A model generated the notes under the pieces. The model was not told the origin of the DNA, did not search any database, and saw nothing but the letters and a program-made list of their open reading frames with translations. The position numbers and the translations under genes were made by a program. Below, in pieces: positions 1 through 64,000 of a DNA stretch of 64,000 nt (position 1 is the first letter of the stretch; each line of letters opens with the position of its first letter). Origin of the DNA: Cornus controversa (lineage: Eukaryota > Streptophyta > Magnoliopsida > Cornales > Cornaceae); the NCBI GenBank assembly GCA_026545225.1, contig CM048845.1, forward strand, positions 16,647,001 through 16,711,000, in the 5' to 3' direction.

Positions 1-1537
1 TCCATTCTCGCTAAAGGAAAAGGCCAAGTATTGGTTCAGATCTCTACCGGTGGGTTCTATCAATACATGGACTCAAATGCAAAGTAAGTTCTTAAAGAAA
101 TATTTTCTGATAGGGAGGACCAAGCAATTCAGATGAGCTATCACTAGTTTCTCTCAATTTGAGGGAGAACAATTTGTTGAGAGATGGGAGAGATTCAAGG
201 ACCTTCTTAGGAAGTGTCCTCATCATCAAGTTCCAATGTGGCAATTAGTGCAGTGTTTCTGTGAGGGGCTAACTGAAAGTAATAGACAGATGGTGGATGC
301 ATCATGTGGGGGCACTTTCATGTTAAAAAGTGAAGATGAAGCATGGATTTTGTTCGAGAATCTCAATGACAATTCTTTGCAACATGTGTCTTAATCTCGT
401 TCGAGTAGACCATCCAATACAAGGAGGGCTGATGATATTTTTAAGATTGAATCTGCAGATGCTATGTCTACCATTGTGGATGTTGTGTCACTGAGAGTGG
501 TGCAACTCATGGCTGCTGGTCAAGTTCCTAATCCATCTTCATATTATCCTATTTTTGAGCCACGTGATTTTTGCTTGAGTCCTACGCACCATGTGAATAA
601 TTTTCCTTCACTTGGACAATTTTTTGATCTTCCACAAGAGCAAGGGGCAGCAATTCAACCCATTTTTCAACCTCAGAACTATGTGCCTTCACAATCATAT
701 CAAGAACAAGTTCCTATGCCACAGAGGTATTCAGCTATTGAGGACAAGATGACGATTGTCCTAGCAAAACTTGAGAAGCTTGACTCTATTGTAGAAATAG
801 TGCAAACTACTGCAGCAACAGTTTAATCCACTGTTCAATTGGTTCATTCTCACTCTCAATCGATTGTCAAACTGGAATCTCAGTTTGGACAACTTATCAA
901 TGCCTTGAGTAAAAGAAATGAGGGGAAACTACCAAGCCAACCAGTTGCCAACCCAAGAGGGGTTCATGTCCTCAACAATATTTCTTCTTCGAGCATACCA
1001 CATCATGAAGAGGTTCAAGCCGTCACCACTTTGAGAAGTGGGAAAGCGATCAATAAAAAGGTGGGAGAGAAGGAAGAAGAAGAAGAAGTGCTCAAGAGTC
1101 CTAGTGTTGAGATTTTTTATGAGCCTAAGGTGAAATTAAATACTTTCAATGCCATTCAACATCCTTCAGATGAGAGTGATAGTTTCTTCATGGACGGCTT
1201 TGATGATTATGTGGAAGAGGTTGACTCATTTGCTCTACCTCAAAATGTTGAGAAGTCTATTGCAAGGTTGAATGTTTTACTCGATGTAGTGGCCATGAAA
1301 AATACTCCACCTTGGAGGATTCCGATTGAGTCATTGCCTATTCTTTCTAGCACTCCTCCGATGCCATCATTAGAGTATCCTCCATGGGTAGAATTGAAAC
1401 AACTTCCATCAAGGCAAAGAGATGTGTTTTTCCAAGTCAATGAGACCATTCCGATTACTTTGAGTTCGGTACAAGGAAGTGAGGATCATTTGAAGGGGAC
1501 AATGTTAAATCTCCTCAAGAGATGTGACATTGGGTGA
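1..1537 (+). pseudogene. Athila gag-like remnant
   Basis: Translated pieces match the gag of the second Athila element: a retrotransposon-gag stretch around 20-370 (motifs such as DASCGG and DEAW followed by FENL), then a Q/P-rich middle, then HSHSQSI and the block GQLINAL and LPSQPVANPRGVHV near 840-970, which aligns with GQLANALNRR and LPSQPVANPKGVHV in the other copy. The last part (about 1235-1450) resembles the spacer just before reverse transcriptase (LPILSSTPPMPSLEYPP). This is a fossil with several breaks and no sign of host function. Confidence 0.75.
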
Positions 1538-1799
1538 ACTTTCAATTGAAGTCGATGACCGTCGCCTACGGACATTAAATTGTAGGATTTGTATGTATTT
1601 CTATCCTTTAATTTCTTTAGTTTTATTTTATTTTTATTTTTATTTTATTTTTTTTAATTTTTAGTTTATGTTTCTCTTTATTTTTCTTCCATTATTAGTT
1701 GTGTTTTAATGTGTTTTCTTTGAGTTTTTGATGTATAAGTTGCTTCCGGGGGATGTCAAGAGGTGTATCGAGGTATTTGGACTCAAAATGGGTAAAAAA

Positions 1800-2015
1800 T
1801 AGAGGTCTTAGTCGACCTTGGGCGATAGATACTTTGAAAATACCCTTCCCGGTCAACCTTTGGCGATAGAGACTCAACAGGCTCCAGTAGGGGGGATCGA
1901 TCGCCCCTTTGAAGGGGGATCGATCACCCCCATTACTTTTTGAAGAAACCTCACAAACAACTGGGCGATCGATTGCCCAGCTGAAGGGAGATCGATCGCC
2001 CCAGCCCCTGAAGGC
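1800..2015 (+). repeat. Cluster of GATCGATCGCCC-type palindromic motifs
   Basis: In about 200 bp the motif GGGCGAT(C/A)GAT or its reverse complement recurs at least six times (for example near 1895, 1917, 1963 and 1986), with CCTT(T/G)GGCGATAGA variants at 1820 and 1860. The motifs are self-complementary in part (GATCGATC). The cluster lies in the non-coding 3' region of the Athila element. Confidence 0.7.
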
Positions 2016-2570
2016 CCAATCTGATCTGTTTTGCTATTTTTGCTCCCTCATGATGCCCTACTTGCTCCCACCCAAAAATACATCACTTGGTGCCTCTTTG
2101 TGCCTCTCCAACATCAATTTACACTTTAAAATCTTCCATTTTTATTTCCATACACCTACTTGATCATCATCATTCATCACCATCATCATCATTCCAATAT
2201 ATTTTTCTCCATCATCATTAAAGTATCAACTTTTTCATATTTCCATCTTCACAAGAGGTATGAATTAATTGTGAAAGTGGGGAGATTTCTTTGAGGGGTT
2301 TTGTGCTACAAGTTTGTGGGAGGACATTGCACATTGACTATGGACTAGTTGGTTGTTTTTTATGCTTCATTCCGGCCTTAACCCAGATGTTTCGGCACCA
2401 CCTTCTCCTTGATTTTTCAGAGGTAACTATCTTTTGTATTTTTATTTTTTTTTCATATTATTTTTTTATTTAGTTTCAAAAAAAAAATTTATGTTTCATA
2501 TTTATTTTCACCTATATTATTTCACTTGGCCGTTGGGTATAGTGGTTTGTTCTGACAAGTTGTAACATCC

Positions 2571-2723
2571 AAGTTTGGGGGCGTGCGTGCATTGTCTTGA
2601 TAAAACTGGTTTGCTATATTTTCTTACCACTATTTCTCCGAATTTCTGGTATTCTCTTTCTTACCCTTCTCTATGCTTTTATTGGATGTACATTGAAAAC
2701 AATGTACAGTTTAAGTTTGGGGG
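2571..2723 (+). other. Two extra polypurine-tract-like motifs
   Basis: The sequence AAGTTTGGGGG occurs at 2571-2581 and 2713-2723, identical to the core of the true polypurine tract next to the 3' LTR at 3881-3891. The second lies in the context AACAATGTACAGTTTAAG, resembling the context of the extra copy at 17779 in the other Athila element. Confidence 0.65.
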
Positions 2724-3133
2724 TGAGGCGATGCCTTTTTATGTGCTTATTGCAATATGGGGGAAATTTTTTTAAAATTCTTCTTATTTTAGGATTTTTG
2801 TTTATTTTATTTCTTAGTTTGTTTATTTTATTTTGTTTTGTTTTGTTTTGACATTATTCAAGGGATTAGTACCTTATGTAGGTGCATAACTTGCAATTCT
2901 TGAATATGTTTTAAATTTTTGGAAACTGTGGTTTAAATTAAGTGGTTTTAATCATTGTTTGAATTAACATGTTTTGGAGTAATTGGTTTTAGTTTCCTCA
3001 CATGCACAGACACACTAGCATAATTTTGTGAGGTATAAATTTATGCTCTGAATTATTGTGTTACATACAATAAAAAAAAAAGGAAAAATAAATATATTGA
3101 ATAGCAAATCAATTTGATCCTTTTCATGAGTAA

Positions 3134-3815
3134 CTGGGCCTCTATGCCTCAGGAAACACGAAGTGTTCGCATCAAAAGTGAAAGGGTGAGAAAAGATGAG
3201 CAATGATTGTCTTGATTTGTAGCCTGACTGATTCGAGTAATTAGGTTCTTCGGGATATCTTAACGCCTAGTGCCCTAAAGCCATCTGGTTTGGTAGTCAC
3301 TGACTGAAAGCTTGCTACATGGATCTTTCAGAAAGCTTAGTAGATCAAGATATTGCATAACCAATAAAGCAATGAAAAAAAAATGAAAAAGTCATGTATT
3401 CATGTTTGGAAGTATGATTTCAATAAGGGGAGCTAGTGAGTTGAAGGGGTATATGCCTTAATATATTCGGAGCTGGGTTATGCCACATGAGATGACTGTT
3501 AGTTCACTTTTCACGAGGGAGCTAGAGTTGGTTATTTTGAGATATGTTGATGTGAATTATGTGTGGAGACCATTGCTTTGAATTTTGAAATCTAAAAATT
3601 TAAAATTATTCTTGAATGCAAGTTTGTAACTATATATTGTAATATTCTTCTTGGATTAATGTTGAAACAGAATTTTGAATGTTTGTGGGTAACATTTCTG
3701 GAAACCCTCACGAGACTATACTCGTCCACTAGGGGGAACCTAGGGATTTAAAGGCTTGTTGCATATGCCAAATGCAATCATTTCTCCCACGAAAGTGGAG
3801 TTGGGTAGTTTAGTT
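3134..3815 (+). other. Conserved non-coding blocks of the Athila 3' region
   Basis: Two blocks (about 3134-3362 and 3698-3815) match 18208-18432 and 18808-18917 in the second Athila element, with shared strings such as CTCTATGCCTCAGGAA, AGTGTTCGC, CTCGTCCACTAG and AAAGGCTTGTTGCAT. No open frame spans them in either copy. They look like a conserved RNA or cis-acting segment rather than a gene. Confidence 0.65.
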
Positions 3816-3880
3816 AGTATTTGTTAGTTTCTTTTGTTTTAGTTTTATTTTATTCTATTACTAAGGGACTAGCAATATGT

Positions 3881-3893
3881 AAGTTTGGGGGTA
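3881..3893 (+). other. Polypurine tract of Athila no. 1
   Basis: AAGTTTGGGGGTA immediately precedes TGATCGGCATTGAATGTT, the start of the 3' LTR. The second Athila element has AAGTTCGGGGGTG followed by TGATAAGCGCTGAATGTT in the same place. Confidence 0.75.
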
Positions 3894-5348
3894 TGATCGG
3901 CATTGAATGTTACGCATTCTAACCTCTTAACTTGTGTATTTTATTCTCTTAGTGATAGATTATTTTGTTATTTTACTTCATTTTAGTGTTTTCTGTATTT
4001 TCAGATCCTTAATGATTATTTCAGTTAAAACCATGATTTTGAGCTTTTAAAGATGACATGAAAGAGGGTTAGATGAAGCCTACATCAAATGGATCCATTT
4101 AACTCTTTATTTCAACTCAAATCAGCCCAAGAGAATTATAACTGCTGAAGGGTATTTCGGGCCTGGAATCCAATTCTGTGCGTAATATAGTTTTAATCCC
4201 ATTTTAGAAAAATGGACTGAAACTCTTATTTCTGAGTGTCAAATTGACTCAATTCTCATTTAGGTTGAACGAAATTCGATTCTGGACACTTTTGTATTTC
4301 ACGTAAATTTCGTGAATCGGACTTCTACTGGGTCAAAATATGGGCCGAAAGTCAGAAAAAAAACCCACCTGATTAGGGACCCGGGAAACCCTAATTGTCT
4401 CCTAATTAGGTGGGGACTCTTCATATTCTCTTGACTATTAATAGTGACGAATTGGGGCTGTATTGAGGAGATTTGGCAGCAGCTTTGAAGAGCTTTTGAA
4501 GTGGAGAATCATTGGAGAACAAGGCATATTAATATTTCCATAGAGATGATGTTTTCTTCCTCAACCGTTGAAGCTTCTTCTTCTACCATGAGCGGCTAGT
4601 TCAGCCACCAGGGTTTTGATGTAGCCCTAACTAAGCATCAATGGTTTGATTGTTTTAATTATTGGGGATCTTTATATACATGCATAGATTGTGTAATTTA
4701 GAGGATTCTTATTATAGAATTGACCAATAAAAGTCTTATAAATTCAGTTTCAATGATTTCTTATCTTGTCTTAGATATTTGGTTGTTGTTATTGAACTCA
4801 ATCTCTCTTATTTTATGTGATCATGAGAGTGATTATTACACAATGGTAATCACTTAATATATCATTAAAAGCTTTAATGGATTATGCCTAGAGAAGATGA
4901 ACCATACTGCACCGTAGATTAGAGTAGTTAGGTAGATGGCACATGCCAATCGAAGATAGTCCATGACTTAGCCTTAATCATATGTTATCTTCTTGACTGA
5001 TGGAGGTGAGCTTGTAGCCACCGACACCACTTATGCATGATATGATTACCTATAGTTAGTTCAATTGGTCATTGATTGTGAAATTAGTGGTGAAATCAAT
5101 AACCCTAGATTTATCTTATATTTTCTACACTCAATAGTTTTTCTTGCTTTTGTTCAATTGCTTCATTAGTTAATTTAGTTATAAAAATCAGAATTCTTTT
5201 CTTTTAGATTTAGTTAGAATTAATTCTAAATATCCAACTCAGTCAAACCACAGTCCCTGAGGTTCGACACCCCTTTCGATAGCCCTATTCTACAAGGAAT
5301 TCGTTCTATTACGAAATGTGGTAATTTTAATTGATACGCACTCACACA
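3894..5348 (+). repeat. 3' LTR of Athila no. 1
   Basis: Begins TGATCGGCATTGAATG after the polypurine tract and ends CACTCACACA, after which the minus-strand chromovirus reverse-transcriptase frame resumes. The last ~130 bp resemble the end of the other Athila LTR (TTCGACACCC, CCCTAT and TTCGTTCTATT near 5255-5310), as expected for a conserved R-U5 region. Length is about 1455 bp. Confidence 0.75.
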
Positions 5349-5909
5349 CGAATCAAATGTCACCGATGCATTAGTCAAATCAAATGGCATAACAAAGAAT
5401 TCATAATGTCCATACCATGTACAAAAAGCAGTTTTATGAATATCCTCATCCTTCACCCTTAGTTGATAATAACCCAACCTTAAATCAATTTTCAAGAAGT
5501 AGTGAGCTCCCTTCAATTGATCAAATAGGTCGTCTATCCTTGGCAATGGATATTTATTCTTAATTGTCACGTGATTCAACTTTTGGTAATCAATGCACAA
5601 TCTCAAAGAACCATCTTTCTTTTTTCTAAATAACATCGGTGCTCCCCACAGCAATACACTCGATCTAATAAAACCTTTGGCTTCCAAATCATCCAATTGA
5701 CGTTTCAATTCCACCAACTCTATCAGTACCATCCGATATGGTGTCATAGAAATAGGCACCATACCGAGTATAAGATTAATCCCAAACTCTACCTCTCTCT
5801 TGGGAGGCAAATCTGTCAAATTCTCTGGAAATACATTTAAAAACTCACATACCACCGCTGGATACACTTTTCTAGGGATCTCCTTTCCCTCAGCCAAAAG
5901 ACAAGCCAA
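5349..5909 (-). pseudogene. Chromovirus reverse-transcriptase fragment
   Basis: On the minus strand the translation shows typical reverse-transcriptase blocks: [49 protein letters not shown] and FVMPF. It is a fossil piece of the minus-strand gypsy element; the frame ends where the Athila LTR was inserted. No host function is suggested. Confidence 0.85.
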
Positions 5910-6026
5910 GATAAAACTGTGTTACTATCGACTGCTAATGCAATAACATGGTGAAGTATAGGAGTTACTTCAATCTCCCATAAAATAAAAATAATCACCC
6001 TCGGGCGTGCAAATTGTCACTCTCCC

Positions 6027-6401
6027 TCAAAAATAGCCCATCGTAGCTTGAACTTTCACTAACCAATCTATCCCTAGGATGATGTCAAAACTACGCATAC
6101 CAAAGAGAATGAAATAAAATTCAAACGTCCTCCCGGCTATCTCAATAGCACATCCCCGGCACACTCCATCAAGTATCACCGTACCGTCCACTGGCGTATC
6201 AATACAAATTACTCTATCAAATAGACTAATCTCTAGCCCCAAAGCATATGCAAATGGTGTAACAATAAATGAATAAGATGCACCTGAATCAGTCAATACA
6301 TGTGCCCAAAAACTATATACCAGAAATATACCTCTAACCACTGAAGGACCCGCTAAAGTCTCAGCTAGGGTGTAACATAGAAACAACCCTGTGTAACTCA
6401 T
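6027..6401 (-). pseudogene. Chromovirus protease fragment
   Basis: The minus-strand translation contains LTDSGASYSFI, an aspartic-protease active-site motif of the retropepsin type, and FDIILGIDWL, the second conserved block before reverse transcriptase in gypsy elements. It lies between the gag knuckles and the reverse-transcriptase piece, as expected. Fossil. Confidence 0.8.
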
Positions 6402-6559
6402 CCTGTCTTACCACTCCCCTGGTGATTGGACTGTTGTGTAGAGGCAGTAGGAGTCGCTCCCCTCCCCGATAGCAAACTTTGAACTGACTGTGCCGGTTGT
6501 GGTGGCTGAGGTACTCTAAATCCTAACCGCGCCCCAGAAGCCTGTGAATAATGCTGTTG

Positions 6560-7560
6560 TGACCCGCAACACTAAAAACACCACTTCTCCTCTATAAGAA
6601 ATCCCTCACCACGTGATCCGCTTGTCCACACTTATAACATTTCCTTGAATCCTCCTCCGTTGTAGGCTGCAGTTGTGGACATTCTAACTTGTAATATCCT
6701 AATTGCTGACACTGCTAGCATTTCACTTTGTCTCTAAAGGACCCAGTAGGCATAGACACTGAAGAGAATGACTGAGTCTGCTGTGGTCCTCAGGAGGATG
6801 AATTACCCCCTTATGCTTCTTCTTCGGATTTGCTTCCGAATGAGAGACCACACCTCGAGACTGACTCCTCAAATTTTGTATCCTCTGAATGTCATTGTCA
6901 TCCGCTTCTACTAACAATGTCTGCCTCACCACCTTCGCATAGCTTGAAAATTTCAAGATAGTGACCTTGGCCCTTAGCTCAAATTGGAGTCACTTCACGA
7001 ATCTCCTTGCCTTTATTTGTTCGTTCGCTATCATTTCTAAAATTAATCGAGACAATTCAGTAAACTTATTCTCATAGTCCATCACGCTCATTCTTCCTTA
7101 AATCAAATGTATGAACTCATCCTATAAAGCTTCATTCACCATGTCTGAAAAATAATTTTTAAGGAACAACCCCCTGAAAGTTTCCCACTCCATATCCCTC
7201 ACTTCATGGTATAAGTCAAGGACTTCCACTATAAGTTCGGCGCCCCCATCAACTGAATAGGAATCATGGACATCCTCAAATCGTCCTCAACTATCCTAAG
7301 CACGTCAAATGCTTTGGATATCTAATCGAGCCAATCTTCTATAGCCATAGGATCAACTATCCCATCAAACATAGGAAGGTTCATCTTCTTGAACATTTCT
7401 AGTGCTTTTATTGCCTTATCCCCACCTCCTTGTACTTAATTATGTGAACCTTCATTCGTCGTCCAAACCAACAACTGAATGGCAATAATCATCTCCTGGA
7501 CCAACTGTGCCCCATCTATCAATGGTGGTAAAATAGAGTTTGCACCCCCACCTCAGCCTC
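6560..7560 (-). pseudogene. Chromovirus gag remnant with zinc knuckles
   Basis: On the minus strand around 6590-6720, two knuckle-like cysteine clusters can be read (CYKCGQADH and CQQCQQLGYYKLECP). Upstream (6723-7560), short frames carry gag-like text. The reading is interrupted many times; this is a fossil. Confidence 0.6.
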
Positions 7561-7762
7561 TTTTTGGTAGCATGATTCTAACAAATATTTTCAAAGAAGA
7601 TTAATCATATGCATATATTAATTAATCAACTAATCAATTCTACACATATATAGAATTATGTTGTTGCACTTAACACATAATTCTGAAAATAAACATATAA
7701 AAGTCATCTAAGATACTTAATCTAACTCTCACCCGTCGTCCCTAGGTATTCGACCTAGTTAT

Positions 7763-7774
7763 GCTCTTATACCA
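7763..7774 (-). other. Primer-binding site (initiator tRNA-Met type), chromovirus
   Basis: Minus-strand TGGTATAAGAGC resembles the common plant retroelement primer site TGGTATCAGAGC. It sits three bases inside the LTR end at 7778. Confidence 0.7.
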
Positions 7775-7777
7775 ATC

Positions 7778-8776
7778 TGTCATGCCTCAATTTCTAACTC
7801 CCAAAAACCAAGGGTGATTAAGTAAAAACCCACACTCCTCATCATAATCATCCTTTTGATATCATACTTAATACCATTGTTTGTCACGTAATCCTCTCAC
7901 ATCAACATTGTGGAAAAACTCATCATATTCACATGATCACAAATGCACAATTCTCAAATGTTCAACAGTGCACAAATTTATCCACATCCAGGTTTCGGTC
8001 GGCTGATGGATATCCCACCAATCGGCTAAAACCTGGGCATTTCATCGGCTGGCTACCCCTCAACTTCGGTCGGCTAAAGGGGGTCTTTCGGTCGGCTAAA
8101 GGGATGTTTCGGCCAACCGAAATAGGTACCTGCAGATGCAAATATTCGGTATCTCACCATTTCGGTTGGCTAAAGGATGTTTCAGCCAACTGAAATTCTC
8201 TAGACCTTATTTCTTACTGTTTTCAAACCCCAATTCAACCCTCCACAATGTTCACAACTCAAAGAAACTACACAATGCCTTATTTTCTAAAATTCTACAA
8301 TTCCCTTTGTTATTACACATACATAATCATGAAGAGAATGAAGTCTTCACATACACAACACTTAGCACATTTCACGCCTTCTCTACTCAACAATTCCTCA
8401 TTTACAACATGAATAATTTGGACATTAAAGAAAATACCACTCATCATTTGCAACACCAAGCACTTACCATGTTTAAAACATACCTAAGGAGTATGAAATT
8501 GTCAAACACAATTACAATATGTTCTTAAAATATAAACGGGTCTTATACATGCCCAACACATGCATATAGTCCACAATCCAGACATATATAATAATAAAAT
8601 AATTAAAAAGGGAATTCCATAACTCCAAATCCAACTCATGATTGCACACCATTAACCACTTCCTTGCCACGTTCTAAAAATGTTAATGTATGAGGATGAG
8701 CAAGTTCGACGACTCAAAGTAATATGTTGTGTAATCTATTCAAGTTTTCATTTCATATCATCACCATTAACCACTT
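7778..8776 (-). repeat. Chromovirus LTR, inner part
   Basis: Starts TGTCATGCCTCAATTTC on the plus strand next to the primer site and runs to the left edge of the inserted Athila element. The other part of the same LTR is at 21576-22769. Together they would measure about 2.2 kb. Confidence 0.65.
7985..8205 (-). repeat. Cluster of TTCGGTCGGCTAAAGG motifs in the LTR
   Basis: The motif TTCGGTCGGCTAAAGG and variants (TTCGGTTGGCTAAAGG, CATCGGCTGGCTA, and the inverted form GGCCAACCGAAAT) recur at least seven times in 220 bp. It is an irregular mini-array with inverted copies inside the chromovirus LTR. Confidence 0.7.
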
Positions 8777-9270
8777 CCTGTTTTTGGTATTTTCAGGACA
8801 TTACCCGTAAAATCAGTCAAATCAAGTGATTTCGTCTTCAATAATGTCTCTTCAGGATATTCCAATGGTCTAATGGTGCATTGTGTGTATTTATATATAT
8901 ATATTTATTTATTAGTATTATTTAATTATTATTTTTTTAAAAAAAATTTGTTTTATTTTATTTCTTTAAGTTATTTTTTTATATAGATATATATATATTT
9001 TAGTATTTATTTAGATATAATATTATATATTAGTTATTTATATTTATAATTTTGTATAGATATAGTTTTGTATAGATATAGTATTTTATGTATATTAATA
9101 TAGTTATAATTTTAGTATGTTTATATTTTTTCCATAGCCCATGCATTAACTACCCATTTCTAACCCAATACAACTCATCAGCCCACCCAACCATTCAATT
9201 CCTCCAGCACATATAAATCCACACACTTTGCCTCACCCAACACACCACCCCACCAAAACCCACGGCCAGC

Positions 9271-9308
<38 letters not shown>

Positions 9309-9626
9309 TGTTTCAATATTATATATGAACATATAGTTATATTTATGTGTTTTATTATTAAATATATATTTTTATATCTATAGTTTTTCTTTAAGATTCA
9401 TTATATTTATTTATTTATGTTCTTATATTTTCATAGTTATTTATTTAGTATATTATTACATATAGTTAGTTTTATATTTCATATATATTTCATGCACACA
9501 CATTCACCATCAGCCATAACCAAACCCACCAAACCCATTTACTTCCTCCAGCAAACCCACATGCCCTCAATTACTTGGCAGCACCTCACAAAGCATTCAA
9601 ACCTCACCCACCTCCACTAATAGCCG

Positions 9627-9662
<36 letters not shown>

Positions 9663-11276
9663 GTATGTTATAATATTACACTTTATATATATTTATATAT
9701 TATAATATTATATTTTATATATATATATATGTATCATTATATTATATTATATTATTTATGTTATATTATTCTATAGTGTATGTTATTTATATTATAATAT
9801 TATATTTTATATATATATGTATCATTGTAATATTATATTATATTATATTATTTATGCTATTTTATATTATAGTGTATGTTAGTGTATATTATATTTATGT
9901 ATTATATTATGTAATATTTTATTATGTAGATATATATATACATTATATATCTATGTCAGGTGGAGACAAAGAAAAAGAAAGAGATTACGTGGAGAGATAG
10001 ACCAAGACAAAGAAAGAAAAAAGAAAAAAAGAAAGAAAAGATATTTGGGAGAAGAGAGAGACGCGGCTGGAAAGGTAGAGATCAAGAAAAGAAAAGAAGA
10101 AAATCAAAAGAATAGATAGAAGAAGAAAGTGTCGGCAGCTGGAGGAGTCAAAGAAAAAGATGATAAAGTTGAAGAAAAAGATCAAAGGTGCCAGCGGAGG
10201 GACAGAAGGAATTTAAAGAATGAAGACTTTCTCTTTGCATTAAAGAAATGTAAAATATCTTTTAACTTTACAACATTATATATACAGATAGTTAGAGATA
10301 GCAGGGAAGAGTTAGATAACAGAGGGCCGAGAGATAGAATAGAGAAAGAAGAGGGAGACGGAAGAGATTGAGAAAAAAGCTACTGAAATATTTTTTTTGG
10401 ATAGAAAGAAGAGTGAGAAATATTGGGAAGCTTTGCAAAGCTTACAACAGACCATGAAGCTTGGGGTGGCTCTGTCTATGGAGCTGTTTCCTACCACAAT
10501 GATCAACTAAACTCTTCTCTAGGGCTTGAACAAAGCCCTAGCCATGTAAATATATTTTATTTTTAATAAATTCGAATTTATATATATATATATGTGTGTA
10601 TTAGTACCTAGTCTTGTGTCTTATTTTTAATACAAGTTTATAAATTCTATATGTTCATGTGTTTTAATTTATCATTCTTGTCTTAGAATTTTAGATTGTT
10701 GCACATATTCTTCAAACACTTATACTTCCACAAGGAGTGTAAGTGATGGCTTTGTACTAGTTTTCACTATAACATGCATAGCTAGATTTGCATAGTCCAT
10801 GCTTAGAGACGGTGATTTTGCTACACTTAGGTAATTAAGTAAGTAGGTAGGTAGGAAAATCACACTTATCGCAGATGGATTATAGTATTTTAAGGTGTAT
10901 GTATTCTCTTGGCGACGTCGTTGTAGGTGGTACTTGCCAAACGCATCATTAGTACACATTTATATAAATTCCCATGTTTATTATAAAATGAACATATTTA
11001 TGAGGCTAGTGGTGAAGTCTAAGCCCTAGTATTTTCTCATTTTCTCAAACTCCTTTATTTTATTGTCATTTACATATTGCAAGTAGTTTAAATAAATAAC
11101 CCAAAATTCGTTTGTAAGTTGAACAAGAAACAATCTCTGATTTTAACTATTAAACCAACGTAGTCTCTGTGGGATCGACACCCTCTTCTAGAACCCTATC
11201 CTTCAAAGATTCGTTCTATTGCGAGTGGTAAAATATAATTTGATTTCCAAATACACAAAAGGAATTTCACACACCA
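8777..11276 (+). repeat. 5' LTR of Athila no. 2
   Basis: Nearly identical to 19070-21575 and ends GGAATTTCACACACCA just before the primer site. It has three compositional zones: A/C-rich patches (9139-9270 and 9480-9620), TA-rich tracts (9275-9305 and 9625-9950) and a purine-rich GAAAGA zone (9956-10380). Confidence 0.88.
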
Positions 11277-11281
11277 ATTTT

Positions 11282-11299
11282 TGGCGCCGTTGCCGAGGA
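11282..11299 (+). other. Primer-binding site, tRNA-Asp type
   Basis: TGGCGCCGTTGCCGAGGA lies five bases after the 5' LTR end. It matches, with one difference, the complement of a plant tRNA-Asp 3' end including CCA, which is the known Athila-group primer. Confidence 0.8.
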
Positions 11300-11551
11300 C
11301 TACGATTTAATTGCTAAAATCATAAGATTGAGTCTAGTTTGATTTTTAACCTAACTCATTCTTTAAATTCTTTGTAATTATTTTTGTTTTTAACTATTAA
11401 GTGCTACATTTTAGATATTTATCACTTTAGCTTGAACTCTTTGTGAATTTAGTATCCATTTTCGTGCACTTAATGGTTTAAATTTTATTTTATTATTTAA
11501 TTTAGGAGATTAGCTTTCACATGCAAGGTAGGAGATCCTTATCATTTATCA

Positions 11552-13447
11552 TTGCCATTGTTGTCTTTTGATCTTGAACTTGAACGAACCCTTAGACAAT
11601 ATAGTAGCATCCCTAGGGACCCTAAATTGTTTAGAGAACCCAGGAGAGAAAACATGGCACATAATGATAATATACATGCACAGCAAAATCCAGTCCTTCA
11701 ACCACGACCCCCACCGGGTGTGGAGGTTCTTAGGAATTTCTATGTTTCAACTACCTATGTATCACCATCGTGTATTTGTTTCCCAAATGTGGCGACGAAT
11801 CACTTTGAAATCAAATCCTCTACCATTAGTCTTCTGAATTGTTTCCATGGGCTACCTAATGAAGACCCTTACAAACACATAGATGACTTCTTGGAAGTGT
11901 GTTCAACCTTCCAGTTGAACAACTTCACAGAAGATGACCTAAGGCTTCGTCTCTTTTCCTTCTCACTCAAGGATAAAGACAAACAATGGTTTAATTCCTT
12001 AGTGCCCCGTTCTATTAACTCTTGGGCAGAAATGTAACAGGAGTTTCTAAAGAAATATTATCCAATGGGAAAGACTAGTGATGTGCGGAGAGCCATCATC
12101 AGTTTCTCTCAATGGGATGGGGAACTTTTTCATAAAACGTGGGAGAGAATGAAAGACTTACTACGATCATGCCCACACCATGCTATTCCTAAATGGCAAT
12201 TGGTACAAGATTTCTATGATGGTCTAGGTGAACCCCATAAGCAAATGGTAGATGCTAGTTGTGGGGGTACGTTCTTTCTTAAAAGTCCCGATGAGGCGTG
12301 GACTCTTTTCGAGAACTTGAGCGAAAATTCATCTCAACGTTCTTCAATTGAAAGGAAGGGTAAGACTTCTGTTCCCTCTAATGCCAAGGCTGAGAGTATC
12401 TTTGAATTACGTAAGGAACATGCAACTGAAATGAAGATAGATGCTCTTTCTAAAAAACTAGACCAAGTTATATTGGCGGGAACTTCTTCTTCTTCTCATA
12501 CTCCTCCGAGTTCCATTCCTACCCCTACATATGATGTGTGTTCCTTCTGCTCTAGTCCTTCTCACTATATTAGGGATTGTCCTCATAAGGGGCAATACCC
12601 CGAATTCACTCAAGAGCAAGTGAATGCACTCTATGCTAGGCCGGGTCAAAATTCTTATCAAAACTCTTATAATCCAGGTTGGAGAGATCAAACATATGGA
12701 AACCAAGGTCACTACCAAAATCAAGGATCTCAAGGACAACAAGGTCCATCCCATTTCCAACCTAGACCTTATCAATCAAATTCAAGTTTCTATACTACTC
12801 CACCACCTCCACCTCGGAATCCAAATTTTGAGGACAAAGTTTTGACGGCTTTAGGCAACCTTGAGTCCAATACTCAATTGTTGCACTCCCACTCTCAATC
12901 CATCTAAAAGCTAGAATCCCAAATGGGACAACTAGCAAATGCTTTGAATAGAAGAGAGGATGGGAGATTGCCGAGTCAACCGGTGGCAAACCCTAAAGGA
13001 GTACATGTAATTGATGAGCCTTATTCTTCCTTGAATAAGCATCAAGAACAAGCTCAATCAATTACAACTCTGAGGACTAGTTGGATTCTAGAAAATCAAG
13101 TTGATAAACTAAGAGAGAAAGAATGTGAGCACTCTTTAAATCCAAATTTTCCCAATTTAAATCCAAATTTAGCTCATTTGATTCCAAATCCAAATGTTTC
13201 TTCCGAACATCCAAATTTTGCAAAAGATAAAGGAAAAGCTAATGAAACTCATTTACCATCTACTCCAAATCAAGAAGCTTCATTTGAGCCTAGAGTTCCA
13301 TTTCCACAAAGGTTGAGTGAACCTTCTCATTTTGGGAAGCAAGGAGAGAAAATTTCAGATATGATAGAGATTTTTAAACAAGTCAAAATTAATCTCCCTC
13401 TCCTTGATGCGATAAGGCAAATTCCCCCATATGCTAAATTTCTATAG
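11552..13447 (+). pseudogene. Athila no. 2 gag region
   Basis: The translation shows the Athila gag core (FHGLPNEDPYKHIDDFLEV, then LRLRLFSFSLKDKDKQW and TWERMKDLLRSCPHH), a CCHC zinc knuckle CSFCSSPSHYIRDC at about 12537-12580, a Q/N-rich stretch, and a lysine/proline-rich tail before protease. The frame is interrupted; treated as a fossil. The product would be the capsid-like structural protein. Confidence 0.85.
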
Positions 13448-13499
13448 GACTTATGCACGCAAAAGCATAAATCTAGGAATCAAGTTCCTAAGAAAGTCC

Positions 13500-16400
13500 T
13501 CCTAACTAAGCAAGTAAGTTCCATCTTTCAACATAACACCCCTCTGAAATTCAAAGATCCGGGTGCCCTGACAATTTCTTGTGTCATTGGAGACCAAGAA
13601 TTCGAGAAGGCCCTCCTTGATTTGGGAGCTAGTGTTAACTTACTTCCTTACTCAGTTTACAAGCAATTAGGGTTAGGGAAACTTAAGCCAACCACAGTGG
13701 TGTTGCAACTTGCTGACCATTCGGTAAAGCAACCACGTGGCATCATTGAAGATGTAATCATTCAAGTGGACAAATTCTATTTTTTGGTGGACTTTATAGT
13801 CCTTGATACGAAACCTGTCCAAAACCCTACATATCATATTCCGATCATTCTAGGTCATCCCTTCTTGGCTACGGCTAACGCTTACGTTAATTGCCGTACC
13901 GAGGTGATGGACATCTCATTCGGGAATATGAAGGTAAGGTTGAACATCTTCAATGCATCCCACCACTCTTCCAATGACGAAAGCGAGTGCTTTCGTGTGG
14001 ATGTTATGGATGAACTTGTTGAAGAAGTGCTCCATCACATCTTAACCAAAGATCCTTTAGAGGCGTGCCTAAGTCACTTCAATAGTGACGACTTTGACAT
14101 CGAGCAATCAATTCAAGATGTAAATACAATGCTTGATGTCAATGTTGTAAATGACTTTCCGAAATGGAAGGCACCGATAGAGCCTCTTCCTCCTCTTTCA
14201 AGTACTCCTCCTATTCCATCCCTTGTGTCTCCTCCACAACTTGAGCTTAAGCCTTTACCGACTACTCTTAAGTATGTGTTCCTTGGCCCAAGTGACACCC
14301 TTCTGGTCATTATAGCTTCAAATCTAACAAATGACCAAGAGTGTTCACTCCTAACGGTACTTACGGAACATAAAGGCGCAATAGGGTGGAGCGTTGCCGA
14401 CCTAACTGGCATAGATCCTTCCATTTGTATGCATCGCATACATTTGGAAGAAAATGCAAAGACCTCGAGAGAGGCGCAACGTAGATTAAACCCTAACATG
14501 AAAGAAGTAGTCATGAAGGAGGTTATAAAGTTGCTAGATGCTGGTATCATATACCCCATCTCAGATAGCAAGTGGGTGAGTCCCACACAAGTGGTGCCAA
14601 AGAAATCCAGCATCACCGTGCTCTTAAATGAACAAGGAGAGTTAGTTCCTCAACGCACAACCACCGGATGGAGGGTGTGTATTGATTATAGGAAACTAAA
14701 TTCTTCCACTAGGAAAGATTATTTCCCACTTCCATTCATAGATCAAATCCTAGAGAGGCTTGCGGGCCAAAGCTTTTATTGCTTCTTAGACGGATATTTC
14801 GGCTATAATCAAGTAGCAATAGACCCACAAGACCAAGAGAAGACAACCTTCACTTGTCCATACGGAACATTTGCTTATAGACGCATGCCCTTTGGGCTAT
14901 GCAATGCACCGGCAACTTTTCAACGGTGCATGATGTCTATTTTTTTGGATATGGTGGAAAGGTTCTTAGAGGTATTCATGGATGATTTTTCTGTCTTTGG
15001 GCCTTCTTTTGATTCGTGCCTTCATAATCTTACACTTGTACTCAAGCGTTGTAGGGACACGAATTTAATCCTTAGTTGGGAAAAGAGCCATTTCATGGTT
15101 CAAGAGGGTATTGTCCTCGGACATATTGTGTCCAAAAGAGGCATAGAAGTTGATAGAGCCAAGGTTGAACTCATTGCTAAGCTTCCTCCACCTTCATCGG
15201 TGAGGGGCATTCGTTCATTCCTAAGCCATGCGGGATTCTACCGGCGTTTCATCAAAGACTTTAGCAAGATATCTCGACCCTTATGTCGGCTTCTTGAAAA
15301 AGATTTTCCATTCCACTTTGATGAAGCGTGCCTTGAATCTTTTGAAACTCTCCGCACTCTTCTATCAACCGCTCCAATTCTAACCCCTCCAAATTGGGCT
15401 CTCCCATTTGAGGTCATGTGTGACGCATCTAATTTTGCTATGGGTGTTGTCTTAGGGCAACGTATAGACAAGTTGCCACATGTTATTTACTATGCAAGTA
15501 AATCCCTTTTCGAAGCTCAAATGAATTATACAACTACGGAAAATGAGTTACTTGCAGTTGTTTATGCCTTGGACAAATTTAGATCTTATCTCTTAGGATC
15601 TAAGGTCATTGTCTACTCCGACCATGCTGCTCTGAGGCATTTGTTGGCCAAGAAAGACACGAAACCTCGGTTGATCCGATGGATACTCTTATTGCAAGAG
15701 TTCAATTTTGAGATCCGGGATAAGAAGGGTACTAAGAACGTGGTAGCTGACCATTTGTCTCGAATTCTCGTCGAGTGCCACCATGATCCAATTCCAGTTT
15801 GCGAATCCTTCCCGGATGAGTAACTTTTTGGGGTCACTCACAAGCAACTTCCATGGTATGCTGACATAGTCAATTTCCTAGCTACCGGGAAGATTCCCTC
15901 ATCTTGGTCCAAATATGAAAAGGATCGCTTCTTTTCCCAAGTACGTATGTACTTTTGGGATGATCCTCAACTATTCAAGTATTGCCCCGATCAAATCATT
16001 CGTCGATGTGTGCCCGAGAGTGAGATTCCTAGTATTCTTACTTTCTGCCATACACTAGAATGCGGAGGTCATTTTAGTACTCGAAAGACCACTTCTAAAA
16101 TTCTTCAATGTGGTTTCTTCTGGCCATCCATGCATCGGGATGCATACTCATTCTACCACTCATGCGAGCGATGTCAGCGCCTTGGCGCTATGTCCCAGAA
16201 GGATATGATGCCTTTGAACCCAATCCTTATTGTCGAGATCTTCGATGTTTGGGGCATCGACTTTATGGGACCATTTCCAAAATCCCCCAGTTTCGAGTTC
16301 ATACTCGTAGCGGTGGATTATGTATCTAAATGGGTTGAAGCCTTGGCTACCAGAACCAATGACCATACAGTTGTGATCAAGTTCATTCAAACGAATATTT

Positions 16401-17155
16401 TTAGTTGTTTTGGGACGCCGCGTGCCATAATCAGTGACGGCGGAAAACATTTTTGCAACCGGTTCCTACGAACCTTGCTACTCAAGTACTCCGTCACTCA
16501 CAAGGTTGCTACACCTTACCACCCTCAAACAAGTGGTCAAGTAGAAGTATCTAATAGGGAAATTAAGCACATTTTAGAAAAAACGGTTTGCCCCGGTCGC
16601 AAGGATTGGTCACAACGTCTAAATGACGCATTATGGGCATACCGGACTGCTTATAAAATCCCGATCGGCATGTCACCGTACCATCTTGTGTATGGTAAGA
16701 CTTGTCACTTACCGGTTGAGCTTGAGCACAAAGCCTTTTGGGCTATCAAGAAATTCAATTTTGACATGAAAATGGTTGGCTCGAACCGAAAGCTCCAATT
16801 AAATGAATTGGAGGAATTACGGAATGACGCATATGAAAGCGCAAAAATCTATAAAGCAAACACCAAAGCCTTTCATGACTGTCAGATCCGAGCCAAATCA
16901 CTCTCTCCGGGCCAAAAAGTTTGGCTTTACAACTCTAGGCTTCGCCTATTTTCCAGAAAACTTCGTTCTCGATGGGACGGTCCATTTATCATAAACTCCA
17001 TTTCTCCCCACGGAGCGGTGGAATTGAAGGATCCCAAAGATGGAACATTTTTCAAAGTTAACGGGCAAAGAGTGAAACCTTGTGTGAATAGTCAAATGCA
17101 AATGGAATACGTGGATGTCGTCGACTTGACGGATCCCGTATATTTGGACCTATGA
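13500..17155 (+). pseudogene. Athila no. 2 pol region (protease, RT, RNase H, integrase)
   Basis: In order: a retropepsin-like domain (GASVNLLPYSVYKQLGL near 13627, then IILGHPFLATANAYVNCR), reverse transcriptase (WRVCIDYRKLN near 14670, YGTFAYRRMPFGLCNAPATF near 14860, VFMDDFSVFGPSFDSC near 14975), RNase H (EVMCDASNFAMGVVLGQ near 15410, VYSDHAALRHLL near 15610) and integrase ([10 protein letters not shown] near 16157, [10 protein letters not shown] near 16260, [13 protein letters not shown] near 16428, [19 protein letters not shown] near 16522). The text is that of the plant Athila/Tat lineage. It is interrupted between modules and is treated as a fossil. Confidence 0.92.
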
Positions 17156-17156
17156 T

Positions 17157-18965
17157 CCATTTTTACGTCTCATCGTAGACGGTAAACTTGGCATTTCCAT
17201 GGACCTATCATGCTCCATGTGACCCATCAAATTCATTTTTTGAACCAAATTTTGAGGAAAAAAATGTGCGCTAAGGCTCCCACGGGCAAGATTAGAGGTG
17301 TACCTATTACCCTGAAGCGGTTGATGTTTTGCCTTTTTGAAACCCATCAACCACACCGCCACCACCTCAGTATTAGTTTAGGATTTCCAATTTTATTTCC
17401 ACTTTTCTTCATGTCAGTTTATTTTTGTTTCAATATTTGTCATGTGCCATGTTGGCACCATTTTGATATTTTTATAGCATTTCTTTTGTATTCCATAAAT
17501 TCTATCACTTGTATTCACAAATTGTCGAATTAATGGAATATTTGCTTTTTACCTATGTGTACATGTGTAATTATTTCATTTTTCAGTTCTTCTATAATAT
17601 GTTTGGTATGTAGTTCGCCCTTGTGCAGGTTTTATCAATCCATTTTGAAGACACATACCCCGTGTACCTATTACCCTGAAGCGGTTAATGTTTTGCCTTT
17701 TTGAAACCCATCAACCATGTCGGTAACATTGTTCTAATTTTTCTTGTTTTTCCAAATTTTGGGGACAATGTTTAATTTAAGTTTGGGGGTACGGTACGGT
17801 ACACTTGTATACACTTGTAAAGTTTTTTTTATTTTTTTATTTTTGCACATATTTTAATTTTGTTTCATGTTTGCAATGATATCTTACTTTTGAGGGTGTG
17901 ATGCCCCAATAAATGTCAAAGATAAATGCATCATGTAATTAGGAGCTTAGACATCCTAAAATAACTGAACTTTTAAAAATTATGTGTTAGGTTAGAACGG
18001 TCTACATTTTTGTTCAGTTTTTGATAATTGTACAGTTCTTGCCCTAAATTTGTCCTTAACAACACAAACATGCACACGTACATTTTAATTATGGGGTATA
18101 CGTCGTATGGAGAATTTTGAAATGTTTGTTTCTAATTGAAAAGTTTGGAGAACAATTTTCATTGGCATTCTAAAAAAAAAAAAAACTTGCAATAAGCCTT
18201 CTCACTCAATAAGCCGGACCTCTATGCCTCAGGAAGCATGGAGTGTTCGCGTCTAAAAAGTGTGTAAGGTTGAGCAATAAAGAAGCAATTGGCTCGTTTA
18301 AGTTCGAGTTATTAAGTTCTTCGGGGTGTCTTTTCACCTAATGCCCTAAAACCGTCCGGTTTGGGAGTCATTGACCCAACGCTGCTACATGGGCTTGCTA
18401 GAAAGCTTAAAGGACTTAGACATTGCACAGCCACTTGTACGTAAGCTTTTGTAAATATGTTGTGAATTGATAGTTTGCTTTTGTGATTTTGTTCAAAAAA
18501 AAATTTTCTTTTAAAGACGGATGTTGTCTCTATTCTCCAATTACGGTAATAAGCCACACATTAAGATGTATGTTCACTTTTCAAAAAGGATTTTAGGGCT
18601 TGCACTTGTATTGATATCGAATTGACCATTATGTGGAGACTTTCATCTAATTCTAGTTTTTAAAGGTATATATTTATTGATGTCCTTACAGTTTCATAAT
18701 ACTTGTTGCATTTGTCACTTTGAAAATAAATTGGGTGATCATCCTTTTCTAGTTGATAACTGAGAGAAAATTTCATTTTTGCATATTTTTGTGAGGTTAA
18801 CAAGCATGTTAAACCCAATGAGACTTCACTCGTCCACTAGACGTGTCTAAGGGTTTAAAAGGCTTGTTGCATTCGCTAAATGCAACCGTGTTTCCAACGA
18901 AAGCAGAAGTAGGGTAGTTGTTTTAAATTAAATCCTTTTGTATTGCTAAGGAACTAGCAATGTGT
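17157..18965 (+). other. Athila no. 2 non-coding 3' region
   Basis: About 1.8 kb between integrase and the polypurine tract with no convincing frame. It holds a 56-bp direct repeat (17298-17353 and 17662-17717), an extra polypurine-like AAGTTTGGGGG at 17779-17789 after GGGGACAATGTTTAATTT, and two blocks conserved with Athila no. 1 (18208-18432 and 18808-18917). Confidence 0.75.
17298..17717 (+). repeat. 56-bp direct repeat pair
   Basis: GTGTACCTATTACCCTGAAG and the following 36 bases occur at 17298-17353 and again at 17662-17717 with one visible difference (GGTTGATG versus GGTTAATG). Confidence 0.8.
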
Positions 18966-18978
18966 AAGTTCGGGGGTG
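18966..18978 (+). other. Polypurine tract of Athila no. 2
   Basis: AAGTTCGGGGGTG directly precedes TGATAAGCGCTG, the 3' LTR start. Confidence 0.8.
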
Positions 18979-19927
18979 TGATAAGCGCTGAATGTTGCAC
19001 ATTCAAGCCCTTTTAAATACATATGTTAATTCCTTAACTGCGTTCAATTTATAGTTTTTATGTTATTTTCCTGTTTTTGCTATTTTCAGGACATTACCCG
19101 TAAAATCAGTCAAATCAAGTGATTTCGTCTTCAATAATGTCTCTTCAGGAAATTCCAATGGTCTAATGGTGCATTGTGTGTATTTATATATATATATTTA
19201 TTTATTAGTGTTATTTAATTATTATTATTTTTATTTTTTTAATTTTTTTTATTTTATTTCTTTAAGTTATTTTATTTTATTTTTTTATATAGATATATAT
19301 ATATATATATTTTAGTATTTATTTAGATATAATATTATATATTAGTTATTTATATTTATAATTTTGTATAGATATAGTTTTCTATAGATATAGTATTTTA
19401 TGTATATTAATATAGTTATAATTTTAGTAAGTTTATATTTTTTCCACAGCCCATGCATTAACTACCCATTTCTAACCCAATACAACTCATCAGCCCACCC
19501 AACCATTCAATTCCTCCGGCACATATAAATCCACACACTTTGCCTCACCCAACACACCACCCCACCAAAACCCACGGCCAGCCATTTTATATATATATAT
19601 ATATTATTTGTTTCAATATTATATATGAACATATAGTTATATTTATGTGTTTTATTATTAAATATATATTTTTATATCTATAGTTTTTCTTTAAGATTCA
19701 TTATATTTATTTATTTATGTTCTTATATTTTCATAGTTATTTATTTAGTATATTATTACATATAGTTAGTTTTATATTTCATATATATTTCATGCACACA
19801 CATTCACCATCAGTCATAACCAAACCCACCAAACCCATTTACTTCCTCCAGCAAACCCACATGCCCTCAATTACTTGGCAGCACCTCACAAAGCATTCAA
19901 ACCTCACCCACCTCCACTAATAGCCGG

Positions 19928-19958
<31 letters not shown>

Positions 19959-21575
19959 GTATGTTATAATATTACACTTTATATATATTTATATATTATA
20001 ATATTATATTTTATATATATATATATGTATCATTATATTATATTATATTATTTATGTTATATTATTCTATAGTGTATGTTATTTATATTATAATATTATA
20101 TTTTATATATATATGTATCATTGTAATATTATATTATATTATATTATTTATGCTATTTTATATTATAGTGTATGTTAGTGTATATTATATTTATGTATTA
20201 TATTATGTAATATTTTATTATGTAGATATATATATACATTATATATCTATGTCAGGTGGAGACAAAGAAAAAGAAAGAGATTACGTGGAGAGATAGACCA
20301 AGACAAAGAAAGAAAAAAGAAAAAAAGAAAGAAAAGATATTTGGGAGAAGAGAGAGAGCCGGCCGGAAAGGTAGAGATCAAGAAAAGAAAAGAAGAAAAT
20401 CAAAAGAATAGATAGAAGAAGAAAGTGTCGGCAGCTGGAGGAGTCAAAGAAAAAGATGATAAAGTTGAAGAAAAAGATCAAAGGTGCCAGCGGACGGACA
20501 GAAGGATTTTAAAGAATGAAGACTTTCTCTTTGCATTAAAGAAATGTAAAATATCTTTTAACTTTACAACATTATATATACAGATAGTTAGAGATAGCAG
20601 GGAGGAGTTAGATAACAGAGGGCCGAGAGATAGAATAGAAAAAGAAGAGGGAGACAGAAGAGATTGAGAAAAAAGCTACTGAAATATTTTTTTTTGGATA
20701 GAAAGAAGAGTGAGAAATATTGGGAAGCTTTGCAAAGCTTACAACAGACCATGAAGCTTGGGGTGGCTCTGTCTATGGAGCTGTTTCCTACCACAATGAT
20801 CAACTAAACTCTTCTCTAGGGCTTGAACAAAGCCCTAGCCATGTAAATATATTTTATTTTTAATAAATTCAAATTTATATATATATATATATGTGTGTAT
20901 TAGTACCTAGCCTTGTGTCTTATTTTTAATACAAGTTTATAAATTCTATATGTTCATGTGTTTTAATTTATCATTCTTGTCTTAGAATTTTAGATTGTTG
21001 CACATGTTCTTCAAACACTTATACTTCCACAAGGAGTGTAAGTGATGGCTTTGTACTAGTTTTCACTATAACATGCATAGCTAGATTTGCATAGTCCATA
21101 CTTAGAGACGGTGATTTTGCTACACTTAGGTAATTAGGTAAGTAGGTAGGTAGGAAAATCACACTTATCGCAGATGGATTATAGTATTTTAAGGTGTATG
21201 TATTCTCTTGGCGACGTCGTTGTAGGTGGTACTTGCCAAACGCGTCATTAGTACACATTTATATAAATTCCCATGTTTATTATGAAATGAACATATCTAT
21301 GATGCTAGTGGTGAAGTCTAAGCCCTAGTATTTTCTCATTTTCTCAAACTCCTTTATTTTATTATCATTTACATATTGCAAGTAGTTTAAATAAATAACC
21401 CAAAATTCGTTTGTAAGTTGAACAAGAAACAATCTCTGATTTTAACTATTAAACCAATGTAGTCTCTGTGGGATCGACACCCTCTTCTAGAACCCTATCC
21501 TTCAAAGATTTGTTCTATTGCGAGTGGTAAAATATAATTTGATTTCCAAATACACAAAAGGAATTTCACACACCA
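18979..21575 (+). repeat. 3' LTR of Athila no. 2
   Basis: 2597 bp, starting TGATAAGCGCTGAATGTT and ending TTTCACACACCA. It is nearly identical to the 5' LTR from its position 19070 onward, including the same A/C-rich, TA-rich and purine-rich zones. Confidence 0.88.
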
Positions 21576-22316
21576 CTCACACACACCATCAAGATATGTA
21601 CCGAAGTCCCACATCTCAAGTCCTTAGTTGTTTTGGGCTACAAACTCATCTGGTTACCATCACACTTGCGCAAGGTTGAGGTCTTTCAACCCCAAGGGGA
21701 TATGTTACCCCTTTCTTTTCCATGAGTGATTTTCGAGAATTCACCCCACATACTTATACCAAACATATCACATTTTGCATATACATTCACACGTCTCAAT
21801 GCATTGCACTCAATTCATGCCCTATGACCATTCTAACATATCATACAAGAATGAATAATGATACATATTTGCATTCAATTCTCAAAACTAGATTTTTGAC
21901 AATTCTCCAAAAATTCCACATATGCAATATTCTTCACATAAAGCATACATTAGCAATTTAAGCATTCTATATCACACATCAATCAATTCTAATCCAAGAA
22001 ACATACATACATCAATTTAATTCAATAATTTCTTCCCAAAATAATATATATTCATGTATAACATCAAATCATCAATTTTATGCTTAAAATATGAAATTTA
22101 ACTTGAAATAAAAGATACAATACACACTCTCTACCTCAATAGCTATAGTTTCAAGTTATTCCTTACTTTCACCCAAAAATTAACTTTCTCTGAAATCGAT
22201 TCCAAAGGGATTAATCTCGATCTTTTAGTGTGTAGACCGTTTCTCTCCTCTTTAACTCGCCCAATTCTCGCCCCAAGGTCTTCTAATTCAATGAAGAAGT
22301 GAAGAATAAGATGTAG

Positions 22317-22356
<40 letters not shown>

Positions 22357-22766
22357 GACTGAATGACAATGAGAAATGAGGTCCGGGCATTCTCCTCCTA
22401 TTTATAAATTTTTAACCTCCACTTATTTACAAGAATGTCACTACCTTTTCACCTAACCTTCCAAAACTCGGTATTTAAGTTCTGTAAATTGACACAAAAT
22501 CAATTTTGTAGCGTGTCAAATATTTTATTTAAGCTACCCTCCAAATTTAGTGTCGTTTCGACACTTTTGGATTTTTTGGGCCCATGGGACCCGCGTCCCT
22601 AGGTCAACCGGACCCAAAAAAATCAACTTTTTTTAAACACTTTGAAAACTTTCCCAAACCTTAAATAAGTTCTCTAAACATGTATTTTACATTTAACACA
22701 TATATAATCATTTAAAATAATAAATGAAAATAATAAAAAAATCGAACAAAAGTGGTCACGGTTCTT

Positions 22767-22769
<3 letters not shown>
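21576..22769 (-). repeat. Chromovirus LTR, outer part
   Basis: Continuation of the LTR interrupted by Athila no. 2. On the minus strand it begins TGTAAGAACCGTGACCAC (22769 leftward) and contains a TATA-like TTTATAAATAGG near 22397-22408, as expected for U3. A TA microsatellite lies at about 22319-22354. Confidence 0.6.

Positions 22770-22801
<32 letters not shown>
22770..22801. repeat. (TA)n microsatellite
   Basis: About 32 bp of uninterrupted AT dinucleotides immediately beside the chromovirus LTR end. Confidence 0.9.
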
Positions 22802-22807
<6 letters not shown>

Positions 22808-22904
22808 TAAAATAAAGTATTTATCAAAGGATGCAGTGTGAATAACATCTCTCAATAAATAATCGATTTTATTAATTTGATAAAATAATGGTATATTTTT
22901 AAAA

Positions 22905-23739
22905 GGGTAAAGTGCAAACAACGCCCCTGCTATATACAGATTAATGTGCAAATACCCCCCCTGGCATTCAATTAACACCCCTACATTTTAAAACTGTGAA
23001 AATAAGGACACTCTAACATGAAATGACAAAAATAACCTAATAATATAATACAAAAAAAAGAAAAACATGCAAAATGTCCAAAAAGGCCATGATGTTAACC
23101 ACGCTATATATTGTTTGTGTACACTCAACACTTAACACTAGTAGAGAGAAAAAGAGATTACAGAAGCTTCATGTTGTCTAACTTCACCAACAAAGTTTCC
23201 TTACAATAGTAGGACCCGAGGGGGCACCACTGTTACACAAGTAGGCATAGCAGCGCTAAATCCCTTCAACCACCCTTCACACTCTACTCAGTCCAAGTCC
23301 ACCTCCCCCACTCTCCCACATCCAAAACCATCGTCAGCGTGATCGAGAACTCCTAAAAAATCATCAAACTTTGGAATGCAATACTGGAGCTAAAATTCAT
23401 GCCAAAGGTTTTATACGCAATTGCCACAAACGTGTAATTGGTGCGCTTATTGGACGCAGGAACATGAGAGAGTTTTTTATTAAATAAATTCCTATTGATT
23501 TCACCATTGATTGATCAATTTTGTGATTTGATTATGAAGAAGATTATATATGTTAGGGGCATTATGGTATTTTAAAAAGGGCATTTTGGGGTTTCCAATG
23601 ATTTTATTTTGTTAAAATAGTCAGAGGGGGGTATTTGCACATAATTTTCAAACTATAGGGAGTTAAATGTACGTACAAAACTGGAGGGATGTTTTTTGCA
23701 CATTTTGTGTATATCGGAGGTGTTTTTTGAACTTTACCC
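22905..23739. mobile_element. Mutator-like MITE with 9-bp target duplication TTTTTAAAA
   Basis: The left end GGGTAAAGTGCAAACAACGC and the reverse complement of the right end GGGTAAAGTTCAAAAAACAC form terminal inverted repeats of roughly 60 bp (AATGTGCAAA occurs in both). TTTTTAAAA flanks both sides (22896-22904 and 23740-23748). The 835-bp interior has no frame. Nine-bp duplications and long terminal repeats fit the Mutator superfamily; non-autonomous. Confidence 0.85.
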
Positions 23740-24079
23740 TTTTTAAAATAGAGAATATTCACTTGATTCAATTCAGATAAATTTGATTGCATGGGCTTAA
23801 TCTTGTAAGTTCCAAAAAAAAAAAAAAAAAGCAGTTATTTGTGATGTTTAACTTTGTTGTCTTAAAGTCTCTCTTTTAGAGTATTTTTATTAATCTTAGG
23901 CTTCGGATAATTAATTTATACTCATATCAAGTCTTTGTCTTTGCATTCATATATCTTGAAGTCTTTCTTGATCCAATGACTGATAAAAAAAAATTATGGC
24001 TCTTTGTCGAAAGAGTCATATCTTTATAGCGTTACTCTCTTTTATTTGTCTAATTCACTAATGTGGCTATATATATATG

Positions 24080-24310
24080 CTAAGAAGCACCGATACTTCT
24101 ACAAGGATAACGTACCCATATCATATTCATATCGGATACTGATACTCCTCGGATACTCATGGATATGTGTCTGATACTTTTTAAATGTATTCATAATTTT
24201 AAAATATATTTATTTATTTATAACACGTATTTGATACTTTTCAGATACTTCGACCATGTATACGATGTTTCTTAGATACTTCAATCATCATAAACACGGA
24301 AGCGCATTCG
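24080..24310. repeat. GATAC-rich dispersed repeat
   Basis: Starts near AGAAGCACCGATACTTC and contains many GATAC units (GGATACTGATACTCCTCGGATACTC). It is related in style to 29597-30137. Ends are not well defined. Confidence 0.45.
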
Positions 24311-24829
24311 TACCCTCAACATTCCATTCTAGTGGAGCCCTTTTTGGTTGACAAATCAATATCAACAACAAAATTCATTGTTTTTAACAGCTGGGTCATA
24401 CGATTGATCGTACTGGATTGTACAATATATCATAACTAACAACATATCGTACAATAAACATATCATCTATTGTACTCCTCTGATTTTCTGTGTAATTCAA
24501 AACATAAATTTCAAAAATTTATCCCATTTAATATGATCTATCATATTTGTACGATTTATCATAATAGGCAATATGATCTATCGTAGCACTTCTAATGGGA
24601 AGTCCTCATTTTTTGACATGTTCATTTTACACATGTTTTCAATCCCTTTTTATGCACATCACCTGAATATGTCAAATACAAATGAAATCCAACCACTTAT
24701 ACATATTTATACATATGTACACAAAATCTTACATAGGTCCACACTTAGGTTTACAAACCAAATATAAACACACTATCCTCAAAAGTTATATTGTTACATA
24801 TTTGAACACGGAACCAAAACTAACTCCAA

Positions 24830-26397
24830 ACTCGCCATGCCTCCCCAATCATGGTTTGAATACCTCAATCACCTATTTATTATAGCTTGAAAAAGATTGA
24901 TAAAAATAGGATTGAGCGCCAACTTACTTAGTAGAAACACCTAAAATATGGTTCCTAAAGTCCCGTGAATACAACATAAGGAATAAGAACAACATTTAAG
25001 AATCAAGTTTTATAAATAAATGAACATGTAACTACCATATAAGATCATGCAAAATAATGATGAGTATGCAATGGTATTAGGAACCCACACGACCAAATCC
25101 CACCAATCTAACCCGATACCAATTCTGTACCCACACATGAGTAACGATCACCATGAAAAGAATGCTAACCCTCCCTAGTCAAGACAACTGCCCAACATCA
25201 TTTGGGGCCAAGTTAACACTGTCCTTTAGATTGGTTGCGACTCCCGGATCCTAACACTACATGGCCATCCAGTTTTCATAAACTTTTTCATGAAACTTGT
25301 CAAGTTTACTTTTTCATAATCAACCACCACATACATACCCACACTATCTATGTGCAATGAATGAACATTTCTTAGTCATGCTCATTTTTCACCTCTTTCC
25401 ATGCCAAATGTAAATATAACATCATAAAAAAATTTATCAAACACTTGGCATGCTTTCACATTTTTATTAAGACATTTAATCAAACACTTGGTAAAATTTA
25501 GACAATTTAGCATTTCAAGTTCTAAACTTCACCATCTTCATCAATCAAGCACATAATTGATTACAAAGTGCATAAAAGATAACACAGCACATTTCCATCA
25601 TTTCCACCACATTGGCACATAGCTTTACAAATGAAACTAAAAATCAACATGTTAGGGAACTATAAATCACCACAATTACAAGCACATATTGTTATATGTA
25701 AGAATACATATAACATACTTACAAAAATCATGTAATTCACATATTAGACATTCCTACCTCAATTTGGAAGAGATTTCAAACAAAACCTCAAATCTGTTGC
25801 AATGAGAAGTAACCCAAATCCACAGATAGATTGATCAAAAGAAAGCTTCAACACGAAGAACAAACTTTAATTTTTAGGCAACCTTCAAATCTAACTTCTT
25901 AGAGATGAAAACCCAGTGAAAAGTTTGGGAGTATAGTGACAGAAGAGAGAAATCAGAACAATGCCCTAGCTTTTGCCAAAATTTTATGTTTAAATGAATG
26001 AAAGTTATATTTATAAGGCTTGGGGGCACGAAATGACCAAAATGCCCTTTAGCCACTTAAAGTACCTTTCTAACTTCTTTTTAAATCTCTAAAATGGCTA
26101 CAGTTTCAAAAATCATTCTATCTCACTTCTAAACTCTCAAATGACTCAAAATAAAAAATAAACATTTCCAAAAAAAAAAAAAAGATTCGGTCCCCTGACT
26201 TACCCGTCTGGCACCCTAAGCCTCGTGGACCCAAAAATTTCAAAATGAAGTAAATGGCTCAAAAACTATATGGGCTTCAAAACAGGTCCCCATATGCATA
26301 AGTCATATATGAAACATATGCATAATCAATTTATAATCATTTTTTGTAAAGTAAATAAATAAAAGTGAAACTGGTCCAAAATAACCCCTGTCTCTAC
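24830..26397 (-). repeat. Second chromovirus-like LTR piece
   Basis: The text resembles plant gypsy LTRs (GGCCAAGTTAACACTGTCC, then GGATCCTAACACTACATGGC), with a minus-strand TATA-like CCTTATAAATATAA near 26007-26020. The right edge reads CCTGTCTCTAC and, after the solo LTR inserted there, A at 28820. So the minus-strand LTR would start TGTAGAGACAGGGG. The left edge is uncertain. Confidence 0.45.
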
Positions 26398-28819
26398 TGT
26401 TGACCTAAAGGTTTCATTCCAATGTTATTTGAGTGATTTTGATGATAAAAACCTATTGTAATGTAGACTTATTAAGTTTACTTGAGTCTGCAGTTTACAA
26501 GATATCAAATTATCTCAAGTATATTAAAGGATTTGGACTTCAAAGAAACTTGCAAGAAGATATATTAAGCCACGTGATCATAGAACTGAAAGATAAAAAA
26601 TCAAGATCAATGGAAAATTTGAAGTATTTACAAGTTACATGATGATGGAAACCAAGAGCTTAAGGAATTAAAGATCAAAAGACTTGGATAGGCTAATATT
26701 GGGTGAGTGCTAGATTTAATGTAAAGTTATTTTTGAAGTAACTTCTTTTGAAAGCTCATATGTTGACCTAATGATCTCTAAGACTAATGCATATCATTCA
26801 TATCATATCATGTTTCATTGGACACTTAGAATTAAGCTATTAACTTCATTGAATAATCTTGAAGGCCTTATGTTGAGATTGAGTTAATTCAAGCTTTTGT
26901 TTAGCTTTGAATGACTCAATTCTTAAGTAAACAAATTATTGAACCTACACTTGAATTAGGATATTTTATTTATAGTTCTTAGATACAATGACTTAGGCTT
27001 TGAAATCAAATGATCACTTTATATAGCCTTGTCACACACAGTTGCTGTTTCAGAGACTTAACGCAAAAATTTGGCTAAGTGTTGGATTCTATGGGCAAAA
27101 ATGTAAATATGAATTTTTCAATGAATCTTGACATAAAATGTTCCGGTAATTGTACACTATGATTTATCATGATCATATGAATTTTCTCGGTCCCAAATGA
27201 CTTGATTTAGTCATATTCATATTGCACGATGGATTTTTATGTCATTCGTTTTGTACTAAAACTGAAAAATTATATTTTGATTCACTTGAAATTTGATTTT
27301 GAAACTATTTTTATTGAATCCAAATTGGGGTACTATGCTTATTTACATTGAATAACTTAAAGTTAATGAAAATAAGTAAGCAGTGTGTAGTGTGTTGGAG
27401 CATTGTGCAGGACTATGTCTGAGTGAGAAAATGACTGAGTCTGAGAACAGTTTTAACCTTAGGACTTTCGGTCGCCTAATGGATCCCATCAGTGGTCTGG
27501 TAGAGGAATTTCGGTTGCGACATGGAACTCATCAGCAGGCTGGTAGAAACTGGAATTCATTCCAGTATGGTGTGCAAAATAAAAGAAGCTGAAACATTAT
27601 TTCAGCCGATTGAAGCGTTGCTTCAGCCGATCTAAAATTTTTCATTAGCTAGCCCATTATTTCATCAAGCGGTTGATACTACCGACAAGCTATAACGGCT
27701 AGTTTCCAAATGGCTGTTTCTGTATTAAATTACTCCTAAATGGTCATATTCTTTTAAAACTCTATATATATGAGTTTGAGCTGGATTTTTCAAGTGAGAA
27801 TTGTGGAGAAGAGAGCTAGAGAGAAACCTACCCATGAGCATACACTTAAGAAACTCTTAAATGCAAATATTTGCATATTACTTGGTAGAACATCTCTTGT
27901 AGGAACCGTCATTGAGCCTCATCTTCCTTATCATTCATTGTGGTTCATCTTGCATATCTAGAGCTAGTTGACTGTTTCATTTGAAATCTCCATATACAAC
28001 TCTAGGATTTGAGCGTATATTGAATATCTATTCATTGAAAAATATTGTTGTAATTGTTCTACAAATTTTTATTTACCTTTGAGAGGAAGACCAAACGATT
28101 GGTTTGACAGAGAAGTCTTGGTAAGGTTTTCATTGAGTAAGGAAGCCCAAATCATGATCTTGAAAAAGAAGTCTTGGTGAGGTATTCACTGGAGCAAAGA
28201 AGCCTAAGTGGTTCACTTGGCAATTGTAACAGTTTGCTTTCCACCCTTAAGGGAAATCCCATAGTGGAATCCTCAAGAGGTGCTCTTGAGGCATGGATGT
28301 AAGCTGGAGGTGCCGAACCATGTAAAAATCATAGTATTACTTGGTTTGCATTTCTCTAACCCTTAACTACTTTACCTAATAGCATTTCATATGTTTAATT
28401 TTAGATATATAAATGTTATGAGTTTATATGCTTTGATTTATATGAGGAGGATGTGATGAATGCATGGAGTATGTGAATTGATTGAGTATTAATTTGATTA
28501 TCCTTTTACCTATCAAGTTGCATACCTTGTGTTTGATAGAATGTGCAATTAACATTTTCACACACTACAAACATAATATGTTGCACTTATATGAACACTT
28601 ACACTTGTTGTATCTACTAGATCATTTAAGTGCATAATAGTTTTCTAAGATAGAGCATTCTCATTCCCACTTGTTGAATACATAAGTTCACCAAGTGTTT
28701 GACAAAAGTCCATTCAAGCTAATTTTTGTCAAAACAAACTAAACCGAAAAAGTTCCATTGTTTGCTTAAAATTCCTATTCACCCCCCTCCTCTAGGGACA
28801 ATTTTGGGATAACATCTAC
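26393..28819 (+). mobile_element. Solo copia LTR (Maximus/SIRE-like) with target duplication TCTAC
   Basis: LTR at 26398-28814 (2417 bp), starting TGTTGACCTAAAGGTTTC and ending TTTTGGGATAACA, flanked by TCTAC at 26393-26397 and 28815-28819. It shares its start, middle (TTTGGCTAAGTGTTG near 27070) and end (ATTGTTTGC, then TTCACCCCCC) with the LTRs at 47080 and 57996. A cluster of TTCGGTCGCC and TTCAGCCGAT motifs lies at 27470-27640. It is a relic of unequal recombination between two LTRs. It landed one base from the end of a chromovirus-like LTR. Confidence 0.88.
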
Positions 28820-28820
28820 A

Positions 28821-29547
28821 ATTAATAACTAATTTTTTTGTATATATAAAAATATAATTTTGTAGGGGCTCTTTATCAAAAAATAGTAGTACAAGTAATT
28901 AATGATGTATTCAATACAACTGTGAGGGATCTAGGAAGTGTTGTGGATGAAGGAAGAGAAGAAAATCTAATTAATGGGAGTTATAGTAAAGGTAGGAACG
29001 TTCACCTTTATGACAAAGTTTTATCCCTCATCGTCTTGGCTTAGCATTTACTAGGGCCACAGTATTTATAACATATAACTCTCATTGGGTATTACTTGAT
29101 GGACTCAACCCGCTTGGGTTATTACCCAAAATCCCAAGGTGTTTAGGTAATGATTTCCTAAACACCTAAAAAATCAAGTCTCTCACATCGGTGCACCCTT
29201 AGGTCTCGTGGCATGTGAGCTTTTGTGGGTATTAAATGCATTTGAATATAATTCAACGATAATGGTTGAGTACATTGGTGGCTCGTAGATAAGCATTAAT
29301 GATGATTGTAAGGGTCTATGTCATAACATGCATTCATTGTCCCACTAACTAGGTCCGTTAGTCATGTTAGAATTTCTCTATTTATCATCCTCCAATCCAA
29401 ATTCTTTCTAAGTATACCAAAGAAGTTAGTTATATCAGTATAAGAAGATCCTACCAGGTCCCACTCGACACTTGACAGAACATAGCGAAACTTGTTACTT
29501 CGTAGTAACGCTCGTGGGATGAGATCGGGACCTTGTGTGACGTTTGG
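28821..29547. other. Unassigned intergenic sequence
   Basis: No gene seen. A short perfect inverted repeat (AGGTGTTTAGG at 29137-29147 and CCTAAACACCT at 29157-29167) is the only notable structure. Confidence 0.5.
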
Positions 29548-30745
29548 TCCTATAGCGGTGCTCATAAGGTACCTTCAAGGCTCAAGTGGTCTGGCCTCTA
29601 CAAAGCACAGACACGGCCATAAAGGCGTCGTGACCGTATCGGATACGGATACGGCCAGGATAGGGCAGGATACGTGTCCGATACGGCTAAGAAGTATCCA
29701 ATTTTTTTAAATTATTTTTTGAATATCAGATGCGGCTGAGATACAAGGAGGATACGATTGGAAAACTCGGGGATACGCCAGGGTACGCCTGAGATACGTT
29801 TAGGATACTTTTGGGGGCAAATTTGTAATTTTTTGTTATATAAAATGGGGTTGAGACTGTAATATTAAAAACTTTATAGGTTAAAAAATAAGGGTCATTT
29901 TATAATGAAACAAAAATATTTTTAAAACCCTCAAGTAAGTGAGTCATTGTAAATAATATTAGAAAAGATAGAGGAATTCTAGATTTTAACTTCTTATATT
30001 TTGTATAATTGCTTTAAGTATATTTATTATGTGGTTGAAGAATAAAACTTAATATTTTATGTATAATATTTTATTTGAGATTTTTCGTATCGCCGTATCC
30101 ATATCGTGTCGTACCTATATCCCGTGTTCGTGCTTCCTTGCCTGGCCTGGTATTAGCGCTTGTAGGGTGCTCAAGAGGTGATCTCCAGTCTTAGGTGGCC
30201 TGACATGGTGTCAGTACTTGTGGCGGTGCTCAAGATGTGATATCGAGGATTAAGTGGTTTGACATGGTGTCAGGGCTTGCAGCGATGCTTGAGATATGGT
30301 TTCGAGGCTTAAGTGGCCTGACATGGTATTAGGGCTTGCAACAGTGCTCAGGATGTGATTTCGAGGTTTAAGTGACTTGGCATGGTGCCAGGGCTTGTAG
30401 CGATGCTCGAGAGATAATCTCGAGGCTTAAGTGGCATGATAAGGTGTCAGGTCTTATGGCGGTGCTTGAGAGATAATCTTGAAGCTTAAGTGGTCTAACA
30501 TGGTGTCAGGGCTTATGGCGGTGCTCGAGAGGTAATATAAAGGCTTTAAGTGGCCTTACATGGTGTCAATGCTTCTGGCACTGCTTGAGAAGTGATCTCG
30601 AGGCTTAAATGGCCTGATGTGATGTTAGGACTTCTAGCGATGCTTGAAGAGTCATCTTGAGGATTAAGTGTTCTGACATGGTATCAGGGCTTGTAGTGGT
30701 ACTCGAGAGGTGATATCGAGGCTTATGTGACCTGCCATGGTTTAT
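29548..30745. repeat. ~60-bp tandem array, about eleven units, interrupted
   Basis: Units of about 60 bp resembling GGCCTGACATGGTGTCAGGG then CTTGTAGCGATGCTCGAGAG then GTGATCTCGAGGCTTAAGT. Ten units run from 30140 to 30745 and one lies at 29548-29595. The gap between them is filled by the GATACGG repeat. Units diverge by roughly 10 to 25 percent by eye. Confidence 0.8.
29597..30137. mobile_element. GATACGG-rich element inserted in the tandem array
   Basis: Begins AAGCACAGACACGGCC and the reverse complement of its end reads GGAAGCACGAACACGGG, giving short terminal inverted repeats. It is rich in GGATACG units near both ends. It splits the 60-bp array. No coding capacity; superfamily unclear. 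Confidence 0.55.
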
Positions 30746-30867
30746 TGTGATGTAAGAGTTTCTTCATGGTGTTTGAAAGGGCTCTCGAAGTCCTCCGCGT
30801 GTTCTGCCGCAGTAGGAGTGGCCAAGGGCGTCACTCCTTCAGGTAGTATGTGCAGTTATGCCTTGTT

Positions 30868-31430
30868 TTGCATTTCCTTCAGGTAGTGATGTCTTTATTT
30901 ATTAGCAATAAAAAACATAGTATGAGCAAGTAGGCAGCCATTTTACTTATACTCAATTAACATGATTGAACTAACCAGATGAACCATTTAAAAAGTTTTT
31001 GCACCTTTTGTTTTAACTTCTTTCAAGAAAATGAGAAGGAAATTTTAAAATTTTAGCATGGCTCCACCTTTTATGGTTTTCTGGTCATCCAGTTGTGGAG
31101 ATGGTGAAAAGCTGTGCATAAAATGAGCCAGACCCTACTTCATAGTTCAAGAGATCACAAGGGAGTCATCAAGATTGACCTAGCCACATACTTCAACTAT
31201 CCATCAGTCTTTTGTGACCTGCCTACACATCAAACATAACCTTGATTTCGAAGTACCCTTTCATTGCAGGTTTACGGACTACACATCAAGCAATTCATAC
31301 ACTAATAATCTATAGGATAAGACTAAAAGGTGACTGCAACAAATAAATATCTTCTCCCCGATATGAATTTACAAACCGTGTGGGAGGTTAGTTCAGAGTT
31401 CACATTCATCATTAGAAATTATAATAAACT
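30868..31430. repeat. Segment duplicated at 55275-56110
   Basis: TTATGCCTTGTTTTGCATTT through the AGGAGGTTAGTTCAGAG region occurs in the same order in the last third of the window, inside the kinase gene. The copy there carries an inverted internal stretch. It lies just downstream of the sacsin-like gene's 3' end. Confidence 0.8.
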
Positions 31431-31763
31431 GAAACCATGACCCTTTATTTGGCGAAAACCATGATCATTAAGACCTCTTTGGGTGCCTGATTTCAACATG
31501 GCCATAAGCTTGCAGATGGAAAATAGATGAAAAAAGAAAATGGAATAACGAATGCAACAAAGATAAGGCATAAAGAAGTATAAGAAACAACGGCCCAGAA
31601 TCATCAGAAAACAATGGTTACTAGTAAACTATTACTCGAAATCCCTTAAGCAATTGAAGGTCATCAGCAGATAAGGAATAACGAACACATCTTGCCTACC
31701 AACAAAAAAGGCAAATAAAACAACAAATAGAAAACTCGAAAGCACAAATAGTTCATAACATAG

Positions 31764-34700
31764 TTAATTAGAAGGGAAGGCAGAAGAGAGAAACTCCTCG
31801 TCCTCCAAATATAACTGCAGATTCTTGGTCGTCAGCAAGAACCCAATGGCTTCCTCATCAAATTCAAGAAGGTAACCCAACTTCATCAGCTCAGCCAGCT
31901 GAGATATGTGATCTTCTTTCTCCCATAGCACTCCTTCAGATATTACTTCAGAAAAATAAGTAGCATATTTGATCATATTTTTCTGTCCACCTGACTTGTC
32001 CATTTTCTGCATAAACAGCTTCAAATTCTCTCTCTCCCAGCGTATCATCCGGATTGCCTTCACATTCAAATTTTCCCCTGAAGACAGTGATAAACTATAT
32101 CCCACTGTTATAGGTTCCACTGTCTCAAGGACAGTAAGATTAAAGAGGCGTCTCACAACTTCATGCCTCTTCTCTGCTTCCATTTTGAGAGAAATATCAG
32201 CTAGAAAGCTAAGAATAAGTCTGAACAACCCTCTTCCAATTAACACATCACTCGGATTCAACTGCTTGAGTCCAAGACCATCCACTACGGACAGTTCTTT
32301 CCCTACAGCTTCAGAGATAGTTCTGACACCAATCTTGATGTAAATTTCAAGCAGCTTAGTCCGTGGCAAGGATGGCAAGCTTGGATGAGGAAACCAGACA
32401 AATAGTGGACGAGAAGAAGACTGCTCAAAAAGATCCTTCAATTGAAGGTCATCAGCAATGAAAACATCTTGCTTGTCAAACAACAGAATTCCTTCGGGCC
32501 CTGAACTTACAGGCAGTTTGAACAAGTTCTCAGCAAGGGTTTTTTCGGTGTTCGAGCTCCAGTGCTTTATAACATAACCCCAAAAGGCACAACACTCGGC
32601 ATGTGACAAGTTGTGTCCATTGCTTTCCCATACCTTCCAAAGCTTGCAGTAATCATCTAACGAAGGATTGATCTTAACTTCCAGCACGCTGGAGAAGAAG
32701 TTCAGTAATTTCTGATACCGCTTCTTTAACACATGCAACTGTGTGCCAAAGAGATCATCCTTGTCGTGGACCACACATTCTTCAGGGCACACACACTCTC
32801 CGTCATCAATTCCATTCAGTAATTTCTCATACCGCTTCTCCAACACATGCAACTGCGTGCCAAAGAGATCATCCTTGTCATGGATCACACATTCTTCAGG
32901 GCATACCCACTCTCCATCATCACTTCCATTCGGAATCCAAATTTTAATTGTGCCTCCATCAATGGGCATCCAGTTGACCTCACTCAAATAATTATAAACC
33001 CGAACAATAGTAGTGAACTTAGAATGAGAATCAAGGTGGCTTGCAAGCAACTGGCACCCACTTCTAAAATCAATAGTAACTCCTAACGCTTTAAGCTCCT
33101 CTCTGTAGGATGTAATTTTGGAATCATAAAATTCTTCATCGATGAATGGTCCATCATCCCGTTGCAAGAAACAACTCCAGCTTGAATCAAACAGCAAGCA
33201 CTTGTCTGGAGACCTATAACCAGCATTTGTTTTCAACCATTTCTGAGAAGCTTTCTTCAAAAAATTATCAGGAAGGGACACATTTGGCTCTTGAAGAAAA
33301 TTCCTGATGCATTCCAGCAATGAATATACATTCACAGGAGTTATGCTGCTAGGATTTTGGGGTAAATGAAGGCCAGAAATCACAAACTTGGAACCATCTT
33401 TGAAATCAACAGAAACTCCCATTCTCTTCAGCTCCTTCTCATATTCATAGATGTCCTTGCCATAGTAATTGTCACTATCATCAATGAAAGGAAGCAGCGA
33501 GATAGGAGAGAGGGATTCCCAAGCTGAGCCAAAAAGAATGCATTCTTTTGGAACTCTGTAGTCTGCAAGGCGAGTTCGCAACCATTTCACTTCACGAATG
33601 CAGTTCTTAAGAACCAAAGGAAATTTAAAAGCTGTTCCTTTTAGCTTTCTGTAACATTCCAGGAATGAAAAAACTTGATCTTTTCTGATGGAGGATAATG
33701 ACGCTTGCTGCTTAAAAATGAAAGCAAATGCTTCGGCCGCCTCCTCAAAATCATCCATAACTCCTATCTGCTTCAACTCTTTTCTGTATGTGAAGAAGCT
33801 TGCTCCATAGAAGTTGTGATCAATAAGTGGAAAGCTGTTGAACACCTGCAGAAGGCAACCCCATTCAGGATTGAACAGATAGGATTCAGCTGCAGACTTG
33901 TAGCCCATGTTTGTCTTCAAGAATTTCTGATTTTGGAGTGCCCTTACTATATGGTCAGACGATCTTAAATGGCGTGTGCATTCCAGTATCAAAATAACAG
34001 CCTCAGCTGTCAGACTAGCAAAGTGTGCTGAAGATTTTAGATTGTCAGAAACAAGCTGGAAATTTTGATTGAAGTGAACTTCCACACCAAGCAGCTGCAG
34101 TTCTGTTTTGAAACAGAGGATTTTGTCACCATAGTAATCTTGATCAATGAAAGGAATGTCACTGATTTGTGATGCCGCTCTCCACTCTGGATCATACAAA
34201 ACGGATCCAACTGGGGACCTGTCACCTTGGGAAGTCCTTAGCCATCTTCCTTCCTCGACACTGCAGATAAAGTTTTCAGGAGGAAGATACCTTTCCCGCA
34301 AAAACTTGATAAAATTTAGAATGGAAAACACATTGCCTCTGCTTAAAGTTGAGGAAGCAGCAAGAGACATGAGATGCTTCGCAATAAATTGACATGCTTC
34401 CCCATATTCAAACATCACTCCGGCAGTTTTCAACTCCTCCTTATAGTTACTAATTTTATCCCCGTAGAAACTCAGATCAATTATTGGAATATCAACTCGC
34501 ACAGCATCGTTCTGCAGAAGCAGTCCCCAAGATGAGGCTGGGTAGAATGACTGTGATGGAGGCCTATATCCAGGACTGCCACTCAACAAAACCTTAAGCC
34601 AGCTTCCGTCCCTTATCCACGTCAAAAACTTTTCCGGCAAGCAAACACTCTTTAGTTTCAGATTATGAATCCATTCCAACAGCAAGAATGTGTTTTGCTT

Positions 34701-36619
34701 CGTTAGAGGAGCAGACATGGTGGGAATCACGGCATTGGGAGGAGATAGATCAGGTATATCAGAAACCCCAAGATGACTTTCGAGGAACTCAATAAGCTGT
34801 TTCTCAGGGGTATATAAACCTGCAAAGTTGCCAGAATGCAAATAGTCTTCTGCTAGCTCAATGTAACCTTCTTCTCTCCAAGGATTTGAACCAATCAGTC
34901 CAACCCATTTGCTTCCATTCGCAGGAACAAGCACCCCTCTCTTACCTGTGGTGATCTGCCCATAGCTATCGACAAGTGGCATAGCATCACACAAATTATT
35001 AACCTCTTCCACAGACATATATTTATATGACAGCGAATGATATAAGAAATGGGCATAGGAGAGAACAAGCTTTCTATCACTTCTGAGTGAATCACTGAGA
35101 AGAAGCGCATATTCGTACACACTTACAACCTTAACTTTCACCTGGTCTGAAAGCCATTCCAATAGTATCTGCCTCTTGGAACATAACGGGATAGCTTCCT
35201 GTGTTGACTTGGGTAGAAAAGTGCAATCTCCCGGACATTTGAATTCCCTGTTCCAATTTATCATCCATGAAATATGGCGACGGTCATGAGATAGAAGCAC
35301 CCACTTAGTTAGCTGGGATACTTCTATACTACACAAAGACACATTCCCATCAAAATCAGCGTACTTCAAAAGGGGAATGTACTTTATGCTAGTTCTCTGA
35401 AAATTGTCCCAGTTCTCAGCAAGAAATAGAAGCAGCTCTAAGTACATATCATCAGACACTCCTGATACAAGATTAGAACTCCGGATGCACTTTGCATACC
35501 ATTCGTCATCAACAGGGTTCACTCCCAAGAAATCCAATATGTGATTGTACTTCGGTTCATCAAATGAAGAACTTAGTATGTACTTTCCATGCGAAGAGAG
35601 ATTATGCAAGCTCACCCTTTGCCCTCTTGCCTTTCCTAAAAGATTCCAGAAAGCAGGCATTAGACTGCCAACTTCACCGGGTTTCTGGAAGAACTTCTGC
35701 TCCATGTCTGACTCACATGGAACAATATATTCATCCATCAGTTTTGCTTTAATAATCTCCCTCACAGCATTCAGCTTTGGATAGGAAGAGATGTTGACTG
35801 GTAAGAATTCAAACATGTGAGCCAGACTAGACATTGGAGCGCCGTCTGTGGCTTTCACCAGCGAAGTGAATGCATTCATAAAAGCAGTAGGTACACAGTC
35901 AAGAATCCCTTGGTTCCACTTGTTGTCCAAAAGGATGGTTTCCCTTGACGATGCTAGAAGAAAATCTGCCTGTATTATGAAGGGGAAGTTCGTAACCATC
36001 TCTGTAGGGAGAAATGCGAAGATCCCAGTAGAGTCTGTTCCCCTACGGAGACGCTGACCATTTGGAAAAGCCAACGTGATCACCCACTCCTCTACTTCCA
36101 TTCTTCTTTCTACTTTATTTTCCTGCTTGACAGGAAACCTCTGCCTCCACATATGGTAGCCGCATTCTCTTTCCAAATTGTCACCACTTCCATCGGCAGA
36201 GAGATGGAGCATGTAGGACTCGGCATCAATATTCTTCCTCGAAACAAAATTAATCTCACTTGACAGAGATATTGAACTGACAGTAGTGAACCTAGGGTCC
36301 TCATTATCTTCCTTAACCGAAAGCCGCTTTATCTTTGAGAGAAACAACAAAACTTCAGGATGAACATTTGAGAGTTGCTGCTTTACAGGTTCAACTTTGT
36401 CAGGCTTCAGAGGCAATATTATTGTAGTTGTTGGAAGGGTACTACCAGAGCCATATACTTGTTTGATGACAGAAAGATTAGGGTTCTCATCAACCCATTC
36501 AGGAACAATGTAGCCAACACTACACTGCGAGCAAGGTTCCTCATTGAACCTAATCTGATAGCCATTACTGAATATGTATGGCTGAGCCGTTATCAGAAAC
36601 ACACTCTTGAAACCAATTC
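31764..36619 (-). CDS. Sacsin-like gene, coding exon 3 (large last exon)
   Basis: 4856 bp after the acceptor TTTCAG, restoring the frame with GIGFKSVFLITAQPYIF and running uninterrupted to a TAA stop at 31764-31766 after SSAFPSN. One exon holds more than 90 percent of the protein. About 330 bp downstream (31430-31763) is probable 3' UTR with nothing else seen. Confidence 0.95.
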
Positions 36620-38369
36620 CTGAAAATTGGCAAAAAGCTAAATTGTATTAGACATTGAAGTATCAAATGGTTCAAAAACGTTGTCAGGACAGGAAAACTA
36701 CTTAATAAAGTTTTCTTTGGTGAAGACTACATCAAATATGTAAACAACAAGTCAAAGAACATGGGGTAAATCAGGTGCAAAAAATTATCCTTACAGAAGA
36801 AAAAAGAGAGCCAGTTTGACAAATTAAGGAAGTGGTATAAAGAAGAGACATACAAAAACCCAAATTCAGTATATAAAACGGAAGTGGTTATAAATTCAAT
36901 ACTTCAATTCATAATAGTCCATAGTCTATTCCAGTTTTAAACAGATTCACTGCGACTGTGATGGATTTTTTGAATAAATAAAAGAACTAGTAGATCAGAG
37001 AGAAAAGTGCAGGAGCAAATGCAATACAAACATTGTTTTTTTACTGGTTGATAGTTTATCCAAATAGTCACTTAAAATCCGAAGAATGTACAATGTTGCA
37101 CAGCATTCTTTGTGCATTGTGAAGCAAAGAATTGAACCTTTACCTCTATATTTTTATAAGAGTTGTAGAGGTCTCATGGCACTCATTTATCTATATTTTC
37201 CCCATTTTATTCATTGTTCTTTGTTTGAGTTAGTTAAGTTAAAGTGTTGTTTATAATCAACCAACTTTTTAGATGAATTGCCTATAACAAAAGACCACAT
37301 TGATGGTTGACAAAGAAATTATTAACATAGTTCAAAGTCAAATTCTTTGCTAACAACACTTCTACACAGACTTCGATAAATGTAATGGTATCTTTAGAAT
37401 AGGGCTGATTGATCAATCCGCTTAATTATGTTGTGTCAATATTATTTACAAGTGTTGCAATTATGGTTCTTATTAACAGTTATAATTATACATCTCATAA
37501 TCAAAGATATTTGCTGAAATAAACTCAAAAAGACATTGTTACACTTATTTAAGTGCATTGATTTAATATTTCAAGAGTAAAGAGGTAACATAATAATATC
37601 ATCCCTTTAATTTTTAATTTATTTTTTAAAAAAAAAAAAACTACAATATAAAAATAGTGCATATAACTACCCTTGAATTCAATAAGATAAAGTGCCAAAA
37701 ATTCCCTGTAATATGTATTTTGTTTTTTGGTAAGACACCCATTTGTCTCATTGGGACTCAAACCCTCAACTTCTATTTAGAAAAGTGTATATTTATAATT
37801 TGTAGCTAAATGTCCTTTATAATGAAGGGGTTTTTCGCACTCCTGGAGAACTATATGCACAAATATCATATTACAGAGGGTATTTAGCACTTTACTCCAT
37901 ATTATATAGATCTTGATCTCATTTAACCCCTTAGTTGTTGTCATGTGCATTAGGATTCCTCAAAAAATCTACATTGTAAGCTTGTTCTTAAGTTGAACAT
38001 ACACACACACACACACATAAGTACTCATAAATCTTTAATATAATACTACTTTTAGAGATTCTTACTTTAACCACTTCTTTTACAAAAGCAACATTCCCAT
38101 GTATGATGTATCCCTTACCAAAACAAAACAAAAATCCCATGTATTGCAATAGCACAATTAGCAGATATCATGAAACTAAATTCTAATCATGATATCTGTT
38201 TTCGCAAACTAAATTAAATACCCCAAAAAAGAAAACTTGGCATTAAAAGGAATACCCAACATAAATCTCACTCACTACAATAGAATTGAAAGAATCAAAT
38301 CACAAATTAATGAAGTGAGTCCAGGCAAAGATCATGATGGTGATGGTGGTAAATCAATACCCAAAAAGC

Positions 38370-38425
<56 letters not shown>

Positions 38426-41400
38426 AGAATGTAATTGTAAGATTAAATGAGGTAGCTAACCTTTCTCGCCAATGTAACCGCGTTTACGGTTGCCTTTCTT
38501 GGTGGAGCGACCAACACTGCAAATGGAGTCAATGTTTTTAGGGGAAAAACCTCTCTCGTTGTTGAATATTAGCAACGTCGCAGAAGCCCCTGTGCCTGTA
38601 ATGTCCCGAGATGTTATCACAAACTCCAGTGATGGATCCACCCCTTCCAAGTACTCATTGTCCTCTGCGTTCTGCAACCAGTAAAAATGTCATCGTCACA
38701 ACTATAATATATATGTATATGTATATATACACCAAGTCACCATCACATATGTATATTACTATATGTATATACTATACACGGCATATATATCACAGGTTCA
38801 CAGCATGGAGGAGAAATTACACCAAATGTTTGGGAATGCAACGGTACTAAATGGTAGTTTGGTCCAAGGCTGAGCTTTCAAATTGAATTAACTTCAAATA
38901 TAACTATACATGAACCTAATCACTCACCTAGTGACTATCACTACCCATGATTGATTTTTTCTTCTTCAGTGGCTTTGGAATGCATTAGCATCCAACCTCA
39001 GTCTGAAGAGAGAATCCCCTTTGGAGTGCTTCTGAATTTGGACTACAATACTTTTGGATTGGAGTACCTTCATCGACAGCTTGATCATGTGGATTCCTAC
39101 ACTGGACTTCCTTGATCTTGACTCCTAGCTTGGCTTGAATACTATGATATCAGAACTTCATGGTCTACATGTATACAGACTACCGAATCCTAAGTCTTGG
39201 TTGACTTGGTCTTGGCTTAGATTTCAAAGTCATGGCATGTGTGGACATGAGCTCCAATGTCACATTTGACATCAAGGATCTACTTACAGCCGAAGACATT
39301 GCTATTGAATGCTGCTAAATGCAATTGAGCAAGTGCATGATGGATGCATATGATGCATCATGGGAATCAAGACCCTAAAAACAACCCACTAAAGAAAATA
39401 TTAAATTCTCAAATTAATAGGTTGTGATAATCAAAATAACCAAATTGGTCATGGGGTAAAAAGCCTTTAGGCTCACACTATTTACACATATTTATACAAT
39501 TTTCTTAACCTTTTAGGAAAAAAATGATTAAAACAAAATTATAATTCACTTGTTACAAAAAACTGGACCAAAATAAAAGGGTTTGCCCAGTTTACGAGAC
39601 TCCCATCATTGCGGGGTTTGAGAAGGATTAATTGTGCGCAACCTTACATCTGCATATAGATAGGTCATTTCATTGTAAGGTTTAGAAAAGATCAGGTGTA
39701 CGCAACCTTAGGCCATCCAATGTGGTGGTTAGCTAACCGGATGAATACATTTAAATTGTGGCGAGTCACGTCAACTTTTTAGGTTGACATGGCTCTCTAT
39801 AATTGTGGTCATGCAATGACTCTTTAAAAAAAATTAATAGTGTGAAGCAAAAAGGGCTCGCCAACTGTGACGAGTCTGTTGGCTAGCCTCATGTGGAGTT
39901 CGCCAATTGGCGAGCCCCATACGGCATGCCTTGGCTCGCCAAAGGGCATCCATACACAATGCCTTTACCTCTGTACATGGCGAAGCTATTTATGTTACGC
40001 CAAGGTTCATCCTCAACTAGTTAGGCCAAAACAAGTATTACTAATAACTCTCATATTATTTTCTCACTTTTTGGTTCACTTATAAAAATATTTCCTATAA
40101 ATCTTTCCATTTGTCTTAAAAAAAAAAATCGAGAACTAACGCAATACAAGATTTTTCTTCAAAATCATTCCCTTTATTTTTCACTCGTTCTCATCAAAAC
40201 AAACAAGTAGCTTCCTTACAGCTTTTTGGTTGAATAATTTTTTTTTCTTTTTTTACAAAAGTAGATGATTGCTCTTTTTTCATTTTCCCTTTTTTTCTTT
40301 ATGGAGCTGATATTGGTATTCCACCAATATCGTTAAGCGCTCCACTTTCTTTTTTCTTTAAAATAAAATTACAAAAGAGTCCCTACACCACACAATGTTT
40401 GGCTAGTATATCTTTAATGTCACAATTGCCCTTTTCCATTAAGGTTAGGACTCTTGACTCCAAAATGCAAATTCATTTATCTTCTCCCTCTTTACATAAA
40501 TGAAATATCTTAGTAATCATATAGTGTCTGAGTTAGAGGAAGTTATTGAACTTGTTAAGACAAACAATATGAAAAAATCTAAGAAATCTATGAATTATTA
40601 AATGCTTCTAATTCTCGTTGTAATGGTGAATTATTTTTTTCTTCAGAATATATTTTTTGAGTTGATTTTGAAAATAATGATTTGAGAAAGTATCGATGAT
40701 TAGGATAAAAAGGTATGTGATTAGAATAAAAAATATTTGAATTGAAATTAATTAATTTTATATCAATGAATAAAACATATTTTTAACATTAAATTGAAAG
40801 CAAAACAATCTCTACGATGCATAGTAATATTTAATTGAATTGAAAATCAAAGGAAAATCAAGTATTTTTTTTTAAGGGTGAGAAAAAATTAGTTTTACTT
40901 AAATAGAAACTTTGTTGTATAGTTCAACAAGTACATCAAGGAAAGATTGTTTGCTTTAAGAATGGAACTTTTAGAAATTATATTATTATGTGATTAAATT
41001 TACTTTTAATTATTATATAATATATTTTACATATAGTGTATGTATATATATATATACCATGTGTAATTTCAATATGAGAGAAAAAAATACTTGAGAGTGA
41101 ATTCAAGAATTCTGACTTTAATAAAAAATAAAAAATAAAAAAAGAGTAATTATGGTTTTAAAAATGTGAGAATCAAGTATTTTGTAGTTTAGGGACTCTT
41201 TTGTAAACTTTATTTAAAAAAGAAAAAGAATGGAGCGCCTCATGTCATCAGTGGAGCACGAATATCAACAACCTTTTTCTTTATTTGTTTTTTGTTTTCT
41301 TATTTATTATTATTAAAAAGGGGAGTCACACTCTGTCGACTATTATTTCCGTACATGCATGACACTAAATTATATGTAAAGGAAGGCCAAATAGTATTCT

Positions 41401-42875
41401 TCCCGTACATGTCATCGAGCGTGGCTCAACATAATTTGAAGTCTTAGGCAAAAAATATAAGAGTGGTATTTTAGCATGTAATATTTTAATATCAAATATT
41501 AGTTAATAATGTTTATATAAAAATTTATTCTTATTGAAATTATTATATTTAATTGGACCATTTTCTACTAATAAATCTTTTAATTTTTAACGATATTTTT
41601 CCGGTGCATAGATATTTATGGGAATAGAATATGATTTTTGAATAAATTCTTCATTTTTTTATACTTAGATTCACTTTCTTTCATTTTTTTTTCATGTTAT
41701 TCACAAAGAATTTTCTTACCACAGATTTGATTATCATCATGAATCTAAGTCGCTAATATATTTATCTTTCATTATTGTATTATCTTTTAGTAATTTAGAT
41801 AACTTGGTTGTTCATTTATTGATTTTTCACCTAAATTTCTTGTTATTTTACTATTAATTATAACAAAAAAATTTGTTATAATGAGAGAAGAGAAAATGTG
41901 AGCAACAGGAAAAAAAGATAAAAACTAATAGGAGAAGATGAAAAGTTTTATAATTCCTAATTTTTTACCATTATCCGTTAAGTATATATTTAACAATTCA
42001 TAAAAAAATATGAAATGAGGAGTGACAGAGAGAAAAAAGAGGTAGATTTTGAAATAAGGTTCTAAATTAGAAGTTTTAGAATGAATTAAATTATTTGAGT
42101 CTATTATTAAATTTTTACCATTGGTTGAGGCCCATCACTCCAAGGAAACAAAATTTTTAGGGAGTCTAATAATATTAGAAAATAAAAATTTTAAGAACTC
42201 TTATTAAAAAAATAAAATAATTTAGAGGTCTTCTATTGACTGGACATTAGAAAACACTTAAATCGCCTGAAAGTTGAGCCAACCCTGCGTGCCATCACGA
42301 ATGCAATACAACTTTAGAACAACTATTTTCCTCTGGTTAAAAAATAAATAAATAAATAAATCTCCATCCACGTTTGAGACATGAAAGAATTGGGGTGGGG
42401 TTGCTCATTGTCGTGTGTTGTGCATCAAAACGGAGCTGTTTTGGTTCATAAGCAAGGAATCCCATATGTGTTGGGCTCAGTGCAGTCTGTATTGAGTGCG
42501 CTTATTAATGATATTATAAATCAAAAAGACAGTGTTTTAAGGCAACAAAGTTTGACCCAAAGGACAAGCTAGCTTATATTAAATCTTGCTTGTTAATTTT
42601 CTATAGAATATTCTACTGTGTAAAGTTAAGAAAATCTCCATATAGAACTGATATATTGCATATAGAAAGACCAAAATGCCCTCTAGTTAATAGAGTAAAA
42701 TTATAATATAAAATTAAATAAATTGAATATGTGGACAAGAATCTACACTGCAAAGAGTTCCATCCACTTTACCGAATTCTATTTCGTTGCTTTTCTAATG
42801 GTACCTAAACAATTTAACACTTAATTCAAAACATTCCAAGGAAAACATAATCCAACTAAAGCACATTTTCAGAGC

Positions 42876-42941
<66 letters not shown>

Positions 42942-43367
42942 CTGCCATGTTGGTGCAGGGCTCTTCGACTACTCAATAATTTACCATTGGCCCACATGTA
43001 GCACCCATCTCACATGCATTACGTAATTACAGGAAAAAAATTTAGGTGAGAGCCTTCTCGTTAGGTTTCTCGTGGAATTACTTAATTAGAAGTATATATG
43101 TTTGGGAACATATGAATGAATAAATATAAGTGTGTTTGTGTGTGTGTGTGTGTGTATGTATATATATATATATATATATATAAGTTTATAATATATGAAA
43201 TTAACCTGGATAAGTTCCATCAGAAAATGGACATCTTTGGCATAAAGTTCAGCAGAGAGATTCTTAACAGCCTGATGGAGATCTTCAGTGAGCGGATTCG
43301 ATATTTCTTCGCCTATAGAGAACTTCGTTTTCCTTATCTGCTCAATGTGTTCTCTCGGGGTCCCCAT
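31764..43367 (-). CDS. Sacsin-like / NO VEIN-related GHKL ATPase protein
   Basis: Three coding exons on the minus strand (43367-43206, 38671-38461, 36619-31764) give 5229 nt, 1742 residues, with GT-AG borders at both introns. The start MGTPREHIEQIRK is the first ATG of an N terminus typical of this plant family. The GHKL (HSP90/gyrase B-type) ATPase shows the N box ELIQNAEDN (catalytic-type E51, Mg-binding N55), NNERGF (91-96) and the glycine motif GEKGIGFKSV (122-131). The rest contains five repeats of about 113 residues beginning (F/I)ID..(F/Y)YG and followed by KELK..GV, near residues 838, 950, 1056, 1170 and 1284. Plant relatives are annotated as histidine kinase-, gyrase B- and HSP90-like ATPase proteins. 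Precise substrates are not known to me; a chaperone-like role is inferred from sacsin. An in-frame 114-bp duplication lies near residue 1355. The frame is intact, so it is probably functional. Confidence 0.93.
32703..32930 (-). repeat. 114-bp in-frame tandem duplication inside the sacsin-like gene
   Basis: 32703-32816 and 32817-32930 are near-identical direct repeats of exactly 114 bp (38 codons). Each encodes DDGE(W/C)VCPEECV(I/V)HDKDD followed by LFGTQLHVL(E/K)KRY and (E/Q)KLLN. About ten differences are visible, so the copy is not brand new, and the frame is kept. Confidence 0.92.
36620..38460 (-). other. Sacsin-like gene intron 2
   Basis: 1.84-kb AT-rich intron with GT and AG borders. 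It contains a (TA)n microsatellite at about 38377-38422 and a short (AC)n at 38000-38017. No mobile element recognised. Confidence 0.8.
38461..38671 (-). CDS. Sacsin-like gene, coding exon 2
   Basis: 211 bp after the acceptor TTGCAG. It encodes NAEDNEYLEGVDPSLEF through NRKRGYIGEKG and ends with one extra base before the donor GTTAGC. It carries the nucleotide-binding core. Confidence 0.9.
39855..39960. repeat. Cluster of GGCTCGCCAA motifs
   Basis: GGCTCGCCAA, GTTCGCCAATTGGCGAGCC and GGCTCGCCAAAGG recur in both orientations within about 100 bp. The style matches the motif clusters seen in the LTRs of this window. Confidence 0.6.
40303..41273. mobile_element. Mutator-like MITE (GGAGCTGATATT family) with 11-bp target duplication
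   Basis: The left end GGAGCTGATATTGGTATTCC and the reverse complement of the right end GGTTGTTGATATTCGTGCTC start terminal inverted repeats of about 100 bp (both continue to ACAAAAGAGTCCCTA). TTTTTCTTTAT flanks both sides (40292-40302 and 41274-41284). The 971-bp interior is non-coding. The reverse complement matches the element at 46096-49819, making the two sister copies in opposite orientation. Confidence 0.88.
41417..42287. mobile_element. Probable old hAT-like MITE
   Basis: The ends GAGCGTGGCTCAACA (left) and CAGGGTTGGCTCAACT (right, reverse complement) are imperfect inverted repeats. The flanks ATGTCATC and GTGCCATC match in six of eight bases, as an aged 8-bp duplication would. The interior is AT-rich without a frame. 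Confidence 0.45.
42879..42939. repeat. (TA)n microsatellite
   Basis: About 61 bp of uninterrupted AT dinucleotides in intron 1 of the sacsin-like gene. Confidence 0.95.
43206..43367 (-). CDS. Sacsin-like gene, coding exon 1
   Basis: 54 codons from ATG to CAG (MELIQ), followed by the donor GTTAAT. The intron is phase 0. The N box of the ATPase is split by this intron between ELIQ and NAEDN. Confidence 0.9.
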
Positions 43368-43400
43368 TGTTGTTGATACAAGTCTATATGTCTGTGTATG

Positions 43401-43424
43401 GAGAAAGAGAGAGAGAGAGAGAGT
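43401..43424. repeat. (GA)n tract in the 5' leader
   Basis: GAGAAAGAGAGAGAGAGAGA and following bases lie 35-60 bp upstream of the ATG of the sacsin-like gene (CT-rich on the coding strand). Similar GA-rich sequence continues to 43590. CT-rich leaders are common in plant genes. Confidence 0.8.
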
Positions 43425-43634
43425 GTGTGTTTGTGAAAGAGAGTCTTTAACACATGAAACTCTATTTCCTGGAGTGGACTGATGTGTTGAGAAAGCTCAA
43501 TATAAAGGAGGTAAACTTGTTGAGCAAGAAGAGGAGCTAGAGAGAGAATACTATGAGAGAGAGTGAGTGAGAGAGAGTGAGAGGGGCTCCACTTCAGAAG
43601 AAGATAGTGACTTTTGCATGAATTTTAAATGTCG

Positions 43635-43816
43635 ATTGTCCTTCTTTACGCGGGAATTTAATGATATCGGTGCTAAGGAGATTCGATATCGGTCTTCCTT
43701 AAGTCGTCGCATTGTCCTTCTTTACGCGGGAATTTAATGATATCGGTGCTAAGGAGATTCGATATCGGTCTTCTTTAAGTCGTCGCATTGTCCTTCTTTA
43801 CGCGGCAATTTAATGA
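43635..43816. repeat. 76-bp tandem repeat upstream of the sacsin-like gene
   Basis: ATTGTCCTTCTTTACGCGGG and the next 56 bases repeat at 43635-43710, 43711-43786 and, partially, 43787-43816. The period is exactly 76 bp with one or two differences. Each unit has two GATATCGG motifs. It lies 270-450 bp upstream of the ATG, within the likely promoter. Confidence 0.92.
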
Positions 43817-44677
43817 CGACAACTTTGGAATCGCCCTGTGGCCGACTATCGTTCGTTTGTACAGAAGTGAAGGTAACAACTATGTTTTCGTTTGATTCGT
43901 GGACAGCCAATCGAATTTTGCCACGTACTGAAATTAAACAAAAGAGTGGTCTACATATCCGTACTGGATGGTGTGAAGGCAGACCAAATGGTATTTTTAC
44001 TGGTCAAGCCAGACTTGTAACTTTTTTAATTATTATTATTATTTTTTTAAATTTGGTGTGCCGACTTAAGTTATATAATTTTTTTAAATGAACGTGACTC
44101 TTGTGCTCTGTTTGGTATATACTCTCACTCTGTCATTCTCATTTCGTTATTTTTACTGTATGATATAAAATTTATCCATTTCACACTTCTGCTCTATGTG
44201 TGTGTTGACTAAACAAAAACTAATTATTAATTAGTTCTATGTTTTATATTCTAAGACTAATAAGTACTTAAAAAAAAATTTATATTGCCAATAAAGTCAC
44301 ACAATATATAATTCTAATAAAGTTCGAAATTATATTGGCAATATATTTGAATTGCACAATATTATAATCTTATTAAAATTTGAACAATATCCCTGATCTC
44401 TAATTTGTAATTAGTATCAATTTCACAGAAAAAACACTTGGTTTTTAATTGTCACCAAAACTAGAATTTTTTAAAAGTATGTAACAATTTATTTAGATTT
44501 TAGCAATTCTAATAAATAAAAAAATGAAAAGAGAAGTTCAAAAAATTTCACCATTCCATGAAGTACATCATGTACAATTAATGATTTATTTAAATTCTTT
44601 CATTTTCTTACTTTATATTTTCGAAAACTAATTAATTTTAAGAAATAAAAGTAAATTTATGTAAAGGCTTTATTATG

Positions 44678-44722
<45 letters not shown>

Positions 44723-46095
44723 CATTAATGATATCTCTATAAAATAATAAATCAAAAGGCAATATGGAAAGAAGAAACCAATGTTGTGAAACTATGAATT
44801 TAATTGAAGATATCTCCTAAAAGTAGGATTAGTGTCCTAACAAAATTTAATAGGATTTATTGGAACTTATATTTGAAAAGTAAGGCTAATAGGTAAATTT
44901 CTAACCTACATTACATTTTTTAATTCGTGAATCACTTGCATTACATTCAAATGACTAGGAGAGAAAATAAATGAAATCAAAGGTTAAAGTTAGCTAAAAA
45001 GGAAAAGGAAAAAAATACTGTCACTTGATCAACTAGTGATAATTAAATTGAGAGTTAAATAAATCGAAAATTTAGATCTTTATGGCGCAACTCTTTGATT
45101 TAGCAGTCTCAACAACAGGCAATATAGTCTTCATTTTAAAAAAGAAAAAATTGTAAATAGTGAATTTTTTACAAATATAGAAGCTTTGTATAATAAGGAC
45201 AAAAAAGGTCATATAACGGTCAAAAGTGGTTAAAAATCCAATCATGTGTTTCAAAATGTCTTTGCTATCTACGGTCTAAAATCACTTTATCTAACGGTCA
45301 CGATTGCGAGTGTATGATAGTGTCGTAGGCACAGTCATATATATATATATATAAAAGAGCATGTGCAATGCACATGGATAAAAAGTGAATTTATATTTTG
45401 AATTAAATTATTTATATAAATAGTTAATTAGTAGCTTTAAAAAGTGCTCATTAAATTAATATTAAAAAATGATTTATTCTTTAAGTTCAAATATAATTAT
45501 TAATAGTATATGACATTTATATAAACACTTCTTTGTATATCATTCTATATCTTAGCTAATATAAGATATTAATTTTGATATTTATGTACACATCCATAAA
45601 TTATTAATTTTAATTATTTTTTTAGAAAATATATTAATTTTAATAACAATCTTTAAAAAAATATAGAAAAGGAATTTGAGATAGATACAGCTCGTAGGAT
45701 TGTTATCTTTAGGAATAAATAAATAACTATTAGTTGTTTAGTTAAAATCAAAAGTTTAATACTATATTAGTTAGAAAATAGTATAAAAGTAGTCATTATT
45801 AGTTATTTAATGTAGGAAATAAAAAAATGGTAGGATTGTTATCTTCGGTTAAAAAATAATAAAGATTAGCTATTTAATTCAAATAGAATTCTTAAGAGTC
45901 AATTAGTAAAATAATATAAAATTAATATTTATTAGTTATTTAATATAGAAAAAATTGGTTATAAATTACATAAATAAAAATAAAGAGGTGAGATTAGATT
46001 AGATCAATAGATCGATTAAATTAGATTAGGTAGATATATACCGTTAAAAATGTATATATATATTTGACTCCAAAAAAATAAAAGGAAAAAAAAAG
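43817..46095. other. Intergenic AT-rich sequence
   Basis: No gene found. It includes a (TA)n microsatellite at about 44683-44721 and several loose AT-rich repeats around 45570-45980 (TTAGTTATTTAAT recurs). Confidence 0.6.
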
Positions 46096-47074
46096 GGAGC
46101 TGATATTGGCGCTCCACCAATATCCTCTATCGCTCCACTCACATATTTTCTTAAAACAAAATTACAAAAATGTTCTTCTGGTAGACCATGTTTGATTCTT
46201 ATATTGTTAATATCATAATTGCTCTTTTAAGTTAGAACTCTAATCCAATTAATTTTTTACCTTTCTTAGAATTCTAATTCATTCACGATTTATCTCACAT
46301 TCTTATATCTGGCATATTGTCTTTTACTCACCAAAATTTTAATTTATTTTACACGTCTCGTATCTATAAAAAAAAAGACAAATTAAAGATTAGATACATG
46401 CAATTAATCAAACATAACACAAAGGAATGAAAAAAAAAAAAAGCAAAGAAAGAATAACATTCTATCAATTTTATTTTTTTTGTTGGAATTTTGCTATAAA
46501 GATTCCTTAGCTAAATTATGAGAATTTACAATTAGAAAATGATTCTAGTGAGTCACAAATTTCTCTCTCCATTTCTTAATTTCTAAAAGTTCCCTTCTAA
46601 AATCAAAAAGCTTTCCATAGCTTCCTTAAAGAACTATACATCATAATTTCTATTTAAGTAAAACTAAATTTTTCTTTGATTTTTAATTTAATTAAATATT
46701 TTTATTCATTAATATAAATTTTACTTCCAACTCAAATACTTTTTAATCTAACCAAATAACTTTTATTATCCTAATCACATACATTTGATCAATACTCTCT
46801 AAGTTATTATATTAAATCCTATACTTTTTCACATCTATTTAATAATAACACATTCCTCCTCTTTGATCTAGACATAAATTGCATCTATTATTCTCAACAT
46901 AGCATCAGAATGGATAAAATTCAATTCTAAAATAAAAATTATAGATTGATTCAGTAAGAAGAAATAATATTTTCAAAGAAAACTCAAAAGATTTATTATG
47001 AAGAAAAGTAGAACAAAAAAAGAAACAAGAAAAAAAATCACATTACCATGGGTATTAGAGTGATTGAGTGATTC

Positions 47075-48822
47075 ATAGATGTTAGTCTTATGCCTGTTAT
47101 CCATGCTTGTTGTTTATATTTTGATGATAAAAAATTGTATCATATTCTTTTAATTTGTCTATATCAAGTATGATTAGCTATAAGAAATAGATAATCAAAA
47201 GTACAAAAGACATTTGAAGACGTTTACAGAAGGAATCGAAGATATTGGAAGACGTTTGAAATACCAATCAAGAAGCTGACTCTCAAGCTTATCGTTATCA
47301 ATACGTAAAAGTTAGGATATTCTTGTAAACTCTTTGATGATTGAACTCTTGAGGCTCTATACCCTAAAATGATCTCAAGATCCCTCAGGCATTTCATACA
47401 TGAAAAACTATTTTTTATTCAAATTTGGCTAAGTGTTGAATTCTAAGGGCAAAAACATAATTATGAATTTTGACATAAAAAGTCTCAGTAATTGTACACC
47501 ATGATTTATCATAATCATATGAATTTTTTCAACCCAAAATGACTTAATTTTGCCTTTCATTTTGCACGATGAAATTTTATCTCAAAGCTGTGAAAACTCA
47601 TTTTGTACTAAAACTGAAAAATCAGATTTTGTTTTACTTGGAATTTGATTTTGAAACTATTTTTATTGAATTCAAATGGGGGGTACCTTACTTATTTACA
47701 TTGAATAACTTAAAGTAAATCGAAAGATTTACTTAAATGTTTTCAATGTAAATAAGAATATAGTGTGTAGTGTACTGATGCACTATACAGGTAAATAAGA
47801 ATACAGTGTGCAGTGTACTGATATACTGTGCAGGACTGAGTTGGAATATGGCTAAGTCTAAGAATGGTTTCTACCAAAGAACTTTCAGTCACCGACTGAT
47901 ATAAACTAAAATTCAGACCAGTAGCTAGTGTATAACTTCAAGTTCAAATTCATTTTTCATATGTCAAACAAATGTGCAAGTCTTTCAAAATAAATTTCTA
48001 CACTCTTAACTAAGTTTGATTTTTTAAATCAATTTCAAACATGTCAACCAATATGTTCAAAATTTTCAAAACTCTTGACTAAGTTTGATTTTCTAAATCC
48101 TATTTCAAACATACCAACCAATATGTTCAAGTTTTTTAAAATTTTTGACTAAAAGAATTGTCTTATCAAATCATATTCAAATTGTTAAATCATTTCATCA
48201 AATGAAATGATTCCATTTTGCACTATAAATATGTGTCTTAAAACACTTGTTTAAACACAAGCTTACATTATCAAAAGCATTCATCATATTCTGATATTCA
48301 CTTCCTCTTGAGCCTTATTCAATTCAATTCATCCAAAAGATCTAGTGTGGGAATTTTATTCAAAGGAGAGTTATCATTGTGAGAGTGTTATTTGTATATC
48401 CCTCTCATAAAGGAGAGTTGTTCTATCATTATTCAATCTTGTAAAGGTTAGTTCTTCACCTACAAGAAAGAACAAGGGTTGGTGTGACCCAAAATGAAAG
48501 AAGTGGTGTGCTTCTTGTCTGGGTTTGCTCTCCACCCATAAGGAGATGACATAGTGAAATTGGGGAAGTCTCAAGAGGGGTCTTGAGCCGAGGAGTAAGA
48601 GTTACCAAATCTCGCTAAAATTGCCTTGTCAAGTATTTGCAATCTTTCTATCCCTTACTTATTTTTATTTGTGCATATTCCTATTTATTGCTTATCAATT
48701 ATTCCATTTATTACATTAGCGTTCAATTATTTAAAATTAAAATATTTTTTATTGTTTGTCAATGACTCTATTCACCCTCCCCCCCCCCCCCCTTCTAGAG
48801 TCTATTATTGAGTAACAATAGA
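47075..48822 (+). mobile_element. Solo copia LTR with target duplication ATAGA
   Basis: LTR at 47080-48817 (1738 bp), starting TGTTAGTCTTATGCC and ending ATTGAGTAACA, flanked by ATAGA at 47075-47079 and 48818-48822. It shares long stretches with the solo LTR at 26398 (TTTGGCTAAGTGTTG, AATTGTACAC(C/T)ATGATTTATC). It has a local duplication near 47755-47835 and a run of 14 C at 48779-48792. The sister MITE around 40581-40596 shows the uninterrupted site (AGAAATCTATGAATT, i.e. AATTCATAGATTTCT). Confidence 0.9.
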
Positions 48823-48972
48823 TTTCTAAAATTTCTTCAATACTGCTTGTCTTAACAATTTCAATAATTTTCTCTAAAGTTAAGCCACACATAATTTCCA
48901 TTTCTAAGTTTGAGTAATTTTTCATTTTTTCTCAGTCAGAAAGAGAGAAATGAGAAGGAACGTGAGAGAAGT

Positions 48973-49647
48973 TGTAATACCCCGCTCCAACACATGGTGT
49001 GATATTATCCACTTTGGGCTTAAGCCCGCACGATTTTGCTCTTGGGTTTTACCCCAAAAGGCCTCATACCATTTTGAGAGAACACACTACATATAAGCAC
49101 ATCTCATCTCACCCAAGCGATGTGGGATTGAGCACCTTGTAGCCTGCCAGTGTGGTAGCTTAGCCTAGTGTCTTATCTTGCACCCGCCCACATCACACCC
49201 GCCCACAAGGGTCATTACAATCCACCCTCCTACGAGGCTCGACATCCTCGTCGGCACACTTCCGGCTGGGTTCAGGCTCTGATACCAACTGCAACACCCC
49301 CTAATTTCCATACATAAGTTGGTCAGGCTTATACACAAAAATTAGAAAATGTCAACACATGATAATAAACAAACATAGAGTACAAGATGTAATAAAGAAT
49401 GAATTTAATAGCAGAATGAAAATCTAATAAATAATAAATTATGAACCATAAATCTCCAAATTAAATTACGAAACAGTTATGGAGATTTATGGTTCAGGAT
49501 TTATTATTTATTAGATTTTTGTTTTACTATTAAATTCATTCTTTATTACATCTTGTACTCTATGCTTATTTATTATCATGTGTTGGCATTTTCTAATTTT
49601 TGTATATAAGTCTGACTAACTTATGCATAGAAATTAGGGGTGTTGAA
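48973..49647 (-). mobile_element. TRIM-like chimeric retroelement insertion with fold-back end, target duplication GAAGT
   Basis: 675-bp insertion flanked by GAAGT (48968-48972 and 49648-49652). Plus-strand order: an LTR-like block in minus orientation (48973-49219, TGTAATACCCCGC to GGGTCATTACA), a short internal part with a minus-strand initiator-Met primer site (49275-49287), an LTR end in minus orientation (from TGCAACACCCCC at 49290), a loop, and the same LTR end in plus orientation ending AGGGGTGTTGAA. The sister MITE (reverse complement near 40470) lacks all of this, confirming the boundaries. Confidence 0.75.
49292..49645. repeat. Long near-perfect hairpin, 167-bp arms
   Basis: The left arm 49292-49458 (CAACACCCCCTAATTTCC to TGAACCATAAATCTCCA) and right arm 49480-49645 are reverse complements at over 90 percent by eye, with a 21-bp loop at 49459-49479. 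A transcript would fold into a long double-stranded stem. Confidence 0.9.
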
Positions 49648-49977
49648 GAAGTTGCCTTTTGAAGCCAAGAATCCTTACCTTACTGGATAAGGGCAATTAT
49701 GGTATTAATAATATAAGAATCAAATATGGTCTATCATAAAGACTTTTTTGTAATTTTGTTTTAAGAAAAGATAGGAGTGGAGCGCTAAAGGATATTGGTG
49801 GAGTGCCAATATTAGCTCTCAAAGAAAAAAAGCATTGATACATAAATTTTAAAGTAATTTGCATGCTTAGTATTTATATTGATTTGGGAATACTTGAAAT
49901 AACTAGTGTAAATAAATAAATAAATGCTATGAAACTCTAGCATAGAATTAGAAAGAAAAAAAAAACAAAATTATTAT

Positions 49978-50764
49978 GGGTAAATTACTCTGACCTCCCC
50001 TGAGGTTTGATCTAATTACACCCAGCATCAAACTATTGAATTTTGTTACAATGACCTCCTTTGAGATTTGCTCCGTTATGACACAGACCCCCTCCGTCCA
50101 AAATTTTGTTAATTTGGCCAAAAATTTTAGTTGAAAAGACCAAAATGCCCATCAACTTATATATATATATATATATACACTATTCCGGTCATCTTCTCCG
50201 GCGATGTGCACTATTCTGGTCATCTTCTCCGACGAATTTTCGGTGACTTTCACGGGTTCCGGTCATCTTCTCCGGCGAATTTTCGGCGAGCTGCACGGTT
50301 CCGGTCATCTTCTCCGACGAATTTCCGGCGAGATGCACCGTTCCGGTCATCTTCTCCGGCGAATTTTCGGTGAGCTGCTCTGTTCCGATCATCTTCTCCG
50401 GACGAATTTCCGGCGAGATGCACTGTTCCGGTCATCTTCTCCGGCGAATTTCCGACCACCTTCATTTTTCCGGCGAACTTTCCGGGAAGTCAATTTTGGC
50501 CATTTTTTACCAACTCAAACTGGTTCCTAGCTAAATGGACCATTCCGGACGCAACTGTGAAGTCTATTTTTTAGAATTCAGCTTCGATTTGTCAGATTTA
50601 ACATCCAAGTGTTGTGATATTAATAAAATAAAATATATCAATATAATATTAATAAGGGTATAATAGACATTTCACCCAAAAATTAACCTCTGTTAGTCAA
50701 TTTCTGTTAGAGGGGAGGTCATTGTAACAAATTTCTTTAGTTTAATGCTAGCTGTAATTAGGGC

Positions 50765-50795
<31 letters not shown>
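49978..50795. mobile_element. Mutator-like element with internal minisatellite, target duplication AATTATTAT
   Basis: The left end GGGTAAATTACTCTGACCTC and the reverse complement of the right end GGGTAAATTACACTGACCTC form inverted repeats of about 85 bp (both continue CCCTGAGGTTTG). AATTATTAT flanks both sides (49969-49977 and 50796-50804). The 818-bp element contains a GC-rich minisatellite at 50183-50490. Confidence 0.92.
50183..50490. repeat. ~42-bp GC-rich minisatellite
   Basis: About seven units built on TTCCGGTCATCTTCTCCGGC then GAATTTTCGGCGAGCTGCAC, spaced 41-43 bp (the first shorter), beginning near 50183, 50215, 50259, 50300, 50341, 50382 and 50425. It is much more GC-rich than its surroundings. 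Open frames exist on both strands because the unit lacks stops, so they are not evidence of a gene. Confidence 0.9.
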
Positions 50796-50804
50796 AATTA
50801 TTAT

Positions 50805-53800
50805 TTAGGAAAGAGTTTTAAATTGAATAGAATTATAAAAAATGTTTGAAATAAAATAAAATTACAAGAAAAAGTAAATTACGTAATACTGTTTATGGAA
50901 GAGTTAGAAATACAATAGAATTAGGGAATAAGTTAAAAAATGCATTATAAATAATAAATAAATAAGATGCTCTAACATAATTAATGTGAGATCCTCTAAT
51001 ATAATTCGAAATGATTTAATAATATTGTATATAGAAGAATTCATTAATAATACTATGGATATTATTATAAACATGAAATATAGTATATAGATATAAATAT
51101 ATTTTTTGTCTCTTTAAACAATATCACATAAAAAATATAGAGAGAGAGAGAGAGAAGTGCTTGTCAATATTATTTTTAAAATTAATTTTATTAGTAGTTG
51201 ATATATTTATTGGAATAAATAATATATAAAAAACTAAAAATATATATTTAATGTGAAATTCTCTGTACTTTTAATAATAGTATAAATTTAGATTAAGATA
51301 GATATTATTATGAATAAAAAAATGTATAGAAAAGAAGAGTATATAGATATAGATATACTTTTTGTAAAAACAATATCACATAAAAAAATAAAAATAAAAA
51401 ATATAGAGAAGTGTTTGTGTTCAACTTTATTTTTTAAATTAAATTTTATTAGTAGTTGATATATTTATTGGAATAAATAATATATCAAAAACTAAAAATA
51501 ATTTGAAACTCTTTGTAAAAGGACTGCACAATTTGTGTTGAAATGATCAAAATTATTATTATAATGGAAAGACTTAGAAACATAATATAATTAAAAAAAA
51601 AAGGTAAATTATTATTTAGAAAAGAGTGAAGTGAATTAGAAAAAACGTAAATTTATATTATCAAAATGCATTATAAAAAAATAATAATATACTGAAATTC
51701 TTTGTAAGTTTAATAATAGGTAGTATTGAGTTTAATAAGTATCTAAAAAATATAAAACATATTGATGTATCTAAATAATTTAAAATTAACAAATAAACTT
51801 AAAAGAAAAGAATAAAAATAATTAGAACTTAAGAGAGTTTCTATTAATCTAAATAAATTTATATTTTAAAAAAATAGATTTAACAAATTTGTTAAAATTT
51901 TAAATTTTTTCTTTATTGGTTATATGATTTTATGCTTTTAATCTACGATATCATAAATATTGAATATAAACGTAAAAAACTATAACATAAAGTAAAACTG
52001 AAAAATAGATAACAGTTTGAAGAAACATTTCATACCTTTTTTTTTTGCACAATAAATTATTAAAACAAAACCGAGTGAAAATATAAGGAAAACTTGAGAT
52101 GAAAATTATTTAATCCTGTAAAACAATTTAATAAAGAAAGAATTAATCAAAAAGCACCACATAAACCTACATCAATGCTGCAAAACAATTTAATAAAGAA
52201 AGAATTAATCAAAAAGCACCACATAAACCTACTTCAATTACTACTCCATCTAGCTATGGCTTCCAACAAATTTAAAAAATAAATATAAAGTAAATTCGAT
52301 TGGACAAAACCTATTATTATTTTCTAAAAAGTGAGAAACCAAAGATTTACTCATTTGTTCACGACTCTGTGTTATACTACTCTGTTGATAGCTCTGCGTT
52401 GCGAGACCACTATTATATACATTAAAAGAATCGTACAAATTTTCAATCACTATTATTCTATATCTGTCGGCTATTAAGAATGTGTACCCGATTTTTGCAT
52501 ATAGATTTATACCCATTAAAAACTTTTTGCAAACAGTTATTTCACTATGAAATTAAAAGTTAAAACATGTGAACCCTCAAGCAGATACACACTTTTATTC
52601 AAGTAAGAAATGAATGACTGAATGTTCTAAATATGAGTCTTTTATAACGACAGAAAAATCAAAGGTCATTATAATATATAAATGCATTAAAGCAATATAT
52701 AAAACGTCCTTCAACCTATTCAATTGTCTTCTATGTTAAAATCAATTTGTAACCGTCAGAAGATTAAAGTAAATCAGTTTCAAAAAGAAAGAAAAAAAAA
52801 TATACCTTTCATTATCTAGAGTAGCAGTGGACCATTAAATAAATAAAAAAATTAGACATAAATTCCAACAAATTTAAAGAAATAAATATAAAATAAATTC
52901 AATTAGACAAACCCTATTATTATCTTTTTAAAAGAGAGAGAAACCAAGGACTTACTACTCGTCGATGGCTCTCTCTTATACTGGCTCTATGTTGCCTAAT
53001 CCAAGGAATTCTGTGAGAAAATAAAATGGGTATGGTGGGTATCCTGCAACAAGTAATATTACAGTTAGATATAATAGAAACTCTTTTTAATATAATATTA
53101 TAATTCAATTTTTTTTAATTAAAAGATGGTTGGGAACTCTTTTCACTTTTAACAGTAGTACAAATATAGATTTAGTTTTGAGATTTTTTTTTTTTTAAAA
53201 TGTTAACAAATAGAAAATAAGTTTGAAGGTATACTTGTGGTTTCATTTTAGAAAGCAATTCTATCACAACTCTCAGAATGAGATCCATTACTCTTTCACG
53301 GTTGAGGTTGAGTTGGAGTACGTACATGTTATTGTGCCATTTTGGTGGAGTGACATACGACTTGTCCGATTGAGTTGCCAAGTGAGTGATCCAACACTTG
53401 ACTCTGTGGTTCAATAGTATTTCCTCTCCTTTTAAACATGCAACCTATACACTTGCTAGACAAAGTTGAATGACTACTTAGTCCAAGAGATCCAAACCAG
53501 ATAAAAGAACCATTGGCAACAATTTCAGGTCGGGTTGTTTGCCATCCGACTCAAAAGTTCAGAACAGATCCAGCTCTTGATCTAGTGTCACGCCAAGTGT
53601 CCATACGAGAGGTAACCTAATAAGCAGAGTTCTCCGCAAGTTTGAATGGGAGAGAATATTAGAGGTTTTGTTCCACGTCAAATCCAGATGAAGTCTAGGA
53701 CTTGTAAGAACAAGTATGCAATATCACCCAACAACTTAAACTTTTGAGTCAGATGACAAACGCCTAACCCGTTACACCTGATTAATCCAAAAAATCGACA

Positions 53801-54240
53801 TTCCATTTGTTTTCCACTCTTAACTAGGGATACGTCCACCAAGTTAATACTATAGAATTAGAGTTACATAACCACTGTAAAAATACCCCCCAAAATACAC
53901 AGATGTGAGAGTCTTGCCTATGGAAAATGTACTCCATGTAAGTCAGGAATTAATGAAACCAAAGTTAAAAGAATGAAGAGATTTAATTTGATACATGAAA
54001 CTACTTTCAATGTAAACATGGCTAAACACTAACTTCCAAGAACTGTACAGTACAAGTGGCATTTCATTTTGTAAATTATACACCAAGTCTATGACGTTCC
54101 TCCTGTGGATTTTACACCAAGCACTTATAATGAAAAAGTTGAATAAATGGGAAAAATATTGAGCAAAAATTCATTTGCAAACCCGAGGTAAACAGAAGCA
54201 CCCAATACAAAAAGGTTTATGACTTTTCCGATGCTTTTCT
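50805..54240. other. AT-rich intergenic region with local duplications
   Basis: No gene found. Local duplications are a ~130-bp pair (about 51125-51290 and 51390-51510, sharing TTAGTAGTTGATATATTTAT), a 62-bp tandem pair (52120-52181 and 52182-52243), and a looser pair (52258-52400 and 52865-53000). The last ~400 bp before 54241 are probably the 3' UTR of the kinase gene. Confidence 0.6.
52120..52243. repeat. 62-bp tandem duplication
   Basis: AAAACAATTTAATAAAGAAA and the following bases, through CACCACATAAACCTAC, appear twice with an exact 62-bp offset and very few differences. Confidence 0.9.
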
Positions 54241-54600
54241 CTACCTTCGGCTTCCAAAAACCTCAGAAACTGATTCTTTACCCTTGAATCTCAGATCCCT
54301 TGATAGACCAATTGAGGATGGAATAAATGAACGAAAAAACCTCCGAGATGGAGCCATATTAGGCTCCCCTCTCTTGGGTTTCCTCCTCTTCGAAGGCCCA
54401 CCTATGGCGTCAGTACTTTTAACGGATACCGATGATTTTGGGTCGAAAATTGATGAGCTAAAGGAAGTATCATGTGTACCAAATGATACAGGGCCATTAT
54501 GTGATCCATCTTGAGGGAATCCCACTGCTGCATCCTGATGTGGAGGTGGGAATTTCTCACTTTTGCTCTTAGCATTTGCTTGTGTTACAACTCTCCAACG
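54241..54600 (-). CDS. Kinase last exon
   Basis: 360 bp after the acceptor CAACAG, encoding RWRVVTQANAKSKSEKF to SEVFGSRR and a TAG stop at 54241-54243. The ANAKSKSEKFPPPHQD motif is a family hallmark; the rest is low-complexity and variable. Confidence 0.9.
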   Translation of the reverse strand, partial: RWRVVTQANAKSKSEKFPPPHQDAAVGFPQDGSHNGPVSFGTHDTSFSSSIFDPKSSVSVKSTDAIGGPSKRRKPKRGEPNMAPSRRFFRSFIPSSIGLSRDLRFKGKESVSEVFGSRR

Positions 54601-57600
54601 CTGTTGATCAACCACAAAGAAAAAATCAAATTAACATGGAATTTTAAGCTATAGAACAGTTCAAATGGTCATGGCAATTTGGAAGAGTGAGATCTTAATG
54701 CATTTAACGCAAAAACAAATAGAAAGGCAAAATTTGTCACACGTACATTCAAGTTTGATTGGAGCTCTGCATTGGCTTCTGGAGCAGGAATTGCCCGGCC
54801 ACCACGATCACGGACTCTCGCTCTTCTGGCACCATCAATGACATTAGCTTTCCCGCTCAAACCTCTTTGCCTGTGGAGGAAAAGTATACCGTCTATAAGC
54901 TTATGACCAAGATTGCTCCACAAAATTGTAATCACTTAAGGAAGAAATAAAACCTTCTTGCTGCTTCATCTCTCAATTTCACATCCATCTCTTTGCTGGG
55001 AGGATATTTTGGTAGACTTGATGGCTCACAAGCATAAGGTTCAGTTGTAAAGAACTGTAACCATAGATAAAGTGCAAACTAAGTGATTTCCTCCCTTAAA
55101 TAGTCTTGTTCAGAATTTTCATTTAAAAGAATATATCATATGAAAAACAGAGCAGATTTTTTGTTAAGCAGATGTCTAATATATACAAGTTATCAAACAA
55201 TAGCCATCTTTTAGAACCGCATTCAGTAACTATTGAATATTACGTAATTCCCTGAGATCAACAACTAATCATTAGTATGTATATTTATGCCTTGTTTTGC
55301 ATTTCCTGCAGGAAGTGACATCTTTATTCATTAGCAATCAAAAACAGAGTAGCATAAGCAAGCAGTCATTCATTTTACTTATACTCGATTAACATGATCG
55401 AACTAACCAGATGAACCATTTAAACAGCTTTTGCAATTTTAAAATTTTAGTCTGGCTCCACCTTTTATGGTTTTCTGGTCGTCCAGTTGCGGAGAAGATG
55501 AAAAGCTGTGCATAGTCAAAGTATGTGGCTAGGTCAATCCAGATGACTACCTGTTGTTCTCTTGAACTATGAACTAGGGTCTGGCTTATTTTTATGCACA
55601 GTTTTCATCTTTCTCCGCAGCTGGACAACCAGAAAACCATACTTTGACTATCTATCAGTCTTTTGCGACCTGCCTACAAATCAAAACATAACCTTGATTT
55701 CGAAGTGCAATAATTGCTGCCAGCTGTTAAGAGGGCAGTTTAATCATGAAATTGTGAGCATTTGAAGGTCTGACAAATATATAACTGATCAGTATTAAAG
55801 AACACATGGAAGCTTTTGTCAAGCTTCTGATTTACTTTTGTCCAAACAATTAGTGCAATTGAGAGCATCAAACAATTAGTGCAATTGAGAGCATCTTAAA
55901 AGAATAAGTATTGCCACCCAGGCTGCTTCAACTTATAAGTACCCTTTCATTGCAGGTGTACAGACTCCAGACAATGAATAGTAACAACAATTCATCCACT
56001 AATAATCTAAAGGATAAGACAAAAAGGTGACTTGAATAAATAAATATGTTCTCTCGGATATAATTTACCTACCATGTAGGAGGTTAGTTCAGAGTCAACC
56101 ATTAGAAAAAGACAAGCTAACTACAACGACCAAACAGCAACAGATCATTGAACCATTGATATGTTGACCAAATTGTCTGATGAAGATATGGAACATTATT
56201 GATATGAAGCTATCTAGCAAATATACCAATATTCTTTTGCTTTAAGAAAAATTACTCACTTCACTATTCAGAGCTGCAGTTGCAGAGCCTCGTTCATCGG
56301 GGTCAATTGAAAGAAGAGTTTCAACTAGAGGAAGAGAAGAAGGTGGGAAATCCTTGAACGTTTCTGTGGTGCGACGCTTGTATGGCTGCTGTGGTTTAAA
56401 AAGTGTTGCATTTGGCAACCTGGATTTCTTCCAATATTCCTCAGATGGGGAGCCACATAACTTAAATATTTTGTGCAGTTGCTCCACCTACGCAAGAAAA
56501 GAGTCCAAAAATGAATAAATTTAAACCACCAAAATTTCAGTCATAGTACAAGAATAATGACTAACAGACGCAAGCACCCAGATCACGTCAAGTGTGAGCA
56601 ATGTGAACTCGAAAACAAATCTCCCAAATAAGTTAGAAGCAACGAAAGATTGAATTAGTCATAGTACATCTTGCATTGTGTTATTTTTCTCTCCACACAA
56701 GAAATATGTAGCTAGAAACATCCCTCTGCCTAACTGGTGGAGCTAACTCTGAGAGAGGTCAATATCAAATTCTCTGACTGACAATCTTATTGACTCTAAA
56801 TATGTTCTGCCATGTTACATGGACTCTTCAAAAGTAGTGAAGCACCCGTGTTGGACACACAATACTAGTGTTACCCAAGAGGGGGAGGGGGTGGGGGAGA
56901 ATTGGGTCTTTGACAAACAATGGAATTTTATCCGAACATGTAAAATGGTTCAGCACCCCCGCCTCAAGATCATCTCTCGACTATTCCAAAATCTACTATC
57001 TACTCTCCTTCACAGGTAAAAAGCAAACCTTGTACAAATGAGCTTCACAAGCTCTTCTCTCTTGCTAAGTTAAAGCCTCACTTAGGCTTCAAGGGTCTCA
57101 CCAACCCTTTTACAAGAATAATCAATGAAGAATAGAGTTTGAGTACAATAAAGGTGAATCTCTTAATGGATGGATAAGCAAATCAATAATTCACAGCTTA
57201 CAGCAATAAATGATGCAAGATGTCAAAAACTCAAATCTAGGCAAGAACACTTAAGAGCAATGAATGATCTTCAAACGTGTTTTCAAATGATAGTTCAATA
57301 CCATAACTATTCAAAGGAACATGTATTTATAGCCTCTCACAAGGATATAGTTGTTGGAGCATTTAATGCGCACGTGATGGTAGTTGAATCTGACAATTTT
57401 CAAATTTATAGAACACTTAAGCGTCTAAAAGTGACAGTTAGCTCCCCCCCGGCGGGCAATTCAGAGCCTCCAACACAAATTTCCTCATATTCCTCCCCCT
57501 TCTGTTTTTGTTGACATAGGGGGAGAAAACTTATACTGATGTTTAGAGATAAAGAGAATATTGATTGTACTTGCTTTTGTTTCAACAAGTATTGATTGTA

Positions 57601-60600
57601 CTTGCTTTTGTGAATGTGTTACCACATTTGGTTCCATTTTCTATATACTGTTGTGGTTCTGTGTTCTTGACTTTATGGTATATGACATTTTTGGACAGCT
57701 TTACCCTTGGATATATATTTGTATGACATATTGGTCTTTATGGATACTCTATGTGTTATTTGAATATATACATCCTATGTATGAAATATGATTCATATTT
57801 AAATTATTTGTCATAGATAAATGAATGGATGAAAGTTTTTAAAATTCTGGAAATTGCATGATTATTATATTCTTTGTGAGCGTATTGATAGGGGGAGCAC
57901 CCCAAATTGTGAAGCTGATAGGGGGAGCTTTATTAATGTTTATTATTATTGTTTAAAACACATCAATAGTTTGTCATCATCAAAAAGGGGGAGATTGTTA
58001 GCCCCAAAGGTTTCAACCCAAGGGCATTTGGGTAATTTTGATGATTATAAACAATTATAGTGTAAATTTAATATTCTACTCAAGTGTGACCATTTTCAGA
58101 TTATCTTAAACTCAAGTCAATAAGGCTCGGCAGAGTTCAAATTGACAAGGCACGTGATGAGGAAACCTATGAAGCTTGAAGTCAAAGCTCAAAGACATTG
58201 AAGTCAAAGATGAAGAAAATGGGTAGTATAGTCTTATGGTGAGAGCTAGATTCCATGTAAAGCATTTTATGTTGCATTTTGTTTAGAAGCTCAAATCATG
58301 GACTTAGAAGATTCTAGTAGGACCCTTAAACCAATTGAATAACATCATTCAAAGGTCCATAGAATCAATTGACTAAGCCCATGAACTTAGATGTCTCACA
58401 TTTTAAGGGTATAATAGTCATTGAAAAAGTTAGAAGTCATTTCGAACTTAAAAGAAATCAAATTTATGGTTTTGAATGACTGAGGTGCCTAAATAACCAA
58501 ATACATAACAGGTGTTCTGCTACATGTAACTTAGACATCTATCATATGCTATATAGACGCCTAACTAAAACTTCCAGTAGCCAAGACATAAAAGTTGAAA
58601 TCTTGACTTAGGTGCCTAACTGAATTAAATGGCTTTTCCAGAAGAGGGGTGATTTTCCAGGAAAATGGACTTAGACGCCTAATTGTTTAGATTAAGCACC
58701 TAATTGTCCAACACAAAAGGCAAATCTAGGACTTAGACATCAAACTGTCCCTTTTAAGCGCCTAAATGTTTGATAAATTTGGAAATCATCAGATCCAACT
58801 ACTCCCACACGCGCATTAAATGCTCCAACAACTATATCCTTGTGAGAGGCTATAAATACATGTTCCTTTGAACATTTATGGTATTAAACTATCATATGAA
58901 AACACTCTTGAAGATCATTCATTACTCTCAGGTGTTCTTGCCTGGATTTGAGCTTTCGACATCTTACATAATTTACTGCTCTAGGTTGTGAGCTATTGAT
59001 TTACTTATCCATCCATTGAGAGATAGCAAGAAAGAAGAGCTTGTGAAGTTCATTTGTACAAGATTTGCTTTCCACCCGTGAAGGAGAGTAGATAGTAAAT
59101 TTTGAAATCCTCGAAGAGGTGATCTTGAGGCGGTAGTGTCGAACCACGTTACATGCTCAGTGTTTATTGTGTTTTAATCTCTCTCTTTATATTTGTGCAT
59201 TGTTAATTTCATATATACATCTTAACATTTGCACAAAATCTTACGCAAAAAAAATTTCATTGTTTGCCAAAGACCTAATTCACATCCATTGAGAGATAAC
59301 AAGAAAGAAGAGCTTGTGAAGTTCATTTGTACAAGATTTGCTTTCCACCCGTGAAGGAGAGTAGATAGTAAATTTTGAAATCCTCGAAGAGGTGATCTTG
59401 AGGCGGTAGTGTCGAACCACGTTACATGCTCAATGTTTATTGTGTTTTAATCTCTCTCTTTATATTTGTGCATTGTTGATTTCATATATACATCTTAAAA
59501 TTTGCACAAAATCTTACGCAAAAAAATTTTCATTGTTTGCCAAAGACCTAATTCACAACCCTCAACCCCCCCCCCCCCCCCCCCCTCTTCCCCTTCCCCT
59601 TCCCCTTCTCTCTCTCTATCGGGTCAATTGTTGGGTAACAACTAGAACATGGGTATGGGATGTGTCTCTTTTTGTTGGACATGCACCTAAAAAGCATATC
59701 AAATGATTCAATTTTATCATATTATTGTTTAGGGTAAATTACCCTCCGATACCCAAAGGTTTACACTTATTACCCTCAAATTAAACTTTGTCCAAAATCA
59801 CTCTAACACCCCATCATAGTTGGTTCCCGTTTGTTTATGATAACAGTCAAAGTTAAATGTCTATAATACCCTCTAACAAAATATTTGCTATACTGACATA
59901 AGCACACCAATATGTGATAGACAAAAAATGCCCCTAATATAACTTACGTCCTTTAACATGCCTTTTCATTTCAGCCACAAACCCAACTTGCCAAAATCAA
60001 AGACTCCCACTCCTCTCTCCTAATCTGAGAAACCCTAACCTTTTGAACTCTGTCTCGCAATCTTTAAGTTTATACAACATCAAAGCTTGAAGGTTTGTTG
60101 TCCTACGATCATGAAGTGCAAAATTTACATTTTGTCCACCATCAGATCTTGAGAGCTTGTCCCAAATCATTTTTGGGTTTCGATCATGAAGCAGAGAGAG
60201 AAGACAAGATTCCTTTACAGTTTGCTTGGTAATTATTCCCTTAGGGAAGAACGTAGTATATCGTCGTTCGAGAGCATTAATATCAGCGTTAGAATTCAGA
60301 AGTAAAATCTATTCTTGATTTTCTTCTTTATTTTCCTTCACTTTCTTTTGGGTTTTCTGGTCAGTCTCACGAATTGGAATGTACAAGGCTAGTTCTTTAA
60401 TTCTTTTTTCCGGAATTAGTAAGCAACAATATTTCGTGAAATTTCTGCATTTTCATTTCTTTTTCTTTTTTCTTTTTGGTGTTTTCTTGATTTGAAGTTT
60501 TGGTCATCCAATCACTCTCCTCTAAATTGTTGTTCTGAGTTTGAATTTTTCATATGAAAAAAAGACACTGTAACTTGTGAAGGAGGAAATCTAAGGTAGA

Positions 60601-61959
60601 TTCAAAGTGTGTGTATTTGCAGTAGAATGACTGTTATAGTATTTTAAGAAATTAGGATTGAACTTATAATTTAGGATTCTCGCTGAATTCAGGAGGACAC
60701 TTTTTAGGAGAGGACATATACATATATATATTATATATTTCAGTATGTACAAAGGAGAAGCATAAGTGCTTGTGGGTCTTCAATGGAGTTTTCAAATTAG
60801 ATGCAGCTTTATGTATTGAGGGCATTTTGGTCATATAAATAAGGTTATATTTGTTACCATACATGTTAATTAAGGGTAAATATGTAACTTCACTCCATTG
60901 AAGGGTAATTTTGGCATTGCATAAAAAATTTCAGACGGAGCTAATAGGTCTACTACAGACTGGACCTAGTTGTTATTTTTTTCAAACTTCAAGGGAGGTT
61001 GATTACAATTTTGACCAAAGTTTAATTTGAGGGCAAAAAGTGAAAACCAGGGGTCTAAGGGTAATTTACCCTAGTTTAATACGAGTCAAATGCCTATATT
61101 AAACACTATGTAACATATAAGAAATTATTTTACTCTAAAAAATATAATAAAATAAAAAGATTATATAATATTAATATTTAGCAATGTCCATGTGTCCTTT
61201 GGTTTCCAAATTTGATATATTAACATTTGGATACATATCCACACCCAACACACATACCCAAGTCCAGGTAATATAGAGGTAATGAATGACCATAAAAAAC
61301 CATTAGTTGTTGCCTGATTCCATGATTTTGAGCATAATGTATTGTCTGACATCTAAGAGCAAACTAAATGGCTTGATGATGTGCATATGCAGTAAAAGGG
61401 TATAATAAAATCATGAAGTTTATTAAAGAAGCCGACTGCAAATATTCATAAACCAAGTTAGATGAGAATGTTCACCACAGGAACAGACTCAAAACCCAAA
61501 TTGTTGTACCCCAAAGACTCCGGCACTTTTACATCCTCATACAAACACAATAGTGATCTGAGTATATATCTTCAGAACCAATGATGTACCTGAAGTTAAA
61601 AGAGTAGTCCATATTAAATAAAGCAAATGAATAAAGAATACCTCTGTTCGTCCAGGCATTATTGGTTTCCCAGCAAGTAACTCAGCCAAAATGCAGCCAG
61701 CACTCCAGAGGTCGACACCAACTCCATAATAAGTGGCCCCAAGAAGAAGTTCCGGGGGACGGTACCATAAGGTGACAACACGACTTGTCATTGGTTGCTT
61801 GTGCTCAGGATCATAAAAAGATGCTAGTCCAAAATCAGCTATTTTTAATGTTCCTTCATTGTCAATAAGCAAATTGGAGCCCTTGATATCTCGATGCAAG
61901 ACACCATGTTTGTGGCAGTGCTCAAGCCCAGACAGTAATTGCTTCATATAGCATTTTAC
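54241..61959 (-). CDS. CDK-like Ser/Thr protein kinase (At1g54610-type), 3' part
   Basis: Five minus-strand exons (61959-61642, 56487-56260, 55054-54954, 54870-54747, 54600-54241) join in frame with GT-AG borders to give 376 C-terminal residues. The 5' exons with the ATP-binding lobe lie beyond the right edge. Visible kinase motifs are VLHRDIKGSNLLI (catalytic loop), ADFGLA, VVTLWYRPPELLLG (activation segment, CDK-like) and DLWSAGCILAELLAGKPI. Then come EQLHKIFKLCGSPSEEYW, the LLSIDPDERGSA block, FFTTEPYACEPSSLPKYPPS and a basic tail with PAPEANAELQSN and ANAKSKSEKFPPPHQD. This matches the plant CDK-related family annotated as probable serine/threonine kinases. Substrates are unknown to me. 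The frame is intact, so it is probably a functional host gene. Its 5.1-kb intron carries an inverted-LTR copia insertion. Confidence 0.93.
54747..54870 (-). CDS. Kinase exon (basic tail)
   Basis: 124 bp after the acceptor CCACAG, encoding (R)QRGLSGKANVIDGARR to PAPEANAELQSNLN, followed by the donor GTACGT. Confidence 0.85.
54954..55054 (-). CDS. Kinase exon (FFTTEPYACEP)
   Basis: 101 bp after the acceptor TTACAG, encoding FFTTEPYACEPSSLPKYPPS to RDEAAR plus two bases. The donor is GTTTTA. Too short to stand out as a frame alone but required by the reading frame and family conservation. Confidence 0.88.
55275..56110. repeat. Duplicate of 30868-31430 with an internal inversion
   Basis: Lies in the kinase intron 55055-56259. 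It shares TTATGCCTTGTTTTGCATTT, AACCAGATGAACCATTTAAA and AAGTACCCTTTCATTGCAGG with the other copy. Between about 55467 and 55650 the middle is inverted: TGGTTTTCTGGTCGTCCAGT at 55467-55486 returns as its reverse complement ending near 55640. A 26-bp tandem duplicate (CAAACAATTAGTGCAATTGA...) is at 55843-55894. Confidence 0.8.
56260..56487 (-). CDS. Kinase exon (C-lobe end)
   Basis: 228 bp after the acceptor GCGTAG, encoding VEQLHKIFKLCGSPSEEYW to TAALNSE, followed by the donor GTGAGT. Confidence 0.92.
56869..57440 (-). repeat. Inverted partial copia LTR (left arm)
   Basis: The reverse complement aligns with about 58740-59640 of the right LTR, including the TATA region (GAGAGGCTATAAATACATGT), AGAAGAGCTTGTGAAG, GGAGAGTAGATAGTA and the end CTTGGGTAACA. 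It covers R-U5 plus about 100 bp of U3 and has its own indels. Confidence 0.88.
57982..57995 (+). other. Copia polypurine tract
   Basis: AAAAAGGGGGAGAT immediately before TGTTAGCCCC, the LTR start. This is typical of Maximus/SIRE copia elements. Confidence 0.8.
57996..59640 (+). repeat. Copia LTR (right arm) with internal 273-bp duplication
   Basis: Starts TGTTAGCCCCAAAGG and ends TTGTTGGGTAACA. It has a TATA-like CTATAAATACA near 58850, a cluster of CTTAGGCGCCTAA-type motifs at 58480-58770, a 273-bp tandem duplication (59010-59282 and 59283-59555) and a run of about 20 C at 59566-59585. Confidence 0.88.
59732..61071. mobile_element. Probable Mutator-like MITE with GGGTAAATTACCCT ends
   Basis: Left GGGTAAATTACCCTCCGATA and right (reverse complement) GGGTAAATTACCCTTAGACC open inverted repeats that continue to CCCTCAAATTAAACTTTG in both arms. 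1340 bp, no frame. No clear target duplication, so the superfamily is inferred from its likeness to 49978-50795. Confidence 0.7.
61642..61959 (-). CDS. Kinase exon (catalytic core)
   Basis: 318 bp after the acceptor GTCAG, encoding VKCYMKQLLSGLEHCHKHG to IMPGRTE, followed by the donor GTATTC. Contains the HRD, DFG and PPE motifs. Confidence 0.92.
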
Positions 61960-64000
61960 CTGACCAGAAATATATTTAGAAACAAATTAACCTCACAAAT
62001 TTATATAGTCTATTGTACACAAGTCAGGTTTTATAAAATACAGTTAAAATGGGTCAATAAAACTGGATATGGCCAAATGGACAAAATGTTTAATAGAAAT
62101 ACTGCTGAACAGCACACTTTATCCTGCCATAGTAAAACTCTACAACAACTAACCAGTATGTATACTCTTATAAGTGGAATGCCCTTGGACTTGGAGGATA
62201 ACCTTGCCTTTTATATTCAAATCTTCAGAAATTGCTGCCGTGGGCATGCGCGGGGGTTCCATTTATGTAATTTTTTTCCGAAGTAACCTCTAGTGTCAAG
62301 GGTCATATATAAGCAATTAAAAATCTCTACTTTTTTAGTCTTGGTTCTTTTGGCAAAGTGGTGGTGTGTGGGTGGGGGGAACAGGCCCCTCAACTTATAT
62401 GTAGCAAGGTACATGTAGCTCCACCTAGATCAACCCCCACAGGACACAAGCACGGTGATATACCCTATTGGACATGCAGCTCCCATACTCTATAATGAAT
62501 GTGCCCTAGTTCTTTCTGTAAATTGCCAAAAACAGCTGCAAAGGATCTGCATGGGGAAGTGATAGTTTCACATTTGTAATTGGAAAATCACTTTATCAAC
62601 TTTTAAACCATTTCAAGAATCTTTACATCACTAGAAAAACCTTCAGTTTGACAATGTCTCTCTAATATTTAAGAATTATGTTTGCATCTCGGTAGGTACA
62701 TATTGCTCTGTGTTTGCAGCAAATAAAGAGTGCTATTTGGACAGAAACAACAGGTGGTGGTAATACACAGATAATAGGGAACTCCTACTACTTTTCCTTG
62801 ATAGCAAAGTTCTGTTCTCCCATAAAATATTATTAAAAGGAAGGGAAAATCTCACTTCTCCAAATATTTAAGGCACAGTAAGTAAACTCGTAACAAAAGA
62901 AGGCCATGCCCCCGTGCTGGTCCACATTAATCAAGGGTGTTGGGAGGTGTGGATTGGTACTTACCTAATATTTAACAATATTTACACAAAGTGGCCAACA
63001 TTCGACTTGAACCAACATTCTCAAATTTGACAAACCAAACTTTTATCACTACACCAAGCATTGATCCCCTCTATAATGTTTTTTTTTTATAGGAAATAAC
63101 ATTCAATAAAAATGGCTCAAAGGGGGAGTGCATCCCAAGTACAACTTCATAAAAGCCAAATTGACCCTCATTAATCATTGTGTATTACAATAGACAGGAG
63201 CAAAATTTTCTACAGTGGAGGACACGACTAGAATTCTAGCATAGCAAGCACATGTACAAATCAACAAAATGGTTATAGATGATTCACTATGGCAAAAGCT
63301 AGGGATGATATTATATGCTCAACTCAAAAATTAGGTCCTTATCCAAGCAAAATCTGAACCCTTGGAATTGTTAGAAGTTTCACATTATTAAAATTTTCAT
63401 TGATTTTTTTTTTTTTTGTAAGTCAAAATTTTCATTGAAAAATGAACTGAAGATTGGCGAATATTTCTGCTAGTACAGCTCTCAACTTCTGAAAGGCAAG
63501 TTCTGAACAAAAAAGATGTGGATGTTATGTCAATAAATCAACTCCTAGAAGATAAAAATAATTAGATTCCAGGATGCTGTAAGCTTTTGTTTGTGTTATG
63601 GCAGATGCTCGAAAATCTGTATACCTGGAAGAACAGGAGATGCATGATGTGAAGGACATGAGGCTGCCAACACATTGTGGATTCACAATCCCAACTGTAA
63701 ATATATACCAGTCCAATAACTTGGAAGAGACTGATTTAAAGAATCCAATATTACTAACTAATTTTTCAGCCACACAACTTTGATGAAAGAAGTGTTCATG
63801 GCATTCAGTGAGACATTATCAATGCAATGCAATATTAATAAGCTAAATAATCTTAGGGCTAGTTTGGTACGCAAGAATGAAATAGAATGGGAATGGAATG
63901 AAGCTGGGAATGGAATGGAATGACCATTCTCATTCCAATGTTTGGTTGTGGATAGAGAATAATCTATGAATGAATTTTTAAAATGGGACATTGGTCAACT
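61960..64000 (-). other. Kinase intron continuing past the right edge
   Basis: No further kinase exon was recognised here. Contents: unassigned AT-rich sequence; T-rich starts at about 63078 (TTTTTTTTTTATAGG) and 63402 (poly-T then GTAAGTC) that could be tails of minus-strand poly-A retroposons; and the edge of a GGAATGGAATGA-rich dispersed repeat at 63858-64000 (GGGCTAGTTTGGTACGC), common at MITE ends. All are low-confidence readings. Confidence 0.4.

Follow-up and report, generated by a model that had tools for sequence, protein, structure and literature searches.

The 64-kb window (the whole stretch of Cornus controversa DNA that we analysed, C1:16647001-16711000, from a scanned genome of 771.7 Mb) carries at 56869-59640 a 2,772-bp fragment of a Sirevirus-type Copia element with U5 ends at both of its outer edges. 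On the left the insertion abuts one half of a copy from a ~145-bp dispersed repeat family (56809-56868, forward strand), the last five bases of which, 56864-56868, are the left copy of the target-site duplication ACTAG. Directly after this ACTAG stands TGTTACCC, the outermost U5 end of an LTR fragment on the reverse strand (56869 to about 57443), which continues inwards with R, the TATA region and ~110 nt of U3. A junction zone (57444-57517), which may derive from diverged U3, from filler or from where an internal reading frame ended, is followed on the forward strand by a 3' linker (57518-57995) with four AGGGGGAG polypurine octamers. Behind the polypurine tract lies a complete forward-strand LTR (57996-59640; TATA at 58851) that begins with TGTTAGCC and ends with GGGTAACA, the last base of which, 59640, directly precedes the right ACTAG (59641-59645). 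The latter opens the other half of the target repeat (59641-59730, forward strand). The sequence-only reading had reported two U5 edges flanked by ACTAG, and the duplication is indeed exact on both sides; the canonical layout, with U3 on one side and U5 on the other, is not what is found here.

Sireviruses, reported from plants only, are defined by a group of several AGGGGGAG octamers close to the 3' LTR, the last of which begins 10 bp before the LTR, and their hallmarks include an AT/TG attachment site, an inverted repeat round the terminal tract and a C-rich stretch near the U5 end (PMC2829016, from which we took the octamer definition). In the window the octamers start at 57518, 57890, 57920 and 57986, the last of these 10 bp before the LTR start at 57996. 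The AT/TG site follows the terminal tract (AGGGGGAGATTGTTAG), the tract is flanked by an inverted repeat (57958-58063; arms 57958-57985 and 58036-58063, 79%), and a C-rich run, judged by eye, precedes both U5 edges. On these sequence hallmarks the insertion at 56869-59640 is assigned to the Sireviruses (Ty1/copia); it resembles the genus in all of the features just listed and differs from it in that only the 3' end of an element is present, as a fold-back. (Note that the Sirevirus U3 has been described with a palindromic CGG-CCG repeated motif; PMC2829016.)

In the self-comparison the left arm matched the 3' part of the right LTR in reverse complement. The homology comprises 282 ungapped nucleotides (57158-57439 against 58743-59024, with 38/282 mismatches) and further segments on the left at 56934-57067 and 56881-56929, and it reaches about 58739 in the right LTR, upstream of the TATA at 58851. 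The order proposed earlier (inverted R-U5, 3' internal sequence with a polypurine tract, complete LTR) holds overall but was incomplete on the left, where the arm also has the TATA region and ~110 nt of U3. The insertion consists of 3' linker and LTR parts only, with no core sequence. Inside the right LTR a 273-nt tandem duplication (59010-59555, forward strand), whose copies differ at 5/273 positions (98%), is missing from the left arm and, judged by this divergence, is younger than the arm split. Because the U3 end is missing and the edge lies exactly on the duplication, the left half would be no simple inversion of a resident LTR. The absence of a U3 terminus from the left arm also led us to reject autointegration, in which a U3 end would have entered another cDNA by one-ended joining.

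Removal of the element together with one ACTAG leaves flanks that form one continuous member of the ~145-bp repeat family. When the best 40 of 1,147 first-look candidates for the joined flanks were scored, all 39 matches other than the site's own two halves, which were excluded, crossed the join, with identities of 82-88% in 38 cases and of 73% in the other. In the 12 of these that we read (the top ten, the 14th and the 17th), the columns of the duplication are gap-free in 11, with a 1-nt gap in the remaining match, L091; one copy, L083, carries an exact ACTAG at these columns. Small indels occur off the join: many copies contain 2 nt and then, slightly downstream, ~5 nt that are missing from the site, and L092 is longer by 7 nt upstream of the join. 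At the join itself the target repeat has lost or gained no bases beyond the 5-bp duplication. The suggestion that the flanks run together into repeat-like sequence can thus be put more strongly, as they are the two halves of one dispersed-repeat copy. Since the duplication is exact and the paralogous sites are empty, there is strong support for the earlier proposal that a DNA with two U5 ends integrated in one event, and we regard it as almost certain that 56869-59640 entered in a single event.

The competing reading, in which two separate insertions in opposite orientation were fused by loss of the DNA between them and are flanked by ACTAG by chance, draws on the finding that recombinant complexes outnumber template-switching ones by 20 to 2 in ~7 Mb of Triticeae sequence (PMC1950507). 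However, two random 5-mers of the window match with a probability of only 0.0018, and the continuity of the target repeat would require both insertions to have hit the identical position. We consider this history very unlikely and close to refuted. The window also contains two solo LTRs related to the element, at 26398-28814 (TCTAC) and 47080-48817 (ATAGA; positions read from the sequence), both with U3 on the left and U5 on the right as normal. These serve as duplication controls. A script that sought the five bases after the U5 end before TGTT found a duplication in none of five relatives (L009, L012, L034, L035 and L038), and in L003 no clean LTR start was found in this check; being older or cut copies, all of these are unusable as controls.

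The two arms differ at 64/480 aligned positions (50 transitions and 14 transversions), or at 65 when the other tandem copy is used. In a common set of 410 columns there are 56 differences between the arms, whereas L003, their nearest long relative, differs from the left arm at 92 and from the right arm at 97. Outgroup comparison with L003 assigns 23 changes to the left arm, 28 to the right and 5 to neither; against the majority of nine relatives the corresponding counts are 25, 29 and 2. Alignment with ten relatives revealed that a 13-nt deletion after CTTGAGGC is common to both arms, nine of the relatives carrying the 13 nt and the tenth, L040, being unaligned at this site. Moreover, the right arm lacks 91 nt that are kept in the left arm and the relatives, and the left arm lacks ~88 nt that are kept in the right arm and the relatives. 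The indel differences had been taken to favour two different parent molecules, an argument that is not supported, since each arm has a private deletion, the 13-nt deletion is common and the arms differ at 56 columns against 92 and 97. (The 13% difference with private indels also led us to reject an assembly chimera.)

In a genome scan with the left arm, in which the best 40 of 414 candidates were scored, identity to the right arm was 87% in a 282-nt alignment (338 bits) and other matches went up to 82%; the C2 copy outscores the right arm (375 bits, 76%) because its alignment spans 527 nt. In the scan with the right LTR (best 40 of 849 candidates scored), identity was 87% to the left arm and 81-82% to copies on C1 and C2 within U3; values of 85-89% came from short matches of 44-111 nt, most of them located where the LTR begins.

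When the changes were scored against the majority of relatives, the bias between C>T and G>A was opposite in the two arms in the LTR sense and alike on the chromosome strand (11/4 against 4/11, Fisher p = 0.027; with L003 alone, 9/5 against 3/11, p = 0.054), which is a weak hint that the divergence arose after insertion. Columns at which the arms mismatch are somewhat more variable in the relatives (0.30 versus 0.24; 111/10,000 permutations), and part of the arm divergence may be older than the insertion. A 62-nt stretch free of mismatches (58811-58872; 162/100,000 shuffles) goes beyond uniform decay, with arm-to-arm conversion or chance as possible sources. Constraint at this TATA stretch, which would have pointed to divergence before insertion and to two parents, was rejected: the relatives are not more conserved there (mean variability 0.29 versus 0.24). 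The K2P distance between the arms, 0.151, corresponds to 5.8-11.6 My at substitution rates of 1.3e-8 and 6.5e-9, and the probability that the ten bases of the duplication would remain unchanged is 0.47. The arm sequences fit a nearly identical pair, inserted perhaps 6-12 My ago, that decayed mostly in place to about 13%; divergence after insertion is enough to account for the differences, although a smaller part may be older.

The inner junction is localised only to 57444-57517. Homology of 57444 to about 57505 to U3 was reached by 2/1,000 shuffles in a collinear test; against the whole upstream U3 the figures were 7/500 for 57444-57520, 2/500 for 57444-57510 and 98/500 for 57444-57495. By eye L003 has no clear counterpart of this stretch, and its derivation from U3 is a possibility that these comparisons raise. 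The resemblance of a reading-frame end near 57518 to L004 (FVD..GGE) was discarded as not significant (420/1,000 shuffles); in the scan L004 alone has the FVD..GGE form, and a looser DNVKGGE frame occurs in six other loci. Among the best 40 of 127 candidates scored there was neither a second copy of the junction stretch nor another match to the linker upstream of 57855. Because the deciding junction lies somewhere within 57444-57517 and no other copy of it was found, we choose among mechanisms by inference.

The reading that we slightly favour, with a probability of roughly 45%, is that two sister cDNAs each supplied their U5 end to one integrase reaction and that the inside was joined by repair. 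Virus-like particles hold two RNA copies, such that two sister cDNAs could coexist in one particle, and the U5 end of a cDNA becomes double-stranded early, after plus-strand strong-stop DNA and before a U3 end exists. Integrase would have paired the U5 ends of both cDNAs and joined them together to ACTAG; the inner tails would have been trimmed and joined by host end repair, or else ligated just before integration. One cDNA would have contributed the inverted, truncated LTR and the other the 3' linker with its LTR, and the arms would then have diverged, mostly in place, to about 13%. Consistent with such a pairing are the exact ACTAG on both sides and the continuous paralogous empty sites, the fact that the arms are closer to each other than to L003 with similar branch lengths and a common 13-nt deletion, and the use of U5 pairs by HIV integrase in vitro (PMC8742673), although that precedent is a retroviral enzyme other than plant Copia integrase. 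Against it can be set the higher variability of the arm-mismatch columns in relatives and the 62-nt identical stretch, which uniform decay does not explain. The sequence also fits end-joining and a reverse-transcriptase switch alike, the junction being unreadable for microhomology or filler.

A switch of this kind, which the sequence-only reading had proposed, is the close rival of sister-cDNA pairing. Synthesis of one minus-strand cDNA would have halted within U3 and resumed in the linker of a second minus strand, continuing as far as the U5 end of the latter and yielding a fold-back with two U5 ends before integration. This is compatible with the anatomy, since the order of inverted U5, inverted R and part of inverted U3, then linker, then LTR fits, as does the single insertion, and complex plant insertions with 5-bp duplications have been ascribed to reverse transcription (PMC1950507). 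However, the joining of two sister cDNAs accounts for this anatomy too, and the switch would require reverse transcriptase to use minus-strand DNA as a template and the left arm to become double-stranded without a polypurine tract of its own. Moreover, its two-parent argument is unsupported, given the common 13-nt deletion and the arm distances. We regard the switch as a serious contender, only slightly less likely than the pairing. We think it improbable that a single minus strand primed itself and snapped back into a palindrome, each side of which held linker and LTR and the centre of which was later lost asymmetrically. The arms do belong to one subfamily, and palindrome centres are deletion-prone, but a hairpin has one open end and would need to be opened or copied to present two, and self-comparison (repeats of at least 20 nt) revealed no inverted copy of the linker besides the short inverted repeat at the terminal tract. 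Long inverted arms and a 5-bp duplication would also suit a self-propagating fold-back or TIR-type element, mobile as a unit with its U5 edges acting as terminal inverted repeats. However, the 61 matches listed (best 40 of 1,459 candidates scored) include no further copy of the complete unit, and the best candidates scored did not show the several copies, mobile as one unit, that such a transposon would be expected to have. In addition, the linker upstream of 57855 is without another match, as noted above, and among 50 fetched loci, many of them overlapping, with ~1.5 kb flanks, inverted LTR arms occur solely in loci that overlap this site; such an element is the least credible of the origins considered. 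(Inverted pairs in L002 and L021 were set aside, as they do not match this Sirevirus family.)

In a limited literature search, mostly of titles and the beginnings of abstracts, we found no inverted U5/U5 genomic insertion. Retroviral work of the 1980s on inverted cDNA forms may have precedence. LTR-finding programs look for direct LTR pairs, which is why fold-back insertions from faulty reverse transcription or mispaired ends would go unseen. The locus provides a search rule, namely LTR 3' ends that are inverted and outermost, with a 5-bp duplication, by which the frequency of such insertions would be measured.

The nearest published case, on the accounts that we compared, appears to be the template-switching complexes known in Triticeae, rice and maize, in their tandem form in grasses (Sabot & Schulman 2007, PMC1950507). 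These too are rearranged LTR elements in which a 5-bp duplication marks one event, and two packaged RNAs are invoked for them; the Cornus element has the matching duplication round a rearranged element (ACTAG, with empty sites). As described, the complexes have three LTRs and two internal regions in tandem with normal edges, whereas in Cornus a truncated LTR lies inverted on the left and U5 forms both edges. In place of an internal third LTR, two complete cores and highly similar outer LTRs there are two inverted arms and no core. HIV-1 proviruses with asymmetric LTRs (26/88) or inversions likewise result from faulty reverse transcription followed by integration; their deletions mostly end in U3, and they differ in that no U5/U5 fold-back structures figure in the account consulted (PMC9278108). 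Two U5 ends are also used in concerted (two-end) integration by HIV-1 integrase, which in vitro prefers U5/U5 pairs and joins two U5 ends to one target, most sequenced products having a 5-bp duplication (PMC8742673). At the Cornus locus the exact duplication and the paralogous empty sites suggest that integrase can finish integration with two U5 ends in a plant-type genome. More tentatively, a plant Copia integrase may have paired sister-cDNA U5 ends in one particle in vivo, which would make the locus a germ-line fossil of two-donor U5/U5 integration, of a class that may exist in plant genomes. The HIV-1 system consists of purified enzyme and short donors (PMC8742673); in Cornus, by comparison, the insertion is genomic and its interior has been joined.

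Two solo LTRs akin to the complete LTR of the Sirevirus-type fold-back insertion (56869-59640) lie elsewhere in the window. One, of a related Sirevirus family, occupies 26398-28814 and is flanked by a TCTAC duplication (26393-26397 and 28815-28819); the other, at 47080-48817, carries the duplication ATAGA. Comparison of the window with itself revealed blocks that are common to these two LTRs. Elsewhere in the genome, five related LTR starts, among the matches listed, are clustered within about 94 kb (C10:1691711-1785238). Note that in L021, one of the 50 genomic loci fetched, a large inverted pair (399 nt, 95%; positions 2158-3144 of that locus) adjoins a related LTR, and that this pair gave no match to the LTR family itself.

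The window also contains a hairpin-like inverted repeat at 49298-49640, with arms of 161 nt (91%) and a spacer of 21 nt, together with tandem arrays at 50189-50485 (unit spacing of about 42 nt) and at 30131-30781 (59 nt spacing). Moreover, comparison of 8775-10878 with 19068-21177 identified multiple direct-repeat pieces of 98-100% identity, spaced about 10.3 kb apart, and these pieces are perhaps the LTRs of a large young element.
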